DNA of 64,000 nt from Desulfosediminicola ganghwensis (lineage in GTDB: Bacteria > Desulfobacterota > Desulfobulbia > Desulfobulbales > Desulfocapsaceae), in the NCBI RefSeq assembly GCF_005116675.2, contig NZ_CP050699.1, positions 4,335,001-4,399,000 of the forward strand. Reading direction: 5' to 3'. The notes beneath the pieces are model-generated. The model was given only the letters and a program-made list of their open reading frames with translations. It had not been told where the DNA came from and did no database searches. The translations under genes were made by a program, and so were the position numbers. Every line of letters starts with the position of its first letter. Within the stretch, counting starts at the first letter, position 1. This document shows positions 1-64,000 of this stretch, piece after piece.

Positions 1-850
<850 letters not shown>

Positions 851-955
851 CTTTTGATTAAATACAACTACTACTACCCTACTATTCGATTATCGATTTT
901 TAGTGGGAGTTATCATGATTCATGGTAAAACCCGCAGCCGAAATACCACAGTTTT

Positions 956-1069
<114 letters not shown>

Positions 1070-1080
1070 TTCTTTATACA

Positions 1081-1119
1081 AAAGCCCCGATCAGATTATT
1101 TCTGGTCGGGGCTTTTTGT
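1081..1119 (+). terminator. Rho-independent terminator of the rrn operon
   Basis: The stem AAAGCCCCGATCAGA pairs with TCTGGTCGGGGCTTT around a 5-nt loop and is followed by TTGTTG. It sits 11 nt after the 5S gene. Confidence 0.92.
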
Positions 1120-1241
1120 TGTGTAAATTGCGATTGAGCACTGGTCTGAGGGTAAAAGCCAGAAGTAAAACGTAAAGCGTTCTTAAACACTTCTCACTTC
1201 TCCCCTCCCCCTATCTGTTCACGACCAAAATGTTTTTCTAC

Positions 1242-1515
1242 AGTCATAGCGAAGAGGCTCCACCCATTCCCATCACGAACACGGAAGTTTCCTGAAAAGT
1301 TCACCCCTTCGGTCGAGTCGATATGGCGCCGCTCGCTGCGTCGCTTGCGAGCCCGGTATATAGCCATATTACCGGGCTCACGTCTCCTTACCAGCAGCAC
1401 CATCCCAACCCGTGAACTTCTCTCAGGATCAGCTCTCGAAGTCTGCCTGCGGTCACTTATCAATCGCCGATGGCACTGCATGGGAGACTGTGTGGGAGAG
1501 TAGGTCGCCGCCGAT
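1242..1515 (+). pseudogene. Second 5S rRNA copy, split by an insertion
   Basis: Bases 1242-1290 repeat the 5' part of the intact 5S gene (GTCATAGCGAAGAGGCTCCACCC onward). Bases 1468-1515 repeat its 3' half, and the flank TTCTTTATACAAAAGCCCCGAT after it is almost identical to that of the first copy. About 177 nt of unrelated sequence separates the halves, so no functional 5S RNA can form. The copy keeps its own terminator. Confidence 0.85.
1291..1427. repeat. Small inverted-repeat element inside the broken 5S copy
   Basis: The left edge CCTGAAAAGTTCAC (1291-1304) is the imperfect inverse of GTGAACTTCTCTCAGG (1412-1427). A 10-bp hairpin (GAGCCCGGTA / TACCGGGCTC) lies at 1350-1380. There is no coding capacity. 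Its left 38 bp recurs after the third 5S fragment at 1671. It resembles a MITE or a palindromic REP-type element, but I do not recognise the family. Confidence 0.55.
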
Positions 1516-1524
1516 TCTTTATAC

Positions 1525-1565
1525 AAAAGCCCCGATTAGATTCATTCCAATCGGGGCTTTTGTTT
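1525..1565 (+). terminator. Second rrn-type terminator
   Basis: AAAAGCCCCGATT pairs with AATCGGGGCTTTT around an 11-nt loop. It is a diverged copy of the terminator after the intact 5S gene and was duplicated with the 3' half of 5S. Confidence 0.88.
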
Positions 1566-1619
1566 TCGAACGTCCAAAGCCCCCTCTCCCCTATCTTTCA
1601 CAACCAAAAATATTTTTTG

Positions 1620-1708
1620 TAGTGATAGCGAAGAGGCTCCAGGCGTTCCCATCACGAACGCAAAAGTTTCCTGAACTGTTCACCACTTCGTTCGAATCGA
1701 TATGGCAC
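1620..1708 (+). pseudogene. Third 5S fragment (5' part) joined to the element's left end
   Basis: GTGATAGCGAAGAGGCTCCAGGCGTTCCC at 1621 on is a worn copy of the 5S 5' half. It is followed by CCTGAACTGTTCACCACTTCG, the left edge of the element found in the second 5S copy. The module ends where IS3-like sequence begins, so the 3' half of 5S was lost or never copied. Confidence 0.7.
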
Positions 1709-1779
1709 ACTCAGAAATGGGTGCGGAAAATTGGACAGATCGTTAAGGTCGAGTCAAAACATTCGAGAGGACTTCACTT

Positions 1780-2295
1780 ATGAGACAGCGAAGAAATTTT
1801 TCTGCAGAATTCAAAGCAAAGCTTGCCCTTCAAGCATTAACTGGAGAATCAACGCTTGTTGAACTTTCCATGAATAGGTGTTCATGCGAACATGATTACC
1901 AGGTGGAAAAGACAGGGCCAGCTAAGCATTTGTCGCCAATGCGAATTGCTCCGTCTCAAACGGTCCACATTTTACTACAAACCCAAGGGCGAAAGTGTAG
2001 AAAATCGTGAGCTGATCCTGCCGATAGACGCCCAGTTTCTCGAGACACCTTTTTATGGCACACGGCAAATGAGACGCCACCTGCGAAATCTCAGGTACTC
2101 CCTTGGACGACGCAGAGTGAAGCGGCTTATGCGAAAAATTGGACTGGTAGCTATATATCAAAAAACACGAACCAGCACAGCCCACGCGGCTCACAAGAAA
2201 CAACCATACCTATCGAGAGGGCTGAAAATCGACAGGTATGGTGTACAGACATTACCCATATCACGATACCACGAGGGCCACCTTAATCATACCCC
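1780..2295 (+). pseudogene. Degenerate IS3-family transposase (orfA/orfB remnants)
   Basis: The first 30 codons (MRQRRNFSAEFKAKLALQAL) are a typical IS3 OrfA N terminus. The frame then shifts to VHANMITRWKRQ, which continues OrfA, and jumps directly into OrfB sequence with FYYKPKGES, ETPFYGTRQMRRHL and LMRKIGLVAIYQK. A further shift near 2236 (DRQVWCTDITHI in another frame) and early truncation follow. The catalytic DDE core is missing, so the element is dead. Confidence 0.85.
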
Positions 2296-2332
2296 GATCC
2301 TGTCCAATGAGCCGGGACCACTTCTCAGGTCG

Positions 2333-2401
2333 TCCCAGATTCCACATCCAACGTCCCACATCCAACGTCCCACGTCCAACCTCCAACTTCCAACCTCCAA
2401 C
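2333..2401. repeat. Low-complexity tandem repeat, period about 9-10
   Basis: Units of the form TCCAACGTCCCACA and CTCCAACTTCCAAC repeat about seven times with drift. There are no unique spacers between units, so it is not a CRISPR array. It lies just after the dead IS3 copy. Confidence 0.75.
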
Positions 2402-3211
2402 GCCCCCTCTCACCTGCCGTTTCTCCATGTATTATAATTTTGAACTCAGCAATTTCGATCAGTTTCAGGAAATTATGCATGTAATCTATTGTTTTTTTGG
2501 GCCATTTAATGCTTGTAAATTAGCCAACCATCCCTCTCTGCTCAATGGACTTCATCATTTAAGCAAAAGAGGCCATCATTCCCTGAACAATTCCTTTTCA
2601 CCAAAAACACCCTGCAAAATATCCTGATAATTAACAATTCTTCTATCAAATTGATGTGCCAGATGAATAAAATGCACATTACGCCCAACCGCAATGACAC
2701 CTATTTTGTCTACTCCCTACACCTTAAAAATTTTTTTTATATTTTTTTGATTGTTAAAATTCGTAACCACGGCAGATAATTGTCTTCCACCTTCCATCAC
2801 GCCACCCTCACAACCTAACCGTTTACATCGCCCCTCAAGGATAAACATTTATCCACAATATCGTGTTGTTGATTCCGGCTTGTCTAACTTGTGTGACACC
2901 TTTACTATCGTTATCTATTAGATAAAAGGTATCAATTCACCTTATGAAGCCTTAACATAGTACTGATTGTAAGTGAAAATCGCTCGTAGCAAGATCTCTA
3001 AAAAGGTTGCCAGTCTTTTGAGGTTTCGCTAAGATCGAATCGTTCCGGTTCAAGGGGATCTGACCCTTAAATTATAATTGCTGTTTTTTTAATGAAGCAC
3101 AGTGGCTAACAGGATTTTCATACACCTTTGTCTATGTGTCCCGTTATCCTTTAAGCTATAGTACGTCCTTCAAGAGCATCATTCGATCCCCCCACTCTAA
3201 CGGAGTAAGAG
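2402..3211. other. Intergenic stretch without a supported gene
   Basis: This AT-rich region of about 800 bases shows no convincing coding sequence. A 46-codon minus-strand stretch around 2590-2730 (GVDKIGVIAVGRN...) reads like a gene remnant but has no start or recognised family. One perfect DnaA box (TTATCCACA) is at 2849-2857. The segment just before 3212 must hold the promoter of the cytochrome/rnf operon, but I cannot identify it with confidence. Confidence 0.5.
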
Positions 3212-3688
3212 ATGAAAGAGAAAGCTGTAGGATTATCTGCGCCCAGGAAAGACGATGTTGAAGCAAAGAGTCCTTTAATGGAACGCTCTCATATCAAAAA
3301 GGATACCTATTTTAACTGCTGGTGCCCTCATTGCGACAAAGCTCTCAACGAAGAGGGCAAGGCCGTCTTCCAAATTGTTAACAGCCGTGGAGAAACCGGT
3401 ATCAGCAGGGTTACTCCCTCCCTCAACGTTCTTGATCGAGAAAGTAATATTCATGTCGAGGACGATGAAGAACTGACTGATGTTCTCTGCCCTCACTGTA
3501 ACACGTCACTTATTGAACCGGACCAACTCTGCAAAGAGGACGGGTGCAAGCTCGTTAAATTCAATGTCTCGGTTTCCAATTCGATAAAATTGAAACTCTT
3601 GCTCTGTGTCCGCCGGACGTGCCGCTGGTACACGATGAGCGAGGAAGACAACGAACGACTTATTTTAAGGGATAGTCATGAGTGGTAG
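3212..3688 (+). CDS. Cys-rich zinc-ribbon-like protein preceding the rnf operon
   Basis: This 158-residue protein has no signal peptide or membrane segment, so it is probably cytoplasmic. It carries paired cysteines in four places: CWCPHC near residue 36, CPHC near 95, CKEDGC near 109 and CVRRTC near 132. The spacing suggests two treble-clef or zinc-ribbon metal sites. The start is set by GGAG six bases upstream. Its 3' end overlaps the octahaem cytochrome gene by 11 nt, so the two are translationally linked. I do not recognise the family. A role in assembling or regulating the cytochrome/Rnf module is inferred from position only. Confidence 0.8.
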   Translation: MKEKAVGLSAPRKDDVEAKSPLMERSHIKKDTYFNCWCPHCDKALNEEGKAVFQIVNSRGETGISRVTPSLNVLDRESNIHVEDDEELTDVLCPHCNTSLIEPDQLCKEDGCKLVKFNVSVSNSIKLKLLLCVRRTCRWYTMSEEDNERLILRDSHEW

Positions 3689-4310
3689 CCACAGGAAGCG
3701 TAGGAACTGGATACGATCACTAACGGTCGTGACAATTATTGCCGGGGCCGGGGCCGTTTTGAGCGGTTTTGTCCCTAACGAACCTGCTGAAACAAATAGA
3801 CTCTATTTGCAAAGCAGCGCAGGTGCAGTTTTGTTTGATCACAGCAAACACAGCAGTAACGCAGAGTCATGTGCTGTTTGTCATCATGAACTTTATAGCG
3901 CCGAGCCTGTCACTGCATGCATCGAATGTCATGATGAAGGGTTTTCCGCCGATGATGTCAGCCATGACCGACTCAAGGAAATCCACAGTCGCGACTGCTC
4001 TACCTGTCACGAACAAAACAGTGACAACGTCGAAGCAATTTCCTGCAGAGAGTGCCATCCCGGCGCTCAGCAGAGTGAACCGGATTCAATCAGCTGTACA
4101 GAATGTCACGATGATGATTATTCGCCGGAAATCATGGAGCACGATGAGTATCTTGAAATAGAAGAACATACCTGTCTGGGATGTCATTCTCCAGGTACAA
4201 TCTCTGAGGTATTTCATTTAAATTGTTCTAACTGCCATCTTGAGACCGCTCCAGACAGATTCGCCACCGATAGTGGAGAAGTGTCATGCGGTGCATGCCA
4301 CTTACGATGA
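3678..4310 (+). CDS. Octahaem c-type cytochrome of the rnf operon
   Basis: The 210-residue protein has an N-terminal basic-hydrophobic segment (about residues 11-30) that acts as a signal or anchor, placing the rest in the periplasm. Eight CXXCH motifs (CAVCH, CIECH, CSTCH, CRECH, CTECH, CLGCH, CSNCH, CGACH) can each bind a covalent haem, and extra histidines may serve as distal ligands. Multihaem cytochromes encoded next to rnfC are known in Desulfovibrio and in Methanosarcina acetivorans, where they pass electrons between Rnf and periplasmic partners. The same role is inferred here. The gene starts inside the preceding gene and ends 10 nt before rnfC. Confidence 0.93.
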   Translation: MSGSHRKRRNWIRSLTVVTIIAGAGAVLSGFVPNEPAETNRLYLQSSAGAVLFDHSKHSSNAESCAVCHHELYSAEPVTACIECHDEGFSADDVSHDRLKEIHSRDCSTCHEQNSDNVEAISCRECHPGAQQSEPDSISCTECHDDDYSPEIMEHDEYLEIEEHTCLGCHSPGTISEVFHLNCSNCHLETAPDRFATDSGEVSCGACHLR

Positions 4311-4320
4311 GGAATTTATA

Positions 4321-5655
4321 ATGCAGGGACTGCTGAAATTATTCAAGAAAAAGCCAATGCTTAAGGCTTTGACAAACTATGATCCTGAGATTCGCCAGGT
4401 TCCTGATCCCGATCGGGTAGTCATCCCCATCGAGTATCCTGGCAGGGTTCGATATCAGCCCACAGTTGCAATAGATGACGTAGTACGCAAAGGACAGGTT
4501 ATCGCAAAATCCCCTATTGGAAACTGTCTCTGTGCCTCTATCAGCGGTACAGTCAAAGACATTACCAGTATCTGGACAGCTCAGAGCTACCATTCTCCAG
4601 CCATTATCATTGAGGGTAATGGAGAAGAGCCCATAGATCCCGAGGAACTCTTTGCGAGTACCGCGGCCGCCTCTTCAACAGATGATTATGAAATCGCGCT
4701 GAAACGTCTTCGTACCGCAGGCGTCGCTCCGCCCTGGTCCATGTCCGGGCGCGAATACAGTGATGACGATGAGGTAATTCCCGCTTTGCCGCCAATCAAG
4801 GCCTTCATCGTTACGGGTGTCCGCCAGGAGCCAACCATTGTCACCTCGCAAATTCTTCTGGAGCAACATGCTGACAAAGTGGCTGAAGGACTTCAACGGA
4901 TAGGTGCACTGCTCCCCGGTGCCCGTGTATGCATGACTCTACCCCAGCAGTTCCGCTCCTGGGCATGGCAGAAATTTGCGGACATTGCCGAACTTGAATT
5001 CATTCCTCAACATTATTCAGGGCGCATCGAGCGTGATATCGTCTCCAAAATTGTGGGTCAGAGAATACCGAACCGTGAAAGCTACAGGTACCACGGAATA
5101 GCAGTACTTGATGTCGAGTTTTTACTCGCCATGGTTGACGCTCTTAATGGAAAGTCATCACTCACCCAGAAATGTGTCACCATCAGCGGCCCCGATATCG
5201 AGCAGGCTATTACAGTTCGTTTTCCATTGGGCAGTTCCATCGCCCATATACTTACCAGCCAGGGCTTGAATCCTTCAGATTATTCCCGGCACGTGGTTGG
5301 CGGCCCAATGATGGGATTTGCCCAGTATACTGACTCGACACCGCTCACCTATAACAACGGTATCTATCTCATTACCGAGGATCTCTCACCTTTCGATAGC
5401 ATCGCCCCTTGTATCAACTGTGGTAGATGCGCCCGTGCCTGTCCAGAAAACATCCAGGTACATCTGGTGAACAGAATGATAGAGTTCGGACAAATCCAGG
5501 AAGCAAAGAACTATCACCCGGAAGCTTGCCACGAGTGTGGGCTCTGCGCCGGCGTATGTCCTGCAGAGAGACCAATCGTTCAGCTCCTCCATTTCTGCAA
5601 TCACGAAATGGTTCACGGTGAGCGTTACAACTGGATTACGGGAGACAACCAATGA
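4321..5655 (+). CDS. rnfC: Rnf electron transport complex subunit C
   Basis: RnfC is the peripheral NADH/flavin and Fe-S subunit of the ion-translocating ferredoxin:NAD+ oxidoreductase. The 444-residue product shows the family layout: an N-terminal barrel-sandwich region, a central Rossmann/SLBB part, and two [4Fe-4S] motifs, C364-x2-C367-x2-C370-x3-C374 and C403-x2-C406-x2-C409-x3-C413. The ATG at 4321 is preferred over upstream starts because they lie within the cytochrome gene; GAGG lies upstream. The stop overlaps the rnfD start (ATGA). Confidence 0.97.
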   Translation: MQGLLKLFKKKPMLKALTNYDPEIRQVPDPDRVVIPIEYPGRVRYQPTVAIDDVVRKGQVIAKSPIGNCLCASISGTVKDITSIWTAQSYHSPAIIIEGNGEEPIDPEELFASTAAASSTDDYEIALKRLRTAGVAPPWSMSGREYSDDDEVIPALPPIKAFIVTGVRQEPTIVTSQILLEQHADKVAEGLQRIGALLPGARVCMTLPQQFRSWAWQKFADIAELEFIPQHYSGRIERDIVSKIVGQRIPNRESYRYHGIAVLDVEFLLAMVDALNGKSSLTQKCVTISGPDIEQAITVRFPLGSSIAHILTSQGLNPSDYSRHVVGGPMMGFAQYTDSTPLTYNNGIYLITEDLSPFDSIAPCINCGRCARACPENIQVHLVNRMIEFGQIQEAKNYHPEACHECGLCAGVCPAERPIVQLLHFCNHEMVHGERYNWITGDNQ

Positions 5656-6647
5656 AAGAAATACAATCGTTCCAACAGCAGTCTCCTCCAGAGACACACA
5701 TGCTTGATGTTGCCGTGGGCCCCCACTATCGGCTTGGCAGCGGACTGGCGGAAATCTACCAGCGCTGGGTTGTTGCCCTCGTACCCGCCATGCTCGCCAG
5801 TGTATATTATTTTGGCCCTGCTGCCGTGCGCATCTTCGGCCTATGCGTTCTTTTCTCGGTTCTCATCGATCTGGTATCAGAAAAGCTCGCTCCTTCCCGG
5901 GATCTTACCTCCAACTGGAGCAGCGTTAGCCTGGGACTGCTCCTCGCATTCATGATGCCCCTCAACGCGTCATGGTGGCTGGTTCTCATCGGTTGTCTGG
6001 TCATGATCGGGATAGGCAAAAAATTCTTTGGCGGAGTAGGAGCCTACCCTGCTCAGCCCGCAGTTCTTGCGTTGGCTGTTCTGCATCTTTCCTGGCCTGC
6101 CCGGATGGATCACACAGCCGCCCTCAAAGATCTCGACTGGTCAGTTACCATGGTCGAACCTCTGAGACTGTTGAAGTCCATGGGAGCCGGGGCAGAGTCT
6201 TACTACAGTTCACTCGATCTTCTGGTCGGCCGGCAGATAGCAGGCACAGCAGAGGGGATGGTGCTGTTTATTCTTATAGGCGGAATATTTCTGCTTGCAC
6301 TGCGTGAAATCCAGTGGCAATTACCAGCAGGTTTCCTGATCGGTCTGTTAACTACCGCGGCCCTGCTGCATAAGACCAATCCCGAACTCTTCGCAAGCCC
6401 TGCATTTTACCTGCTGAGCGGAGGTACAGTATTCATGGGATTTTTCCTCCTTACAGACCACACCACCTCACCCGTAAACAAACTGCCTCTTTTTCTTTAC
6501 GGTGTTCTTGCCGGTGTGTTACTGATTCTCGTCCGGGGGTACTCCAAACATGTTGACGGCATCGTCTTCGCCGTGCTGCTGGCCAATCTCTGCGCACCTC
6601 TGCTCGATATGATCAAACCGAAAGTCAAGGGGGCTAAAAATGTCTGA
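5652..6647 (+). CDS. rnfD: Rnf electron transport complex subunit D
   Basis: RnfD is an integral membrane subunit that carries a covalently bound FMN and helps form the ion pathway. The 331-residue product has about nine to ten hydrophobic segments. It contains the characteristic late motif FLLTDHTTSPV, close to the flavinylation region of RnfD/NqrB proteins. Its start overlaps rnfC by 4 nt and its end overlaps rnfG by 8 nt, so the genes are tightly coupled. Confidence 0.96.
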   Translation: MKEIQSFQQQSPPETHMLDVAVGPHYRLGSGLAEIYQRWVVALVPAMLASVYYFGPAAVRIFGLCVLFSVLIDLVSEKLAPSRDLTSNWSSVSLGLLLAFMMPLNASWWLVLIGCLVMIGIGKKFFGGVGAYPAQPAVLALAVLHLSWPARMDHTAALKDLDWSVTMVEPLRLLKSMGAGAESYYSSLDLLVGRQIAGTAEGMVLFILIGGIFLLALREIQWQLPAGFLIGLLTTAALLHKTNPELFASPAFYLLSGGTVFMGFFLLTDHTTSPVNKLPLFLYGVLAGVLLILVRGYSKHVDGIVFAVLLANLCAPLLDMIKPKVKGAKNV

Positions 6648-7239
6648 GATAGTACGCATGGTGGTGGTGCTCTCCCTGATTGCCGGGTTCTGCTCTGCCG
6701 CCCTCACCGCAGCCAACGTCAAGCTCGCACCCAAAATAGAGGAACAGACCGATCTCTATGTGAGGGGTCCCGCACTTGAGCGACTCTTTAACAAACCTGC
6801 CAAGGAAGTACTGGGTAATAAAGTGGTCATGGAGTTGAACGAGCAAGAGATCCCAGTATTTTTCACCATAAAGGATCAAAAGGTTTCCACAATTGCCGTT
6901 GAGGCCATTGGCAAAGGCGGTTACGGCGGGGACCTCAAACTGATGATCGGTATTGACCTCGCCGCCGAACGCATGACAGGCATGGAGGTGGTCAGCCACA
7001 GCGAGACCCCAGGCCTTGGAGCCAGAATCGAAGAAATTACTTTCAGGAAACAATGGCAAGACTTACCGACGGACAGCCCCATAGCACTCACAGCTGACGG
7101 TGGCCAGATCGATGCCATCAGCGGCGCTTCATTTACATCAGGCGCTGCGGTGAGAGGTACCAACGAAGTAATAAACTATGTACGTGACTACAGAGATGAG
7201 ATCATTCAAGCGATCTCCAAGCTTCAAAAGGATGCGTAG
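6640..7239 (+). CDS. rnfG: Rnf electron transport complex subunit G
   Basis: RnfG is a membrane-anchored periplasmic flavoprotein. The 199-residue product has one N-terminal transmembrane helix (about residues 5-25) followed by an FMN-binding domain. The flavinylation motif appears as SGASFTSGAA near residue 160, where the threonine should carry FMN. The motif normally reads SGAT/S-x-T, so it is intact. The gene is separated from rnfE by 2 nt. Confidence 0.96.
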   Translation: MSEIVRMVVVLSLIAGFCSAALTAANVKLAPKIEEQTDLYVRGPALERLFNKPAKEVLGNKVVMELNEQEIPVFFTIKDQKVSTIAVEAIGKGGYGGDLKLMIGIDLAAERMTGMEVVSHSETPGLGARIEEITFRKQWQDLPTDSPIALTADGGQIDAISGASFTSGAAVRGTNEVINYVRDYRDEIIQAISKLQKDA

Positions 7240-7241
7240 CT

Positions 7242-7859
7242 ATGGCTGAGAAACTTCAACAAACACTTACTGCCGGACTTTGGAAGAGAATACCACCCTT
7301 TCGCCTGGTGCTTGGATTATGTCCATCACTGGCGGTTACCATGTCCGCAGAGAACGGATTCGGTATGGGCCTCGCAACCGCCTTTGTACTGATCCTCTCC
7401 AATGGTGCTATTTCCGCGTTACGCAATATCATCCCCAGCAAGGTGCGTATCGCTTCATACATCGTCATTATTGCAACACTGGTCTCAATCGTTGAGATCA
7501 TTATGAAAGCGTATTTTTTCCCTCTTTCCGAACAGCTCGGCATCTACATTCCCCTGATCGTCGTTAACTGCATCGTTCTCGGTCGGGCGGAAGGGTTCGC
7601 ATCCAAAAATCCTCCGTTCAACTCGATGGTCGACGGCTTAAGTGTCGGCGCAGGATATGCCCTGTCACTGACCCTTATCGGTTCTGTCCGCGAGATCTTC
7701 GGTGCCGGAACCTGGTTTGGATTGCCAGTCTTTGGTGAAGCTTTCGAGCCAATGACTTTTCTTGTATCAGCGCCAGGTGCCTTTGTTACCATCGGGTCCC
7801 TGCTCGCTCTCCAAAACCTCTTCTCCCGCTGGCGCGGCGAGAAGTTTATACAGGGATAA
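7242..7859 (+). CDS. rnfE: Rnf electron transport complex subunit E
   Basis: This 205-residue protein is one of two related six-helix membrane subunits of Rnf (RnfA and RnfE). It shows the family signatures LGLCPSLAV near the N terminus and VVNCIVLGRAEGFASKN near residue 115; the cysteines in these half-helices hold an intramembrane Fe-S cluster shared with RnfA. It lies between rnfG and rnfA. Confidence 0.97.
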   Translation: MAEKLQQTLTAGLWKRIPPFRLVLGLCPSLAVTMSAENGFGMGLATAFVLILSNGAISALRNIIPSKVRIASYIVIIATLVSIVEIIMKAYFFPLSEQLGIYIPLIVVNCIVLGRAEGFASKNPPFNSMVDGLSVGAGYALSLTLIGSVREIFGAGTWFGLPVFGEAFEPMTFLVSAPGAFVTIGSLLALQNLFSRWRGEKFIQG

Positions 7860-7873
7860 GGGGGATAACAGCT

Positions 7874-8446
7874 ATGGACCTTATTTATCTTGCTATTTCA
7901 GCAACTTTCGTCAACAACATTCTGTTGGCCCAATATTTAGGCAACTGCCCGTTTCTTGGTGTTTCCAAAAAACTTGAAACGGCCATGGGTATGGCGGCGG
8001 CAATCGTCTTCGTGACACTGCTTGCCTCCATTTTCACCTGGTCGGTTTTCACCTATGTTCTCCAGCCGTATGATCTGGAATTCCTGAAGACGCTGAGCTT
8101 CATCCTGATCATCGCCTCACTGGTTCAGCTGGTGGAAATCATCTTAAAGAAAAAGAGTCGAACACTCTACAATGCGTTGGGAGTCTACCTGCCCCTGATC
8201 ACCACGAACTGTGCTGTCATGGGTGTGGCTCTGCTCATCGCCAAAAATGAAATGGGGTTTGTAAATATGCTGGTCTTTTCAACGACCAGCGCCCTTGGTT
8301 ATGGCCTGGCCCTGATCTTGTTTGCCGGCATTCGTGTACGGCTGCAAATCTCTGCTGTGCCGCATTCATTACAAGGCACAGCTATCGCGCTGGTAACAGC
8401 GGGAATCATGGCTTTGGCTTTTATGGGCTTTCAAGGAATGGCCTAA
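7874..8446 (+). CDS. rnfA: Rnf electron transport complex subunit A
   Basis: This 190-residue protein has six membrane helices and is the paralogue of RnfE. Landmark sequences are NNILLAQYLGNCPFLGVSKK near the start and LPLITTNCAVMGVALL near residue 115; the two cysteines contribute to the intramembrane cluster between RnfA and RnfE. GGGG at 7859-7863 is a plausible ribosome binding site. A 42-nt gap separates it from rnfB. Confidence 0.97.
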   Translation: MDLIYLAISATFVNNILLAQYLGNCPFLGVSKKLETAMGMAAAIVFVTLLASIFTWSVFTYVLQPYDLEFLKTLSFILIIASLVQLVEIILKKKSRTLYNALGVYLPLITTNCAVMGVALLIAKNEMGFVNMLVFSTTSALGYGLALILFAGIRVRLQISAVPHSLQGTAIALVTAGIMALAFMGFQGMA

Positions 8447-8488
8447 GTTGCCCGGTTATAACCTAACAGGGAATTAAGGAGAATTATT

Positions 8489-10621
8489 GTGACTACCCCG
8501 GTACTCCTATTAGTCGGAATCGCTTTTGTGGCCGCTGTCATTCTTGGCATAGCAGCCCGAATTTTTCATGTGGAGGAAGATCCCCGAATCGAAGCTGTGA
8601 CCAACCTTCTGCCAGGCGCCAACTGTGGTGGATGTGGACAGGCTGGCTGCAGCGCCTCAGCCGAGGCAATGGTTAAGGGAGAATTAGAAGTAAATGCCTG
8701 TGTGGTTGGCGGCACTGAAACCGCTGAAGCCATTGGCGCGTATCTCGGTTACGACGTAGCAGGTTCAGAACCTTCTCTCGCCTGTGCTACCTGTGAAGGC
8801 GGCTACAGAGCCGCCCGTAAATATAACTACTCCGGCATGGAGGACTGCCGCGCCGCCCTCCAGCTTTATCATGGTTACATACGCTGTGAAAATGGCTGTC
8901 TTGGCCTGGGTTCCTGCCGTAAGGCCTGTAAGTTCGGCGCGATCACTATGGACCCTGAATCGGGACTGCCACAATTTCATCCCGACCGTTGCGTGGGCTG
9001 TGGCAGTTGTGTTGCCGCCTGCCCGAAAGGAATCATCAAGCTGGTTGGCGAAAAAACCAGGATTCTGCACTGGAACCAGTATACCCAATGCCTTTCACCA
9101 TGCCGCCAGAGATGTCCGGCCCAGATCAACATTCCGAAATATCTGGCCCATGCACGTAACGGAGAGTACGGTGCCGCATTGGCGACCGTAAAAGACAACA
9201 ACCCGTTACCTGTTGCAACCGGTCGAGTCTGTCCTGAACTGTGCGCCACCGAATGTCGTCGCCAAACACAGGACGACCCACTGGCCATTAATGCAGTCAA
9301 ACGCTTTGTTGCCGACTGGGAACGCAACAGCGGCGAGCGTATGCAGGTCTCAATTGCACCCGATACCGGGAAAAAGGTTGCAGTAGTTGGTGCAGGTCCA
9401 TCAGGTCTGACGGCTGCATACTATCTCAGACGCCTTGGTCATCATGTTGAAATTTTTGAACAAATGCCTAAACTTGGCGGCATGCCTCTTTACGGCATTC
9501 CGGATTACCGTCTGTCCGAGGAACAGTATGAATGGGACATCGACGGGGTTCTCGAACTCGGCGTTGAGGCACACACCGGTGTCAAGCTTGGACGAGATTT
9601 CAATATTCACGCACTCAAGGCCCAGGGGTTTGATGCAATCTTTCTTGCCATCGGTCTTTGGCAGGGCCGCCTGTTGCCGTTCGAGGGTAAGGAATTAAAA
9701 GGTATCTATAGCGGTATCGATTACCTGAGACGTTTCCACACAGACGAGGAGATCATCAAAGGGAAAAGATTCGTTATCATCGGTGCCGGTAACGTAGCCA
9801 TGGATTGCGCCCGTTCCGCCCTCAGGGCCGGGGCAGAAGAGGTGATCCTTACCTTCCGTTTCTCCCGTGACCTGATGGAGGCCAATGCCCACGAAATAAC
9901 GGACGCGGAAAACGAAGGTGTTATCATGCGCTGCCTGCTTTCCCCGGTTCGCTTTGTCGGTGAAGATGGCAAACTGACCGGTATGGAAGTGCAGGAAGTT
10001 ACCCTGAAACAAAACCCGGGCAGCTTGCCTGACTGTATCCCCGTTGAAGGCTCTAATGAAATTATCCCCTGTGACGTAGTCATTCAAGCTGTCGGCCAGG
10101 CAGCCGAACTGGATGAAATTGTCGAAGCAGACGGCTTGGAGCGAACCCGTTACGGTACCATCGACGGTAAAGAGGAAACACTTGAGACCAACATTGAAGG
10201 TGTCTTTACAGGCGGCGACTGTTTCACCGGCCCTCGCCTCCTGGTCGAAGCGGTGGCCGGCGGCAGATACGCTGCCCGCTCGATTCATTACTATGTAACT
10301 ACCGGGGAGATTCCACCCATCGAGGACAGGCAACGCGAGATGGTGCCTCAGGCAATGGTCGACTCGCTCATCAACGTAGCTCCACTCAATAGTAGAGCTG
10401 TTAAACCAATGATCTCACTTGAAGAACGAATGGGCAACTTCAGAGAGGTGGAAGGCACGATCAGTGAGCAACAGTGTCTGACGGAATCCCAAAGATGTCT
10501 CAATTGCGGTATCTACTGTTATGATCAGAATGATCTGCCCCAATCTGAGATTCGCCAGGCCACATCCTGCCCTAACGAACCGCATATAGCAGAAAAAAAA
10601 CAGGCTGAAAAGGCTGATTAA
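8489..10621 (+). CDS. rnfB: RnfB fused to a GltD-like FAD/NAD(P)H oxidoreductase
   Basis: The start is GTG with AAGGAG upstream. Residues 1-25 form the usual RnfB membrane anchor. The first [4Fe-4S] motif uses C46, C49, C54 and C71. A ferredoxin-like pair follows (CLGLGSCRKAC and CVGCGSCVAACP, about residues 136-178). From about residue 195 to the end the protein is a glutamate-synthase-beta/NfnB-type module. It has an N-terminal cysteine cluster (CLSPCRQRCPAQINIPKY), a FAD-binding motif at G301-A-G303, an NAD(P)-binding motif at G432-A-G434, the late GDCFTG motif and a Cys-rich tail. Standard RnfB ends after the ferredoxin domains at about 190-330 residues, so this 710-residue fusion is unusual. 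It could give Rnf a direct NAD(P)H site on the ferredoxin-accepting subunit; that is inference. Confidence 0.93.
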   Translation: MTTPVLLLVGIAFVAAVILGIAARIFHVEEDPRIEAVTNLLPGANCGGCGQAGCSASAEAMVKGELEVNACVVGGTETAEAIGAYLGYDVAGSEPSLACATCEGGYRAARKYNYSGMEDCRAALQLYHGYIRCENGCLGLGSCRKACKFGAITMDPESGLPQFHPDRCVGCGSCVAACPKGIIKLVGEKTRILHWNQYTQCLSPCRQRCPAQINIPKYLAHARNGEYGAALATVKDNNPLPVATGRVCPELCATECRRQTQDDPLAINAVKRFVADWERNSGERMQVSIAPDTGKKVAVVGAGPSGLTAAYYLRRLGHHVEIFEQMPKLGGMPLYGIPDYRLSEEQYEWDIDGVLELGVEAHTGVKLGRDFNIHALKAQGFDAIFLAIGLWQGRLLPFEGKELKGIYSGIDYLRRFHTDEEIIKGKRFVIIGAGNVAMDCARSALRAGAEEVILTFRFSRDLMEANAHEITDAENEGVIMRCLLSPVRFVGEDGKLTGMEVQEVTLKQNPGSLPDCIPVEGSNEIIPCDVVIQAVGQAAELDEIVEADGLERTRYGTIDGKEETLETNIEGVFTGGDCFTGPRLLVEAVAGGRYAARSIHYYVTTGEIPPIEDRQREMVPQAMVDSLINVAPLNSRAVKPMISLEERMGNFREVEGTISEQQCLTESQRCLNCGIYCYDQNDLPQSEIRQATSCPNEPHIAEKKQAEKAD

Positions 10622-10652
10622 CAGCACCCTGGATAACAGAATTCCCGTCTAT

Positions 10653-10688
10653 ACAGGGGTCCCGTAAATTTGGGACCCCTGTTCTTTT
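10653..10688 (+). terminator. Terminator of the cytochrome-rnf operon
   Basis: An 11-bp perfect stem, ACAGGGGTCCC / GGGACCCCTGT, encloses the 8-nt loop GTAAATTT and is followed by TCTTTT. It lies 31 nt after the rnfB stop. Confidence 0.95.
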
Positions 10689-11198
10689 CAGGATCCACTA
10701 TCTGGAAAGAACCGAACCCGACAGGTCACCGGCTTCTTCAGATAAGCACCTGTAACCGTCACTATTAAGACCACAAGGGCCGCATCGCTTTTACTGAGAA
10801 AGTTCCCCACATGCCTGGCTCTGTTCTCCACTTGGCATAAACATCCTGCCCTCCTTGTGGAGATGCTTTTCTCGACACGCTATTTTTGCTTCACGTTGCT
10901 CCTATATTGCCAAGGCAAAGTCAACTGCGTGCAATACGTTATAAAGGTGAATCCTGGTGAGACTCGAACAGGTCTCGAGTGTATTCCTATGAGAATGGCG
11001 GCAAAAAAAGTGGTTTGGAATGGTTGCCGGCAGTTTGGTACACATGCGGGGCAAGGGTGGGTACTCGTAACGAGGGACAAATCATTTGCCCCCGTCACGG
11101 CAATTTTGGCTTGATAAACTGACTGCGTACAGTCTTTCGACTGAAACCTCGGATGAGGGAACTCAATCCTCTAAAAGGTCTGGCAACTCCATCCCTTT
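10689..11198. other. Intergenic stretch between rnfB and the cut regulator
   Basis: About 510 bases lie between the rnf terminator and the convergent merR-type gene. An open frame at 10857-11114 has no ribosome binding site or recognised domain, and I do not call it a gene. A short inverted repeat (ACTCGA / TCGAGT) is at 10962-10980. Nothing else is evident. Confidence 0.5.
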
Positions 11199-12059
11199 TT
11201 AAATAATTGTGTTTCCCGCCCCCTCAGAGCGTACAGCCTTGATGAGTATTTCCGTAACAAATTTCGATCTGTTGCGGGTGGTCCAGTAATCGGTCACGTA
11301 GCGCTCAAATGTCTCTTCTCCAAGCACATATCCACTATCCTTTGCCCAACGCTCAATCTTGCGGTATGTCTCCGGTATGTTCTCGTGAGCCCCTACGTGG
11401 TAACAGGATAACATCAGGTATCCACCAAAATGATAAAGATTTTCCTCCCGGCAAGGAATGATGGTCTTCTGCAGCATCTTTATCTTCTGGTCCTTGTTTG
11501 CAACTCTTGCCTTGCGGGATGAGTAATTGATGATCACCGGACCAGTAATCTCATTTTGGATATCTTCAACATGCTTGGTGAATTCGATGTTGATGATTGA
11601 AGCCTTGATGTTATTTGCGTAGATCTGGTCCTGAAAGAGCAGTGTAGCAGGCTCTACGAATTTTATGGATACATCGGTGCTGTGGTGTTCTATCACCGCT
11701 TGTGCCTCAAGGATGAGATCATGCCAATCCTTAACTGAAATTGTTTTTCTGCGACTTTTCTCCTGTTCATCAGCCAGTTCAACGAGCTTTGCTTGAAACG
11801 AGGACTGTATGGAGCGAAAAACATTGGAATTTACCCCCTCTATAAACTCCTTCATCTGCTCGAGAGTAAACCCCATCTGTTTGTAATACTTAATAACCGG
11901 GACAGCTAATAGCGACTCTTCTGTATAATATCGGTAATTGTTACAATCCTCTCTGTGCGAGGGGATGAGGTTGATTTCATCATAATAACGCAACGCCTTT
12001 TTCGATATGTTGCAAATGCGGCTCATGTCTCCGATGAAATATTGACCGTTTCTGTTCAT
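11199..12059 (-). CDS. MerR-family regulator of the choline-utilisation locus
   Basis: The 286-residue protein has an N-terminal MerR winged-helix domain (residues about 8-75, with ISKKALRYYDEINLIPSHR), a dimerisation helix to about 125, and a C-terminal GyrI-like effector domain ending near residue 275. MerR proteins activate promoters with over-long spacers by twisting the DNA. Two such promoters, with the same palindrome in a 20-bp spacer, lie at 13776-13807 and 14288-14319, which makes this protein their likely activator. The ligand, perhaps choline or a product, is inference. The start has GAGGAGGAG upstream. A terminator separates the gene from the transporter operon, so it has its own promoter. 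Confidence 0.9.
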   Translation of the reverse strand: MNRNGQYFIGDMSRICNISKKALRYYDEINLIPSHREDCNNYRYYTEESLLAVPVIKYYKQMGFTLEQMKEFIEGVNSNVFRSIQSSFQAKLVELADEQEKSRRKTISVKDWHDLILEAQAVIEHHSTDVSIKFVEPATLLFQDQIYANNIKASIINIEFTKHVEDIQNEITGPVIINYSSRKARVANKDQKIKMLQKTIIPCREENLYHFGGYLMLSCYHVGAHENIPETYRKIERWAKDSGYVLGEETFERYVTDYWTTRNRSKFVTEILIKAVRSEGAGNTII

Positions 12060-12162
12060 CGTCTGCTCCTCCTCTGCAATTTCCCTTTATTGCCCCGGTA
12101 TTATCTATCTAACTTCAGCAAATCGCCAAAGTAATCTCCTTTTCCTGCCCCACTGATACACC

Positions 12163-12199
12163 AAAAAAAAGGAGCATACCTGATATCAGAGTCTGCTCC
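12163..12199 (-). terminator. Terminator of the transporter/small-protein operon
   Basis: On the minus strand GGAGCA (12194-12199) pairs with TGCTCC (12171-12176) and is followed by eight consecutive T. It lies 26 nt beyond the stop of the 88-residue gene and upstream of merR. Confidence 0.8.
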
Positions 12200-12224
12200 C
12201 TTATAAAATTGAATCCGGTTGACG

Positions 12225-12491
12225 TCAATCTTTAATGTAGTTATTTATCGTCGCCGCACCTTCTTCATGGGCACGATAATAGACCCGCAAATCATCGTTG
12301 GAATCCAGATCAAACCGGGATTCCTCAAGAAGTCCGTTCGCTTCAGCAGTCATTAAGGCATTGATGATCGAATCTTTTTTGAAGGCTTTGAAATTCCCGT
12401 ACTGATTTTTCAGAGCCTCCATGACTGTATCTGCACAACCCTCTTCAATTCTGGTGAACAATTTCAAGATGGCGTAGTTAAGAGGGATCAT
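12225..12491 (-). CDS. Small protein cotranscribed with the DMT transporter
   Basis: The 88-residue product begins MIPLNYAILKLFTRIEEG; this ATG has GAGGAG about 12 nt upstream and follows the transporter stop directly. The predicted pattern is mostly helical and ends in a polar segment with several charged residues, somewhat like a compact winged-helix fold. I do not recognise a family. It shares the operon and terminator with the transporter, so a regulatory or accessory role in choline uptake is possible but unproven. Confidence 0.75.
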   Translation of the reverse strand: MIPLNYAILKLFTRIEEGCADTVMEALKNQYGNFKAFKKDSIINALMTAEANGLLEESRFDLDSNDDLRVYYRAHEEGAATINNYIKD

Positions 12492-12492
12492 A

Positions 12493-13650
12493 CTATGCAG
12501 CCTCCTCATTAGACTTTTTGAACAAATCCATTGGATTCATAGCGATAATAAAGATACCAACAACCATGACGACTGCGGCCGCCCAAGCGATGGCAGGTAT
12601 GTTCCAGCCTTCAAGACCAAACACGACACCCAGAATGATCCAGCAAACGAAAGGGCCCCAGAAGGAGAATGTACCGTTACAAGACATACCAAGAGCCGCA
12701 CCGCACATGGCGTTGCCTTTGTACCAATACATAAACGCCGCGTAAGCGCTTAGTCCAGCAAGAGCGAACCAGATTATAGAACGGGGGTCAGTGAAAGACT
12801 GCACAACCATACCCACAGCATCAACTTTGGCGATTATCGCAAAAACAGGTACCAGAATAAAAAGATTGGAGATTCCGGCAGTAACCTGGCGAATGGTGAT
12901 CCCGATTTCAGGATCAATCATGGAAGTACCATAACCGCAAACACAGCCTTCAACACCCCAGGCAAAAGCAGCAATGAAACCAAAGAAAAGTCCTAAGAAG
13001 AGGTTATCGGGAACATTGTCACCAAGTCCAGTGCTGCCAATCATGAAGCTGGCAAAGAAGCAGATAGCAATTCCCAACAACATACGAGGATTCAATTCCT
13101 GTTTGAACCAGACCCTACCAAGGATAGCACCAATGGCGGGACAGAGAGCTGCGATAGGAACCACAAGGGAACCTGCAAGCTGCAGTCCGACAACATAAGC
13201 AGTACTAGCGAGGGGCCCACCAATAATAGCGGCACCAACCATAACCATGCCTGGCTTTGTTTTTATGCAGCGGAGAAAGTCGCCAAACCGTCCGCGAACG
13301 GTGGCGATAGTAATAGCCCATAAGGCACTACAACTATCTGTAGTCGCGGCACCGAGAGCTCCCAACAGATACATGACCGCAAATGCTGACAGGCCGGAAT
13401 TTTCGCCATACCATTCAACCCATACGCCCTTGGACATACCGAGGGTCATAAATGCTGTGTAAAAGCCATATGCCAGCCCGGAAAAAAGGGCAATTAGAAT
13501 GCCGCGATTACGAAAACTGGAAGCCAGTTTCCTTTTAGCTGTGACGGCTGCCGGGCTGACAGCAACAGATGCCTGCCCTCCAATCGTCTCCTCATACGTT
13601 CCTTTTGCAGCGACGGCTGCCGGGTCAGTTGCAATAGATGCTCTCCCCAT
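12493..13650 (-). CDS. DMT/EamA-type permease, candidate choline transporter
   Basis: This 385-residue protein has about ten hydrophobic helices between residues 48 and 370, in two halves, as in drug/metabolite transporter (EamA-like) proteins. The motif region GPLASTAYVVGLQLAGSLVVPI and the late MSCNGTFSFWGPF suggest a solute carrier. It is divergent from the BMC operon and driven by a matching MerR-type promoter, so choline or a related quaternary amine is the likely substrate; this is inference. Residues 3-39 contain two similar 13-residue segments (ASIATDPAAVAAK, ASVAVSPAAVTAK) produced by a 66-bp tandem duplication that also copied the ribosome binding site. Confidence 0.85.
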   Translation of the reverse strand: MGRASIATDPAAVAAKGTYEETIGGQASVAVSPAAVTAKRKLASSFRNRGILIALFSGLAYGFYTAFMTLGMSKGVWVEWYGENSGLSAFAVMYLLGALGAATTDSCSALWAITIATVRGRFGDFLRCIKTKPGMVMVGAAIIGGPLASTAYVVGLQLAGSLVVPIAALCPAIGAILGRVWFKQELNPRMLLGIAICFFASFMIGSTGLGDNVPDNLFLGLFFGFIAAFAWGVEGCVCGYGTSMIDPEIGITIRQVTAGISNLFILVPVFAIIAKVDAVGMVVQSFTDPRSIIWFALAGLSAYAAFMYWYKGNAMCGAALGMSCNGTFSFWGPFVCWIILGVVFGLEGWNIPAIAWAAAVVMVVGIFIIAMNPMDLFKKSNEEAA

Positions 13651-13667
13651 GGTCGTCTCCTCTCCAT
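13535..13667 (-). repeat. 66-bp tandem duplication over the transporter's start
   Basis: Two head-to-tail units each contain GAGGAGACGA followed by ATG (unit 1) or ATT (unit 2), GGGNNGGCATCT-like sequence and CCCGGCAGCCGTC. Unit 1 supplies the present ribosome binding site and start codon. Unit 2 is now codons 18-39, with Ile23 at the place of Met1. Confidence 0.7.
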
Positions 13668-13775
13668 ATTAAATTTGCTTACGCAGAACCTGCACAGAAA
13701 ATGGTTCAACCTGTTTGCCACCCACTGCGCCCTTAGCCATTTCCTCCCCTTACCCTTAGGGGAAACGTCTGGGAC

Positions 13776-13807
13776 ATTGTACTCCTTGCCCCATAGGGGA
13801 AGGTCAA
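13776..13807 (-). promoter_or_regulatory. MerR-type promoter for the transporter operon
   Basis: On the minus strand TTGACC (13807-13802) and TACAAT (13781-13776) are separated by exactly 20 nt. The spacer starts TTCCCCTATGGGGCAA, nearly the same palindrome as in the BMC operon promoter. A further copy-like site TTTCCCCTAAGGGTAA lies just downstream at about 13749-13763. Confidence 0.75.
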
Positions 13808-14287
13808 TGGCATTTTTGTGACACACGTTCCAAAAAGATCGCAATTTCGGCTAGGTTCAAATGAGATCCATGCTATTTCCTGCTTAATTTCATGTGTTTA
13901 GAGCAAGATGTTCCGTGAACAGAAAAAAAATAGGCGCCAAATTAGGAAAATACTCTATTTACCCTATGAAAAGGCAGGCTCCTAGCAATTTCAACCGGAC
14001 AATTCCGAAAGGCAACTACTACCGGAAATCATAATTCAAACGCTTCTAATTGTCGTAACTACTTACATTTACTTGGCACCACTAGCCTCGCGCAGGAAGT
14101 AGCCAACAGCCTGTTTTTTACTGCATATTCAATTGATTATTCCTTAATTTCCTGCCTGAAAAAACCTTCCCCTTTAAGACCTCCCTGCAAATTACCACGC
14201 TGTTACAGTAAGGAAGAGCTGGTTTGGATTCAAAACCAGCAATAGCGGGGGATTGCAACTGAAAATGTAAAGCATTGAAAAAGGGGA
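13808..14287. other. Intergenic region between divergent cut promoters
   Basis: About 480 AT-rich bases separate the two MerR-type promoters. I see no gene, no terminator and no riboswitch that I can name here. Confidence 0.6.
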
Positions 14288-14319
14288 TTGACTTTCCCCT
14301 TAGGGGAAGGCCGTAAAGT
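14288..14319 (+). promoter_or_regulatory. MerR-type promoter of the choline BMC operon
   Basis: TTGACT (14288-14293) and TAAAGT (14314-14319) are 20 nt apart, longer than the 17 nt of a normal sigma-70 promoter. The spacer contains the perfect palindrome TTCCCCTTAGGGGAA (14294-14308), the classic placement of a MerR-family operator. The first shell gene begins about 90 nt downstream. Confidence 0.8.
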
Positions 14320-14409
14320 CTGTCTACAGAAGCGAGGATTATTGTCTCAATTCATAAACGGACTGAAATTAAGGTTGATCATTAAAGTATACGAACATTG
14401 GGAGAGCAC

Positions 14410-15024
14410 ATGAGGTATTACGGCGAAGAGGCGCTCGGGCTTATTGAAACTCTTGGGATGGTGCCCGCAATCAGCGGTGCTGATATTATGCTGAAAACAG
14501 CAGATGTCAAACTTATATCCTATGAGAACATTGGTTCCACTCTCGTTACCGTTATGGTCAAGGGTGACGTAGCCGCCGTGAAGGCATCTGTGGAAGCCGG
14601 TGCCGCTGCCGCTGCAGAGATCGGCAAACTTACTGCCCAGAACGTCATGCCGCGCCCGATCAAGGCCGTCGGCGACGTGGTCTCAGTTCACGCAATCCAG
14701 GACGATGACCAGGACGCCCCCCAGGAAAGACCTAAGGCCATGGGCTTTATTGAAACATTCGGCATCGTCTATGTCCTTGAGGCAGCGGACGCCATGGTCA
14801 AGGCAGCCGATGTACAACTGGTCGGCTATGAGAATGTTGCATCCGGTTACATCTCGGTTCTGGTTGAAGGTGATGTGGCAGCATGTCAAGCCGCAGTTGA
14901 GGCCGGGGTGAAAGCCGTTGAGGAGATGGGGACAGAAGTATACAGCTCCCTGGTCATCCCGACCCCGCATCCCGATTTGAAAAAGATCACCAATATCTAC
15001 GATATCGAATCACTTTTACCGTAA
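14410..15024 (+). CDS. Tandem-domain BMC shell protein (BMC-T)
   Basis: The 204-residue protein contains two consecutive BMC folds (about residues 8-90 and 112-195), each with the LGLIET/MGFIET start and a (K/E)GDVAA turn. BMC-T proteins form pseudohexameric trimers in microcompartment shells and can gate a central pore. Neither half has the pore cysteine seen in the two PduT-like paralogues further on, so this one is likely a metabolite-pore type. The ATG at 14410 follows GGGAGAG. It is the first gene of the operon. Confidence 0.92.
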   Translation: MRYYGEEALGLIETLGMVPAISGADIMLKTADVKLISYENIGSTLVTVMVKGDVAAVKASVEAGAAAAAEIGKLTAQNVMPRPIKAVGDVVSVHAIQDDDQDAPQERPKAMGFIETFGIVYVLEAADAMVKAADVQLVGYENVASGYISVLVEGDVAACQAAVEAGVKAVEEMGTEVYSSLVIPTPHPDLKKITNIYDIESLLP

Positions 15025-15109
15025 ACAGCTGCCACGTGACAGGTTGAAAGGGTGCAACACCATTGGTGCATTGGCTCTGAAAATAACAGGACAGATAAAC
15101 GGGTGTCGT

Positions 15110-16612
15110 ATGATTATTGACAATGATCTTCTCTCTATCCAGCATGCCAGGATCATCGCTGAAAATGGTTCTGAAGCTTATAAAAAACTGGCTTCTTTTT
15201 CCCAGGAAAAGCTGGATGATATAGTCGATCATGTTGCTGAGGCTGTGGCTCAGCATATTCCTGAACTCGCTGTTTTAGCCTGCGAAGAAACCGACAGCGG
15301 CAATTGGCAGGATAAGGCGGCAAAAAACCGGTTCGTCTGTGAACTGCTGCCCGCTCAGCTGAAAAAAATGCGGTGTGTGGGAATCATAGACGAGGATGCG
15401 GAGACCTGCACCATGGATGTCGGTGTACCGCTGGGGGTGATAGTGGCCCTTTGCCCTGTGACAAGTCCAGTTTCAACGACTATATCCAAGACCTTGCTCG
15501 CCATAAAATCTGGTAATGCTGTTCTCTTTTCCCCCCATCCTGGAGCCGCAAACTCAATGGGCAGGGTATTGGATATTATGATAGAGGCTGCACAGGCAGC
15601 TGGTCTGCCCGAGGGTTGCATTGCTTACCTCGACCCAATCAGCAAGACCGGAAGCCTGGAACTGATGAAACATCCGGCAACCGCCCTTATCCTCGCTACC
15701 GGGGTCCCAGGCATGTTGGATGCAGCCAGGGCGACAGGTAAACCCCTCATATATGGTGGTACTGGTAATGGTCCAGCCTTCATTGAACGTACGGCCGATG
15801 TCCGCCAGGCGGTCAAGGACATAGTAGCCAGCAAGGTTTTTGATAACGGTCTGGCACCCTCAGCCGAGCAATCCATCGTCGTAGATGCCTGCATAGCAGA
15901 GGAAGTCAGGGCTGCTCTGCGGGAGCATAACGGCTATTTCCTGTCCAAAGGTGAACTGCAGCAACTTGCCCGAACTCTTTTCTGTTCGAAAGGTATTCTC
16001 CGAAAAGGCATGGTTGGTCAGCCGGTGCAGGTTCTTGCCAAAAGAGCAGGCCTTTCGATACCGGCGGATACCACAATTCTTATTGCTGAACGCAAATATG
16101 TCTCTGAGGATGATCCGTTCGCCAGAGAACTGCTCTGTCCGGTCCTTGCCTTTTATGTCGAAGCGGACTGGATGGACGCTTGTGAGAAATGTATCGAATT
16201 ACTGCTCCACGAACGCAATGCCCATTCACTGGTCATCCATTCGCAAGACAAAGAAGTAATCAGGCAATTCGCCCTGAAGAAGCCCGTGGGCAGACTGCTG
16301 GTCAACACTCCTGCCTCTTTCGGGGGCATGGGCGCCACCACCAATTTATTTCCGTCGATGACCCTTGGCAGTAGCTCCGCTGGCCGTGGAATCACCTCCG
16401 ATAACGTTTCCCCCATGAACCTGATTTACATTCGCAAGGTTGGTTACGGGGTACAGAAAAGTGACGGATTTTTAGGGCAGACAACCGATAACTGCGCAAG
16501 CAAAGCACCCGATCCGGACGCTTTGGCATTGAATGAAACCGCCAAAGCCGAGGCAATACAAAAAATACTAACCGAAGCGATCAAGGCTCTCTCTGACCCT
16601 GCGGATCGATAG
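15110..16612 (+). CDS. Aldehyde dehydrogenase homologue lacking the catalytic Cys
   Basis: The 500-residue protein belongs to the CoA-acylating acetaldehyde dehydrogenase family and aligns along its whole length with the second copy at 20836. The catalytic motif [10 protein letters not shown] of that copy is replaced by DNGLAPSAEQ, so Pro250 stands where the nucleophilic Cys should be. The nearby nucleotide-loop GVGAGN has become YGGTGN. The protein therefore should not oxidise aldehydes by the normal mechanism. The frame is open and well kept, so it is probably used, perhaps as a structural or assembly partner. The start at 15110 is chosen because it matches the N terminus of the active paralogue. 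Cut clusters elsewhere also carry two such genes (cutB and cutF). Confidence 0.88.
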   Translation: MIIDNDLLSIQHARIIAENGSEAYKKLASFSQEKLDDIVDHVAEAVAQHIPELAVLACEETDSGNWQDKAAKNRFVCELLPAQLKKMRCVGIIDEDAETCTMDVGVPLGVIVALCPVTSPVSTTISKTLLAIKSGNAVLFSPHPGAANSMGRVLDIMIEAAQAAGLPEGCIAYLDPISKTGSLELMKHPATALILATGVPGMLDAARATGKPLIYGGTGNGPAFIERTADVRQAVKDIVASKVFDNGLAPSAEQSIVVDACIAEEVRAALREHNGYFLSKGELQQLARTLFCSKGILRKGMVGQPVQVLAKRAGLSIPADTTILIAERKYVSEDDPFARELLCPVLAFYVEADWMDACEKCIELLLHERNAHSLVIHSQDKEVIRQFALKKPVGRLLVNTPASFGGMGATTNLFPSMTLGSSSAGRGITSDNVSPMNLIYIRKVGYGVQKSDGFLGQTTDNCASKAPDPDALALNETAKAEAIQKILTEAIKALSDPADR

Positions 16613-16644
16613 TTAACAAGTATCTCTAAATTGGAGGAAGCATA

Positions 16645-19185
16645 GTGGATCTTCATGATTTTTCACAAAAGCTCGCGGAAGCTACAAAGAACCTGAATGC
16701 AGAGGAGCGGGCTTCTTTGAAAAAAATCTTCGAAGGCGTTTCTGCGGAAGTTTTTAGCAAACCGGTCGAGGCGAGTGAACCTGTCGTCTCAGCAACCTGT
16801 AGCGCACCCGATGGACCTACCGAGCGTCACATACGCCTTAAAAAGAACTTTCTCAATCAGGTGCCAACCATCACCACCCACCGCGCGCGTGCCATCACCA
16901 AAATCGCCAAGGAAAACCCCGGACTACCCAAGGCCGTCCTCCGCGGTAAGTGCTTCAAATATTGCTGTGAGACTGCACCTCTGGTGATTCAGGACGATGA
17001 GCTCATCGTCGGTTCCCCCTGTGGCGCTCCCCGGGCCGGCTCCTTCTCTCCTGACATCGCATGGCGATGGGTCAAGGACGAAATCGATACCATCGGAACC
17101 CGTGCCCAGGACCCCTTCTTCATCTCTGAAGAAGATAAGAAGATCATGCGCGATGAGTTGTTCCCCTTCTGGGAAGGGCAATCCGTGGACGAGTATTGCG
17201 AGCAGCAGTACCGCGAAGCGGGTATGTGGGAAATTTCCGGTGAGTCGTATGTCACCGATTGCTCCTACCACGCTGTAAACGGCGGTGGCGACTCCAACCC
17301 CGGCTACGACGTGATCCTCATGAAAAAGGGCATGCTCGACATCAAAAGGGAAGCCGAAGAGAAACTTGCCGAACTCAATTACGAGAATCCCGATGACCTG
17401 GACAAGATCTACTTTTACAAGTCCCTCATCGACACTGCCGAAGGCGTGATGATCTACGCCAAGCGTATTTCTGATTACGCCTGCGAGCTGGCCGCCAAAG
17501 AGACCGATCCCAAGCGTAAAGCCGAGCTTGAGAAAATCTCTGCTATCAACGCCCGCGTTCCAGCCCACAAGCCCGAGACGTTCTGGGAAGCCATCCAGGC
17601 TGTCTGGACCGTTGAATCTCTCCTCATCGTAGAAGAGAACCAGACAGGCATGTCCATCGGCCGTGTGGACCAGTACATGTACCCCTACTTCAAGGCAGAC
17701 CTCGAAGCCGGTCGCATGACTGAGTACGAAGCCTTCGACCTGGCCGGTTGTATGCTGGTGAAGATGTCTGAGATGATGTGGCTCACCAGTGAAGATGCCT
17801 CCAAGTTCTTCGCAGGCTACCAACCCTTCGTCAACATGTGTGTAGGCGGTGTTGACCGTGACGGCATCGACGCCACCAACGATCTCACCTACCTGCTGAT
17901 GGATGCCGTTCGACACGTCAAGGTGTACCAGCCCTCCCTGGCCACCCGTGTCCATAATCGCTCGCCCCAGAAGTACCTGAAGAAGATTGTAGACGTGATC
18001 CGCGCCGGTATGGGCTTTCCTGCCATTCACTTCGACGATGCCCATATCAAGATGATGCTGGCCAAGGGCTGTTCCATCGAAGACGCTCGTGACTACTGTC
18101 TCATGGGTTGCGTGGAGCCACAGAAATCCGGTCGTCTCTACCAGTGGACCTCCACCGCTTACACCCAGTGGCCCATCTGTATCGAGATGGTACTCAACCA
18201 CGGCGTACCCCTCTGGTACCAGAAGCAAGTCTGCCCTGACATGGGCCCCCTCAATCAGTATCAGAGCTATGAGCAATTCGATACCGCGGTCAAGGAGATG
18301 ATCAAGCACGTGACCAAGTGGTCAAGCGTTGGAACCGTGATCTCCCAGCGTATCCACCGTCAGCTGGCGCCCAAGCCACTCATGTCCATGATGTACGAAG
18401 GATGCATGGAGTCCGGCAAGGACGTTTCCGCCGGAGGCGCCATGTACAACTTCGGCCCCGGTGTTGTCTGGAGTGGCCTTGCCACCCACGCCGACTCCAT
18501 GGCGGCCATCAAGAAGCTGGTCTTCGATGAAAAGAAGTACACACTCGCAGAATTGAACGAAGCCCTGAAGGCTGAATTCAAGGGTTACGAGCAGGTAAAG
18601 GCAGATTGTCTTGCTGCGCCCAAGTACGGCAACGACGACGATTACGCTGATCTCATCGTCAACGACCTCATCAACTTTACCGAGCGTGAGCACCGCAAAT
18701 ACAAGACCCTTTACTCTGTCTTGAGTCACGGCACTCTCTCCATCTCCAACAACACGCCCTTCGGTCAGCTCCTTGGAGCCTCCGCCAACGGACGTGATGC
18801 GTGGATGCCTCTCTCCGACGGTATCAGTCCAAGCCAGGGCGCCGACTACAAGGGCCCCACCGCCATCATAAAATCTGTCTCCAAAATGGCGTGTGACAGC
18901 ATGAACATCGGCATGGTTCACAACTTCAAGCTGATGAGTGGGCTTCTAGACACCCCCGAAGGGGAAAATGGCCTCATCTCCCTGCTCCGTACCGCCTGTA
19001 TGCTCGGCAACGGTGAGATGCAGTTCAACTATCTCGACAACGATACCTTGCTGGAAGCTCAGAAACATCCGGAAAAGTATCGCGATCTAGTGGTTCGGGT
19101 TGCCGGTTACAGCGCATTTTTCGTCGAGCTCTGCAAAGACGTTCAGGATGAAATCATCAGCAGAACAATGCTCAACGACATTTAA
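16645..19185 (+). CDS. cutC: Choline trimethylamine-lyase (glycyl radical enzyme)
   Basis: CutC cleaves choline to trimethylamine and acetaldehyde by radical chemistry inside the microcompartment. All residues known for the Desulfovibrio alaskensis enzyme fall at the same numbers here: Y208, D216, F395, C489 and E491 in GCVEPQ, Y506, and G821 in the radical loop RVAGYSAFF. The length (846 residues) is also the same. These rule out isethionate lyase, glycerol dehydratase or propanediol dehydratase. The N-terminal 50 residues form the extension expected for targeting to the shell. The start is GTG with GGAGG upstream. Codon use is strongly biased, which suggests high expression. Confidence 0.98.
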
Positions 19186-19237
19186 CAAGCCCGGCACCAG
19201 AGGGATTTGAGCCAGCAACCAACGACAACATACGGCA

Positions 19238-20164
19238 ATGGAAAGAAAAGCACTGATATTCAACATCCAGAAATACAATATGTATGATGGCCCCGGGGTA
19301 AGAACCCTGGTGTTCTTTCAGGGGTGTCCTCTTCGTTGCAAGTGGTGCTCAAATCCCGAAAGCCAGAAGAAAGCCCACCAGCTATTCTACAAGAGCAACA
19401 ACTGTGTCAACTGTGGCAGTTGTGCCAAGGTTTGCCCTGTTGGAATCCACACCATGACAACAGGGGGAATCCACCAGATCAACCGAGAAATTGAGTGCAT
19501 TGGCTGCAGGAAATGCGAAAAGGCCTGCGCCAAGTCTGCTCTTGCCATAACCGGTGAGCGGAAATCAATCTCTGAGCTGGTGGAAATAATCGAAGAAGAC
19601 AAACCGTTCTACGAAGTTTCCGGGGGCGGGGTCACCCTCGGTGGCGGAGAGGTGCTGATGCAGCCGGAGGCTGCGGCCAACCTGCTGCAGGTATGCAGGC
19701 ACAGGGGGCTCAACACCGCCATTGAAACCTGCGGCTATGCACGACTTGCCGTTATAGAAAAGGTGGCCGAATTTACTGATCTTTTTCTCTTCGACGTCAA
19801 GCATATGGACTCCGACCGTCATTACGAACTTACCGGTGTGCGTAACGAGATGATACTCACCAACCTCAAATGGTTGCTGGAAAATCGTCACCCTGTGAAA
19901 ATTCGTATGCCGCTGCTCAAAGGAGTGAATGACGGTGAACATGAGGTCAATCGCCTTATTGAGTTCCTCGGTCCATACCAGGATTTTAATAACTTCAAAG
20001 GAGTCGACCTTCTTCCATACCACAAGATGGGAGTCAACAAATACATGCAACTGGGATGGGAGTACCCTATTCAAGGGGACCCAAAACTCTCAGATGCAGA
20101 TTTGGAACGTATAGAAGCTCAAATTAAACAGCACAAGTTCCCGGTTGCCATTATACGCCACTAG
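19238..20164 (+). CDS. cutD: CutC-activating enzyme (radical SAM)
   Basis: This 308-residue protein installs the glycyl radical on CutC using S-adenosylmethionine. The radical SAM cysteines are C30, C34 and C37 (CPLRCKWC). Two ferredoxin-type [4Fe-4S] motifs follow at C56-C59-C62-C66 and C87-C90-C93-C97, the arrangement of glycyl-radical activases other than the pyruvate formate-lyase type. A glycine-rich SAM-contact segment (GGGVTLGGGE) follows near residue 129. It lies 52 nt after cutC, its substrate. Confidence 0.97.
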   Translation: MERKALIFNIQKYNMYDGPGVRTLVFFQGCPLRCKWCSNPESQKKAHQLFYKSNNCVNCGSCAKVCPVGIHTMTTGGIHQINREIECIGCRKCEKACAKSALAITGERKSISELVEIIEEDKPFYEVSGGGVTLGGGEVLMQPEAAANLLQVCRHRGLNTAIETCGYARLAVIEKVAEFTDLFLFDVKHMDSDRHYELTGVRNEMILTNLKWLLENRHPVKIRMPLLKGVNDGEHEVNRLIEFLGPYQDFNNFKGVDLLPYHKMGVNKYMQLGWEYPIQGDPKLSDADLERIEAQIKQHKFPVAIIRH

Positions 20165-20210
20165 GCCTGGCCCGGGCTACGAACACAAGCGATTGAAGGT
20201 GGAAATCACG

Positions 20211-20825
20211 ATGGACGCACTTGGGTTTATTGAAACAAAAGGATTGCTGGCCGCAGTTGAAGCGGCAGACGCAATGGTCAAGGCCGCCGCTGTTCGGTTG
20301 ATTGAGAAAAATCTCGTTGGCGCGGGACTGGTAACCATCACCGTATCCGGAGAGGTTTCCGCCGTCAGGGCCTCGGTTGATGCCGGGGTCACCGCAGTAA
20401 ATCGCATCCAGGGGGCGGTATTGGTCTCGCAGCATGTTATCGCCCGTCCCTATGAAGAGATGGCCACACTCATCGGCACAGGAGGTGACCTCACTCCACC
20501 CGCATTGCCTTCTGGCAAGGATGGCGGAGGCGAAACTGCTTCTGAGCAAGCATCTGATTCAACCGCACAACCGGACGAGATAGCCACCGCAGCCCAGGAT
20601 GAAGCCCCGAAAGCTGCCACGGTTGAGAAGACAGGGCCTAAAAAAGAAGAACCTGCTCCAACCAAAACCGGGGTATTGCCAATATCGGGTTTGAAAAGAC
20701 TGACTGTCAGCAAATTACGGCAAATTGCCCTTGGGTTGAGCGGGATCAGTCTCACTGAATTGGAGATCAGGAAGGCGACAAAGAAAAAATTGATCGAAGC
20801 TATCGTAACCGTTACAGATAGATAG
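20211..20825 (+). CDS. BMC-H shell protein with a C-terminal Rho-N/SAP-like domain
   Basis: Residues 1-88 form one BMC fold (MDALGFIETKGLLAAVEAAD...), closely related to the PduA-type hexamer proteins of the locus. A flexible, acidic, Ala/Pro/Glu-rich linker spans about 95-150. The last 50 residues (LKRLTVSKLRQIALGL ... KKKLIEAI) have the helix-extended-helix pattern of Rho N-terminal or SAP domains, which often bind nucleic acid or proteins. Extended BMC-H proteins such as PduK exist, but their tails are usually Cys-rich rather than this type. The extension probably faces the lumen or cytosol as a tether. The start at 20211 is chosen because earlier starts overlap cutD and would add non-homologous residues. 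Confidence 0.85.
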   Translation: MDALGFIETKGLLAAVEAADAMVKAAAVRLIEKNLVGAGLVTITVSGEVSAVRASVDAGVTAVNRIQGAVLVSQHVIARPYEEMATLIGTGGDLTPPALPSGKDGGGETASEQASDSTAQPDEIATAAQDEAPKAATVEKTGPKKEEPAPTKTGVLPISGLKRLTVSKLRQIALGLSGISLTELEIRKATKKKLIEAIVTVTDR

Positions 20826-20835
20826 GAGTATTCAC

Positions 20836-22278
20836 ATGGTAGACAAGGATTTATTGTCGATTCAGGAAGCCCGTTCCCTGGTTCGCGCCGCGAAAAAAGC
20901 GCAGGCGGAATTTGGTCAATATGACCAGGAGCGAGTCGACAGCATTATCAAGGCTATTGCTGATGCCGCCAAAGAGCAGGCCGAGCCGCTGGCAGCCCTG
21001 GCGGTTGAAGAAACCGGCTTCGGAATTGTTCGCGACAAGAAGGCGAAAAACCTTCTGGCGAGTGAAGGTCTGTATGAAGCCATCAAGGACATGAAGACCA
21101 TAGGTGTCCTGAATGAAGACAAGGAACAAAAGCTGGTTGAAATCGCGGTACCGATGGGTGTTATAGCAGGTATCATCCCTTCTACCAACCCGACTTCCAC
21201 AACCATCTACAAATCGATCATTGCCCTGAAGTCAGGCAACGCCATCGTCTTCACCCCTCATCCCAGTGCTAAAGCATGCATTGGCAAGAGCGTGGCAATG
21301 ATCCGCAAGACTCTGCATGAATGCGGTGCCAACGAAGACATGGTCAGCGTTATGAGTGTGCCCACCATCCAGGGAAGCGGCGAACTCATGAAAGTTGTCG
21401 ACCTCATTCTTGCCACCGGCGGACCGGGAATGGTGAAAGCTGCATACAGTTCCGGCACCCCTGCCCTTGGCGTAGGTGCCGGCAACGTACCATCCTTTAT
21501 CGAACGAAGTGCCGATGTTGAAGATGCTGTTACTAAAATCTTCTCCAGTAAAACGTTTGATAACGGTACCGTATGTGCGTCGGAACAGGCCATCGTCACC
21601 GAATCCGTTATCGCCGATAAAGTCAAATCGACCCTTATCGCCCACGGCGGGTACTTCCTGAAAGGCGAAGAGCTTGAGCAAGTAAAACGTGTCATGGAAC
21701 GTGCCAACGGCAGCATGAACCCTGACATTGTCGGCCGCGATGCCGGGTATATTGCCAGCCTCGCAGGCATCAGCATCCCGGCAAATGTGCGACTGCTCAT
21801 TTCCGATGAAAAAGGCATTGGCCCCAATTATCCTTTTTCAAAAGAGAAACTCACCGCCCTGCTCGGCTTCTACGTGGTCGAAGACTGGCAGGAAGCATGT
21901 GAAACGTGCCATGCCCTTCTTGAAAATGGCGGTATCGGCCACTCCCTTAGTATTCACTCGACCAATGAAGAGGTTATCCGCGAGTTTGGACTGCGAAAAC
22001 CTGTATCGAGAATACTGGTTAATACCCCCTCCACCCAGGGCGCAGTAGGTATCACAACTTCACTCTTCCCTTCATTCACCCTTGGTTGCGGTACGGTCGG
22101 CGGCAGCTCGACTTCTGACAATGTCACTCCGCTCAACCTGATGAATATCAGAAGGGTTGCCTATGATCTGGGCAACAGCCCCTGTGAAGTAGCTGCTCCG
22201 GATAGCACTGGTAGCGAAACAATAGATGTCAATGCGATCACAGCAATGATCGTCAAACAGTTGAAAGAGATGGTTTAA
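20836..22278 (+). CDS. CoA-acylating acetaldehyde dehydrogenase (active copy)
   Basis: This enzyme oxidises the acetaldehyde released by CutC to acetyl-CoA with NAD+. The 480-residue protein keeps the nucleophile C247 in [10 protein letters not shown], the nucleotide motif ATGGPGM, and GVGAGN. The last 20 residues ([17 protein letters not shown]) form an amphipathic helix behind a linker, typical of a C-terminal encapsulation peptide. GGAG lies nine nt before the ATG. It corresponds to CutF of other choline loci. Confidence 0.95.
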
Positions 22279-22338
22279 CCCCAAGCCAGTTGAGCTCGGT
22301 AAATCATCAGCAAACAATAACAATGCAAGGAGAATATC

Positions 22339-22623
22339 ATGTCCTCTTCGAACGCTCTTGGAATGATTGAAACAAAAGGTCTCGTTGGTGCTGTGGAAGC
22401 AGCAGATGCAATGGTCAAAGCCGCCAACGTAACACTTGTCGGTAAGTCTCAGGTTGGCGGTGGACTCGTTACCGTCATGGTTCGCGGCGATGTCGGTGCA
22501 GTCAAGGCTGCTACCGATGCAGGTGCCGCAGCCGCCGCAAATGTTGGTGAACTGATCAGCGTTCACGTTATCCCACGCCCCCATAGCGAGGTGGAGACCA
22601 TCCTCCCCAAGGCGGAAGCCTAA
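22339..22623 (+). CDS. BMC-H shell protein, PduA type (copy 1)
   Basis: A single 94-residue BMC domain forms the hexamers that tile the shell facets. It shows the family core [20 protein letters not shown] and the pore-loop [17 protein letters not shown]. It is about 85% identical to the copy at 26142. AAGGAG precedes the start. A strong hairpin follows the gene. Confidence 0.96.
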
Positions 22624-22640
22624 GCAGTGATGGATATTGA

Positions 22641-22664
22641 AGAAGGGGCGCTTACGCCCCTTCT
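22641..22664 (+). promoter_or_regulatory. Perfect hairpin between shell and pduL genes
   Basis: AGAAGGGGCG (22641-22650) pairs with CGCCCCTTCT (22655-22664) around CTTA. The following sequence CAGATCTCTTT is only weakly T-rich, so it may be a partial terminator or an RNA-stabilising element that raises shell protein output over downstream genes. Confidence 0.7.
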
Positions 22665-22751
22665 CAGATCTCTTTAGCAGGTATATCTATTGCGGTTTGA
22701 AGGGATTTGAAGTTGCAGGTAAACAAACATTGGTCTGAAAGTACAGTAAGT

Positions 22752-23414
22752 ATGAACGAGAAAGATTTTACAGCCATACTGGAAGGTATCTTAAGAAACG
22801 TTGTTGAACAAATCGGCACCGGAACACCTGGGAATGACTGCAGCACCATAAAAGATCCCATTCCTGTCGAGTTGTCAGGCCGACATGTACATTTGAGTGA
22901 AAGTGATGCCCTGGCATTGTTCGGGACCTCCCTTACTCCAGTGCGGGAACTCTCCCAGCCAGGTCAGTTCTTGTGCAAAGAGCGGGTCAGGTTGATTGGC
23001 CCCAAAGGGGTGATGGATAATGTGGCGGTTCTTGGCCCTTCCCGGGATAGCTCCCAGGTGGAAATTTCCAAGACCGATTGCCGCATTCTCGGTATCGATG
23101 CACCGGTTCGACAGTCCGGCGACATTGCAAGTACTCCAGGCATAATACTTGCCTCTCAGACCGGCATCGTCGGTCTTGAAGAAGGGGTGATCGTGGCCGC
23201 CCGCCACATCCATATGTCGCCTGAAGATTCCCGCAGATTTGGCGTATCTGATAGAGACAAGGTCCAGGTTCAGCTGGACGGAGACCGTCCGCTGACCCTT
23301 CAGGATGTACTGGTTCGTGTTGATCCATCATTCAAGCTCGCCATGCACATCGACCCGGATGAGGGCAACAGTGCCGGATGGAACAATGCCGTAACAGGGC
23401 ACATCGTCTGCTAG
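22752..23414 (+). CDS. pduL: PduL-type phosphotransacylase
   Basis: PduL converts acetyl-CoA and phosphate to acetyl phosphate, regenerating CoA inside the compartment. The 220-residue product has the two duplicated PduL domains, each with its zinc-binding histidine motif (GRHVHLS and ARHIHMSPED). The first 20 residues (NEKDFTAILEGILRNVVEQI) form an amphipathic helix like known encapsulation peptides. A TTG at 22707 would add 15 residues and has a better-spaced AAGGG; the ATG at 22752 is preferred because it puts the targeting helix at the N terminus. Confidence 0.94.
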   Translation: MNEKDFTAILEGILRNVVEQIGTGTPGNDCSTIKDPIPVELSGRHVHLSESDALALFGTSLTPVRELSQPGQFLCKERVRLIGPKGVMDNVAVLGPSRDSSQVEISKTDCRILGIDAPVRQSGDIASTPGIILASQTGIVGLEEGVIVAARHIHMSPEDSRRFGVSDRDKVQVQLDGDRPLTLQDVLVRVDPSFKLAMHIDPDEGNSAGWNNAVTGHIVC

Positions 23415-23427
23415 CAGGTGATTTATT

Positions 23428-24243
23428 ATGGATTTCGAAGCAATTAATCGGCAGATCAGCCTGGTAGAGAGCTGTATTGACCACACCATACCGGTTCAAC
23501 CGAACGAAAAGCTCTACGTTGGTGTCGACCTGGGAACCGCCTATATCGTGGTCGTGGTACTGAACAATGAGAAGCAGCCTGTTGCCTGCGCGATGGAATT
23601 CAGCCAGGTAATCAAGGACGGGCTTGTGGTCGACTATATCGGTGCCACCAGGATTGTCCGAAAACTTGTGAACGAGCTGAACCAGCGGCTGGGCAGAGAA
23701 CTGACCCACACGGCCATCGCCGTGCCGCCGGGAACCGGGAGCAAGGACTGCAAAACCCACAGTTACGTCGTGGAGAGTGCTGGCCTGGAGGTTACCGCTG
23801 TTCTTGATGAGCCGACCGCAGCCAATGGAGTGCTTGGCCTGCAGAATGGGGTCATTGTCGATATTGGCGGAGGTACAACCGGCCTCTCCGTTCTTGATAA
23901 GGGGCAAGTTGTTTACGTGGCTGATGAGCCAACCGGTGGCACTCATCTCACCCTCGTTCTGGCAGGTAATTACGGCATCAGCTTTAGCGAAGGTGAAGAG
24001 TTAAAGAAACAGAACGATCGGCATGATGAAATTCTTCCTATAGTCCGCCCTGTCATCCAGAAAATGGCCACCATAGTCAACAGTCATATCCATGGCCGCC
24101 AAATTTCAAATATACACCTCGTCGGCGGCACCTGTTGCCTCACGGGCATGGAAAAAATCATGGAAAAGGAAATCGGTATTCCGGTTTACAAGCCCGCCAA
24201 TCCTTTTCTGGTTACACCGCTTGGAATTGCACTCAATTGCTGA
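23428..24243 (+). CDS. eutJ: EutJ-like actin-fold chaperone
   Basis: The 271-residue protein has the actin/Hsp70 ATPase pattern: phosphate-1 motif VGVDLGTAYIVVVVL near residue 32, DEPTAAN near 131, phosphate-2 GGGTTGLS near 149, and the adenosine motif HLVGGTCCLTG near 232. EutJ is encoded in many ethanolamine and glycyl-radical BMC loci and is thought to help enzyme assembly or reactivation. No cobalamin enzyme is present here, so an assembly role fits better than reactivation. Confidence 0.92.
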   Translation: MDFEAINRQISLVESCIDHTIPVQPNEKLYVGVDLGTAYIVVVVLNNEKQPVACAMEFSQVIKDGLVVDYIGATRIVRKLVNELNQRLGRELTHTAIAVPPGTGSKDCKTHSYVVESAGLEVTAVLDEPTAANGVLGLQNGVIVDIGGGTTGLSVLDKGQVVYVADEPTGGTHLTLVLAGNYGISFSEGEELKKQNDRHDEILPIVRPVIQKMATIVNSHIHGRQISNIHLVGGTCCLTGMEKIMEKEIGIPVYKPANPFLVTPLGIALNC

Positions 24244-24245
24244 TT

Positions 24246-24851
24246 ATGGAGAAGATGGTGGATGTAAATGAACTCGTCCGGACGATTGCTCAGGAAGTGA
24301 TCAGGCAACTACAGGGACAGCAGAAAAAGAAGTGCATCATGGTACTGACTGATAAGAACGACGTTTCAGCTGATACCCTTCATGACCTGGTCGGGACTGA
24401 CAGCGAGTTGCTGTATATTGGCGACAGTTCAGTCAACAGGGAAATAGACCGCTACATCCTACCTTATCTTTCCTGTAGCGATATGGCAGATCTCGCCAAC
24501 GGCAGAGCAGACGGGGCCCCCATGACCGAAGTATTAAAGTTGTTGCTGGCCGGTACAGCGATCGAAGCGGTTGACTACGAGCACCGTCGCTACAGCGAGA
24601 CTGCTCCAGGCCCACTCTTTCTGCTCTACGAAAAGTATATGGAAACCCTGAGCGGTTACGGACTTAAACCGTTCAAGCATAAGCAGCCGGAATATATACG
24701 ATGCTGGGAGCCACTGATTACGGAGCAGGTCGTGGCCAATACCAAGCAGCAGGGAGCATCTCTCCTGCAGACGCTCACCAGTGCCCAGGTCACCCCTTTA
24801 GCAGCTGAAGCTGCCAAAGATCTAAATATTATAATTAATAAATGTCTATGA
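24246..24851 (+). CDS. BMC-associated protein, PduM/Eut-hypothetical-like
   Basis: The 201-residue protein starts with an amphipathic helix (VDVNELVRTIAQEVIRQLQ) that matches encapsulation peptides, so it is probably a lumen protein. The rest contains an alpha/beta part (CIMVLTDKNDVSADTL...) and a helical C-terminal half. It resembles, from memory, the hypothetical proteins of Eut and glycyl-radical loci and the structural protein PduM. No catalytic motif is evident. The ATG at 24246 or that at 24255 could be used. It starts 2 nt after eutJ ends. Confidence 0.75.
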   Translation: MEKMVDVNELVRTIAQEVIRQLQGQQKKKCIMVLTDKNDVSADTLHDLVGTDSELLYIGDSSVNREIDRYILPYLSCSDMADLANGRADGAPMTEVLKLLLAGTAIEAVDYEHRRYSETAPGPLFLLYEKYMETLSGYGLKPFKHKQPEYIRCWEPLITEQVVANTKQQGASLLQTLTSAQVTPLAAEAAKDLNIIINKCL

Positions 24852-24864
24852 GGGCTTAAGCCGT

Positions 24865-25137
24865 ATGATTATCTGCAAGGTTATAGGCAACGTCTGGGCA
24901 ACCAGAAAGAAAGAATCGCTGAACGGTCTGAAGTTAATGGTTGTTCGCCGTATTGATGCCAACCAGGACGAGGAAGGTGCGGCGGCCGACAGCTTTGTTG
25001 CTGTGGACTGCGTAGGCGCTGGAATCGGAGAACCGGTACTGGTGGCCACAGGGAGTTCTGCACGTATGGCATTGAGGAATCAGGACAGCCCGGTCGACGC
25101 GGCAATCATCGGCATAATAGACGGCAGCGACGGCTGA
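24865..25137 (+). CDS. eutN: BMC-P pentamer vertex protein (EutN/CcmL type)
   Basis: The 90-residue product carries the EutN/CcmL signature: MIICKVIGNVWATRKKESLNG at the start and VDCVGAGIGEPVLVATGSSAR in the middle. Such proteins form pentamers that cap the twelve shell vertices. It is the only BMC-P gene in the locus, so it should supply all vertices. Confidence 0.96.
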   Translation: MIICKVIGNVWATRKKESLNGLKLMVVRRIDANQDEEGAAADSFVAVDCVGAGIGEPVLVATGSSARMALRNQDSPVDAAIIGIIDGSDG

Positions 25138-25196
25138 TCCCATTAGGATTGCTGGGAAATGTCTGTTGTGCAAATTCCACATTATTGGATGTAACA

Positions 25197-25772
25197 GTGC
25201 GTAATCATAATCAATTCATCGACGTGGACACGCTCGGCATTGTCGAGGTGCAATCCATCGCCGGCGGCGTAGAACTCGCCGATACGATGATGAAAACGGC
25301 CGATATCCGGCTTATGAGAGCTGCGACTATCTGCTCCGGAAGGTATCTGATCTTTGTGGCCGGTGACAGGGCGGCGGTTTCCAGTTCCGTGCAAACGGCC
25401 CGTGAATCAGGCCGGTCTCTGAAAGGCAGCTTCATCATCTCGAATGCCTCATCTGAGTTGTTGAATGTCCTGCAACGAGACGGGCAACCTGCAGAGGGTG
25501 ATGCAATAGGCATAGTTGAATGCCGTTCTGTCGCCGCGGGCATTGCCGCCGCAGATAGGGCTGCCAAACGTTCAGCCATTCAACTACTCCGGCTGGTGAC
25601 AGGGCAGGGTATTAATGGAAAATCCTATTTCGTTCTCAGTGGCGACGTTGCATCCGTACGAGAAGCCACCGAAAACGCAGAAGCAGCTCTTGGCAAAAAC
25701 CTTGTGGAGGCGGTCGTTATACCTCGACCCGATGCCTCCGTCGTCAGTTCTCTCATCAGGGGAGTGAGGTAA
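25197..25772 (+). CDS. Tandem-domain BMC shell protein, PduT-like with pore Cys
   Basis: Two BMC folds span about residues 12-95 and 100-185 of 191. The first half carries TIC46SGRY at the position where PduT has the cysteine that binds a [4Fe-4S] cluster in the trimer pore. The protein could therefore move electrons across the shell; this is inference from the PduT family. The GTG at 25197 is chosen because TTG at 25149 has no suitably spaced ribosome binding site. The gene ends 3 nt before the next. Confidence 0.9.
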   Translation: MRNHNQFIDVDTLGIVEVQSIAGGVELADTMMKTADIRLMRAATICSGRYLIFVAGDRAAVSSSVQTARESGRSLKGSFIISNASSELLNVLQRDGQPAEGDAIGIVECRSVAAGIAAADRAAKRSAIQLLRLVTGQGINGKSYFVLSGDVASVREATENAEAALGKNLVEAVVIPRPDASVVSSLIRGVR

Positions 25773-25775
25773 ATC

Positions 25776-26114
25776 ATGAAGAAAAAACTTGTAGAACAAA
25801 GCAATATCGAATCCTTCATCTGCCAGGCAAATGGTGCCATCTATGTTGACAGCACCATGATCCTGACCCCAGGTGCAAAGGATGAACTGAGTAAACGGAA
25901 GATCAGGACCGTTCGTGATGCCAAACCGGCTGCGTGTTGCGGCGGCTACCACGCCTGCCCTGCCCGTCTCTGCGACGGTGTTGCCGAAGATGCCGATTTT
26001 GAACGACTTTTTTACGGAGTGGCTGCAATGGTAAAAGAGGAGTACGGCATTGAGGATCCTGAAAAGCTGAAGGAAATCAGTCACCAGATCGTACAGACCC
26101 TCAAAAAATTATAA
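25776..26114 (+). CDS. Uncharacterised BMC-locus protein with a Cys cluster
   Basis: The 112-residue protein starts with a segment (IYVDSTMILTPGAKDELSKRKI) that resembles the short N-terminal module shared by EutQ/EutT-type BMC proteins. It then has a cysteine group CCGG-x4-C-x3-C near residues 50-62 and a helical C-terminal half with a possible amphipathic helix. The four cysteines could hold a metal or Fe-S cluster. I do not recognise the family. Its place between a PduT-like shell gene and a BMC-H gene suggests a redox or assembly role. Confidence 0.75.
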   Translation: MKKKLVEQSNIESFICQANGAIYVDSTMILTPGAKDELSKRKIRTVRDAKPAACCGGYHACPARLCDGVAEDADFERLFYGVAAMVKEEYGIEDPEKLKEISHQIVQTLKKL

Positions 26115-26141
26115 TTTAACGAAATAAAGGAGAAACCGAAA

Positions 26142-26417
26142 ATGAGTGCACTTGGAATGATAGAGACAAGAGGACTTGTCGGCGCAGTAGAAGCCGCCGA
26201 TGCCATGGTAAAAGCTGCTAACGTTGAGCTTGTCGGCCGCGAACAGGTCGGTGGCGGACTGGTAACAGTTCTGGTACGCGGTGACGTGGGTGCGGTGAAA
26301 GCTGCCACAGATGCAGGTGCCGCCGCTGCCGAGCGTGTCGGGGAATTGAAAAGCGTTCATGTCATCCCCCGTCCGCACAGTGAAGTTGAAATAATCCTGC
26401 CCAAAGCGCAGGGGTAA
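26142..26417 (+). CDS. BMC-H shell protein, PduA type (copy 2)
   Basis: This 91-residue single BMC domain is about 85% identical to the copy at 22339. They differ mainly at the N terminus, in the pore-proximal segment ([10 protein letters not shown] versus [10 protein letters not shown]) and at the tail. Both should form facet hexamers and may mix in one shell. AAGGAG precedes the ATG. Confidence 0.96.
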
Positions 26418-26506
26418 GAATTCAATCCGGTTGGTATTTCGCCTGCCCGTCAGGTTCTGTAGTCTGAACCCTCGGGCTTGTTATTGATGTACGTGGAGTA
26501 TTGAGT

Positions 26507-27616
26507 GTGACACAGTTTTACGGCAAGACAAAAATCTGTTACGGCGTTGACGCCATGGAGTCTCTTGAGCAGCTCGCTGCAAAAAAGGCTTTTATTGTTA
26601 CGGACCAATTCATGGTGAAGACCGGGTTTGTGGATCGAGTGGTAAGTCACCTTGACCGAAGAGGTGTTTCGCACCTGGTTTTCTCCGATGTCGAGTCAGA
26701 TCCCTCCCTGGAGACAGTCACCAGGGGCGCGAAGCTTTTTCTTGAAAACAGGGCGGATCTCCTCATCGCCCTTGGCGGTGGTTCCCCCATCGATGCGGCC
26801 AAAGCCATCGTTTACTTCGCCCACAAAGCCTCGGAGGATGTTGTCAAACCAACGCTTGTGGCAATTCCGACAACCAGCGGTACCGGATCCGAGGTGACCG
26901 ACATCTCCGTGGTCACAGACAAGGTAAATGAGGTCAAGATCCCCTTAAGTGACGAGTTGCTGATTCCTGACGTGGCAATTCTCGATGCGCGGTTTACCCG
27001 CACCCTTCCACCCGCCATTACCGGCGCCACTGGAATGGATGTGCTGACCCACGCCATCGAGGCCTATACGTCGAGACAGGCCAATGCCTTCACCTCGATT
27101 TATGCCAGGTACGCCATACGCTACGTGTTCAGCTACCTGTTGCGGGCCTATCGGAACGGCGATGATATGGAGGCCAGGGAACACATGCTGCTCGGCTCCT
27201 GCATGGCGGGTATGGCATTCAATAACAGCGGACTCGGCATCACCCATTCCATCGCCCACAGCCTCGGAGGCATGTTCCATATTCCACATGGGCTTGCCAA
27301 TGCGGTTGTCCTTCCCCAGGTGATCCGGTTCAATAGCTTCGATGTCGGTATCCGTTTTCAGGAAATCGCCCAGATGCTGTCACTTCCCGCTGCCACTGTG
27401 GAAGAAGGTACCTCGAGCCTGATCAAGGCCGTTTGCGACCTCAATGAAGCAATGGGAATCCCTGCCAGGATTAGCATGTTGGAAATCGGGCAGGAGGAAT
27501 ATTTCAATAATCTCGAGGTAATTTCCTGCAATGTATTGAACGACATCTGTACCCAAGGAAACCCGAGAAAACCTTCAAAGAGAGATATTATCGAGTTACT
27601 AAAGCTGGCCTGGTAG
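26507..27616 (+). CDS. Iron-type alcohol dehydrogenase
   Basis: This enzyme reduces acetaldehyde to ethanol and recycles NADH to NAD+ within the compartment. The 369-residue product has the group III nucleotide motif GGGSPIDAAKAI near residue 95 and the metal-binding histidines of THAIEAYTSRQ, HSIAHSLGG and IPHGLANA. It corresponds in role to CutO. The GTG at 26507 is used because GGAG lies eight nt upstream; a TTG at 26501 is too close. Confidence 0.94.
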   Translation: MTQFYGKTKICYGVDAMESLEQLAAKKAFIVTDQFMVKTGFVDRVVSHLDRRGVSHLVFSDVESDPSLETVTRGAKLFLENRADLLIALGGGSPIDAAKAIVYFAHKASEDVVKPTLVAIPTTSGTGSEVTDISVVTDKVNEVKIPLSDELLIPDVAILDARFTRTLPPAITGATGMDVLTHAIEAYTSRQANAFTSIYARYAIRYVFSYLLRAYRNGDDMEAREHMLLGSCMAGMAFNNSGLGITHSIAHSLGGMFHIPHGLANAVVLPQVIRFNSFDVGIRFQEIAQMLSLPAATVEEGTSSLIKAVCDLNEAMGIPARISMLEIGQEEYFNNLEVISCNVLNDICTQGNPRKPSKRDIIELLKLAW

Positions 27617-27654
27617 CGAAATGGCCTGTAATGACCTTTCTGGAAGAACGTGTG

Positions 27655-28992
27655 ATGAATGAACAGATATTACAGAAGATTTGCGAGGCAGGAGTTGTCG
27701 GGGCAGGTGGAGCCGGCCTGCCGACACATGTGAAAGCAAGAGCGAATGTGGAGACGGTTCTGGTTAACGGCGCCTCCTGCGAGCCTCTGTTGATGAGCGA
27801 CCCCTACCTCCTCGAGACCAAAACGGATTTAGTGATCCAGGGCCTTAAAGAGATCATGACATGTACAGGGGCCTCTAGGGGAATCATCTGCCTGAAAGGT
27901 AAGCATAAAGACGCCCTTGCTGCTGTTCAGGACCGAGTAAGCAAAGAGCCGATTGAGCAATCACTGGCCCTTGAATTGTATGAACTCGAAGATTTCTATC
28001 CGGCAGGTGATGAGCAGGTGCTGGTCCACGAGGTGTTGGGCAAGACTGTTCCGGAGCGTGGTATTCCCCTCCAGCTTGGCGCGGTGGTCAGCAATGTCGA
28101 ATCGCTGTATAACGTCGCTCTGGCCATGGAGAATCGCCCCGTTACCCACCGCTACCTTACCGTGACAGGTGAGGTTGCCAAGCCGATGGTCGTGAAAGTA
28201 CCCGTCGGTACTCCGGTCTCCGATGTACTTGCCTTTGCCGGCGGACCTACGCTCGCCAACTTCAAGGTTGTGGACGGTGGGCCGATGATGGGCCGTGTAC
28301 TGAAGGATATCGATCAGCCTGTCACCAAAACCACCAGTGCTCTTATCCTATTACCATGCAATCACACGGTCGTAACAGGAAAGGTCATGGATCCGGCGAA
28401 ACTGCGCCGCATCACCAATACTGTCTGCTGTCAGTGCAGCCGCTGTACCGATCTCTGCCCCAGAAACCTGCTCGGACATTCCCTGCATCCCCACAAGCTC
28501 ATGCGGGTTCTCGACTCACAGGTCCTGGAGAGCCCTCTGGCGCGAGAAGCTCTGCTCTGCTCCGAATGCGGAATTTGTGAAAAATATGCCTGCCCGATGA
28601 TGGTTTCCCCCCGGGAGGTCAATGCCCAAATCAAGAAAGTACTGATGGCAGCGAACGTCACCTGGGAAGCTTCGGACAAAGAGCTGTTGGCAAACCGTTT
28701 CCGAAAAAATCGCGCAGTGCCGACCAGCAGGCTCATCCAGCGTCTGAATCTGAGTCACTACGAGGCCTATGCTCGCTACCGCGGTGAACTCTCCGCGTCC
28801 CGGGTTAGCCTGGCACTTCGACAGCATATAGGCGCTCCTGCACAGTGCGTGGTCTCACCGGGAGATCATGTAAAAATGGGTGATCTGGTCGGTGAAATAC
28901 CGGAAGGCGCGATGGGGGCACGGGTACATGCCAGTATTGACGGCATAGTTGAATCTGTGAGTGACGGCAAAGTAACCATCAGCAGGGGCTGA
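27655..28992 (+). CDS. PduS-like RnfC-family flavin/Fe-S protein
   Basis: The 445-residue protein is homologous to PduS and RnfC. It has the N-terminal flavin/NADH site (AGVVGAGGAGLPTHVKA, GASCEPLL), a SLBB-type middle domain, two [4Fe-4S] motifs (CCQCSRCTDLCP and CSECGICEKYACP, about residues 261-312), and a C-terminal barrel-sandwich domain. In Pdu compartments PduS reduces cobalamin and docks with PduT. This locus uses a radical enzyme without cobalamin, so here the protein more likely oxidises NADH and exports electrons through the shell. GTG at 27652 is an alternative start. Confidence 0.92.
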   Translation: MNEQILQKICEAGVVGAGGAGLPTHVKARANVETVLVNGASCEPLLMSDPYLLETKTDLVIQGLKEIMTCTGASRGIICLKGKHKDALAAVQDRVSKEPIEQSLALELYELEDFYPAGDEQVLVHEVLGKTVPERGIPLQLGAVVSNVESLYNVALAMENRPVTHRYLTVTGEVAKPMVVKVPVGTPVSDVLAFAGGPTLANFKVVDGGPMMGRVLKDIDQPVTKTTSALILLPCNHTVVTGKVMDPAKLRRITNTVCCQCSRCTDLCPRNLLGHSLHPHKLMRVLDSQVLESPLAREALLCSECGICEKYACPMMVSPREVNAQIKKVLMAANVTWEASDKELLANRFRKNRAVPTSRLIQRLNLSHYEAYARYRGELSASRVSLALRQHIGAPAQCVVSPGDHVKMGDLVGEIPEGAMGARVHASIDGIVESVSDGKVTISRG

Positions 28993-29009
28993 AAGAAGAG
29001 GCTAATACT

Positions 29010-29561
29010 ATGATTTTACGTACAATAGGTTGTGTCGAACTCAACAGCATTGCCTGGGGCATGCATGTCGCAGATGAAATGGTCAAAGCAGCCAGCGTGC
29101 AACTGGTGATGGCCAGGCCTACCTGTCCGGGCAGATATTTAGTGGTGGTTACCGGGGATACAGGAGCCGTGCAAAGTTCCGTTGAGGTTGGCAGAGAACT
29201 TGCCGCTGATATGGCTGTTGACTGGTTTACCATCCCAAGTGTTCATCCGGATGTCATTCCAGCTCTCAGCGCCACCTCGATTATCCCAAAAATCAATGCA
29301 CTTGGCGTCATTGAAACCTGCACCACCGCATCTTGCATACTTGCTGCCGACGCTGCAGCGAAAGCGGGAGAGGTGCAGCTCATTGAAATCCGCATGGCTG
29401 CAGGTCTTGGAGGTAAAGCTTTTGTCACCATGACCGGTGATGTCGGCTCCGTGAAGGCCTCCGTCGAAGCCGGTATCGAAGCGGTAGGTGATGCTGGTCC
29501 GGTTCACAGCCATGTGGTTATTCCTGCCCCAAGTGAAGAACTGAAAGCCAATCTATTATAG
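29010..29561 (+). CDS. Tandem-domain BMC shell protein, PduT-like with pore Cys
   Basis: The 183-residue product has two BMC folds. The segment RPTC39PGRYLVVV aligns with the PduT pore motif, whose Cys38 binds a [4Fe-4S] cluster at the trimer centre. It directly follows the PduS-like gene, the usual partner of PduT. The second half (ALGVIETCTTASC...) has extra cysteines. It is a better PduT match than the paralogue at 25197. Confidence 0.92.
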   Translation: MILRTIGCVELNSIAWGMHVADEMVKAASVQLVMARPTCPGRYLVVVTGDTGAVQSSVEVGRELAADMAVDWFTIPSVHPDVIPALSATSIIPKINALGVIETCTTASCILAADAAAKAGEVQLIEIRMAAGLGGKAFVTMTGDVGSVKASVEAGIEAVGDAGPVHSHVVIPAPSEELKANLL

Positions 29562-29630
29562 GCATAGCGAAGTTTCGAATCTGGTTCCGCGGCCCCACCT
29601 CGTGCAACCAGGTTCGTACCGGGAGTGAGA

Positions 29631-29990
29631 ATGAAAGAAAATCTTTTGGAGCCAAAACAGCGTATAATACAGGAGTACGTCCCTGGTAAACAAGTCACCC
29701 TGGCCCATGTCATCGCCAGCCCCCAGAAATCCATCTATCTTAAGCTAGGGCTGGATGACGAAACCGCCGGCGCGATTGGCCTGCTGACAATAACCCCTTA
29801 CGAAGGGGTTATCATAGCTGCGGATGTTGCGACCAAAGCTGCAGCTGTGGAGATTGGTTTCCTGGACCGGTTTGGAGGTTCGTTGCTGTTAGTTGGTGAC
29901 GTTGCCAGTGTTGAATCAGCCATAAGTGAGGTCCTCAGTTATTTTGGTGAAATTCTGCATTACTCCACCGCGGAAATGACCCGTTCCTGA
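29631..29990 (+). CDS. Circularly permuted BMC-H shell protein (EutS/PduU type)
   Basis: The 119-residue protein begins with a segment ([17 protein letters not shown]) that in EutS/PduU forms a small beta-barrel capping the hexamer, followed by a permuted BMC fold ([40 protein letters not shown]). The start has GGGAG upstream. This brings the locus to eight shell proteins: three BMC-H, one permuted BMC-H, three BMC-T and one BMC-P. Confidence 0.93.
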
Positions 29991-30127
29991 TCTCTTTTTA
30001 CACCTCGAAATTTCTCGGTCAGCTGGAATTTTATACCAGTATTGGAACCAATTAACCGCTTCAAAGTCAGGCTGTTTTCCTAATTTCATTGAAAAGGTCT
30101 GAAATTGCAGCGGGCGGATTTGTGATC

Positions 30128-30550
30128 ATGAAAAAAATTATGCTGGTCGGCGAAACGTTCTCAGGAAAAAGTTCCCTGATACAACAACTCTCCGGCCAGA
30201 GATATCGGCCGAACAGAGCAATGGCTGTCGACTACTACGGCCAGTTCATCACAACACCGGGTGAATTCCTTGAGAACAGGCGCTTCTATCACGCACTCAT
30301 CACCACCTCCGCCGATTGTGATATCCTGGCACTCATCCAGGATGCCACCAGGGCCAGCAGTCTGTTCCCCCCTCTTTTTGGCTCCATGTTCAATCGGCAG
30401 CTTATCGGCATTATTACCAAAAGCGACTCCGACGATGCCAATATCAGACGAGCGCAGATCTTCCTCAATAATGCAGGAGTAAAAGACATCATTGTCACGA
30501 GTTGCGTGACCAAAGAGGGTCTCGGTTCCCTACGCCGCCTCCTATCTTGA
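30128..30550 (+). CDS. EutP/PduV-like small GTPase
   Basis: The 140-residue protein has a P-loop G8ETFSGKS15 and a TKSD base-recognition motif near residue 98, which define the EutP/PduV group of Ras-like proteins found at the end of many BMC operons. PduV has been linked to movement or placement of compartments; EutP has been reported to act as an acetate kinase in Salmonella. It is the last gene of the operon. Confidence 0.92.
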   Translation: MKKIMLVGETFSGKSSLIQQLSGQRYRPNRAMAVDYYGQFITTPGEFLENRRFYHALITTSADCDILALIQDATRASSLFPPLFGSMFNRQLIGIITKSDSDDANIRRAQIFLNNAGVKDIIVTSCVTKEGLGSLRRLLS

Positions 30551-30659
30551 GGCAGGTAAATAAGGGCCGTAATCGGGCCAACGATCTACTCTGACTCCCC
30601 CCGCAAGGCTCTTTGCCCAGACATCCCACGCAAGCACCCCCCTGGAACCTGCAGGTTAT

Positions 30660-31715
30660 CTAATAAAGCCGCTCAAAAGCCGAGGCCTTGAATACCGCTA
30701 CCACCTCGCTGCCTGGCTGGATATCGAGTTCTTCCAGTGACTGCGGCACGATTTCCGCTATCAGGGTGTGTCCCTGGCAATCCAGCTCAACTCCTGAAAG
30801 CCAGTCGGTCTGATATGTCTTACGCACCACGCAGGAAAGCATATTACGGGCGCTGGTAGCTTCGGGGTGTTTCTTGAAGAGCAGAATATCCCGACTGTTC
30901 AGGGCAAATTGTCCCGGCGCAGCATCTTCAGTTTTCAAAAGCATCAGGGGTATGTTTCCCATCCAGTAGCGCAGCAGCCTGCCGGTATCCTCCGGCCTCT
31001 CCAGATCCACCAGATTGGTATACCCTCTGCCTCCGCTGCCCAGCCGCGTTCTGGCAAGATCTTCTGTGGCAATATGGTTACTCACCTTACCGTCCTCCAA
31101 GACCAGCACTTCATCCGTCATCATCCGCATTTCCTGCAAACTATGGCTGATGAAAAGTAAAGGAATGGAAAATTCGGCAAAAACCCTCTTGAGATCCGGA
31201 ATTATCTGGTATTTCAGCCGGTGATCAAGGCCGGTCAACGGTTCATCCAGGAGAATCAGGTGTGGGCAGGCCAGGATTGTGCGACCAAGCGCCACCCGCT
31301 GACGCTCCCCTCCGGATAATTTTGAGACCCTCCGATCAAGCAGGCCCCCCAGCTGTAAAACGCGTATGAGCTGGTCAGGATTAATGCTGTGCTCAGCTGC
31401 AGTTACTCTTTTTAGCCCATAGTGAAGATTTTTCTTCACACTCATATGGGGAAAAAGAAGAGCATGTTGAAAAACCACACCTACCCTGCGCGCCTCCGGA
31501 GGAAGATTTATACCCTTCTCCTTATCATAGAGTACGGTTCCATTAAGCTTGATGAGCCCTTTATCAGGCTCCAACAGGCCTGATATCATGTGCATCAATG
31601 TCGATTTGCCGTTCCCTGACGGCCCGAACACACCGCATTTCTTTGATGACACTGAGAAATCAAAGCGACAGGCAAAGTCGGCAAATTTTTTCTCTACATG
31701 CACTTCAAGCAACAT
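30660..31715 (-). CDS. modC: Molybdate ABC transporter ATP-binding protein
   Basis: The 351-residue protein has Walker A GPSGNGKST near residue 31, the ABC signature LSGGERQRVALGR, Walker B LILLDEPL, and a C-terminal Mop/TOBE domain (about residues 285-350) that binds oxyanion, as in ModC. It powers uptake through ModB. The gene ends the minus-strand operon and converges with the BMC operon. Molybdate is needed for enzymes such as formate dehydrogenase. Confidence 0.95.
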   Translation of the reverse strand: MLLEVHVEKKFADFACRFDFSVSSKKCGVFGPSGNGKSTLMHMISGLLEPDKGLIKLNGTVLYDKEKGINLPPEARRVGVVFQHALLFPHMSVKKNLHYGLKRVTAAEHSINPDQLIRVLQLGGLLDRRVSKLSGGERQRVALGRTILACPHLILLDEPLTGLDHRLKYQIIPDLKRVFAEFSIPLLFISHSLQEMRMMTDEVLVLEDGKVSNHIATEDLARTRLGSGGRGYTNLVDLERPEDTGRLLRYWMGNIPLMLLKTEDAAPGQFALNSRDILLFKKHPEATSARNMLSCVVRKTYQTDWLSGVELDCQGHTLIAEIVPQSLEELDIQPGSEVVAVFKASAFERLY

Positions 31716-31717
31716 TA

Positions 31718-32398
31718 CTACCTCACAGAAAGCTTTCGATTCACTGCTTCACCAAACAACAGCACCATGAAGGAGAGTAGAATAGAGACCAGGCAGAGTG
31801 AGAGCGCCATGCTGTCACCACCGGGAACACTGGTGTATTGATAGATTGCCAGGGGGATTGTCTGGGTCACTCCCGGCATGTTGCCGGCAAGTACAATAGT
31901 TGCACCAAACTCACCTAGACTCCTGGCAAACATTAACGTGGTGCCGGCAAGAATTGCCCGGCCACAAAGGGGGATAGTGATAGTGAACAAGGTATCCCAC
32001 CATTTGGCCCCAAGCGTTCTCGATGCCTGGATATATTGCTTATCGATAGCCTCAAGGCCTATTCGTATCGAGCGTACCAGTAGGGGAAAACCCACTACCG
32101 ACGAAGCAATTACCGCGGCCTTCAAGGTGAAGATGATACGAATATCGAAATGGGCCAAAAATTGACCGATCCAACTATTCTTGCCAAAGAGCAGCAGCAG
32201 GAGATAGCCTGTCACCACCGGAGGCAACACCAGGGGCAGGTTTATTATCCCTTCCAGAATCGTTTTACCCCTGATATTGGTCATCGCCAGCAGATAGGCG
32301 ACTGCGAAGCCAACGGGAAGCGTGATAACTGTAGCGCTCAAGGCCACTTTTAACGACAGCTTTATAGCCTGAAGGTCATCCGGAGTAAGAGCAATCAT
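31718..32398 (-). CDS. modB: Molybdate ABC transporter permease
   Basis: This 226-residue inner-membrane protein has five or six helices and the cytoplasmic coupling motif EAIDKQYIQASRTLGAKWWDTLFTI, which docks on ModC. LGEFGATIVLAGNMPG near residue 160 is typical of ModB. The gene is separated from modC by 2 nt. Confidence 0.95.
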   Translation of the reverse strand: MIALTPDDLQAIKLSLKVALSATVITLPVGFAVAYLLAMTNIRGKTILEGIINLPLVLPPVVTGYLLLLLFGKNSWIGQFLAHFDIRIIFTLKAAVIASSVVGFPLLVRSIRIGLEAIDKQYIQASRTLGAKWWDTLFTITIPLCGRAILAGTTLMFARSLGEFGATIVLAGNMPGVTQTIPLAIYQYTSVPGGDSMALSLCLVSILLSFMVLLFGEAVNRKLSVR

Positions 32399-32434
32399 AT
32401 TTCCTGGTTTGTTGTTTCTTTATAAACATTGATT

Positions 32435-33187
32435 TTACCTGCCCGACTCAAATCCATACTTAGTGAGAATTGCAACCGCATCATCCCCTATGATGAATTT
32501 GTAGAACTCTTTCGCCAACTCTTTTCCCTCGCCTGCCACTGTCACTCCAACCGGATACGCTACCCGGCTATACAAATCATCTGGAACGTGAAAGGCAATT
32601 TTTGCATTTCGGGTCAACAAGGCGTCTGTTTTATACACGAAAGCGCCATCCACCTCACCACGATCAGCATATAAGAGAGCCTGTCGTACATCTTTAGCCA
32701 AAATTAATTTTCTGTCATCTCGTAACTGGTTGTATATACCTGCGCTCTGCATTGCTTCCTCGGCATAACGCCCCGCCGGAACACTCTTGGGATCACCAAT
32801 CGCGATTCTTTCCATGGAGAGTAAATCTTCCATTGATCCATTCTGCAGCTTGGTACCACTGATAAAAACCAGCTTGTTATAAGCAAAAATTTTATCGAAG
32901 CCTGGGGCTATAAGCTGATTCTCCACCAGATAGTCCATCCATTTGGGATTTGCTGATATATAGATATCTGCCGGGGCTCCCTGGGATATCTGTTTTGCCA
33001 GACTCCCGGAAGACGCGAAATTGGGCATCATTTCAACTTCAGGATGAATTTCGGAGAATGCAGTCATTACCTCTTTGATCGCATCGGTCATGCTTGCAGC
33101 TACAGAGAGATAGAGTGTTTTCGCCTGGCAGGTTGTAAAAGAAAGAAAGACAGCCAGAAAAATGAGCAGGGAAATCTTTTTCTTCAC
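32435..33187 (-). CDS. modA: Molybdate-binding periplasmic protein
   Basis: The 250-residue product has a cleavable signal peptide (residues 1-22, ending TTCQA). Typical ModA ligand segments follow: VAASMTDAIKEV and NFASSGSLAKQISQGAPADIYIS near the start, then VDGAFVYKTDAL near residue 180. It delivers molybdate or tungstate to ModB. Confidence 0.95.
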   Translation of the reverse strand: MKKKISLLIFLAVFLSFTTCQAKTLYLSVAASMTDAIKEVMTAFSEIHPEVEMMPNFASSGSLAKQISQGAPADIYISANPKWMDYLVENQLIAPGFDKIFAYNKLVFISGTKLQNGSMEDLLSMERIAIGDPKSVPAGRYAEEAMQSAGIYNQLRDDRKLILAKDVRQALLYADRGEVDGAFVYKTDALLTRNAKIAFHVPDDLYSRVAYPVGVTVAGEGKELAKEFYKFIIGDDAVAILTKYGFESGR

Positions 33188-33239
33188 ACGTAATTCTCCT
33201 CACGGTTTAAATTTCAAGACTATTCTTAGACAAGAAAAA

Positions 33240-34022
33240 TCATGTTGTTGCTACAATAACATCAGATGCCTTTATAATTGCCGAACATGTCTTACCGACT
33301 GCCAGGCCAAGTCGCGTTACACTTGCTGAGGTGATAATCGAAGTAACAGTGCTGCCCCCCGACAGGTCGATGGTAATTTCCTCATTAATCGCTCCGGCAA
33401 TAATCGAGGTAATTTTCCCGGTAAGGATATTCCTGGCTGAGATTGACTTCCTATCGATATCACAGCCAAGAAGCACATTAGGAGCCTTAACGATGACCAG
33501 AACTTCTCTCAGAGGCCCCAGCCCAAGACGATTCACGGACCTTTCGGTGATAACCGTGCTGACACGATCTCCCCCTTTCAAACGTATATCAACGACACTG
33601 TTCACTGCGCCCTGATTAATTTCAATAACCTCACCAAGCCAGACATTTCTGGCACTGAGTGTCATTTCCATCCTGCGCAGGGTTTTCAGGGTAGATAGTG
33701 CCTCGTTTGGATTGTCAGAATAAAACTGGGTAAATTGAGAATACTCGTTTTTCAACAGGCGTAGTCGCTTGAGGAGCCCCTTGCCTTCTTCAGTCAAGGA
33801 GGAACCTCCGCCCCCACTCCCTCCCGTTTTCTTTATATATAATTGAAACGGCAGGATGTTGTTCATCCGATCAAGCTTTTGCCAGGCGGATTTATACTGT
33901 AGACCCACCTGCTGTGCAGCCTTGTTGATAGACCCGGTTTCATCCAACGCCTCAAGTAGCAGGACAGTGGTGTTATTGGCTGTCCAGCCCATTATCTCAA
34001 ATATGGAATCTTCGGTCTTCAT
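33240..34022 (-). CDS. modE: Molybdate-responsive regulator ModE
   Basis: The 260-residue protein has an N-terminal winged-helix domain (about residues 15-115, with SINKAAQQVGLQYKSAWQKLDRM) and two Mop-type oxyanion-binding domains (about 125-190 and 195-260, SARNVWLGEV and SARNILTGKI). Full-length ModE with two Mop repeats represses molybdate uptake when molybdate is ample. It is the first gene of the operon, and a ModE-box-like repeat lies 34 nt upstream, so it probably represses itself and modABC. Confidence 0.94.
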   Translation of the reverse strand: MKTEDSIFEIMGWTANNTTVLLLEALDETGSINKAAQQVGLQYKSAWQKLDRMNNILPFQLYIKKTGGSGGGGSSLTEEGKGLLKRLRLLKNEYSQFTQFYSDNPNEALSTLKTLRRMEMTLSARNVWLGEVIEINQGAVNSVVDIRLKGGDRVSTVITERSVNRLGLGPLREVLVIVKAPNVLLGCDIDRKSISARNILTGKITSIIAGAINEEITIDLSGGSTVTSIITSASVTRLGLAVGKTCSAIIKASDVIVATT

Positions 34023-34055
34023 AGTTGCTGGTCTGCTTTTATTCGTATTTTATAA

Positions 34056-34078
34056 CATTATGTTGATTTGACATAACG
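34056..34078 (-). promoter_or_regulatory. ModE box upstream of the mod operon
   Basis: The perfect inverted repeat CATTATGT / ACATAACG around the 7-nt spacer TGATTTG fits the ModE operator pattern (CGTTAT... ATAACG). It lies just upstream of the modE start. Confidence 0.75.
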
Positions 34079-34432
34079 CTAATCCTATAAGTTCCGAAAA
34101 TTTGCAACAGTTGTGCCGGTTGCAGGCATGTACTTAAAAAAGACACTACTCTATGTTTATAAAAGCTCACATAGTGTCATGTTTTCAGGTTCTTAAACAA
34201 ACCATACAGGTCTCAAACTTCAAATGAGCATCCACAACTACAAACGACGTCAACCCTTTCCCAACGAGACAAACCAATCCAACCGGACGACATAATTGTC
34301 GATCGTAACCATTTTTGTCTTAAACCAACGTGAAAAGTTATTGGGAGTGGTAGATTCGCGAAGAAATGGTGTGGTGAGAAAAGATACAATGCATCTTCCT
34401 GCAGCGTAAGGTGCAGCACAATCGTTCATCAA
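34079..34432. other. Intergenic stretch upstream of the mod operon
   Basis: About 350 bases between the mod promoter and the terminator of the lipoprotein gene hold no supported gene. Overlapping minus-strand frames at 34213-34441 lack ribosome binding sites and any recognisable domain. Confidence 0.5.
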
Positions 34433-34476
34433 ATAAAACAAAAGCCCCTGAGCAATAAATAGCGCTCAGGGGCTTA
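34433..34476 (-). terminator. Terminator of the lipoprotein gene
   Basis: On the minus strand AAGCCCCTGAGC (34475-34464) pairs with GCTCAGGGGCTT (34453-34442) and is followed by TTGTTTTATT. It lies about 100 nt beyond the lipoprotein stop. Confidence 0.88.
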
Positions 34477-34577
34477 CGGAATTGTTCTTCTCCAAAATCT
34501 GCAAATCAGGGGTTGATGCCCCTGACTATCGTGCTTGCGGAGTGGGAATCACCTCTGCAATGCACTTGGCAACGATT

Positions 34578-35198
34578 TTACAATATCCCGTTTCTCTTCA
34601 TATCCTTAATAAAGAGCTTATCAGCCTCGCTGACATATTTTTTGCTCAAAACCGGATCAGTCAATCTTGACTCCGCTGACCATACTTTCTTCTTTGTGTT
34701 CACATCATAAAGACTGGCTTCAATGGTATATTGCACACGTGAATAATTGGCGTATGTTGCCCGGGGCGCGAATAGAGGCTGAAAACTTCCATTATCCATG
34801 AAGTCATAAGAGTTCCCCACTGCAATCTGAGAGCCGCTTTCTTCAGCCACTTCAACTGTTCTCAAGACAAGCACTGTTTTTGAATCAGTAAGCCTGACCG
34901 CATCGTAAACTGCGTCGTAATCCACTTTACCTCGCACTCCATCAATGCTGTAACTGGCAATAGCTGTAACATCTTCCTTAAAAAGATCTTCAACCACAGT
35001 CTCTTCCATAAGCTTTCGTATCGATTCATGGTGAGCAACACCAACTACCAGCACTTCCCGTGCCTGGTAATCACCTTCTGCAGACCATGATGATATAAGC
35101 CGCTTTGAAGTGCAGGACGCGGACAATAAAACAGTGAGAAGCAACAGAGTAATAGTACTGATTGGTATTGTTGTAATGCGCCGAAATACAGAAATCAT
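34578..35198 (-). CDS. Lipoprotein, DUF4136-like
   Basis: The 206-residue product has a lipoprotein signal peptide with the lipobox SASC (Cys29), so it is lipid-anchored in the envelope. The mature part starts TSKRLISSWS and continues with a VLVVGVAHHESIRKLMEE segment, like small DUF4136-type lipoproteins common in Desulfobacterota. The function is unknown. It is monocistronic with its own terminator. Confidence 0.82.
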   Translation of the reverse strand: MISVFRRITTIPISTITLLLLTVLLSASCTSKRLISSWSAEGDYQAREVLVVGVAHHESIRKLMEETVVEDLFKEDVTAIASYSIDGVRGKVDYDAVYDAVRLTDSKTVLVLRTVEVAEESGSQIAVGNSYDFMDNGSFQPLFAPRATYANYSRVQYTIEASLYDVNTKKKVWSAESRLTDPVLSKKYVSEADKLFIKDMKRNGIL

Positions 35199-35467
35199 GT
35201 CATATCCTTCTTCAAATTTTGTAACCCCTGAAAAACATCCGATCTATTCAAATGCCATGCTTAGATAACCTATTGCATACAAGAGCAAACCTAACGTCTC
35301 ACTTGTCTTTTTGCAATTCCATTTTTGTTGCTCTTTCAATGGATTAGGCATGTTCCTGCCGGGAATTCCCCTCGCCTACGCGGCAGCTATCGCTGGAGAC
35401 ATTTGATACATTACCCTTTCTTGTTCTATACTAAACTTCAGATCACTATGTTTCATATAGGAGACTT

Positions 35468-35878
35468 ATGAGAGCGCACGAATATCCGGTCGTAAATAAC
35501 CGACTCCTCTTTCGCTGTCCGAATTGTGACGCCAGACGTTCTTTCGGTGTCCAGTCGCATGTTCGCCGACGATCTATTCGCTGTCATAAATGTGGTTCTG
35601 TTGCCCAGTGCAGCCTCAACAGGCGAAAAGGCCGTCGCGACTCCCAAGCGGGAAAATGCATCATGATCTCACCGAACGGGCAGGAATTCGACGTGGTCCT
35701 GCACGACATTTCTCCACATGGACTCGGGTTCGATATCCCGTTGAACGCTGCAAAATCAGTTTCTATCCTTCAACAGCTCAAGTTCAAGTGTTCCTGGAAT
35801 CCGAGACTACTCAGCAAAAATCGTTACATAATCCGCAGTATCAATGGCCGCAGAATCGGAGCTGAGAAAATCACATAA
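35468..35878 (+). CDS. Zinc-ribbon plus PilZ domain protein
   Basis: The 136-residue protein begins with a four-cysteine ribbon (C17, C20, C39, C42), followed by a PilZ domain with RRKGRR near residue 52 and the DISPHGLGF motif near 80, the two elements that bind cyclic di-GMP. It is likely a cytoplasmic c-di-GMP receptor. The downstream nfeD frame begins right at its stop. Confidence 0.86.
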   Translation: MRAHEYPVVNNRLLFRCPNCDARRSFGVQSHVRRRSIRCHKCGSVAQCSLNRRKGRRDSQAGKCIMISPNGQEFDVVLHDISPHGLGFDIPLNAAKSVSILQQLKFKCSWNPRLLSKNRYIIRSINGRRIGAEKIT

Positions 35879-35968
35879 TTGATGTATTTCGTCACGCTAG
35901 CCAGGCAACATCAAACAAATGTATTATTATTACAGGAGAACCAGCACCCTGCTGAGAGGTTTTCCGAC

Positions 35969-37372
35969 ATGACAATATCAAACTCATTTCATGATATGGC
36001 TCCTGAAAAAACGACCTTCGCAGGGGCGCTCGCGATCATAGTTTCTCTATTTATCCTTTTCAGTAACTCACATCCATGCCTGGCGAACGACAAGGCCAGC
36101 CTCCCTCGCCAGGCCATCATACTCACTATTCAAGGTGCCATTGGCCCGGCCAGCAGTCAGTATGTACTCGACAACCTGGAATATGCTCAAACCAGCAACA
36201 CCGAGCTTGTTGTACTGCAGATAGATACTCCCGGCGGCCTCGACCTGGCCATGCGGGACATGATCCAGGCAATCCTCAACTCTCATGTCCCGGTGGCAAG
36301 TTACGTATTTCCGGAAGGTGCGAGGGCTGCCAGTGCCGGCACGTACATTCTCTATGCCAGTCATATTGCAGCAATGGCCCCGGCCACCAACCTCGGGGCA
36401 GCAACGCCAATACAACTCGGCAAACCACCAACAGGACAGGATGACCAGGGCGAAGACAAGAAGAATGACCAAAAGGATTCCCAGCCCGGAACCGCCCTTG
36501 AACGCAAAATGGTCAATGATGCCGCGGCATATATTCGATCGTTGGCGAAAAGACACGGTAGAAACAGTGAGTGGGCTGAAAAAGCTGTGCGAGAGGCAGT
36601 GAGTCTCAGCGCAGATGAAGCGCTTGAACTGCAAGTGGTGGATATAGTGGCAACCGACCTGCAAGATCTGCTGAAACAGATCGACGGGCGCAGAATTACC
36701 GTGGACAATGAAGAGGTTACCCTGCGAACAGCCAATCTTCAGCTTGTCTACCTTGCTCCCGGCTGGAAAGAGAAGCTGCTTGCCATAATCAGTAACCCCA
36801 ATGTGGCGTATTTACTCCTGATGCTTGGAATGTATGGCCTTATCTACGAGCTTGCCAACCCTGGTGTTTTTTTCCCGGGTGTGGCCGGAATGATATCGTT
36901 ACTGCTCGCCCTTTACGGCTTCCAGGTATTACCGGTCAACTACAGCGGTCTGGCCCTGCTGTTGCTGGGTATAACCCTGATGATAAGTGAGGCCTTTGTG
37001 CCGAGCTTCGGCTCGCTCGGAATTGGCGGAATCATCGCCTTCATCATTGGCTCTCTTATCCTCTTTGATGAAGAATCTATCAGGATCTCCAGGACCCTCA
37101 TCATGACCACCACCGTTCTCTCCGCCACCTTTATCTTCCTGCTTATCGGCCGAATGCTCACTTTCAGAAAAAGAAAAATTACAACCGGCAAGGAGGCTCT
37201 GATCGGTATGACCGGGGTAGTCATCGAAGACTGTCCTGAAAACTGCAGAATCCGGTTACTGGGAGAATCCTGGCAGGTGGTATGCTCCGACGCCTTGCAG
37301 CAAGGGGAAGTCGTCCAGGTAACAGGGATTGACGGGCTTGTGCTCACCGTGGAAAAACTCAAGGAGATGTGA
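35969..37372 (+). CDS. NfeD-family membrane serine protease
   Basis: The 467-residue protein has a signal-anchor (LAIIVSLFILFSNSHPCLA), a ClpP-like periplasmic protease domain (about residues 50-260) with the nucleophile in GARAASAGTYI and a later Lys as general base, four or five membrane helices (about 285-410), and a C-terminal NfeD OB-fold. Long NfeD proteases cleave hydrophobic membrane proteins such as the partner slipin. Starts at 35882 or 35969 are possible; 35969 gives a normal signal peptide. Confidence 0.9.
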   Translation: MTISNSFHDMAPEKTTFAGALAIIVSLFILFSNSHPCLANDKASLPRQAIILTIQGAIGPASSQYVLDNLEYAQTSNTELVVLQIDTPGGLDLAMRDMIQAILNSHVPVASYVFPEGARAASAGTYILYASHIAAMAPATNLGAATPIQLGKPPTGQDDQGEDKKNDQKDSQPGTALERKMVNDAAAYIRSLAKRHGRNSEWAEKAVREAVSLSADEALELQVVDIVATDLQDLLKQIDGRRITVDNEEVTLRTANLQLVYLAPGWKEKLLAIISNPNVAYLLLMLGMYGLIYELANPGVFFPGVAGMISLLLALYGFQVLPVNYSGLALLLLGITLMISEAFVPSFGSLGIGGIIAFIIGSLILFDEESIRISRTLIMTTTVLSATFIFLLIGRMLTFRKRKITTGKEALIGMTGVVIEDCPENCRIRLLGESWQVVCSDALQQGEVVQVTGIDGLVLTVEKLKEM

Positions 37373-37373
37373 A

Positions 37374-38168
37374 ATGATACCTCTAACCCTACTGAATTAT
37401 CTCGTGCCCATCGCCTTTATTGCAGGCCTGATCGCTTTGTCTTTCAAGATCGTTGCCGAATATGAACGCCTTGTCGTGTTATTTCTCGGTAGGCTCCAGG
37501 GCATCAAAAATCCAGGTCTTCGCATCATTGTTCCAGGAATTCAGAAAGCATTCAGGGTCGACCTCCGGGTGGTGACCATGGACATTCCGCCGCAGGATGT
37601 GATCTCCCGCGATAATGTCACCGTGAGGGTTAATGCTGTGCTCTATTTCCGTGTGGTTGATCCCGAGAAAGCCATCATCCAGGTTGAAAATTATCTTCTT
37701 GCCACCAACCAGTTGGCCCAGACGACCCTTCGCTCTGTGCTTGGCCAACACGAGTTAGACGAGATGCTCTCGGAACGTGAAAAGCTGAACACGGACATCC
37801 AGGAAATTATTGATATGCGAGCCGATGCCTGGGGAATAAAGGTTATTAATGTAGAGATTAAGCATATCGATTTGAATGAATCGATGGTCCGAGCTATCGC
37901 AAGACAGGCAGAGGCAGAACGTGAGCGACGGGCGAAGGTTATCCATGCCGAAGGAGAATTTCAGGCATCTGAAAAACTGTTGGCTGCAGCCAACGTCATC
38001 ATCAAAAATCCGCAGGCTCTCCAACTCAGGTACCTGCAAACTCTTGCAGACGTTGCCGCCCACAAAACTTCGAACACCATTGTATTCCCCATACCCATGG
38101 AGATGATGCATTCCTTAGTGAAGAGCAGCAAACCTGAGCCACCTGAACAACTGAATACTGACAGTTAA
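37374..38168 (+). CDS. Slipin (stomatin/SPFH-domain protein)
   Basis: The 264-residue product has one N-terminal membrane helix (about residues 5-25) and an SPFH domain (YERLVVLFLGRLQGIKNPGLRII...), followed by a coiled-coil region rich in RQAEAERERRAK and the short stomatin tail. Slipins form oligomeric membrane scaffolds and are encoded beside NfeD proteases. The start follows the nfeD stop by 1 nt. Confidence 0.94.
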   Translation: MIPLTLLNYLVPIAFIAGLIALSFKIVAEYERLVVLFLGRLQGIKNPGLRIIVPGIQKAFRVDLRVVTMDIPPQDVISRDNVTVRVNAVLYFRVVDPEKAIIQVENYLLATNQLAQTTLRSVLGQHELDEMLSEREKLNTDIQEIIDMRADAWGIKVINVEIKHIDLNESMVRAIARQAEAERERRAKVIHAEGEFQASEKLLAAANVIIKNPQALQLRYLQTLADVAAHKTSNTIVFPIPMEMMHSLVKSSKPEPPEQLNTDS

Positions 38169-38220
38169 CCAGAGGCAAGCCGCGAGAGGTTAAAAGTACC
38201 CCAATTCCCCGATTCAGAGA

Positions 38221-38256
38221 AACGAGAGCCTCGTTTAAGGCTCTCGTTTGAGTTTC
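38221..38256. terminator. Bidirectional terminator between slipin and phoH genes
   Basis: The 10-bp stem AACGAGAGCC / GGCTCTCGTT encloses TCGTTTAA. Modest T-rich tails occur on both strands, serving the two convergent genes. Confidence 0.8.
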
Positions 38257-39587
38257 TATAATAAATCCGAAGCCAGTTCGGCCAACTCTGATCGTTCCCC
38301 TTTCCTGAGATCAATATGGCTGTAGAGCTTCTGGCCCTGCATTTTGTCTATAAGTGAACTCAGCCCATTTGAATGAATATCCAGATAGGGATGATCTATC
38401 TGATGAATATCGCCGGTAAAGATAATCTTGGTACCTTCCCCCGCTCTGGTTATAATTGTCTTCACTTCATGGGGCGTCAGGTTCTGGGCCTCATCCACGA
38501 TCATGCACATCCGCACCAGGCTTCTTCCCCGTATGTAGGCCAGAGGTTCGATAATCAGCTTTTCATCCTCGATCATCTTTTTCAGGCGCTGATACATCTC
38601 ACTATTTTCGCTAAACTGGTTACGAATCACCCCAAGATTGTCATAGAGTGGCTGCATGTATGGCCGAATTTTCGATTGGATATCACCCGGCAGATAGCCG
38701 ATATCCTTATTGGATAGGGGCACAATAGGCCTGGTCAGCAGAATCTGGCGATAATTCTTCCTGGCTTCTAAAGCCGCTGCCAAGGCCAGCAAGGTTTTAC
38801 CGGTACCGGCCTTACCGGTGATAGTCACCAGAGGAAGACTGGTATCGAGAAGTGCATTTACAGCAAAGGACTGCTCTGCATTCCTCGGGGTAATACCGTA
38901 GACAGTGCTCTTCTGAACCAACTGGAATGATTTCACATCCGCTTTAAAGCTGGCTAATGCAGACGTGTTACCATTTTTCAGAATTATGAACTCATTAGGC
39001 TGAAAAGGCTCATCGGGAGCGAGTTTCGCCTCACATATTCCGTCAGGGCTGGCAAACAGGGACTCAATTACATCTGCAGGAACATTCTCCTCACTCCTGC
39101 AGCCTGTATAGAGCTTTTGTGGATCACGAACATGATCGGTGGTATAATCTTCGGACATCAATCCGAGGGCACGGGCCTTCATCCGCAGATTCATATCCTT
39201 GCTGACAAGGATCACCGCTTTGTCTTGATGATCCTGTTTCAAACAATAGGCGACATTAAGTATTCTATGATCGGGTTTATCGCTGTTTGGGAAACTTCCG
39301 ATCAGATCTTCATGCATCGGCCGGTCCAGCCGAATGGAGATACGGCCCTTTTCCTCATCGATTTTCACCCCGCCATTGAAAAGTTTATCGGCACTCAATT
39401 CGTCAACTGCGCGAATAAACTGACGGGCGTGGTAATTAATGATCTGACCGCCTTTTTTGAAGTTATCAAGCTCTTCAAGCACGGTAATCGGAATCAGGAT
39501 GTCGTGTTCTTGGAAATTATAAATGCAGGAGCTATCGTGGAGAATTACGTTGGTGTCGAGGATGAACAGTTTTTTGTGAGAGGTCAT
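38256..39587 (-). CDS. phoH: PIN-domain PhoH-family ATPase (PhoH2)
   Basis: The 443-residue protein joins an N-terminal PIN nuclease fold (about residues 5-140, KLFILDTNVILHD with later acidic residues) to a PhoH ATPase (about 235-440) with Walker A TGKAGTGKTLLA and Walker B MCMIVDEAQN. PhoH2-type proteins are RNA helicase/ribonucleases in other bacteria. It is monocistronic on the minus strand. Confidence 0.93.
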   Translation of the reverse strand: MTSHKKLFILDTNVILHDSSCIYNFQEHDILIPITVLEELDNFKKGGQIINYHARQFIRAVDELSADKLFNGGVKIDEEKGRISIRLDRPMHEDLIGSFPNSDKPDHRILNVAYCLKQDHQDKAVILVSKDMNLRMKARALGLMSEDYTTDHVRDPQKLYTGCRSEENVPADVIESLFASPDGICEAKLAPDEPFQPNEFIILKNGNTSALASFKADVKSFQLVQKSTVYGITPRNAEQSFAVNALLDTSLPLVTITGKAGTGKTLLALAAALEARKNYRQILLTRPIVPLSNKDIGYLPGDIQSKIRPYMQPLYDNLGVIRNQFSENSEMYQRLKKMIEDEKLIIEPLAYIRGRSLVRMCMIVDEAQNLTPHEVKTIITRAGEGTKIIFTGDIHQIDHPYLDIHSNGLSSLIDKMQGQKLYSHIDLRKGERSELAELASDLL

Positions 39588-39903
39588 GGATCTCCAATTG
39601 CTTTGGTGGCACTAGCCTGAATTTCTCATCAGTTCAAGGGCTGTCAGCTTCGAAGTTTTCCGCTCGATATCATGAGGAATTCGGTCTAAATCTTGATCAT
39701 AACAACAAACATGGACGCAACGTCTCGTGGGCCGGTTAATTGTCTGCCATTCTCACCTCCTTATCAGATATTTACCTCGTACTCTTCATCAAGAATATGT
39801 ATCACCCGTTAATGTCTGTTTAAGAAAACATTTCGATTTGGCCAGTTGGAGAATATAGCGACAGTACCGTCTGAACCACCTGAAGAAAGGCAATAAAAGA
39901 TTC
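39588..39903. other. Intergenic region upstream of phoH
   Basis: About 315 bases must hold the phoH promoter. I cannot identify it clearly, and I see no gene or repeat. Confidence 0.5.
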
Positions 39904-39933
39904 CTTCCACCACCCGGAATCAAGTGGTGGAAG
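39904..39933 (-). terminator. Terminator of the phosphofructokinase gene
   Basis: On the minus strand CTTCCACCAC pairs with GTGGTGGAAG around a 10-nt loop and is followed by GAATCTTTTATT. Confidence 0.78.
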
Positions 39934-39981
39934 AATTCGGCAAGATAGGGATGAGATAAAAACTGAACCTTTGGCAGTTGA

Positions 39982-41112
39982 TTAGTCTCCCAGGCAGGTA
40001 TTGACGTTACGGGCTGCAGTGATCCATGAGTGATCGGCTGGCACCGTGTACCGTTTTCCGATCACATCCTCCAGCGGTACGGCTTCGGTACCATCACCAC
40101 GAACCGCTATCATGCAACCGGTTACTCCCTGTTGAAAATACTCAACACAGGCTGTTCCGAGACGAGTCGCAAGAACCCGGTCTGCCGCACTCGGAGTTCC
40201 TCCGCGCTGCAGATGTCCTAAAATTGTCAGACGTGACTCCAGCCCGGTCAACTCTTCAAGTTCCTGGGTGAGTTTCAGGGTATTGTTACTCAAAGATTTA
40301 GCAAAATTTTTCAAATCTTCCGAGGCTTTTTTAATCGCTTTCGAATCACCCGCTTCCTTGGCCTCTGCCTTTCTCGCCTTGAAGTCATCCAGTGTAATAC
40401 GCTCTTCGACGGAATACGCCCCCTCGGCTACGGCAACGATGCTGAAATTTGTGCCACGCTGCTGACGCTCACGTATCGCCTGAGCAACTTTCGCCAGATT
40501 GTATGGTATTTCCGGAATCAGAACCACATCCGCACCACCAGCAATACCTGAGCCAAGAGCGAGCCAGCCTGCATTGTGGCCCATTATTTCCACCACGATA
40601 ATTCTGTGGTGACTATGCGCAGTTGAGTGGAGCCGGTCAATCGCTTCGGTGGCGATTTCCATAGCAGTATGAAAGCCAAACGTCACATCTGTCATACCGA
40701 CATCATTGTCGATGGTTTTCGGCAGTGTGAGGATATTCAACCCCGCCTTAGCCAGTCTGTAAGCGTTTTTCTGGGTACCACCACCGCCGATACAAATCAG
40801 AGCGTCGAGATTATGCCGATGATAGTTCTCACAGATAACCTCGGTCATATCCATTATTTCACTGCCAACCTGCATTTTGTGCGGTTTATCACGACTGGTG
40901 CCGAGAATCGTACCACCCTGGGTGAGGATTGACGCGAGGACATCCCAGTCCAGACGCATGGTTCTGTTTTCCATTAAGCCGCGAAAACCGTCACGAAACC
41001 CTACAATGCGAATTTTTCCGGTTCGTAATGCTGATTTGCCAATGGCTCGAATAGCCGCGTTCAGGCCAGGACTGTCTCCACCTGCGGTCAAGATGCCAAT
41101 GTGCTTACTCAT
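39982..41112 (-). CDS. pfkA: 6-phosphofructokinase
   Basis: This 376-residue enzyme phosphorylates fructose 6-phosphate in glycolysis. It has the family landmarks [29 protein letters not shown] (catalytic Asp), [10 protein letters not shown] and the late [15 protein letters not shown]. The donor-site loop reads [10 protein letters not shown] instead of GGDGS/T, so the usual Asp103 is Gly. The following PKTIDND has Lys, as in PPi-dependent and some atypical ATP enzymes. I cannot decide between ATP and PPi from sequence alone. Confidence 0.93.
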
Positions 41113-41302
41113 TCCGCCTCTCAGGTTAATTTCTAATTATTTTATTTAATTATGGTAACGACACGTTAACATAAACTGAGCTTTGCCAGATCTAATTGCT
41201 CATTATAGACATATTGAGAGAAGATCAACAAGTCGCAAACATCAGGCTTACACAACTCTAACAATTCCTTCTGTTATCACAAGTAAGCCTGGCTCCTGTT
41301 TC

Positions 41303-42526
41303 CTACTTAACTCCCCCGGTGTTTCCACAACCACAGCCGCAACTCTGATGGGAAGTGGCATTGTCGTCCTTTCCCTCATTGCCGCCTGCTGCCGGGAATT
41401 GTGCAACAAAATGCGTACCTGACTCTTTTTTTGAAAAAACTTTCCTGCCCCATGTATAAAGAGGCTTTATGGAAATCGCCAGCAGGATAAAAACCGCAGC
41501 AAGTTTAATCGGCACAGGGATAATCTCCGCCGCTTCACCTATCACCGCCTGGGGAGATATCCCCGCCCTGAGATATATCTGATCCACGATGAGTCCGAAA
41601 ACAACCGCTGAACCTGCCAGAACCCCAAGATATCTTAAGGTACTTTTTTTACCCAATATCTTAAACAATACCGACATTGAAGTGACGTTAGTTGCCGGCC
41701 CTACAAGTAAAAAGACCAGTGCCGCTCCGGGACTCACTCCCTTCAGGATCAAGGCTGCCGCCACCGGGGTAGATGCTGTTGCACAGATATACAAGGGAAT
41801 GCCGATCACCAACATAATCAGCATGGAGCCAAGCCCGCCACCGAGGAAGTTTACCATGAGCGCGTCCGGTATCATTACCGTAATAACCGCCGCTATAGCC
41901 AAACCGACATAGAACCAAAGCGCGATGTCTCCCCATACATCGGTCACCGCATATCGAATTCCTGCACTGAGCTTATTGAGAAACGGTACCCGGTCAGCTG
42001 CTGCAACGTGTTCCTTATGCTCCGCTGCCACAGTTGCTCCGGCTGCTTTGGCCATCGGAGGAGCCACAGGTTTGGGAGATGGTTGCTGATTGTCCCAGTT
42101 GAGAAAATTCTCAAGGAAACCTGCCACTATTGCGCTAACACTTGCAGCAATCGGCCTCACCACTGTCATAATCGGATCAAGTAGCGCATAGGTCACGGCG
42201 ATGGAATCAACACCTGATTCCGGTGTTGAGATAAGGAAGGCTGTCGTCGCACCCTTGTTCGCTCCCTGCTTCTGTAACGATGCTGCCGCCGGCAGCACAC
42301 CACACGATCAGAGCGGCAGGGGAACACCAAAGAGCGCAGCCTTGACAACTGACCCATAGCGACCTCTGCCGAGGTGATGGGCGATCATCTCCGGATTGAG
42401 AAAAACCTTTAGAACTCCTGCGATAAGAATACCGAACAGGATGTAAACCGATGAATCAAGCAGGATATGCCAAACTTCCATGGCGATATCCAACGGCAAC
42501 GACACTATTTTTTCTGATATAGACAT
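41303..42526 (-). CDS. SO_0444-family metal permease, probable selenoprotein (Sec73 at UGA)
   Basis: Read through one in-frame TGA (42310-42308), this is a single 407-residue membrane protein of the SO_0444 Cu/Zn-efflux permease family (DUF318/ArsP-like). The first 72 residues end FGVPLPL. Next come the TGA, then SCGVLPAAASLQKQGANKGA and the remaining helices, ending with a Cys-rich tail (SCGCGCG). Family members have PLPLCSCGV at this place, so the TGA replaces the first Cys of the metal-binding CSCG motif. The frame is otherwise perfect. A 7-bp hairpin 17 nt after the TGA fits a bacterial SECIS. It shares an operon with a CadC-like metal sensor. A nonsense mutation is the alternative. Confidence 0.8.
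42281..42297 (-). promoter_or_regulatory. Candidate bacterial SECIS hairpin
   Basis: On the minus strand TGCTGCC pairs perfectly with GGCAGCA around the loop GGC. There are 17 nt between the TGA and the loop, and the loop begins with G. Both agree with the known bacterial SECIS pattern (loop 16-37 nt downstream, a G among its first two bases). The sequence also encodes the conserved residues VLPAAA, so coincidence is possible. Confidence 0.6.
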
Positions 42527-42597
42527 AATTTCTTGTTGGTAAAAGCTTCTATCTTTAGACGATTCGAACCAGTCTCAGTCAATGGCAGGAAATCAGT

Positions 42598-42951
42598 CTA
42601 CTTCTCTCTCAAATGCTCTAAAGCGTATTCGATCAGCATCATGATATGACCGTCAATCAGGCTGTAGTACAGGGTTGTGCCCTCCCTTCTGTTGGCGACC
42701 AGTTTCATGGTACGCAGCAGACGCAGTTGATGGCTTACCGCCGACTCGGAAATTTCAAGCAGAGCCGCCAGGTCGCAGACGCACATTTCCTGGCCGGATA
42801 GCGCATATAAAATCCGCAGCCTGCTCGGATCGGCAAAAGCTTTGAAGAGTTGGCTGAGTCCTTCAATTTCGATCGATGCCAGGGCTGCATCACGAGCTGC
42901 TTTCACTTTATCCTGGTGTATCACCCTGGCCCCGCAAAGATCCTCCACCAT
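42598..42951 (-). CDS. ArsR/SmtB-family metal sensor, CadC-like
   Basis: The 117-residue repressor has a winged-helix fold with the recognition region EISESAVSHQLRLLR. Cys6 near the N terminus and C57-x-C59 (CVCD) match the CadC site that senses Cd, Pb or Zn. Asp100, His102 and His113 in the last helix could form a second, zinc-type site. It is 72 nt upstream of the permease on the same strand and probably releases its operator when metal binds. GAGGGGAT precedes the start. Confidence 0.9.
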   Translation of the reverse strand: MVEDLCGARVIHQDKVKAARDAALASIEIEGLSQLFKAFADPSRLRILYALSGQEMCVCDLAALLEISESAVSHQLRLLRTMKLVANRREGTTLYYSLIDGHIMMLIEYALEHLREK

Positions 42952-43020
42952 ACTATCCCCTCATTGTCATTTGTTTTTTAACTTCTTCCGGCCTGAATCA
43001 CTCAACTCGGCCATGAGTCT

Positions 43021-43040
43021 ATATGAGTATCTGCTCATAT
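43021..43040. promoter_or_regulatory. ArsR/SmtB operator
   Basis: ATATGAGTATCTGCTCATAT has perfect 7-bp arms around a 6-nt spacer, typical of ArsR-family operators. It lies about 70 nt upstream of the sensor gene, in the region divergent from rsmI. Confidence 0.78.
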
Positions 43041-43151
43041 ATTACCGACCAGTAGAAGAATGTCAACAAAGCATGTGCAATTTCAAATCAGATTGAGCAT
43101 AATGCAGCCCAAAGAGCTTTCCGATTTCATTACATGTCCTATTCTTATCCC

Positions 43152-44009
43152 ATGAATACTATAAAGAGCACAGCCCCCGGCACCCTGTATATCGTAGCTA
43201 CTCCAATAGGTAATCTTGACGACATCACCTTGCGGGCACTCAAAATTTTGCAAGAGGTTGACCGTATTGCAGCCGAAGACACCCGGCACACCAAAAAGTT
43301 ATTGAACCACTTTGCTATCAACACTCCTCTGATCAGCTATTATCGCGAGAAAGAGCAGCAAAGAGGCGCTCAGATCATCGAATTTCTGAAAGCCGGAGAG
43401 AATATCGCCCTGGTGAGCGATGCCGGCACGCCCGCAATTTCCGATCCTGGTGCGGTCCTTGTAGGTCTAGCCCACGATGAACGTATCCGGGTCTGTCCGA
43501 TTCCTGGTGCCTCTGCCTTGACTGCAGCGGTCTCCTGCTCGGGCTTTGCTGAAGGCTCTTTTCTCTTTCTAGGCTTTGCCCCCTCCAAAAAAGGGCAGAG
43601 AAAAAAGCTCTTCGCCTCGCTCGTACACCAGGAACATCCTGTTGTCTTTTATGAAGCTCCCCGCCGTGTACAATCATTTCTGGAAGACGCTGTCGAGACC
43701 CTGGGCAACCGGACTGCACTATGGGCTCGTGAAATCACCAAGACCTTTGAAGAATTTCACCGTAACACCCTGACCGAGTTGCTGGAACTGTGTAAAAGCA
43801 GTGAGCCACGCGGCGAATTCGTAATAATTATCGGCCCCGGGAGAAAAGAGAAGGCTGAAGGGGAAAACCTTGAAGAGCTACTCGTCTGGTATCGCGACCA
43901 CTCCGAACTTTCCTTAAAAGATGCCAGCCGCAAACTCGCCAAGGATCTTGGACTCTCCCGCTCCCAAATTTACCAGCAGGCACTGGAAATCTGGAACCAG
44001 AAGGATTGA
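43152..44009 (+). CDS. rsmI: 16S rRNA 2'-O-methyltransferase RsmI
   Basis: RsmI methylates the ribose of C1402 in 16S rRNA. The 285-residue protein has the tetrapyrrole-methylase fold with the family signatures GTLYIVATPIGNLDDIT, AAEDTRHTKKLLNH, LVSDAGTPAISDPG and PGASALTAAVSCSG. The ATG at 43152 gives the usual N terminus; ATG at 43134 would add six residues. Confidence 0.95.
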   Translation: MNTIKSTAPGTLYIVATPIGNLDDITLRALKILQEVDRIAAEDTRHTKKLLNHFAINTPLISYYREKEQQRGAQIIEFLKAGENIALVSDAGTPAISDPGAVLVGLAHDERIRVCPIPGASALTAAVSCSGFAEGSFLFLGFAPSKKGQRKKLFASLVHQEHPVVFYEAPRRVQSFLEDAVETLGNRTALWAREITKTFEEFHRNTLTELLELCKSSEPRGEFVIIIGPGRKEKAEGENLEELLVWYRDHSELSLKDASRKLAKDLGLSRSQIYQQALEIWNQKD

Positions 44010-44040
44010 CATTACGTATCTCAACCACCTGATTACCATC

Positions 44041-45654
44041 ATGAACAGAATACGAAGCTGTGTTACTCCGGAAGGAAAGTTCATCTACGGCATTCATAAA
44101 CCTGAATATTCAGTTACCAATCTCAGGCAGGAAACATGCCCGCAGTCGCTTGGCTCTCTTGATGGAGTCAAGCAGATTTTCAACGAGCGCAACCTGCCTG
44201 AAAATGATGTCACTGTAAATAAGGCGGACTGGATTTTCGAAATTCCCAACCCCCTTCCTTTCAAGGGCGCGACCTTCATCGACAAAGAGTGGGCAGATGC
44301 CAGCGCCAATAACTACCAGCGTATTCGTATCGCCACTGCTCCCCAGGTTTCGCTGTCACAGGTTCTCGATGCAAACGGCTACGGGGCCGAACTTTTCGAT
44401 ACACTCCCTGAGCCGATGCTGCTCTCGCTCGCCACCTGCTCTACTGACCCTGCCGATCTTGTGCGACTCGCAGAACTGAGTTGTAACTTTGAATTAGATG
44501 AGCAGGGACAACCCAACGGACTTTGCTACCGCACCATGGACGATGGGTCCATCCGCCCGGATATTTCAAAACACGTGCTGTTCGAAGCGGTCGCCAACAA
44601 TCCACACCTGCCGGACAACTATAAGGTAGTGATGGTCATCAGGCCCGGAGCGCAGGGTAGCAGCGAAATTGTCGGTGAAGTGCCGGCAGATGGCACCACC
44701 CATATTTATGAGTATCTGCGACGTAATTCCTACATTGGCGGTGGCCACTACGCTGCCAATATGGCTGAAGATGCGATACGATATTCGATAGCCGAACTCT
44801 CTGAGGACGATGTGCATGGCCTTCGCCATCTCTATTATCAGCGAACATATGTACGGCTGGCAGAAGAGCTGAATATCCCCTTGGCACGTGAAAAGAGAAA
44901 ACTCAACGACCTTGAGCTCGAGGAGTTACGGCTGGCAATCTCGAAATCTGTCAAAAATACACCCCTGGATGTCAATGCCACCCTCTGGGGCTGGAATTTC
45001 GGCTTTGATTATGCTCCTTCCAGGTACCGACTGCACGCCTCACATCAACAGGTACACCAACAATATGCGATGCTCCCGGCCCGCGTGGAAGGCTACAGCG
45101 GGAACCTCCAATACCCTGAATTTACCATGCCAGCCTACGGTTGCGGCGACCTGGTTGCCGAGGTTATGCAACGTTATCGTGCTGTCTATGATCGGGATTT
45201 CTTCGTCGACTACCTGGCTGCCATCATATCCAACCAGCGCATGGACGAACGTGACGACCTGGAATCCAGTCTGATTGTATGGCGGGATGAGAATGTCATG
45301 CTTTTTATACCAAAAGCCCAGACCTCGCAATGGGAATTACAGCTGATAACGCTTGAAAATGAATCCGGCTATCCTCCCGGCAATATCGTCGAAGCTAATG
45401 CTGACGTCAGGAGATCTCTGAACATCGGGATACTTACAGCCCAGAGAGTATTGGCCGCTATCGGGGCCAAAATGGTCACCTCCATAGAATACCCGAAACG
45501 GATCGGCGCCCAGGGTGAAATCGGCCAGCCTCTGCTTTATGCTTTTTTGCCCCGCCTGCCCGAATCCCCCGGAGCCTTCAGCGAGGCACAACTCCGGTTC
45601 ATCAACGGTCACTACCCCGAAGATTTCGCTGCAGTTCTGCGAGCCCAGTTATAA
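44041..45654 (+). CDS. Uncharacterised protein, possible HIT/GalT-like fold
   Basis: The 537-residue protein has no signal peptide or membrane segment. I do not recognise it. A histidine cluster RLHASHQQVHQQY near residue 345 resembles the H-x-H-x-Q-x-H motif of galactose-1-phosphate uridylyltransferase and other HIT-superfamily proteins, and the later stretch LIVWRDENVMLFIPKA looks like a second HIT-type strand. A nucleotidyl-transfer or hydrolysis role is only a guess. It begins 31 nt after rsmI, perhaps in the same operon. It ends 135 nt before pepF. Confidence 0.75.
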   Translation: MNRIRSCVTPEGKFIYGIHKPEYSVTNLRQETCPQSLGSLDGVKQIFNERNLPENDVTVNKADWIFEIPNPLPFKGATFIDKEWADASANNYQRIRIATAPQVSLSQVLDANGYGAELFDTLPEPMLLSLATCSTDPADLVRLAELSCNFELDEQGQPNGLCYRTMDDGSIRPDISKHVLFEAVANNPHLPDNYKVVMVIRPGAQGSSEIVGEVPADGTTHIYEYLRRNSYIGGGHYAANMAEDAIRYSIAELSEDDVHGLRHLYYQRTYVRLAEELNIPLAREKRKLNDLELEELRLAISKSVKNTPLDVNATLWGWNFGFDYAPSRYRLHASHQQVHQQYAMLPARVEGYSGNLQYPEFTMPAYGCGDLVAEVMQRYRAVYDRDFFVDYLAAIISNQRMDERDDLESSLIVWRDENVMLFIPKAQTSQWELQLITLENESGYPPGNIVEANADVRRSLNIGILTAQRVLAAIGAKMVTSIEYPKRIGAQGEIGQPLLYAFLPRLPESPGAFSEAQLRFINGHYPEDFAAVLRAQL

Positions 45655-45789
45655 TCCGATTTTCCCATGGGGTTTCAACCGACCATATTTCTTCCGATTC
45701 GTAACAAGGTGGAATATACTTTGCGCATCGATAGTACCTATATGCCCCATTATACCGACACCTACAACACACTGCCAATGAGGTAGATA

Positions 45790-47568
45790 ATGAACGATAC
45801 TCCATCATTAAATGATCAACTCAAATCCTCTGACATCCTCTGGAATCTTTCCGACCTCTATTCCGGTTCCGATGACCCGCAATACGAGACAGACATAACC
45901 GGGGCAAAAGCCGAAGCACAAGCGATACGGGCAGCCTACTACAGCAAAGTGTCGGAGATAGATGCGGCCCAACTTCTTAAACTCGTCACGCGCCTCGAAG
46001 AACTTGACTGTACGCTTGGTAAACTCGCCACCTATACCTTTTTAGACTTCACCACACAGGTCGATAATGCTGAGGCCGGTGCCCAGAGCCAACGCATACG
46101 TGAACTTGTCAGTGAATGTGGGAAGGAAACCGTCTTTTTTGAACTTGAGTGGAACAAGCTTGATGATACCCATGCAGAAGAACTGCTGAAAGACCCACTC
46201 CTTGCCGGCTACTGTCACTATCTGAAATCGATGCGCCGCTATCTGCCCCACCAGTTGAGCGAGACAGAGGAAAAGCTCCTTCTGGAGCTGCAACCTGTCG
46301 GCAGGCGCAGCTGGACTACACTCTTTGAAAAAATCTTCGGGCAGCTCAAATTCGGCCCTGAAGGGCGAAGTGAGGAAGAAGTTCTCACTGATCTGTACGA
46401 TCCGGCGAGGGATGTCCGACAGCAGGCGGCCTCTGAAATGACGGAAGGCCTTAAGAGCCAGAACCACATCCTCACTCATATTTTCAATACCCTGGCAGCA
46501 GAAAAAATGATTGCCGACCGCACCAGAAAGTTTGATAGCTGGGTCGGCTCAATGAATCTTGACAACCAGCTGGAAGATAAAACTGTTGAGACTCTTATCG
46601 ATGCAGTTACCAGCAGGTACGATCTGGTCCATCGTTACTACAGGGTAAAGAGAACGCTTCTTGGCCTGGATGAACTTACGGACTTTGACAGATATGCCCC
46701 TCTGCCTTCACTGCCATCCAAGAAAATAGACTGGCCGACCTGCAAAAAAACTGTGCTGGATTCTTTCGCAGACTTTTCCCCTCAACTGGCCAGCAACGCC
46801 AAAGACTTTTTCGACCGCAACTGGATACATGCACCCGTCATTCCGGGAAAGCGCGGCGGTGCCTTTGCTCACCCCTGCGTTCCCGATGTCCATCCGTACG
46901 TACTGGTCAACTACACAGGCAACCTGCGCGATGTTTCCACAGTCGCCCATGAACTTGGCCACGGTGTACACCAGGTACTCGCTGCCCGGAAAGGATATTA
47001 CAATAGCGACACACCTCTGGTACTTGCCGAAACAGCATCTGTTTTTGCAGAATTGCTGGTTTTCAACAGCCAGCTTGAACTGATTGACAGCGCTTCGGAG
47101 CGACAAGCCTTTATCTGCCAGAAGCTTGAATCCATCTTTGCTACAGTGTTCAGGCAAACCGCCATGAACAGATTTGAGCAGGCCATGCACCAGGGCCGGC
47201 GGAGTCGTGGAGAACTCAGTAGCGAAGAACTCAGCGAGTACTGGCTTGCGACCCAGCGCGAGATGTTTGGAGACTCTGTCACCCTGACCGATGATTACGG
47301 AATATGGTGGTCCTATATTCCCCATTTCCTCCATACTCCCGGATATGTCTACTCGTATGCTTTCGGCGAACTTCTTGTTCTCGCACTCTATGCCATTTAC
47401 CAGAAAGAAGGGGCCGGGTTCATCGACCAATACCAGGAACTGCTGGCGGCAGGTGGTTCCGAGTCACCATATGAGCTGATGAAGCCCTTTGGAATCGACC
47501 TGAATTCTCCACAGTTCTGGCAACAGGGGCTGGACGTCATTGAGCAAATGATAGTCAAAATCGAATAA
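45790..47568 (+). CDS. pepF: Oligoendopeptidase F (M3 family)
   Basis: The 592-residue cytoplasmic metallopeptidase has the zinc motif H387-E388-L-G-H391 in TVAHELGHGVHQ and the third ligand in ETASVFAE about 27 residues later. It degrades short peptides. The length and the order of segments match the pepF/M3 family. A strong terminator follows. Confidence 0.95.
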   Translation: MNDTPSLNDQLKSSDILWNLSDLYSGSDDPQYETDITGAKAEAQAIRAAYYSKVSEIDAAQLLKLVTRLEELDCTLGKLATYTFLDFTTQVDNAEAGAQSQRIRELVSECGKETVFFELEWNKLDDTHAEELLKDPLLAGYCHYLKSMRRYLPHQLSETEEKLLLELQPVGRRSWTTLFEKIFGQLKFGPEGRSEEEVLTDLYDPARDVRQQAASEMTEGLKSQNHILTHIFNTLAAEKMIADRTRKFDSWVGSMNLDNQLEDKTVETLIDAVTSRYDLVHRYYRVKRTLLGLDELTDFDRYAPLPSLPSKKIDWPTCKKTVLDSFADFSPQLASNAKDFFDRNWIHAPVIPGKRGGAFAHPCVPDVHPYVLVNYTGNLRDVSTVAHELGHGVHQVLAARKGYYNSDTPLVLAETASVFAELLVFNSQLELIDSASERQAFICQKLESIFATVFRQTAMNRFEQAMHQGRRSRGELSSEELSEYWLATQREMFGDSVTLTDDYGIWWSYIPHFLHTPGYVYSYAFGELLVLALYAIYQKEGAGFIDQYQELLAAGGSESPYELMKPFGIDLNSPQFWQQGLDVIEQMIVKIE

Positions 47569-47619
47569 CCTGCTCCCAGCGGTCCCTCGACAGACTGCTT
47601 TAGATGGTGCTGGGCAGCC

Positions 47620-47690
47620 ACACTCAGTGGTTAATGATTTATGTTTTGAATTAATCAAGCGTGTTTCACACCACTGAGTGTCATTTTTTT
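47620..47690 (+). terminator. Terminator after pepF
   Basis: ACACTCAGTGG (47620-47630) pairs with CCACTGAGTGT (47671-47681), with an inner TTAAT/ATTAA pairing, and is followed by CATTTTTTT. Confidence 0.88.
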
Positions 47691-47869
47691 ACAAATTCGT
47701 CTGCATTTACATTACATTAACGAACAATCCCAGGGAGCAACCTGTTTCAGTATGTATTTGTGAACACAAGCTTTTTTTTCCTATCCATTGAAATAGATGT
47801 TTTTTTTTGGGTATGCAGAAGAGATACCAGCTGTATATTGCCAAGGAGACAGCATATTCAGGGGGAAAT

Positions 47870-48292
47870 ATGCCAACGATCACTGGACCGATCAGTAAAG
47901 AGCGTCGAGCCCATGAGCGGTATCATGTCAAAGAAAAGGTTATGCTCTACAACGGCACAACCTTTGCCGAGGTTTTGAATATCAGTACAGGTGGTGTTCT
48001 CTGTCGCTTCCTAATAGACACCAAGAACCCGCTTTATCCCGTTCACACCATCGATCTCATCGATGCCCCGAAAAAGCTTTTTATCCAGAATATTTCCTGT
48101 ATTGACCTGAATTGGCAGGATACTGAACCATGCACTCTTTTCGGTTCCACCGCACTCAGGGATTGTCGCTTGCAGTTCTCTGCTCTTTCCGCCGACAAAC
48201 ACTCCGAGCTTTCTGATTTCATACAGCAGGTAATCACATCCCCATCCAGCCAAAGCAATTCGCAAGCGCCTGCAAACGATATCATTGCGTAA
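47870..48292 (+). CDS. PilZ domain protein
   Basis: The 140-residue protein has ERRAHERYHV near residue 13 and NISTGGVLCRF near 42, the RxxxR and (D/N)xSxxG elements of c-di-GMP-binding PilZ domains. The C-terminal tail after residue 120 is Ser/Gln-rich and likely disordered. The ATG at 47870 is used because GGGGGA precedes it. Confidence 0.85.
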   Translation: MPTITGPISKERRAHERYHVKEKVMLYNGTTFAEVLNISTGGVLCRFLIDTKNPLYPVHTIDLIDAPKKLFIQNISCIDLNWQDTEPCTLFGSTALRDCRLQFSALSADKHSELSDFIQQVITSPSSQSNSQAPANDIIA

Positions 48293-48624
48293 CGTATCCT
48301 GCAGGCACCCGGCATATCTTTAATGTTTTTCACCTTCAGATAGTGTATCCTCACGCAGTAAATACCACGCACCATGTTATATCACAGTAATCTATAATTC
48401 TTCGCTGACAGTACAGGGCGGTATGCCTCTTCCCGCAGGTATCCGGTCACATCATTTCCCACCCCCCACTCATTGAAAGAATCTTTTAGACAACCTGATC
48501 AATTGTGACACTGATACAATGTTCATGGGAAATGCCGGGGTAGAATTTTTTATAGCCACAGTCGCCAACATGAGTGATCAGCTCATAACCGTGATGTTGA
48601 TAAACCGTTATATGAGAACTTCCA
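48293..48624. other. Intergenic region before tadA
   Basis: About 330 bases contain no supported gene, RNA or terminator. The tadA promoter must lie here, but I cannot point to it. Confidence 0.5.
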
Positions 48625-49095
48625 ATGCAAGATTTTACATACGAAGATGAGAAGTGGATGAAAATGGCTTTAAAAGCTGCAGAAGCAGCAGCTTCACAGG
48701 GTGAAGTCCCGGTTGGAGCTGTAATCATCCAAAACAACACCCTGCTGGCTGCTGCCGGCAACAAACCAATTGGCCTCAACGACCCCACTGCCCATGCGGA
48801 AATACGCGCACTCCGGCTTGCCTCTGAAGCCGTAGGCAATTACCGTCTTCCAGGTACCACCCTTTACGTGACCCTGGAACCATGCATAATGTGTTTAGGA
48901 GCCATTTTGCATGCACGGGTAGAGAGACTGGTATACGGCGCAAGAGACCCAAAAACAGGGGCCGTACATTCTCTTTATCAGATAGGAGAGGATGAACGAC
49001 TGAACCACAGCCTCCTGATTACAACGGGTATCCTTGAAGATGATTGCGGCGATCTCCTCAAGGGCTTTTTCAAACAAAAACGAAAAGCACGTTAA
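48625..49095 (+). CDS. tadA: tRNA adenosine(34) deaminase
   Basis: TadA converts A34 to inosine in tRNA-Arg(ACG). The 156-residue zinc enzyme has H57-A-E59 (catalytic Glu) and C87-IM-C90 zinc ligands in LEPCIMCLGAILHARV, plus the substrate-contact GARDPKTGAV. The length is normal. Confidence 0.95.
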   Translation: MQDFTYEDEKWMKMALKAAEAAASQGEVPVGAVIIQNNTLLAAAGNKPIGLNDPTAHAEIRALRLASEAVGNYRLPGTTLYVTLEPCIMCLGAILHARVERLVYGARDPKTGAVHSLYQIGEDERLNHSLLITTGILEDDCGDLLKGFFKQKRKAR

Positions 49096-49212
49096 ATTAA
49101 TGTGGTATGAAAATAGAGCTATTTTTTTTTGCACTTTTCCTAAATTTTCATTGCCAAAAGAACGCCGACAGGATACATAGTGTTTCACAATTTCATCGGG
49201 GCAACCGATTAT

Positions 49213-49298
49213 GGAGAGGTGACCGAGTGGCTTAAGGTGCACGCCTGGAACGCGTGTGTACGCAAGTACCGTGAGTTCGAATCTCACCCTCTCCGCCA
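49213..49298 (+). tRNA. tRNA-Ser (GGA)
   Basis: The acceptor arms GGAGAGG and CCTCTCC pair, the anticodon stem CACGC/GCGTG encloses CTGGAAC (anticodon GGA), and a long variable arm marks a serine tRNA. The TTCGAAT arm is intact and CCA is encoded. Confidence 0.97.
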
Positions 49299-49312
49299 TA
49301 AGATTTCGGTTT

Positions 49313-49412
49313 GGTAGCCGGGTCTGCGCAACAAAGAATCACGAACCCCGCCAGGTCCGGGAGGAAGCAACGGTAGTGAACCTCTTTGTGTGCCGCAGAT
49401 AGCCCGGCTACC
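49313..49412 (+). ncRNA. ffs: Signal recognition particle RNA (4.5S type)
   Basis: The ends GGTAGCCGGG and CCCGGCTACC pair in a long hairpin. The conserved apical part CCAGGTCCGGGAGGAAGCAACGG contains the Ffh-binding GGAAGCA loop. The size (about 100 nt) is bacterial small SRP RNA. A T-run at 49414 terminates it. It sits directly before dnaX, as in many bacteria. Confidence 0.95.
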
Positions 49413-49457
49413 ATTTTTTTTATCTCCTGACTGAAAGCCTCTCATGCACGGTGACGC

Positions 49458-51344
49458 ATGTCATACCTTGTCTTAGCAAGAAAATCCCGCCCGCAAACAT
49501 TCGACCAGGTCGTCGGTCAACGTTCAGTTGTCAAAACTCTTCAGAACAGTATCAGACGCGACCGTATCGCCCACGCCATACTTTTTTCCGGCGTACGTGG
49601 TGTAGGCAAAACCACCCTCGCCCGCATTATGGCCAAGGCCATTAACTGTGAAGGCGACAGTGATAACCCACCATGCAACGAATGTGCTCCCTGCACCGAA
49701 ATTACCAACGGCAATTCACTTGACCTGATAGAGATCGACGGTGCCTCCAACAGGGGTATACAGGAGATCCGTGAACTTAAAGAAAAAATCAAGTTCATGC
49801 CGACCTCATGCAAGTACAAGGTTATCATTATAGATGAGGTGCACATGCTCACCACCGAGGCCTTCAACGCCCTGTTGAAGACCCTGGAAGAACCTCCAGC
49901 GCATGTTCACTTTATGTTTGCAACCACCGAGTTGCATAAAATTCCAATAACCATTCTTTCCCGTTGCCAGCAATATGAGCTCAAGCGCATCCCTGCAACT
50001 GAACTGGCCGCCCACTTCAACAGGTTGGCGGAAGATGAGGGGATAACAATTGATCCTCCGGCTCTGTCTCTGATTGTACGTGAAGCCGAAGGATCGGTTC
50101 GTGACGGTTTGAGCCTGCTTGACCAGGTATTTTCGTTTGGCGAAAAGCATATCTCCGTTGCCGATGTGACCGAAGTGCTCGGCCTGGTTGACAGAGACAT
50201 CCTTATCTCGCTGAGTGAAAGCCTGCTGACAGGCGATAGGCCCGGAGCACTGGGTTCGCTTGAAGATATCTTTGCCTTCGGCATGGACATCAAGCGATTT
50301 TCCGCTGATCTGCTGGAATGCTTCCGAACCCTGTTGCTGACCAGAATTGAAGGATGCGGCAAATTACTCGACCTGCCCGAAGATGAACGGTTACGCTTTT
50401 CTGAGCTCAGCGCCCGCTTTTCACCGGAAACTATCCACCAGAAGCTGACACTCCTGATGCGCATGGTGGAGGATGTTCGCTATTCCAGCCAGCCCCGGCT
50501 CACCATGGAGACCGGTTTTCTTAAAATTATCGAAGCCGGCAGTGTCGTACCGCTTAGCGAACTGCTCGGCAAAATGGAGCAGCTGCTTGAGGCCGCAGGA
50601 AAGAGCAATTCAGCCCCGGCCCCGCCCCGGCCCGCCGCGACTCAAAAAAAAACTGAATCCGCCACGCTGAACCCTGCCGTATCGGCCCCTCAGCGCCAAA
50701 TACATACGGCTAAATCAGCAGCCGACTCAGCGGGAAAGTCTTCTTCATCGCCCAGCAGGAATGCAACTGCGCCATCCGGCCCGGTTGCTCCACCAATCCC
50801 TGAGCCCACCGGCCCTGATGCCATGATGGCCCAGCGAGCGAACTCACAAAACCACGCTCCGCCCCCATCCGAGTCAAAGAATGGTCAAGCTGCGACAATA
50901 CGCGACTCTTTGGCGGCACAGCAGGACGAGGCCCCCCACAAGGTTCAGGTGCACCCTCACCAAAAAGATATCAGGCGCCACTGGCCCGACTTCCTTGCCC
51001 ACGTAAAGAGCCAGGTAGTATGGATCGCCCAGGCGCTCAACAGGGCAAAAGTCAAAGAAGTCGGCAACGAGCTGCAACTCCATTACGACGATCCAGCCGA
51101 TTGTTCGCTGCTAAAACAAAAAGCCAACAAAAATCAGCTTACCGAGTTTGTCCTTGATTTTTTTCAGAAAGAACTCACCGTACGTTTTATACTTCCTGAT
51201 GTTGAAGACACCACGGAAGATGGTGGCGATGAAACTCCCCACCAGAAGCGTCAACAACTCGCCCAGGATCCACTGACCATCATGACCGCAGAGATTTTTC
51301 ACGGCCAGGTAGGTGACATTCGCATTGGGCGCAAAAACAATTAA
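49458..51344 (+). CDS. dnaX: DNA polymerase III tau (and probable gamma) subunit
   Basis: DnaX is the clamp-loader ATPase. The 628-residue protein has Walker A GVRGVGKTTLAR near residue 45, zinc cysteines C64, C73, C76 and C79 (CEGDSDNPPCNECAPC), Walker B IIIDEVHML and the SRC motif. Residues 365-500 are a Pro/Ala-rich linker. The run of nine A at 50644-50652 lies at codons 396-399; a -1 slip there gives Lys-Lys-Asn-stop and a 399-residue gamma form. It is followed by ybaB and recR in one operon. Confidence 0.96.
   Translation: MSYLVLARKSRPQTFDQVVGQRSVVKTLQNSIRRDRIAHAILFSGVRGVGKTTLARIMAKAINCEGDSDNPPCNECAPCTEITNGNSLDLIEIDGASNRGIQEIRELKEKIKFMPTSCKYKVIIIDEVHMLTTEAFNALLKTLEEPPAHVHFMFATTELHKIPITILSRCQQYELKRIPATELAAHFNRLAEDEGITIDPPALSLIVREAEGSVRDGLSLLDQVFSFGEKHISVADVTEVLGLVDRDILISLSESLLTGDRPGALGSLEDIFAFGMDIKRFSADLLECFRTLLLTRIEGCGKLLDLPEDERLRFSELSARFSPETIHQKLTLLMRMVEDVRYSSQPRLTMETGFLKIIEAGSVVPLSELLGKMEQLLEAAGKSNSAPAPPRPAATQKKTESATLNPAVSAPQRQIHTAKSAADSAGKSSSSPSRNATAPSGPVAPPIPEPTGPDAMMAQRANSQNHAPPPSESKNGQAATIRDSLAAQQDEAPHKVQVHPHQKDIRRHWPDFLAHVKSQVVWIAQALNRAKVKEVGNELQLHYDDPADCSLLKQKANKNQLTEFVLDFFQKELTVRFILPDVEDTTEDGGDETPHQKRQQLAQDPLTIMTAEIFHGQVGDIRIGRKNN
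50644..50656 (+). promoter_or_regulatory. Candidate dnaX slippage site
   Basis: Nine A followed by CTGA. In the -1 frame AAA AAA is followed by AAC TGA, a stop within two codons. In E. coli A AAA AAG with a nearby TGA makes gamma; Thermus uses nine A by transcriptional slippage. Confidence 0.6.
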
Positions 51345-51372
51345 TCAAAATTTATAATATAGGATAGTACCC

Positions 51373-51693
51373 ATGGACATGAGCAAGATCATGGAACAGG
51401 CCCAGCAGATGCAGGAACGCATGAAACAGATTCAGGACGATCTGGCCAAAAAGGCAATCATCGGTTCTGCTGGAGGTGGCATGGTTCAGGTAACCGTAAA
51501 CGGCCAGGGCGATGTATTGAAAGTGGAAATCGAACCACAACTCATTTCTGCCGATGAATCCCAAATGCTGCAGGACCTTATCGTTGCAGCAACCAACGAC
51601 GGTCTCCGTAAGGCAAAGGATCTCAGCAAGCAGGAACTTGGCCAACTGACAGGCGGCCTCGACCTGCCCGGTCTCACCAACTTTATGCGATAA
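51373..51693 (+). CDS. ybaB: YbaB/EbfC nucleoid-associated protein
   Basis: The 106-residue protein has the family's helical N terminus (MSKIMEQAQQMQERMKQIQDDL) and the central GGGMVQVTVNGQGDVLKVEIEP strand region. YbaB forms dimers that bind DNA and is found between dnaX and recR in most bacteria. A ribosome binding site is weak. Confidence 0.95.
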   Translation: MDMSKIMEQAQQMQERMKQIQDDLAKKAIIGSAGGGMVQVTVNGQGDVLKVEIEPQLISADESQMLQDLIVAATNDGLRKAKDLSKQELGQLTGGLDLPGLTNFMR

Positions 51694-51707
51694 GCAAAAG
51701 GCTCTGT

Positions 51708-52310
51708 ATGCAGGTTATTCCTCCGGCTCTGGAAAGGCTTATTGAAGATCTTGCCAAGCTGCCCGGTATCGGCAAAAAAACCGCCACCAGGCTTGCCCTG
51801 AACGTACTGAGAAGGCCACCGGGCTATGCCCATGAGCTATCCGAAGCACTGCAGGCGCTGCACGCCTCCATCCAGCTCTGCTCCTGTTGCTTCACTTTTT
51901 CCGAAAGCGACCCATGCGCTGTCTGCTCCGATCCCAAAAGAGACGCCAGCCTGGTCTGTGTTGTGGAAGAACCGGGTGACCTGATGGCTATTGAGAAAAC
52001 CGCCAGTTTCCGTGGTCACTACCACATCCTGCATGGCGTACTTTCCCCCATTGACGGTATAGGCCCCGATGAATTAAAGATCAGAGAACTCATTGCCAGA
52101 ATCAATAACGGCAGTGTGCGAGAAGTGCTGATCGCTACCAGTTCGACCGTGCCGGGTGAGGCCACTGCCTCGTACCTTATAGACCTGCTTGCCAACGGTC
52201 CGGTAAATGTAACCCGGCTCGCCTGTGGTATTCCAATGGGGATGGATATAAAGTATGCTGATAAACATACACTGGCGAGAGCAATAGAGAGTCGGTCTGC
52301 TGCAAAATGA
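51708..52310 (+). CDS. recR: Recombination protein RecR
   Basis: The 200-residue protein has an N-terminal helix-hairpin-helix (LAKLPGIGKKTATRLA), a four-cysteine zinc site (CSCCFTFSESDPCAVC), a Toprim domain (VCVVEEPGDLMAIE) and the Walker-like C-terminal part. RecR acts with RecFO to load RecA at gaps. Confidence 0.96.
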   Translation: MQVIPPALERLIEDLAKLPGIGKKTATRLALNVLRRPPGYAHELSEALQALHASIQLCSCCFTFSESDPCAVCSDPKRDASLVCVVEEPGDLMAIEKTASFRGHYHILHGVLSPIDGIGPDELKIRELIARINNGSVREVLIATSSTVPGEATASYLIDLLANGPVNVTRLACGIPMGMDIKYADKHTLARAIESRSAAK

Positions 52311-52445
52311 AAAAACGCTTTAAAAACCATAGCAGCTATCATTTTTTCTTGACACCGGCTCTGATACTTGGTAATTCAAGCGCGTTCTTTGCAACACCCC
52401 ATAGCGATAGGGGTAGCATTGAACCACCCAACAAAATGGATACGC

Positions 52446-52520
52446 AGGCGCGTAGCTCAGTGGGAGAGCGCCACCTTGACGTGGTGGATGTCGTGGGTTC
52501 AATCCCCTCCGCGCCTACCA
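52446..52520 (+). tRNA. tRNA-Val (GAC)
   Basis: The acceptor stem AGGCGCG/CGCGCCT, anticodon stem CCACC/GGTGG with loop TTGACGT (anticodon GAC), GTGGGTTCAATCCC arm and encoded CCA are all present. Confidence 0.96.
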
Positions 52521-52524
52521 AATA

Positions 52525-52582
52525 AAAGGCTAAAGTAGAACGACCTTCCCAGATTGTCGTTGTTCTTTAGCCTTTCTTTTTT
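52525..52582 (+). terminator. Terminator after tRNA-Val, ahead of thrS
   Basis: AAAGGCTAAAG (52525-52535) pairs with CTTTAGCCTTT (52565-52575), with an inner AACGAC/GTCGTT helix, and CTTTTTT follows. It may also act as an attenuator for the thrS operon, whose start is only 19 nt further on. Confidence 0.85.
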
Positions 52583-52600
52583 ATACGGGAAGGGAAAACA

Positions 52601-54529
52601 ATGTCAGACATCGCTGTTTCAATCAAAGACGGTGAATCTATCTCTGTTCCTGCGGGCACAACCGTTCAGGACGCACTCTCACAACTCCTGTCTAATAAGC
52701 AACGCAAAAAAACTCTCGCGGTGAACACCGGCGAAGGCGTTGTCGATCTCAGCACTCCACTGACTGAGGATACTCTTCTCACGCTCGTCCAGACCGGAAC
52801 GGATGAGGGCCTTGAGGTACTGCGCCACTCCACCGCGCACATTATGGCCCACGCTGTCCGCGACCTTTTTGGAGATGACGTCAAAGTCGCCATCGGTCCT
52901 TCCATCGACAACGGTTTCTATTACGATTTTCAGTACAGCGAGGGTTTCAGCCCTGAAGACTTCGACAAGATCGAAGCACGCATGACTGAGATCGCCAACC
53001 AGAATCTTCCGTTTGAGCGTGTGGAAGTGAGCGCCGAAGAGGCCATCGCCAAATTTGAAGCTGAAGGCGAAAAATATAAAGTTGAACTGATCCGTGATCT
53101 TGGTAGTGAAAGCATAAGCCTGTATACTGTCGGCGGCTTCAAAGATCTCTGTCGCGGACCACATGTACCGAACACTTCATTCATCAAAGCGTTCAAGCTT
53201 CTCCGCGTTGCCGGTGCATACTGGCGTGGTGACGAGAAGAACGATGTGCTGCAGAGAATTTACGGCACCGCCTTCTACGATGCCAAGGCACTCAAAAAAC
53301 ACCTGAACGCTCTCGAAGAAGCCAAGAAACGCGACCATCGTCGAGTTGGTAAAGACCTCCAGCTGTTCACCACTGAAGACCAGATCGGCCCGGGCCTTAT
53401 TCTCTGGCAGCCAAAGGGTGCACAGCTCAGACGTCTGATAGAGGATTACTGGAAGGATGAGCATTATCAGCACGATTACGAGCTGCTCTATACCCCGCAC
53501 ATCGCCCGCCAGGATCTCTGGAAGACATCCGGACATCTCGATTTCTACGGTGAGAATATGTACTCTGCCATGGACATCGACGAGGTGAGCTACCAGCTCA
53601 AGCCGATGAACTGTCCATTCCATGTCGGTGTGTACCAGAGCAACAAGCGCAGCTACCGTGAGTTCCCGATCCGCTGGTGTGAGCTTGGTACAGTTTACCG
53701 CTATGAGCGTGCCGGTGCCCTGCACGGCCTGCTTCGGGTTCGTGGTTTCACCCAGGATGATGCTCACATATTCTGCCGCCCTGATCAACTTGAGGACGAA
53801 ATTTTCAACATCCTTGAGCTAAATCTGCATATTCTGAAAAATTTCGGTTTTGCAGATTACGACATCTACCTCTCCACCCGTCCGGAGAAATCCGTCGGTA
53901 CCGACGAGAACTGGGATGCTGCTACCACCGCCTTAAAACTTGCCCTTGAAAAGAAAGGTCTCAGTTACGAGGTCGATCCTGGTGAAGGTGTATTTTACGG
54001 GCCGAAAATTGATATAAAGATCAAGGATCAGCTTGGTCGCTCATGGCAGTGCTCCACCATTCAGGTTGACTTCAACCTGCCGGAACGGTTCAAGATGACC
54101 TATGTCGGCGCAGATAACGCCGAACATCAGCCGATCATGATTCACCGCGCACTCATGGGCTCTCTTGAGCGCTTTATCGGTGTACTCATCGAGCATTACG
54201 CAGGTGTGTTTCCTCTCTGGTTTGCACCTGTTCAAGCGCGAATTCTGAACATTACTGATGATCAGGCCGACTACTGCGAAGAGGTTTATAAGCAGCTCAG
54301 AAAAGCCGGTGTCAGAATTGAAAAAGATTTGCGCAATGAAAAATTGAACTATAAAATCAGGGAAGCACAACTCGCTAAAATTCCGTACATGCTTATAGTC
54401 GGTGACAAAGAGAAAGAAGATGGTACAGTCACAGTGAGACTGCGTGATGGTAAAAATCTTCCGGCTATGCCGATCTCTGAATTTGCCCAGAAGGTGGCGA
54501 CAGAGGTTGCCGAAGGTCGCGGAATCTGA
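52601..54529 (+). CDS. thrS: Threonyl-tRNA synthetase
   Basis: The 642-residue class II enzyme has an N-terminal TGS domain, an editing domain with HSTAHIMAHAV and the later SAD-type segment CRGPHVPNTSF, a catalytic core (MNCPFHVGVY motif, RYERAGALHGLLRVRGFTQDDAH motif 2) and an anticodon domain near the end. GGGAAGGG precedes the start. It is the first gene of a classic translation operon. Confidence 0.98.
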   Translation: MSDIAVSIKDGESISVPAGTTVQDALSQLLSNKQRKKTLAVNTGEGVVDLSTPLTEDTLLTLVQTGTDEGLEVLRHSTAHIMAHAVRDLFGDDVKVAIGPSIDNGFYYDFQYSEGFSPEDFDKIEARMTEIANQNLPFERVEVSAEEAIAKFEAEGEKYKVELIRDLGSESISLYTVGGFKDLCRGPHVPNTSFIKAFKLLRVAGAYWRGDEKNDVLQRIYGTAFYDAKALKKHLNALEEAKKRDHRRVGKDLQLFTTEDQIGPGLILWQPKGAQLRRLIEDYWKDEHYQHDYELLYTPHIARQDLWKTSGHLDFYGENMYSAMDIDEVSYQLKPMNCPFHVGVYQSNKRSYREFPIRWCELGTVYRYERAGALHGLLRVRGFTQDDAHIFCRPDQLEDEIFNILELNLHILKNFGFADYDIYLSTRPEKSVGTDENWDAATTALKLALEKKGLSYEVDPGEGVFYGPKIDIKIKDQLGRSWQCSTIQVDFNLPERFKMTYVGADNAEHQPIMIHRALMGSLERFIGVLIEHYAGVFPLWFAPVQARILNITDDQADYCEEVYKQLRKAGVRIEKDLRNEKLNYKIREAQLAKIPYMLIVGDKEKEDGTVTVRLRDGKNLPAMPISEFAQKVATEVAEGRGI

Positions 54530-54654
54530 TTTTATTTAAAAAAGATATATTTTATCGTGTACCGAATGACAAAAATACGCTATTATCAATCGTTTTTTTT
54601 GCCAAACTGGTATAATCAAGATTTTTCAAGCTCGTAGATCGAGGAGGTACAGTT

Positions 54655-55197
54655 ATTAACAGAAGAGGAAGGCACGCACCGGCACAACGTGAAGTTAAGG
54701 CGGTTATCAACGACAATATTCGTCACCCGAACGTCAGACTCATAGGCAGTGACGGAGCCCAGCTGGGAGTCGTTTCCACTGATGAAGCCAAAGAGAAAGC
54801 ATATGGCGAAGGGCTTGATCTGGTAGAAGTTTCTGCTAATGCTGATCCGCCTGTGTGCCGTATCATGAACTATGACAAGTTCCGCTACGAGCAGAAGAAA
54901 AAGACGCAGGAAGCAAAGAAAAAGCAGTCTATTGTCGAGACCAAGGAAATAAAATTCCGCCCGAAAACTGAAGAACACGATCTGAATTTTAAGATCAAGA
55001 ATATTAAAAAATTTCTCGGGCAGAAAAACAAGGTCAAGATTACTATGCGTTTCAGAGGTCGTGAGATTGTTTATTCACAATCCATTGGTCTCGAAGCGAT
55101 GAACAAAATTGCCGAAGCCCTTCAGGAAGACGCTATCATCCTGCAGCCTCCCAAAATGGAAGGCCGTCAGTTGGTAATGTTTGTCGGGCCCAAGTAA
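54655..55197 (+). CDS. infC: Translation initiation factor IF-3, AUU start
   Basis: The start is the rare ATT at 54655, placed 6 nt after GGAGGT. It gives the standard IF-3 N terminus (NRRGRHAPAQREVKAVINDNIR). The first ATG is not until codon 67 and would delete most of the N domain. AUU start codons let IF-3 limit its own synthesis in E. coli, so autoregulation is likely. The 180-residue protein has both IF-3 domains. Confidence 0.95.
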   Translation: MNRRGRHAPAQREVKAVINDNIRHPNVRLIGSDGAQLGVVSTDEAKEKAYGEGLDLVEVSANADPPVCRIMNYDKFRYEQKKKTQEAKKKQSIVETKEIKFRPKTEEHDLNFKIKNIKKFLGQKNKVKITMRFRGREIVYSQSIGLEAMNKIAEALQEDAIILQPPKMEGRQLVMFVGPK

Positions 55198-55348
55198 TCG
55201 ATATTTTTTTTGAGTTTCGTCCCATCCCGTTGGAACTCACCATTGTGTCAATTGAAAAACGCTAGAGAACGGTTTACGTATTCGCTTTTCCTCTGAATGC
55301 GCCGGCCATTCCTAAAGCAACGTATACCGAGCGCAAAGGAGTAATATC

Positions 55349-55546
55349 ATGCCAAAAATGAAAACAAACAGAGGCGCTGCGAAGCGTTTCAAAAAGACCG
55401 GATCAGGAAAGATCAAGCGTGGCAAAGCTTATACCAGCCACATCCTGACCAAGAAGTCCACAAAACGTAAGCGCGGTCTGAGACAGATCGAAACAGTTTC
55501 TGCTGCGGATCACAAGTCCATCCTGCGGATTCTTCCATACATGTAA
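55349..55546 (+). CDS. rpmI: Ribosomal protein L35
   Basis: The 65-residue basic protein starts [20 protein letters not shown] and ends with [11 protein letters not shown], standard L35 features. CAAAGGAG precedes it. The 151-nt leader after infC could contain the usual L20-binding autoregulatory fold, but I cannot prove it by eye. Confidence 0.97.
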
Positions 55547-55644
55547 TAATCCGGTGTGCGAAAACGGTCTGTCTTAAAGCAGACAGTCCAGCTCACTAAA
55601 TCGTAACTCGGCACGAGAGAAGTCCGAGAATAAGGAGTTATATA

Positions 55645-56001
55645 ATGCCACGCGTTACTCGAGGTTTTAAGGCACGTAGAAGAAGAAATAGAGTTCTCAA
55701 ACTTGCAAAAGGTTTTAGAGGTGGACGTTCCCGCCTTTATCGCACCGCCACTGAAGCTGTTGATCGCGCTCTCAGCTATGCATATCGTGACAGACGCACC
55801 AAGAAGAGAGATTTTCGTCGTCTCTGGATCGCACGTATCAATGCCGGTGCACGTATGAACGATATGAGCTACAGCCAACTTATGGGCGGCCTTAAAAAGG
55901 CCGGGGTCGAGTTGGACAGAAAGGTTCTCGCAAATATGGCAATTCTCGATGCCAACGCTTTCGCTAAGGTTGTTCAGGTAGCCAAAGAAGCGAACGCGTA
56001 A
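55645..56001 (+). CDS. rplT: Ribosomal protein L20
   Basis: The 118-residue basic protein shows the L20 signatures [25 protein letters not shown] and [19 protein letters not shown]. It binds 23S rRNA and normally represses the rpmI-rplT pair. Confidence 0.98.
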
Positions 56002-56031
56002 CCCTTTCTCCACACACGCTTTATTTTCTAT

Positions 56032-56075
56032 GCATGCCGGTAATGGTTTTACACCATTGACCGGCATGCTGTTTC
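56032..56075 (+). terminator. Hairpin between rplT and pheS (possible attenuator)
   Basis: GCATGCCGGT-AATGG pairs with CCATT-g-ACCGGCATGC around a short loop and is followed by TGTTTCC. It lies where E. coli has the pheST attenuator. I see no Phe-rich leader peptide, so it may be a partial terminator. Confidence 0.6.
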
Positions 56076-56102
56076 CTTGAGCACTAGACTTTCTCGTTTA
56101 TT

Positions 56103-57116
56103 ATGGAACAGGAACTCCAAAGCCTGGCTGATGAAGCCAAAGCACGTCTCGAAGCGTTATCCGAAACCTCTCAACTCGAAGAATTTCGCATTCACTATCT
56201 TGGCCGCAAAGGTCAGTTCACCTCAATCATGCGCCAGCTTGGCACAGTGCCCAAGGAAGACAGACCACGCCTCGGCCAGCTTGCCAACTCTTTTAAATCC
56301 GATCTTGAAGAGCTTTTCGAAAAGAAAAAAACGACCCTCCAGGGTGCGTCTCTCAGCAGCGCGGATTTAACTAAACCAGATCTCACCCTTCCAGGTCGCA
56401 GACCACAGACTGGCCGGCTCCACCCGGTTACCAGGGTAATGACTGAAGCTTGCGCTATTTTCGAAAACCTTGGTTTTTCAGTCGCTGAAGGCCCGGACGT
56501 AGAACAGGATTATTACAATTTCGAAGCACTCAATATTCCAGCACATCACCCTGCCCGGGATATGCACGACACCTTTTATGTCAGTGACTCTATCCTTCTG
56601 CGCACCCACACCTCTCCTATGCAGGCACGCATTATGGAGGTTCAGGAGCCGCCTCTGCGCGTTATCGCTCCTGGCAAGGTCTACCGCTGTGATTCCGATA
56701 TTACCCACACCCCGATGTTCCATCAACTCGAGGGCTTCCTGGTAGACAAAAATGTCTCCTTTGCTGACCTCAAGGGTGTGCTCACCGTTTTCACTGAAAA
56801 GATGTTCGGCAAAAAACTGGCACTCAGATTCCGCCCCAGCTTTTTCCCTTTTACCGAACCCAGCGCTGAAGTAGATATAGCCTGTGTTATTTGTGAAGGT
56901 AAGGGCTGCCGTGTCTGTAAGAAAACCGGCTGGCTCGAAATCCTCGGCTCCGGCATGATAGATCCGGAAGTTTTCAAGATGGTCGGTTACGATCCAGAGG
57001 TCTACAGCGGATTTGCCTTCGGACTCGGTATCGAGCGTATCGCTATGCTCAAATATGGTATCGACGACATCAGGCTTTTCTACGAGAACGATCTCCGTTT
57101 TCTTTCCCAGTTCTAA
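56103..57116 (+). CDS. pheS: Phenylalanyl-tRNA synthetase alpha subunit
   Basis: The 337-residue class II subunit has an N-terminal coiled coil (about residues 1-90) and a catalytic domain with [32 protein letters not shown] (motif 2) and [22 protein letters not shown] (motif 3). It pairs with PheT in an alpha2-beta2 enzyme. Confidence 0.98.
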
Positions 57117-57143
57117 TCGCTCCTATAATACGACTATACCGCT

Positions 57144-59585
57144 ATGAAGTTCACTCGTGACTGGTTGCAAAATTATGTAGATACAGACGAGCTGTCTAAT
57201 GAACAGCTCGCCGATCACCTCACCATGCTCGGTCTAGAGGTTGATTCTGTAGAGCAGCTCTACCAGGATCTCGCTCCACTGAAGACCGGCCATATCCTGA
57301 CTGCGGAAAAACACCCGGATGCAGACAAGCTTCAGGTTTGTGAAGTACAAATCGGAGATGAGGTTCACCAGATTGTCTGTGGTGCGCCCAATGCACGCGC
57401 CGGGCTTAACGTTGTTGTTGCCCTGCCCGGTGTCACCCTGCCTGGCAATTTTAAAATTAAAAAGGCCAAGGTTCGTGGTGTTGCCTCTGCCGGTATGATC
57501 TGCTCTGAGCGTGAGCTTGGCTTGAGTGAGGATCACAACGGCATCATGGAATTGCCCGAAGATGTTGCCCACGGAGAGTCTTTTGTTGAGGCCATGGGTC
57601 TTGCCGACACCATGATCGAAGTAGACCTGACTCCGAACCGCCCTGACTGTGCCTCTGTCATCGGTGTTGCCCGCGAAGTTGCTGGTATTGTCCGCAAGCC
57701 GCTCGAACTGCCAGTTGCAGATGCCAAGGTCGATAGCACCAGCAGGGAATTCAGTGTTGATGTTGAATCCACGGAACTGTGTCCCCGCTATGCCGCACGT
57801 CTTATTAAGGGTGTAAAAATCGGCCCATCCCCATGGTGGCTCCGTAAACGGCTCCTCGCCGTTGGCCTGCGTCCGATCAACAATGTGGTTGATATAACCA
57901 ACTTTGTGATGATGGAATATGGCCAGCCATTGCATGCCTTTGATTTTGACAGGCTTGCCGGTGGGAAAATCATGGTCCGTACTCCCCGAAAAGGTGAAGA
58001 GACCTTTACCACCCTGGATAACACCGAAAGAAAAATTGATCAGGACACACTGCTGATTTGCGACGGTGACAGACCTGTGGCACTCGCCGGTGTTATGGGC
58101 GGGCTCAACTCAGAAGTTTCCGATCAGACCGTCAACGTCCTGCTCGAAAGTGCCTGCTTCAATGCGGTATCAATCCGTAAAACCGCTCGTAAGGTAAATC
58201 TTTCCACTGATGCATCATATCGTTTTGAGCGTGGTGTAGATCCGGGTGGCACAATCAACGCCCTGAACCGCGCCACCGATCTGCTCGTTGAACTCGCGGG
58301 AGGAGTTGCAGAAGAGTCCGGAGTCGACGTATTTGGCGGTCGAAAGCCGCTGAACTCCCAGACCCTGAAAATATCCAGAACTGCGCAGCTTCTCGGTATA
58401 GAACTCGATTACGGGAAAATTGCTGATCTGCTCGAGTCCATCGGTTTTCAATGCAAACCGAAAGATGACGATACCATCTGGGTACTTTGCCCTACTTTTC
58501 GTGTTGATATCGAGCGGGAAGCAGATCTGGTCGAGGAAGTTGCCCGCCTTTACGGCTACAACAATATCCCGACTACCCTGCCTCAAGCGTCTCTCAGCTA
58601 CCCTGAGCAGGACGAAAAACGCTTTAAACGCGCAGACGCAACCAACATGCTGCTGTCAATCGGTTTCAGCGAAGCGATCAACTACAGTTTCACCACCGAG
58701 AAGCACAGCGACATGCTGATGCTGGCAGAAGATGATGTACGACGTCAATATGTGCGCCTGCTTAATCCGCTCACTGAAGATCAGGCTGTTATGCGTTCCA
58801 TGCTCTTGCCAGGGCTCCTTGAGAATGTTCGACGGAACATCAGCTTCCAGAAAACTGCGGTAAAACTGTTTGAGATCGGCAAAGTCTTCCAGCCAACCGA
58901 GAAAAACGCTCAACCTGTCGAGACAAGTCATATTGCCGGTACGATCAGCGGCAATAGAAATGGGGAGTCTTCTCCGCTTCACTTTCCAGCCGAAAACGTT
59001 GATATTCTTGATGCTAAAGGTGCTGTCGAGTATCTGCTTGAAGAGATGCGTTTAACCGACAATAAAAATTTTCCTATAGAATTTGTCCATCCTGTTGAAG
59101 AAGGGGTGGAAAAATTTTGCGACTCGGACTATGCTCTTCTGGTTTTTGCTGGTGGAACTCTGCTTGGTTCCATTGGAAAGGTTCTGCCTGATGTTCTTCG
59201 CAGCTTCGGAATCAAACACGATGTGTATTACTTCGAATTGAATTTCGACAGCATCTGTGAACTTCAGAGTTCACCTCGCGAATTCAACCCACTGCCGGTC
59301 TACCCGTCCGTCAAGCGTGACATTGCGCTTGTGGTTCCGGTTACCGTTTCCGCCGGTGAGTTACTCGCGAAGGTACACGAAACCAGAGAGAAACTGATCG
59401 AGTCAGCTGAAATTTTTGATGTTTTTCAGGGCGACAAGATCGAGAAAGGATTTAAAAGTGTGGCGGTTTCCATTACCTACCGATCGGCAACCAAGACACT
59501 TACTGAGAAAAATGTGGAAAAAGCCCACGGAAAAGTTGTAAAGTTGCTTACCGATACTTTCGGTGGCAGTTTTCGAGATGCATGA
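57144..59585 (+). CDS. pheT: Phenylalanyl-tRNA synthetase beta subunit
   Basis: The 813-residue protein has the EMAP-like tRNA-binding domain (about residues 40-150), the B3/B4 editing domain (about 210-380), B5, a class-II-like core and the C-terminal ferredoxin-fold anticodon domain. The length is normal. The gap to pheS is 27 nt and to ihfA 6 nt. Confidence 0.98.
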   Translation: MKFTRDWLQNYVDTDELSNEQLADHLTMLGLEVDSVEQLYQDLAPLKTGHILTAEKHPDADKLQVCEVQIGDEVHQIVCGAPNARAGLNVVVALPGVTLPGNFKIKKAKVRGVASAGMICSERELGLSEDHNGIMELPEDVAHGESFVEAMGLADTMIEVDLTPNRPDCASVIGVAREVAGIVRKPLELPVADAKVDSTSREFSVDVESTELCPRYAARLIKGVKIGPSPWWLRKRLLAVGLRPINNVVDITNFVMMEYGQPLHAFDFDRLAGGKIMVRTPRKGEETFTTLDNTERKIDQDTLLICDGDRPVALAGVMGGLNSEVSDQTVNVLLESACFNAVSIRKTARKVNLSTDASYRFERGVDPGGTINALNRATDLLVELAGGVAEESGVDVFGGRKPLNSQTLKISRTAQLLGIELDYGKIADLLESIGFQCKPKDDDTIWVLCPTFRVDIEREADLVEEVARLYGYNNIPTTLPQASLSYPEQDEKRFKRADATNMLLSIGFSEAINYSFTTEKHSDMLMLAEDDVRRQYVRLLNPLTEDQAVMRSMLLPGLLENVRRNISFQKTAVKLFEIGKVFQPTEKNAQPVETSHIAGTISGNRNGESSPLHFPAENVDILDAKGAVEYLLEEMRLTDNKNFPIEFVHPVEEGVEKFCDSDYALLVFAGGTLLGSIGKVLPDVLRSFGIKHDVYYFELNFDSICELQSSPREFNPLPVYPSVKRDIALVVPVTVSAGELLAKVHETREKLIESAEIFDVFQGDKIEKGFKSVAVSITYRSATKTLTEKNVEKAHGKVVKLLTDTFGGSFRDA

Positions 59586-59591
59586 GGATAT

Positions 59592-59882
59592 ATGAACAGC
59601 AGTAATTTAACACGTAAAGACCTGGCCGAGGCGATTGCTAATCAGCTCGGCTATCCACAGAGCAGCTGTGCTGAAATAGTAGACAGCTTTCTCGATACTA
59701 TGAAAGATGCTCTGCTGACAGGCGAAACCATTAAACTGGTTCACTTCGGCACTTTTACAGTTCGTGACAAGGCTCCACGTCGGGGACGCAACCCGCGTAC
59801 CGGTGAGTCTATCACGATTAAGAAGAGGCAGACCGTTAGCTTCAGACCGAGCAAGAAGCTGAGAGAGCAGATTAACGTCTAG
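59592..59882 (+). CDS. ihfA: Integration host factor alpha subunit
   Basis: The 96-residue DNA-bending protein has the HU/IHF core (NLTRKDLAEAIANQLGYPQ...), the beta-arm GTFTVRDKAPRRGRNPRTGE and the alpha-type C terminus. It follows pheT as in enterobacteria. Confidence 0.95.
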   Translation: MNSSNLTRKDLAEAIANQLGYPQSSCAEIVDSFLDTMKDALLTGETIKLVHFGTFTVRDKAPRRGRNPRTGESITIKKRQTVSFRPSKKLREQINV

Positions 59883-59919
59883 ATCTCAGTCGCTCGCCAA
59901 TAAGGAGTTCGCTGGTTCT

Positions 59920-60300
59920 ATGAAATTCAACATCCCAGACAAGCTCTACTTTAAAATTGGCGAAGTTTCGAAGCTGGCCAAAGTGCCAACCCACGTTCTT
60001 CGATATTGGGAGACCGAATTTAAAGAAATCACTCCTAAACGTGCAAACTCCAAACAGAGGTTGTATAGCAGGGAGGACGTGGAACTCATACTGACTATTA
60101 AAATGTTGCTCCATGATCACCGCTACACAATAGCTGGGGCCAGGCAACTCATCGAGAGCAACCAGGAGATTACTGAAAGCCTGGCTGTTCAGCAACAACA
60201 TGCTCAAGACCCTACAAAGGTTTCAGAAATCAACGAGGTTCTTGACTCTATTAAAAGTGAATTGCACCAGCTGCAGCAGTTCATCGATAAAAATAGATAA
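59920..60300 (+). CDS. MerR-family transcriptional regulator
   Basis: The 126-residue protein has a MerR-type winged helix (YFKIGEVSKLAKVPTHVLRYWETEF ... SREDVELI) and a C-terminal coiled-coil, but no effector domain. Short MerR proteins follow ihfA in many proteobacteria. The target is unknown. It has GGAG upstream and ends the operon. Confidence 0.92.
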   Translation: MKFNIPDKLYFKIGEVSKLAKVPTHVLRYWETEFKEITPKRANSKQRLYSREDVELILTIKMLLHDHRYTIAGARQLIESNQEITESLAVQQQHAQDPTKVSEINEVLDSIKSELHQLQQFIDKNR

Positions 60301-60367
60301 TCCATTAAGGTTTTGTTCAGCTTTTGTTGACACTAAAATCAACTAATGGTACATAAGCATCACAGGT

Positions 60368-60444
60368 CGGGATGTAGCGCAGCCTGGTAGCGCATCTGTC
60401 TGGGGGACAGGGGGTCGTAGGTTCAAATCCTATCATCCCGACCA
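60368..60444 (+). tRNA. tRNA-Pro (GGG)
   Basis: The acceptor stem CGGGATG/CATCCCG, D arm with AGCCTGGTAG, anticodon loop CTGGGGG (anticodon GGG), TTCAAAT arm and encoded CCA are all present. Confidence 0.96.
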
Positions 60445-60452
60445 CGAATTGC

Positions 60453-60488
60453 AAAGGGTTCAGCCACTATTGGCTGAACCCTTTTTTT
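60453..60488 (+). terminator. Terminator after tRNA-Pro
   Basis: AAAGGGTTCAGCC pairs perfectly with GGCTGAACCCTTT around ACTATT and runs into seven T. Confidence 0.95.
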
Positions 60489-60832
60489 GTATATTCTCGA
60501 TTTCAACTCTCAGTCACATCCGAACTGTAAACACGTTAGTGCAATCAAAGATGGGTCTACACTAAAGAAAGGGGATGGTTCCTTCATTCTCAATTCAGGT
60601 TGTCAGCAGTTTCGAATACGACTCTGCTTATGGTTCATCAGATCAGTGTATGGTTGAGAGCAGATTTCCCTTACACCTCAGGACATACCCGAGGATGACC
60701 GCCGAAGGATTGCGAGTGGGCCTGGAAGTATAGTATTAGTCGCGTTGCCCCATAACTTGAAATGAGCTTTTCACATGCAGAACTGCAGTTAATGCGCAGA
60801 TGTCCTGCTCAATTCTCTCGTGTCCATCTATT
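60489..60832. other. Intergenic region
   Basis: About 340 bases between the tRNA-Pro terminator and the convergent ankyrin-repeat gene. I see no gene, RNA or clear terminator here. Confidence 0.5.
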
Positions 60833-62059
60833 TTATCTGTACCTTCTGATGATCATGGCTGTATTGCTGTGATTACTCTTCATTGCCCAGTCTATTGCCG
60901 ACCGCCCCTTTCTATCCGTCATTTCCTTCTGAGCCTTATTTTTCAGTAGATGAACTACTATGTCATTATGGCCTTTGGAGGCTGCAGCCATAAGGGCGGT
61001 AAAGCCAGTGGCATCCATTTTATCAATGTCTGCTCCACGTTGAAGCAAAATGCTGACTGAGCGAAAATCTCCTCGTAACGCGGCAAGGATCAGTGGTGTT
61101 ATCCCTTGCGAGTCAGCCATATCAACTTCAGCCCCGCCTTGTATCAATAATTTTATGAGCTCATAATGTTCGTTGCCAACCGCATAGGTGAGAGCAGACC
61201 ATCCGGTTGTACTCTGCTGGTTTATCTTCGCACCATGTTTCATCAGAAACGTTACCATTTCGATATGGCCCAGCGCTGTAGCTGCCATCAAAGGAGTCAC
61301 ATTTCCTGCATTACCTTCATTAATGTCTACATTCATTCCCACTAAGAGCCTGACAATATCGTCATAACCAAACTTCGTTGCTAAAAGAACTACTGTGTCA
61401 CCGCTTTGAGGTAATTTTTTCCTAATATCTGCATGGTTGTCTATGAGTAGCTTGATTGTCTTGCTGTCACCGCTTCCTAAAGAAATCAGCAGAGGTGTTA
61501 AACCCGAATCGTCTACCTCATTAACTGCAAAATCGTGCTCAAGCAAAACTCTCAGGACCTCCTCCTGCCCCCTGCTGGCTGCCCAGAATGGCGCATTGCG
61601 TCCAAGGCTATCCTTCAGACCAAGATCTGCTCCTCGGTTGATCAGTAATTCTGCTATTTCTGCGTTTCCGTGCTGGGATGCGAAGATAAGTGCTGTTCTC
61701 CCATCTTCATCCTGTGCGTCAGGGTCAGCGCCTTTGGCTAACAACAAAAGCAGGCACTCCTTATTATCATATTTGGCTGCAAGCATAAGAGCCGTTTGCC
61801 TGAAGCTATTTCTGGCATGGACATTCTGCCCCTCTGCAAGCATATTTTTCAGCTGCTTACTCTCACCACGGCTCGCTGCGAGAAAAAATTGCGAATATTC
61901 CCGCTCGGCATCATTCTGACGCAGCCTCTCCGGTGCAGCACGGTATTGCTTCAATGGTTGCTTATCCCATCCAGCAGAATCGCTTGCAGAACATTCAACG
62001 TAAGGTACGTTACAGAGTAAGATACTGAGCACTAAAGCTAGATATCTGAGTCGCAACAT
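60833..62059 (-). CDS. Exported ankyrin-repeat protein
   Basis: The 408-residue product has a signal peptide (residues 1-23, ending VEC-SA) and about ten ankyrin repeats from residue 58 to the end, with repeated G-x-TALMLAA and LL-x-x-GAD-x signatures. Ankyrin stacks bind other proteins. A periplasmic location follows from the signal; the partner is unknown. It is monocistronic. Confidence 0.9.
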   Translation of the reverse strand: MLRLRYLALVLSILLCNVPYVECSASDSAGWDKQPLKQYRAAPERLRQNDAEREYSQFFLAASRGESKQLKNMLAEGQNVHARNSFRQTALMLAAKYDNKECLLLLLAKGADPDAQDEDGRTALIFASQHGNAEIAELLINRGADLGLKDSLGRNAPFWAASRGQEEVLRVLLEHDFAVNEVDDSGLTPLLISLGSGDSKTIKLLIDNHADIRKKLPQSGDTVVLLATKFGYDDIVRLLVGMNVDINEGNAGNVTPLMAATALGHIEMVTFLMKHGAKINQQSTTGWSALTYAVGNEHYELIKLLIQGGAEVDMADSQGITPLILAALRGDFRSVSILLQRGADIDKMDATGFTALMAAASKGHNDIVVHLLKNKAQKEMTDRKGRSAIDWAMKSNHSNTAMIIRRYR

Positions 62060-62396
62060 TTATCAGCCTCTTTGTGGTTGCTCAAACGTACAAGCCGAAC
62101 CACCTCTAACCCGAATTTCTCATCAAGAAAGTCTTTCGCAGATAGAAGCCCAGGCCGTGGAGCTGTAGAGAGTTACCACTCATGGCCTATAACGAAGGCT
62201 CTGCGGAAAATCTCTTCACCCGCAGGGTGACCTTTTTTGACTTGAAACGAAAAGCGCTCTGATTTTATAACAATTCAAACAGTTCAGTGTAGCAACCATT
62301 TGAGATTCAATTTAAAAAGGTCATGAGAAGTTCTGGATAAAGCTGATCCGACTTGTTGGAGTTTTCAATGAAGAAAGCGATTCCGCGGACCAACTA
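62060..62396. other. Intergenic region
   Basis: About 335 bases between two minus-strand genes. It should contain the ankyrin gene promoter. I see no RNA gene or strong terminator. Confidence 0.5.
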
Positions 62397-64000
62397 CTAA
62401 GGCATCCGTACGAGAGACGTGCCTGTACCACTATTATTTGTCGTATTTATATCGCCCTCTGCATTAATGGTAGCAGTCCAGCTAATAGATTCATTGTCAT
62501 AAAATGGTACCTCCCAAGGCACTTTAATTTTAACAGTTTCGCCTGGTGCAATCGGCGCAATTGTCCTGGATATTGTCTCATCAATTGTGTCAAGGCTGGT
62601 CAGGTTCGCCTCCAGCACGAGAGTTCCCTCGGCTACATCAGGCCCATTATTCGTTATGTAAACTGATAAATTTTTAGTAGTCCCCCCAAGGGCTCTTCTT
62701 GGTACCTTGAAACTATCCAGGGCCAGATCATATTCCTCCTCCCCTGCCGGTGGTTCAGTACCGGGCCCTTCCCCCTCATACTCAATAAATAGAGTGGCGT
62801 TGTAGATTGCCGTGGGCTTTCGATCACCTTTTATATACACTGCAAGGTCGAAATCTTCAGTCAAAGGCAGGCCGTTAACAGTAAGTTGATTGCCATCAGC
62901 GTCTGTTTTCACACTCCCATCATCATTATAGGCCAACTCATTGACACCGTTAGGACTTGTCCATCCCTGACTCCAGAGTAGCGGTGAATTCTCACCTTCA
63001 AAGTCAAGCAAATCGAGTACTGTCGTCGTTGTATCACCTACTTTATACTTAACGTATTGTGATGTATAAGGGGTTGGGAGGCAATCAATAGAAGGCATTT
63101 CAAGGCCTGGAAGGTCCTGACCAAATTTATTTGCCTTCAAACGCCAGCGCGGGCCGCTTACATAATTGCCATCAACAAAATAATCCCCAAATGGATCACG
63201 ATCGGTGGTTGTGTACCAGGCATTGGTAAAACCTTCGAGCAAATCCTCTGAATATGGTACCGGATCGGTTTCCTTTTCACCAAGTTTGGCAGCAAAGGCC
63301 GGATTTTTGAAAACTGTACCTTGACCGATAAAATCGCCATCGCCCTCATAACAGTCCCTGGTTGAAATCCATCGATCACCAGCGAGTTCGTATCCAGGCA
63401 TTCGACCGGTTGCACCTTCATTTTCCATATCTTCCGGCCGTACCTGATCGTTTGGATTGTTTGTTATCAGGTGTTCAATATGCAATTCAGCCCGGATCAC
63501 CTGGTAATTGGTATTTGGATTGTCTTTCCACTCCTGAGGCAATTGCAGGCGTGCATACAACCGTATATCATTCGGCCGTTTAACCATGCTACCGAAACGA
63601 TAAAGTGGCTTGCCATCATCTTTTTTAGTGATGGAGTAATCTCTGCTTACCGCAATATCTTTACGAACATCAGACTCGTTCGGTATCAGGTCGGGATAGC
63701 CGTCATCTCCCATGGTAAGCGGTGTTGTTGTGATAATGCCCTCTTCTACCAGATATAAGTTATTATCCAGCACACCTTCTTCACAGGTGGAACCATCAAG
63801 CATAGGTTCACCGGTCGCCGGATTATAGAGTGGACTTTGCTCACCGGTCTCGGGATCTGCATATTTATACGGTATCGTTTCGTAGCACGATTTTATGTGC
63901 TCAAGTACGGTAAAATGTTCAGTTGAACATTTTATCATGTTACCCCCAAGGCCTGCACACCAGGTGCCAAACTGCGCTTTAACCTTAAACGTGTCAGTTT
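62397..64000 (-). CDS. Large CARDB-like domain protein, 5' end outside window
   Basis: The frame stays open from its stop at 62397 to the window edge, so the ATG at 63938 need not be the start; codons before it read FKVKAQFGTWCAGLGGN. At least 533 residues are visible. The C-terminal 110 residues (YDLALDSFKVPRRALGG ... NTTNNSG) look like a CARDB immunoglobulin-type domain of secreted proteins. The main part contains several cysteines and a region rich in Asp/Gly and calcium-like loops (DDGSVKTDADGNQL). It is probably extracellular. I do not recognise the N-terminal part. Confidence 0.8.
   Translation of the reverse strand, partial: TDTFKVKAQFGTWCAGLGGNMIKCSTEHFTVLEHIKSCYETIPYKYADPETGEQSPLYNPATGEPMLDGSTCEEGVLDNNLYLVEEGIITTTPLTMGDDGYPDLIPNESDVRKDIAVSRDYSITKKDDGKPLYRFGSMVKRPNDIRLYARLQLPQEWKDNPNTNYQVIRAELHIEHLITNNPNDQVRPEDMENEGATGRMPGYELAGDRWISTRDCYEGDGDFIGQGTVFKNPAFAAKLGEKETDPVPYSEDLLEGFTNAWYTTTDRDPFGDYFVDGNYVSGPRWRLKANKFGQDLPGLEMPSIDCLPTPYTSQYVKYKVGDTTTTVLDLLDFEGENSPLLWSQGWTSPNGVNELAYNDDGSVKTDADGNQLTVNGLPLTEDFDLAVYIKGDRKPTAIYNATLFIEYEGEGPGTEPPAGEEEYDLALDSFKVPRRALGGTTKNLSVYITNNGPDVAEGTLVLEANLTSLDTIDETISRTIAPIAPGETVKIKVPWEVPFYDNESISWTATINAEGDINTTNNSGTGTSLVRMP

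Follow-up and report, generated by a model that had tools for sequence, protein, structure and literature searches.

The window, a stretch of 64,000 nucleotides corresponding to positions 4335001–4399000 of the 5.65 Mb single-contig genome of Desulfosediminicola ganghwensis, carries on its minus strand a gene for a membrane transporter of the SO_0444 family, in which selenocysteine (Sec) is predicted at residue 73. The minus-strand frame from 42526 to 41303 comprises 407 residues and is interrupted by a single in-frame stop, a TGA at 42310–42308, around which the codons translate as P-L-P-L-TGA-S-C-G-V-L-P-A-A. The read-through protein matches the profile NF033936 (SO_0444 family Cu/Zn efflux transporter) with 406 bits over profile positions 1–349 of 351, the curated cut-off being 300 bits, and it also matches Pfam ArsP_1. 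The first-pass annotation had joined two minus-strand frames across this TGA into one complete family protein, and the near-full profile match bears this out. Both family motifs, C-S-C-G and I-C-A-T-A-S-T, are present, the first of them in the form U-S-C-G.

Several features of the gene, all on the minus strand, deserve mention. The U73-S74-C75-G76 motif (42299–42310) lies where, according to a structural model, a helix starts after a broken segment, at a predicted hairpin tip, while the second re-entrant motif, GIPLYICATAST, holds the invariant Cys248 (codon at 41783–41785). Between them lies a variable central loop of low model confidence (residues about 147–181; 41984–42088), which in relatives from the Desulfuromonadia is the site of a second candidate Sec (GCG-U). 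At the C-terminus, a C-G-C-G-C stretch (Cys396, 398 and 400; 41327–41341), not shared by every relative, is a possible metal-binding tail. Upstream by 71 bp and on the same strand, a gene at 42598–42951 encodes, as judged by profile matches, an ArsR/SmtB-family metalloregulator with a C-V-C motif and is a probable operon partner. A similar regulator gene was found upstream at 36 of 45 loci with the TGA form and at 89 of 126 loci overall; the transporter gene is probably under the control of this neighbouring ArsR-type repressor.

The TGA is conserved well beyond the window. In each of the 4 sampled genomes of the genus the gene contains one TGA, always at codon 73. Homologues were collected from a family sample (93 genomes, 72 with the gene) and from a draw of 395 genomes across the phylum (85 with the gene); among the resulting 130 loci, a set that counts a few Cys loci twice, codon 73 is TGA in 47, TGC in 43 and TGT in 40, with no other codon. 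The position is therefore Cys wherever it is not TGA, as had been proposed when the TGA was placed at the first Cys of C-S-C-G. The TGA loci comprise 36 from the family and 11 from elsewhere in the phylum, and two more (L225, L243) came from named genomes. The sequence before and after the TGA evolves like a coding region, with differences of 0.61–0.65 at third codon positions versus 0.18–0.24 at second positions, which indicates coding constraint beyond the TGA. The states at position 73 follow the tree: a FastTree phylogeny of 191 proteins needs 13 Sec/Cys changes to account for them, compared with 39–47 when labels are shuffled. Second TGAs close to the C-terminus of several relatives were also considered as Sec codons and were rejected as ordinary stops.

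Shortly after the TGA lies a putative bacterial SECIS hairpin, TGCTGCC-GGC-GGCAGCA (42281–42297, minus strand), with a 7-bp stem and a GGC loop; the 45 nt that contain it fold with −16.3 kcal/mol. The first-pass annotation had described such a hairpin 17 nt past the TGA, a distance that holds for the start of the loop, the stem itself starting at 10 nt. A GGC-loop hairpin at 17 nt fits the published bacterial SECIS model (PMC13188914). Since the same bases also encode V-L-P-A-A-A, the hairpin was tested against Cys homologues, and since the LPAAA codons are GC-rich, folding energy alone is a weak test, and its place was taken by positional tests and by comparison with synonymous recodings. At least 6 of the 7 pairs are kept in 41 of 47 TGA forms versus 12 of 83 Cys forms (Fisher p = 1e-16, ignoring relatedness), and where the peptide VLPAA is identical the hairpin is kept in 39/40 TGA forms versus 11/64 Cys forms. 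In a bacterial SECIS scan, which the first-pass annotation had recommended, the real sequence outscored its synonymous recodings at p ≤ 0.05 for 91% of the TGA forms but for 5% of the Cys forms, in a set that holds a few duplicates. Changes on both sides of the stem occur in 3 of the 7 pairs (e.g. GTTGCC/GGCAAC and TACTGCC/GGCAGTA), and none of 500 shuffles reached the covariation score. Distant TGA forms carry other hairpins, with the loop CGTGTC at +23 (L136, L243), AGTT or TGTA at +20 (L143–L145) or GGTC at +27 (L139). As shapes and distances differ in this way, the Sec73 site seems to have arisen or been re-shaped several times independently.

The genome has much of the machinery needed for Sec insertion, including a tRNA-Sec (75 bits, anticodon TCA), SelB (384.7 bits) and two selD genes (L053, G000:C1:3466679-3467602; L054, G000:C1:4914234-4915163). 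Each selD carries an in-frame TGA of its own, so that both SelD proteins are probably selenoproteins as well. For SelA, searches of this genome gave no match, and the place where selA would be expected reads N. A TPR-type gene follows selA in two sister genomes, G003 and G001, of which G003 also has an rRNA operon upstream of selA; in the window's genome the same TPR-type gene is present and abuts 7.5 kb of N (G000:C1:3922501-3930000, L171 4002-11501), beyond which a 5S rRNA is found, and G002 is masked likewise (L172 3502-11001). Because the N stretch covers the place expected from the sister genomes, selA is most likely masked and its true loss from the genome was rejected; the missing match is then most likely a masking effect and no evidence against Sec. 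A genome devoid of Sec machinery, which the first-pass annotation had raised as an objection, is thus excluded as regards tRNA-Sec, SelB and SelD, the place of selA being masked.

Across the family, SelB scores above its cut-off in 77 of 93 genomes, and tRNA-Sec is likewise found in 77/93. The machinery is therefore nearly universal there, and Sec and Cys forms cannot be told apart by whether it is present. Outside the family, all 15 tested genomes with the TGA form have tRNA-Sec. Some metagenome-assembled genomes (MAGs) with the TGA form are without one or more Sec genes in the assembly; G064, a 94% complete MAG with the TGA-form gene at a contig end, gave no match to SelA, SelB or tRNA-Sec, which may reflect either an assembly gap or lost machinery. 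A second, weaker tRNA-Sec-like gene (54–62 bits, above the cut-off) was observed at G001:C12:152437, G006:C149:51970, G045:C461:995, G053:C22:310627 and G074:C158:64796, in G084–G086 and in others, and is possibly a second type of tRNA-Sec.

Taken from sequence, the conserved TGA73, a hairpin specific to TGA forms and the presence of tRNA-Sec, SelB and SelD argue that Sec is inserted at residue 73 of this transporter, to which we assign a probability of about 0.9. In the proposed mechanism, tRNA-Sec and SelB would recode UGA73 as Sec, directed by the SECIS hairpin inside the LPAAA codons. The selenoprotein reading of the first-pass annotation is accordingly supported, and so are its family, Sec position and SECIS. 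A nonsense mutation or a read error in a Cys gene would need a single base change from TGC or TGT, and most homologues do have Cys at this place; yet 47 homologues, whose genomes were sequenced independently, share this TGA, their reading frames are unbroken and under constraint before and after it, and it is accompanied by a hairpin that Cys forms lack. Read error and decay in relatives, both raised at first pass, are thereby excluded, and the probability of a pseudogene or artefact is practically negligible. It is also extremely unlikely that UGA simply terminates and that the halves are separate proteins, even though a mechanical list of open reading frames gives one of 72 aa and another of 331 aa starting at the GTG at 42298. 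The predicted re-entrant segment would then be severed at an invariant Cys position, homologues with Cys run through uninterrupted, and there would be no reason for the SECIS signal to persist.

Near-cognate read-through or a change of the genetic code could instead place Cys or Trp at UGA, which is reassigned in some bacteria, and with Cys the motif would likewise be complete. Against this, several TGA73 genes (L122, L136, L143–L145) also end in a TGA stop, so that recoding must depend on context, and SECIS, tRNA-Sec and SelB are all present; we consider this reading very unlikely. As far as sequence can tell, the Sec73 form is both real and widespread.

Regarding novelty, the first-pass annotation had proposed a new selenoprotein, and this claim fails for the Sec73 form since a 2026 review already lists it: its table has a row for the SO_0444 family Cu/Zn efflux transporter, NF033936, with the motif UxC and the entry WP_014809615.1, marked as "GenBank annotated" (PMC13188914). 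The catalogued protein is of the same family, with the same U-x-C motif and one Sec. The catalogue gives a single row without analysis, whereas SECIS conservation, phylogenetic spread, Sec/Cys exchange and genomic context are described here. What is new, to the extent that this could be checked, is the SECIS and phylogenetic evidence for Sec73, together with the Sec site in the central loop. Among related systems, the efflux transporter SaoE (NF040736) belongs to a related permease family, for which the window protein scores 167.5 bits, below the cut-off of 325; the 2026 review counts other Sao proteins among the selenoproteins (PMC13188914). The YeeE/YedE thiosulfate transporter selenoprotein (GUxSG, PMC13188914) is also a membrane transporter with a predicted Sec in a conserved motif, but it is of another family (PF04143) and has another substrate. 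A literature search for a Sec form of ArsP, SaoE or a Desulfuromonas permease returned nothing relevant.

A further comparison is SO_0444 of Shewanella oneidensis, which is of the same family by name and which the organism needs in order to grow when stressed by Zn or Cu, mutants being sensitive (PMC3219624). Its neighbour SO_0443 is ZntR-like, whereas the neighbour of the window gene is an ArsR. SO_0444 itself is presumably a Cys form. In Nitratiruptor, Cd and Cu strongly raise the expression of another relative (PMC10092412). By homology, the transporter in the window probably exports toxic metals.

Position 73 (Cys or Sec), Cys75 and Cys248 are invariant across 47 diverse aligned members. 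An AlphaFold2 model of the protein (mean pLDDT 83.9) places positions 73 and 248 at helix breaks in two similar halves. Foldseek of the model against the PDB gave no match at E ≤ 0.001. In a structural comparison the best 46 matches were almost all elevator-type transporters, from the DASS (INDY, NaS1, Pho90), CNT, TRAP and AbgT groups, with Z from 12.7 to 7.5 and the next at 5.1; the top values extend over about 290 residues (Pho90/INDY/CNT), although helical proteins can match by chance near such a Z. The model thus leans towards an elevator-like fold. It is fairly probable that Sec73 is a metal ligand: in a two-repeat elevator-like exporter, two re-entrant segments would carry Sec73, Cys75 and Cys248 at their tips, and these residues would form a soft-metal site. 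Compared with a thiolate, a selenolate would bind soft metals (Cu+, Cd2+, Hg2+, Zn2+) tighter or exchange them faster, and such a site would suit sulfidic, anaerobic sulfate reducers with selenium to spare.

In selenoproteins, motifs of the type U-x-C or U-x-x-C often have a redox role. Sec could accordingly be inserted for redox sensing or protection from oxidation, for instance through a Sec73–Cys75 selenenylsulfide gating transport, and not for metal binding; U73-S-C75 fits such a motif, with Cys or Sec in every aligned sequence at column 73 and Cys throughout at column 75. We find this role rather doubtful, since the motif lies within a membrane transporter of a metal-resistance family and beside a metalloregulator, and a third invariant Cys stands in the opposing repeat.

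A second, probably independent Sec site occurs in the same transporter family. Five loci of the phylum draw have a TGA in the central loop, four of them with Cys at position 73 (L138, L140, L141, L142) and one with TGA at both sites (L139). A scan of named genomes added L175, L176, L177, L186, L197 and L215 and found L173 and L192 again; these are mostly Desulfuromonadales, including Geothermobacter hydrogeniphilus HR-1. The loop TGA is preceded by G-C-G in every case but L139, and a relative, L191, has G-C-G-C at this site. A hairpin follows in register 18–19 nt past the TGA, with the loop GTT, GTG, GTC or AGTTC/AGTTG. Among 9 distinct sequences, changes on both sides occur in 5 of 7 pairs, the covariation score was reached by 0 of 500 shuffles, and 92% of cells are paired versus 46–60% in slid controls. 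tRNA-Sec was found in all five phylum-draw genomes with this TGA (G399, G317, G359, G218, G163).

The U-S-C-G site occurs mainly in Desulfobulbales, with several SECIS designs, and the GCG-U site in Desulfuromonadia such as Geothermobacter; G163 has both. It is likely that one transporter family gained Sec at two separate sites, the U-S-C-G motif as the presumed transport site and GCG-U in the central metal-binding loop. If this is true, it would point to a preference for selenolates as ligands of soft metals in this exporter. Within the literature searched, the central-loop site appears undescribed, as the 2026 catalogue gives this family one Sec with the motif U-x-C (PMC13188914).

Because gene callers cut the protein at UGA, a metal-resistance gene of many sulfate reducers is easily misannotated. 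At an invariant, presumed ligand position Sec and Cys are exchanged naturally; together with the second Sec site and the existence of cultured hosts, this makes possible a direct test of what selenium contributes to metal transport. The cultured Sec-bearing hosts include Desulfoprunum benzoelyticum DSM 28570 and Desulfobulbus sp. Tol-SR.
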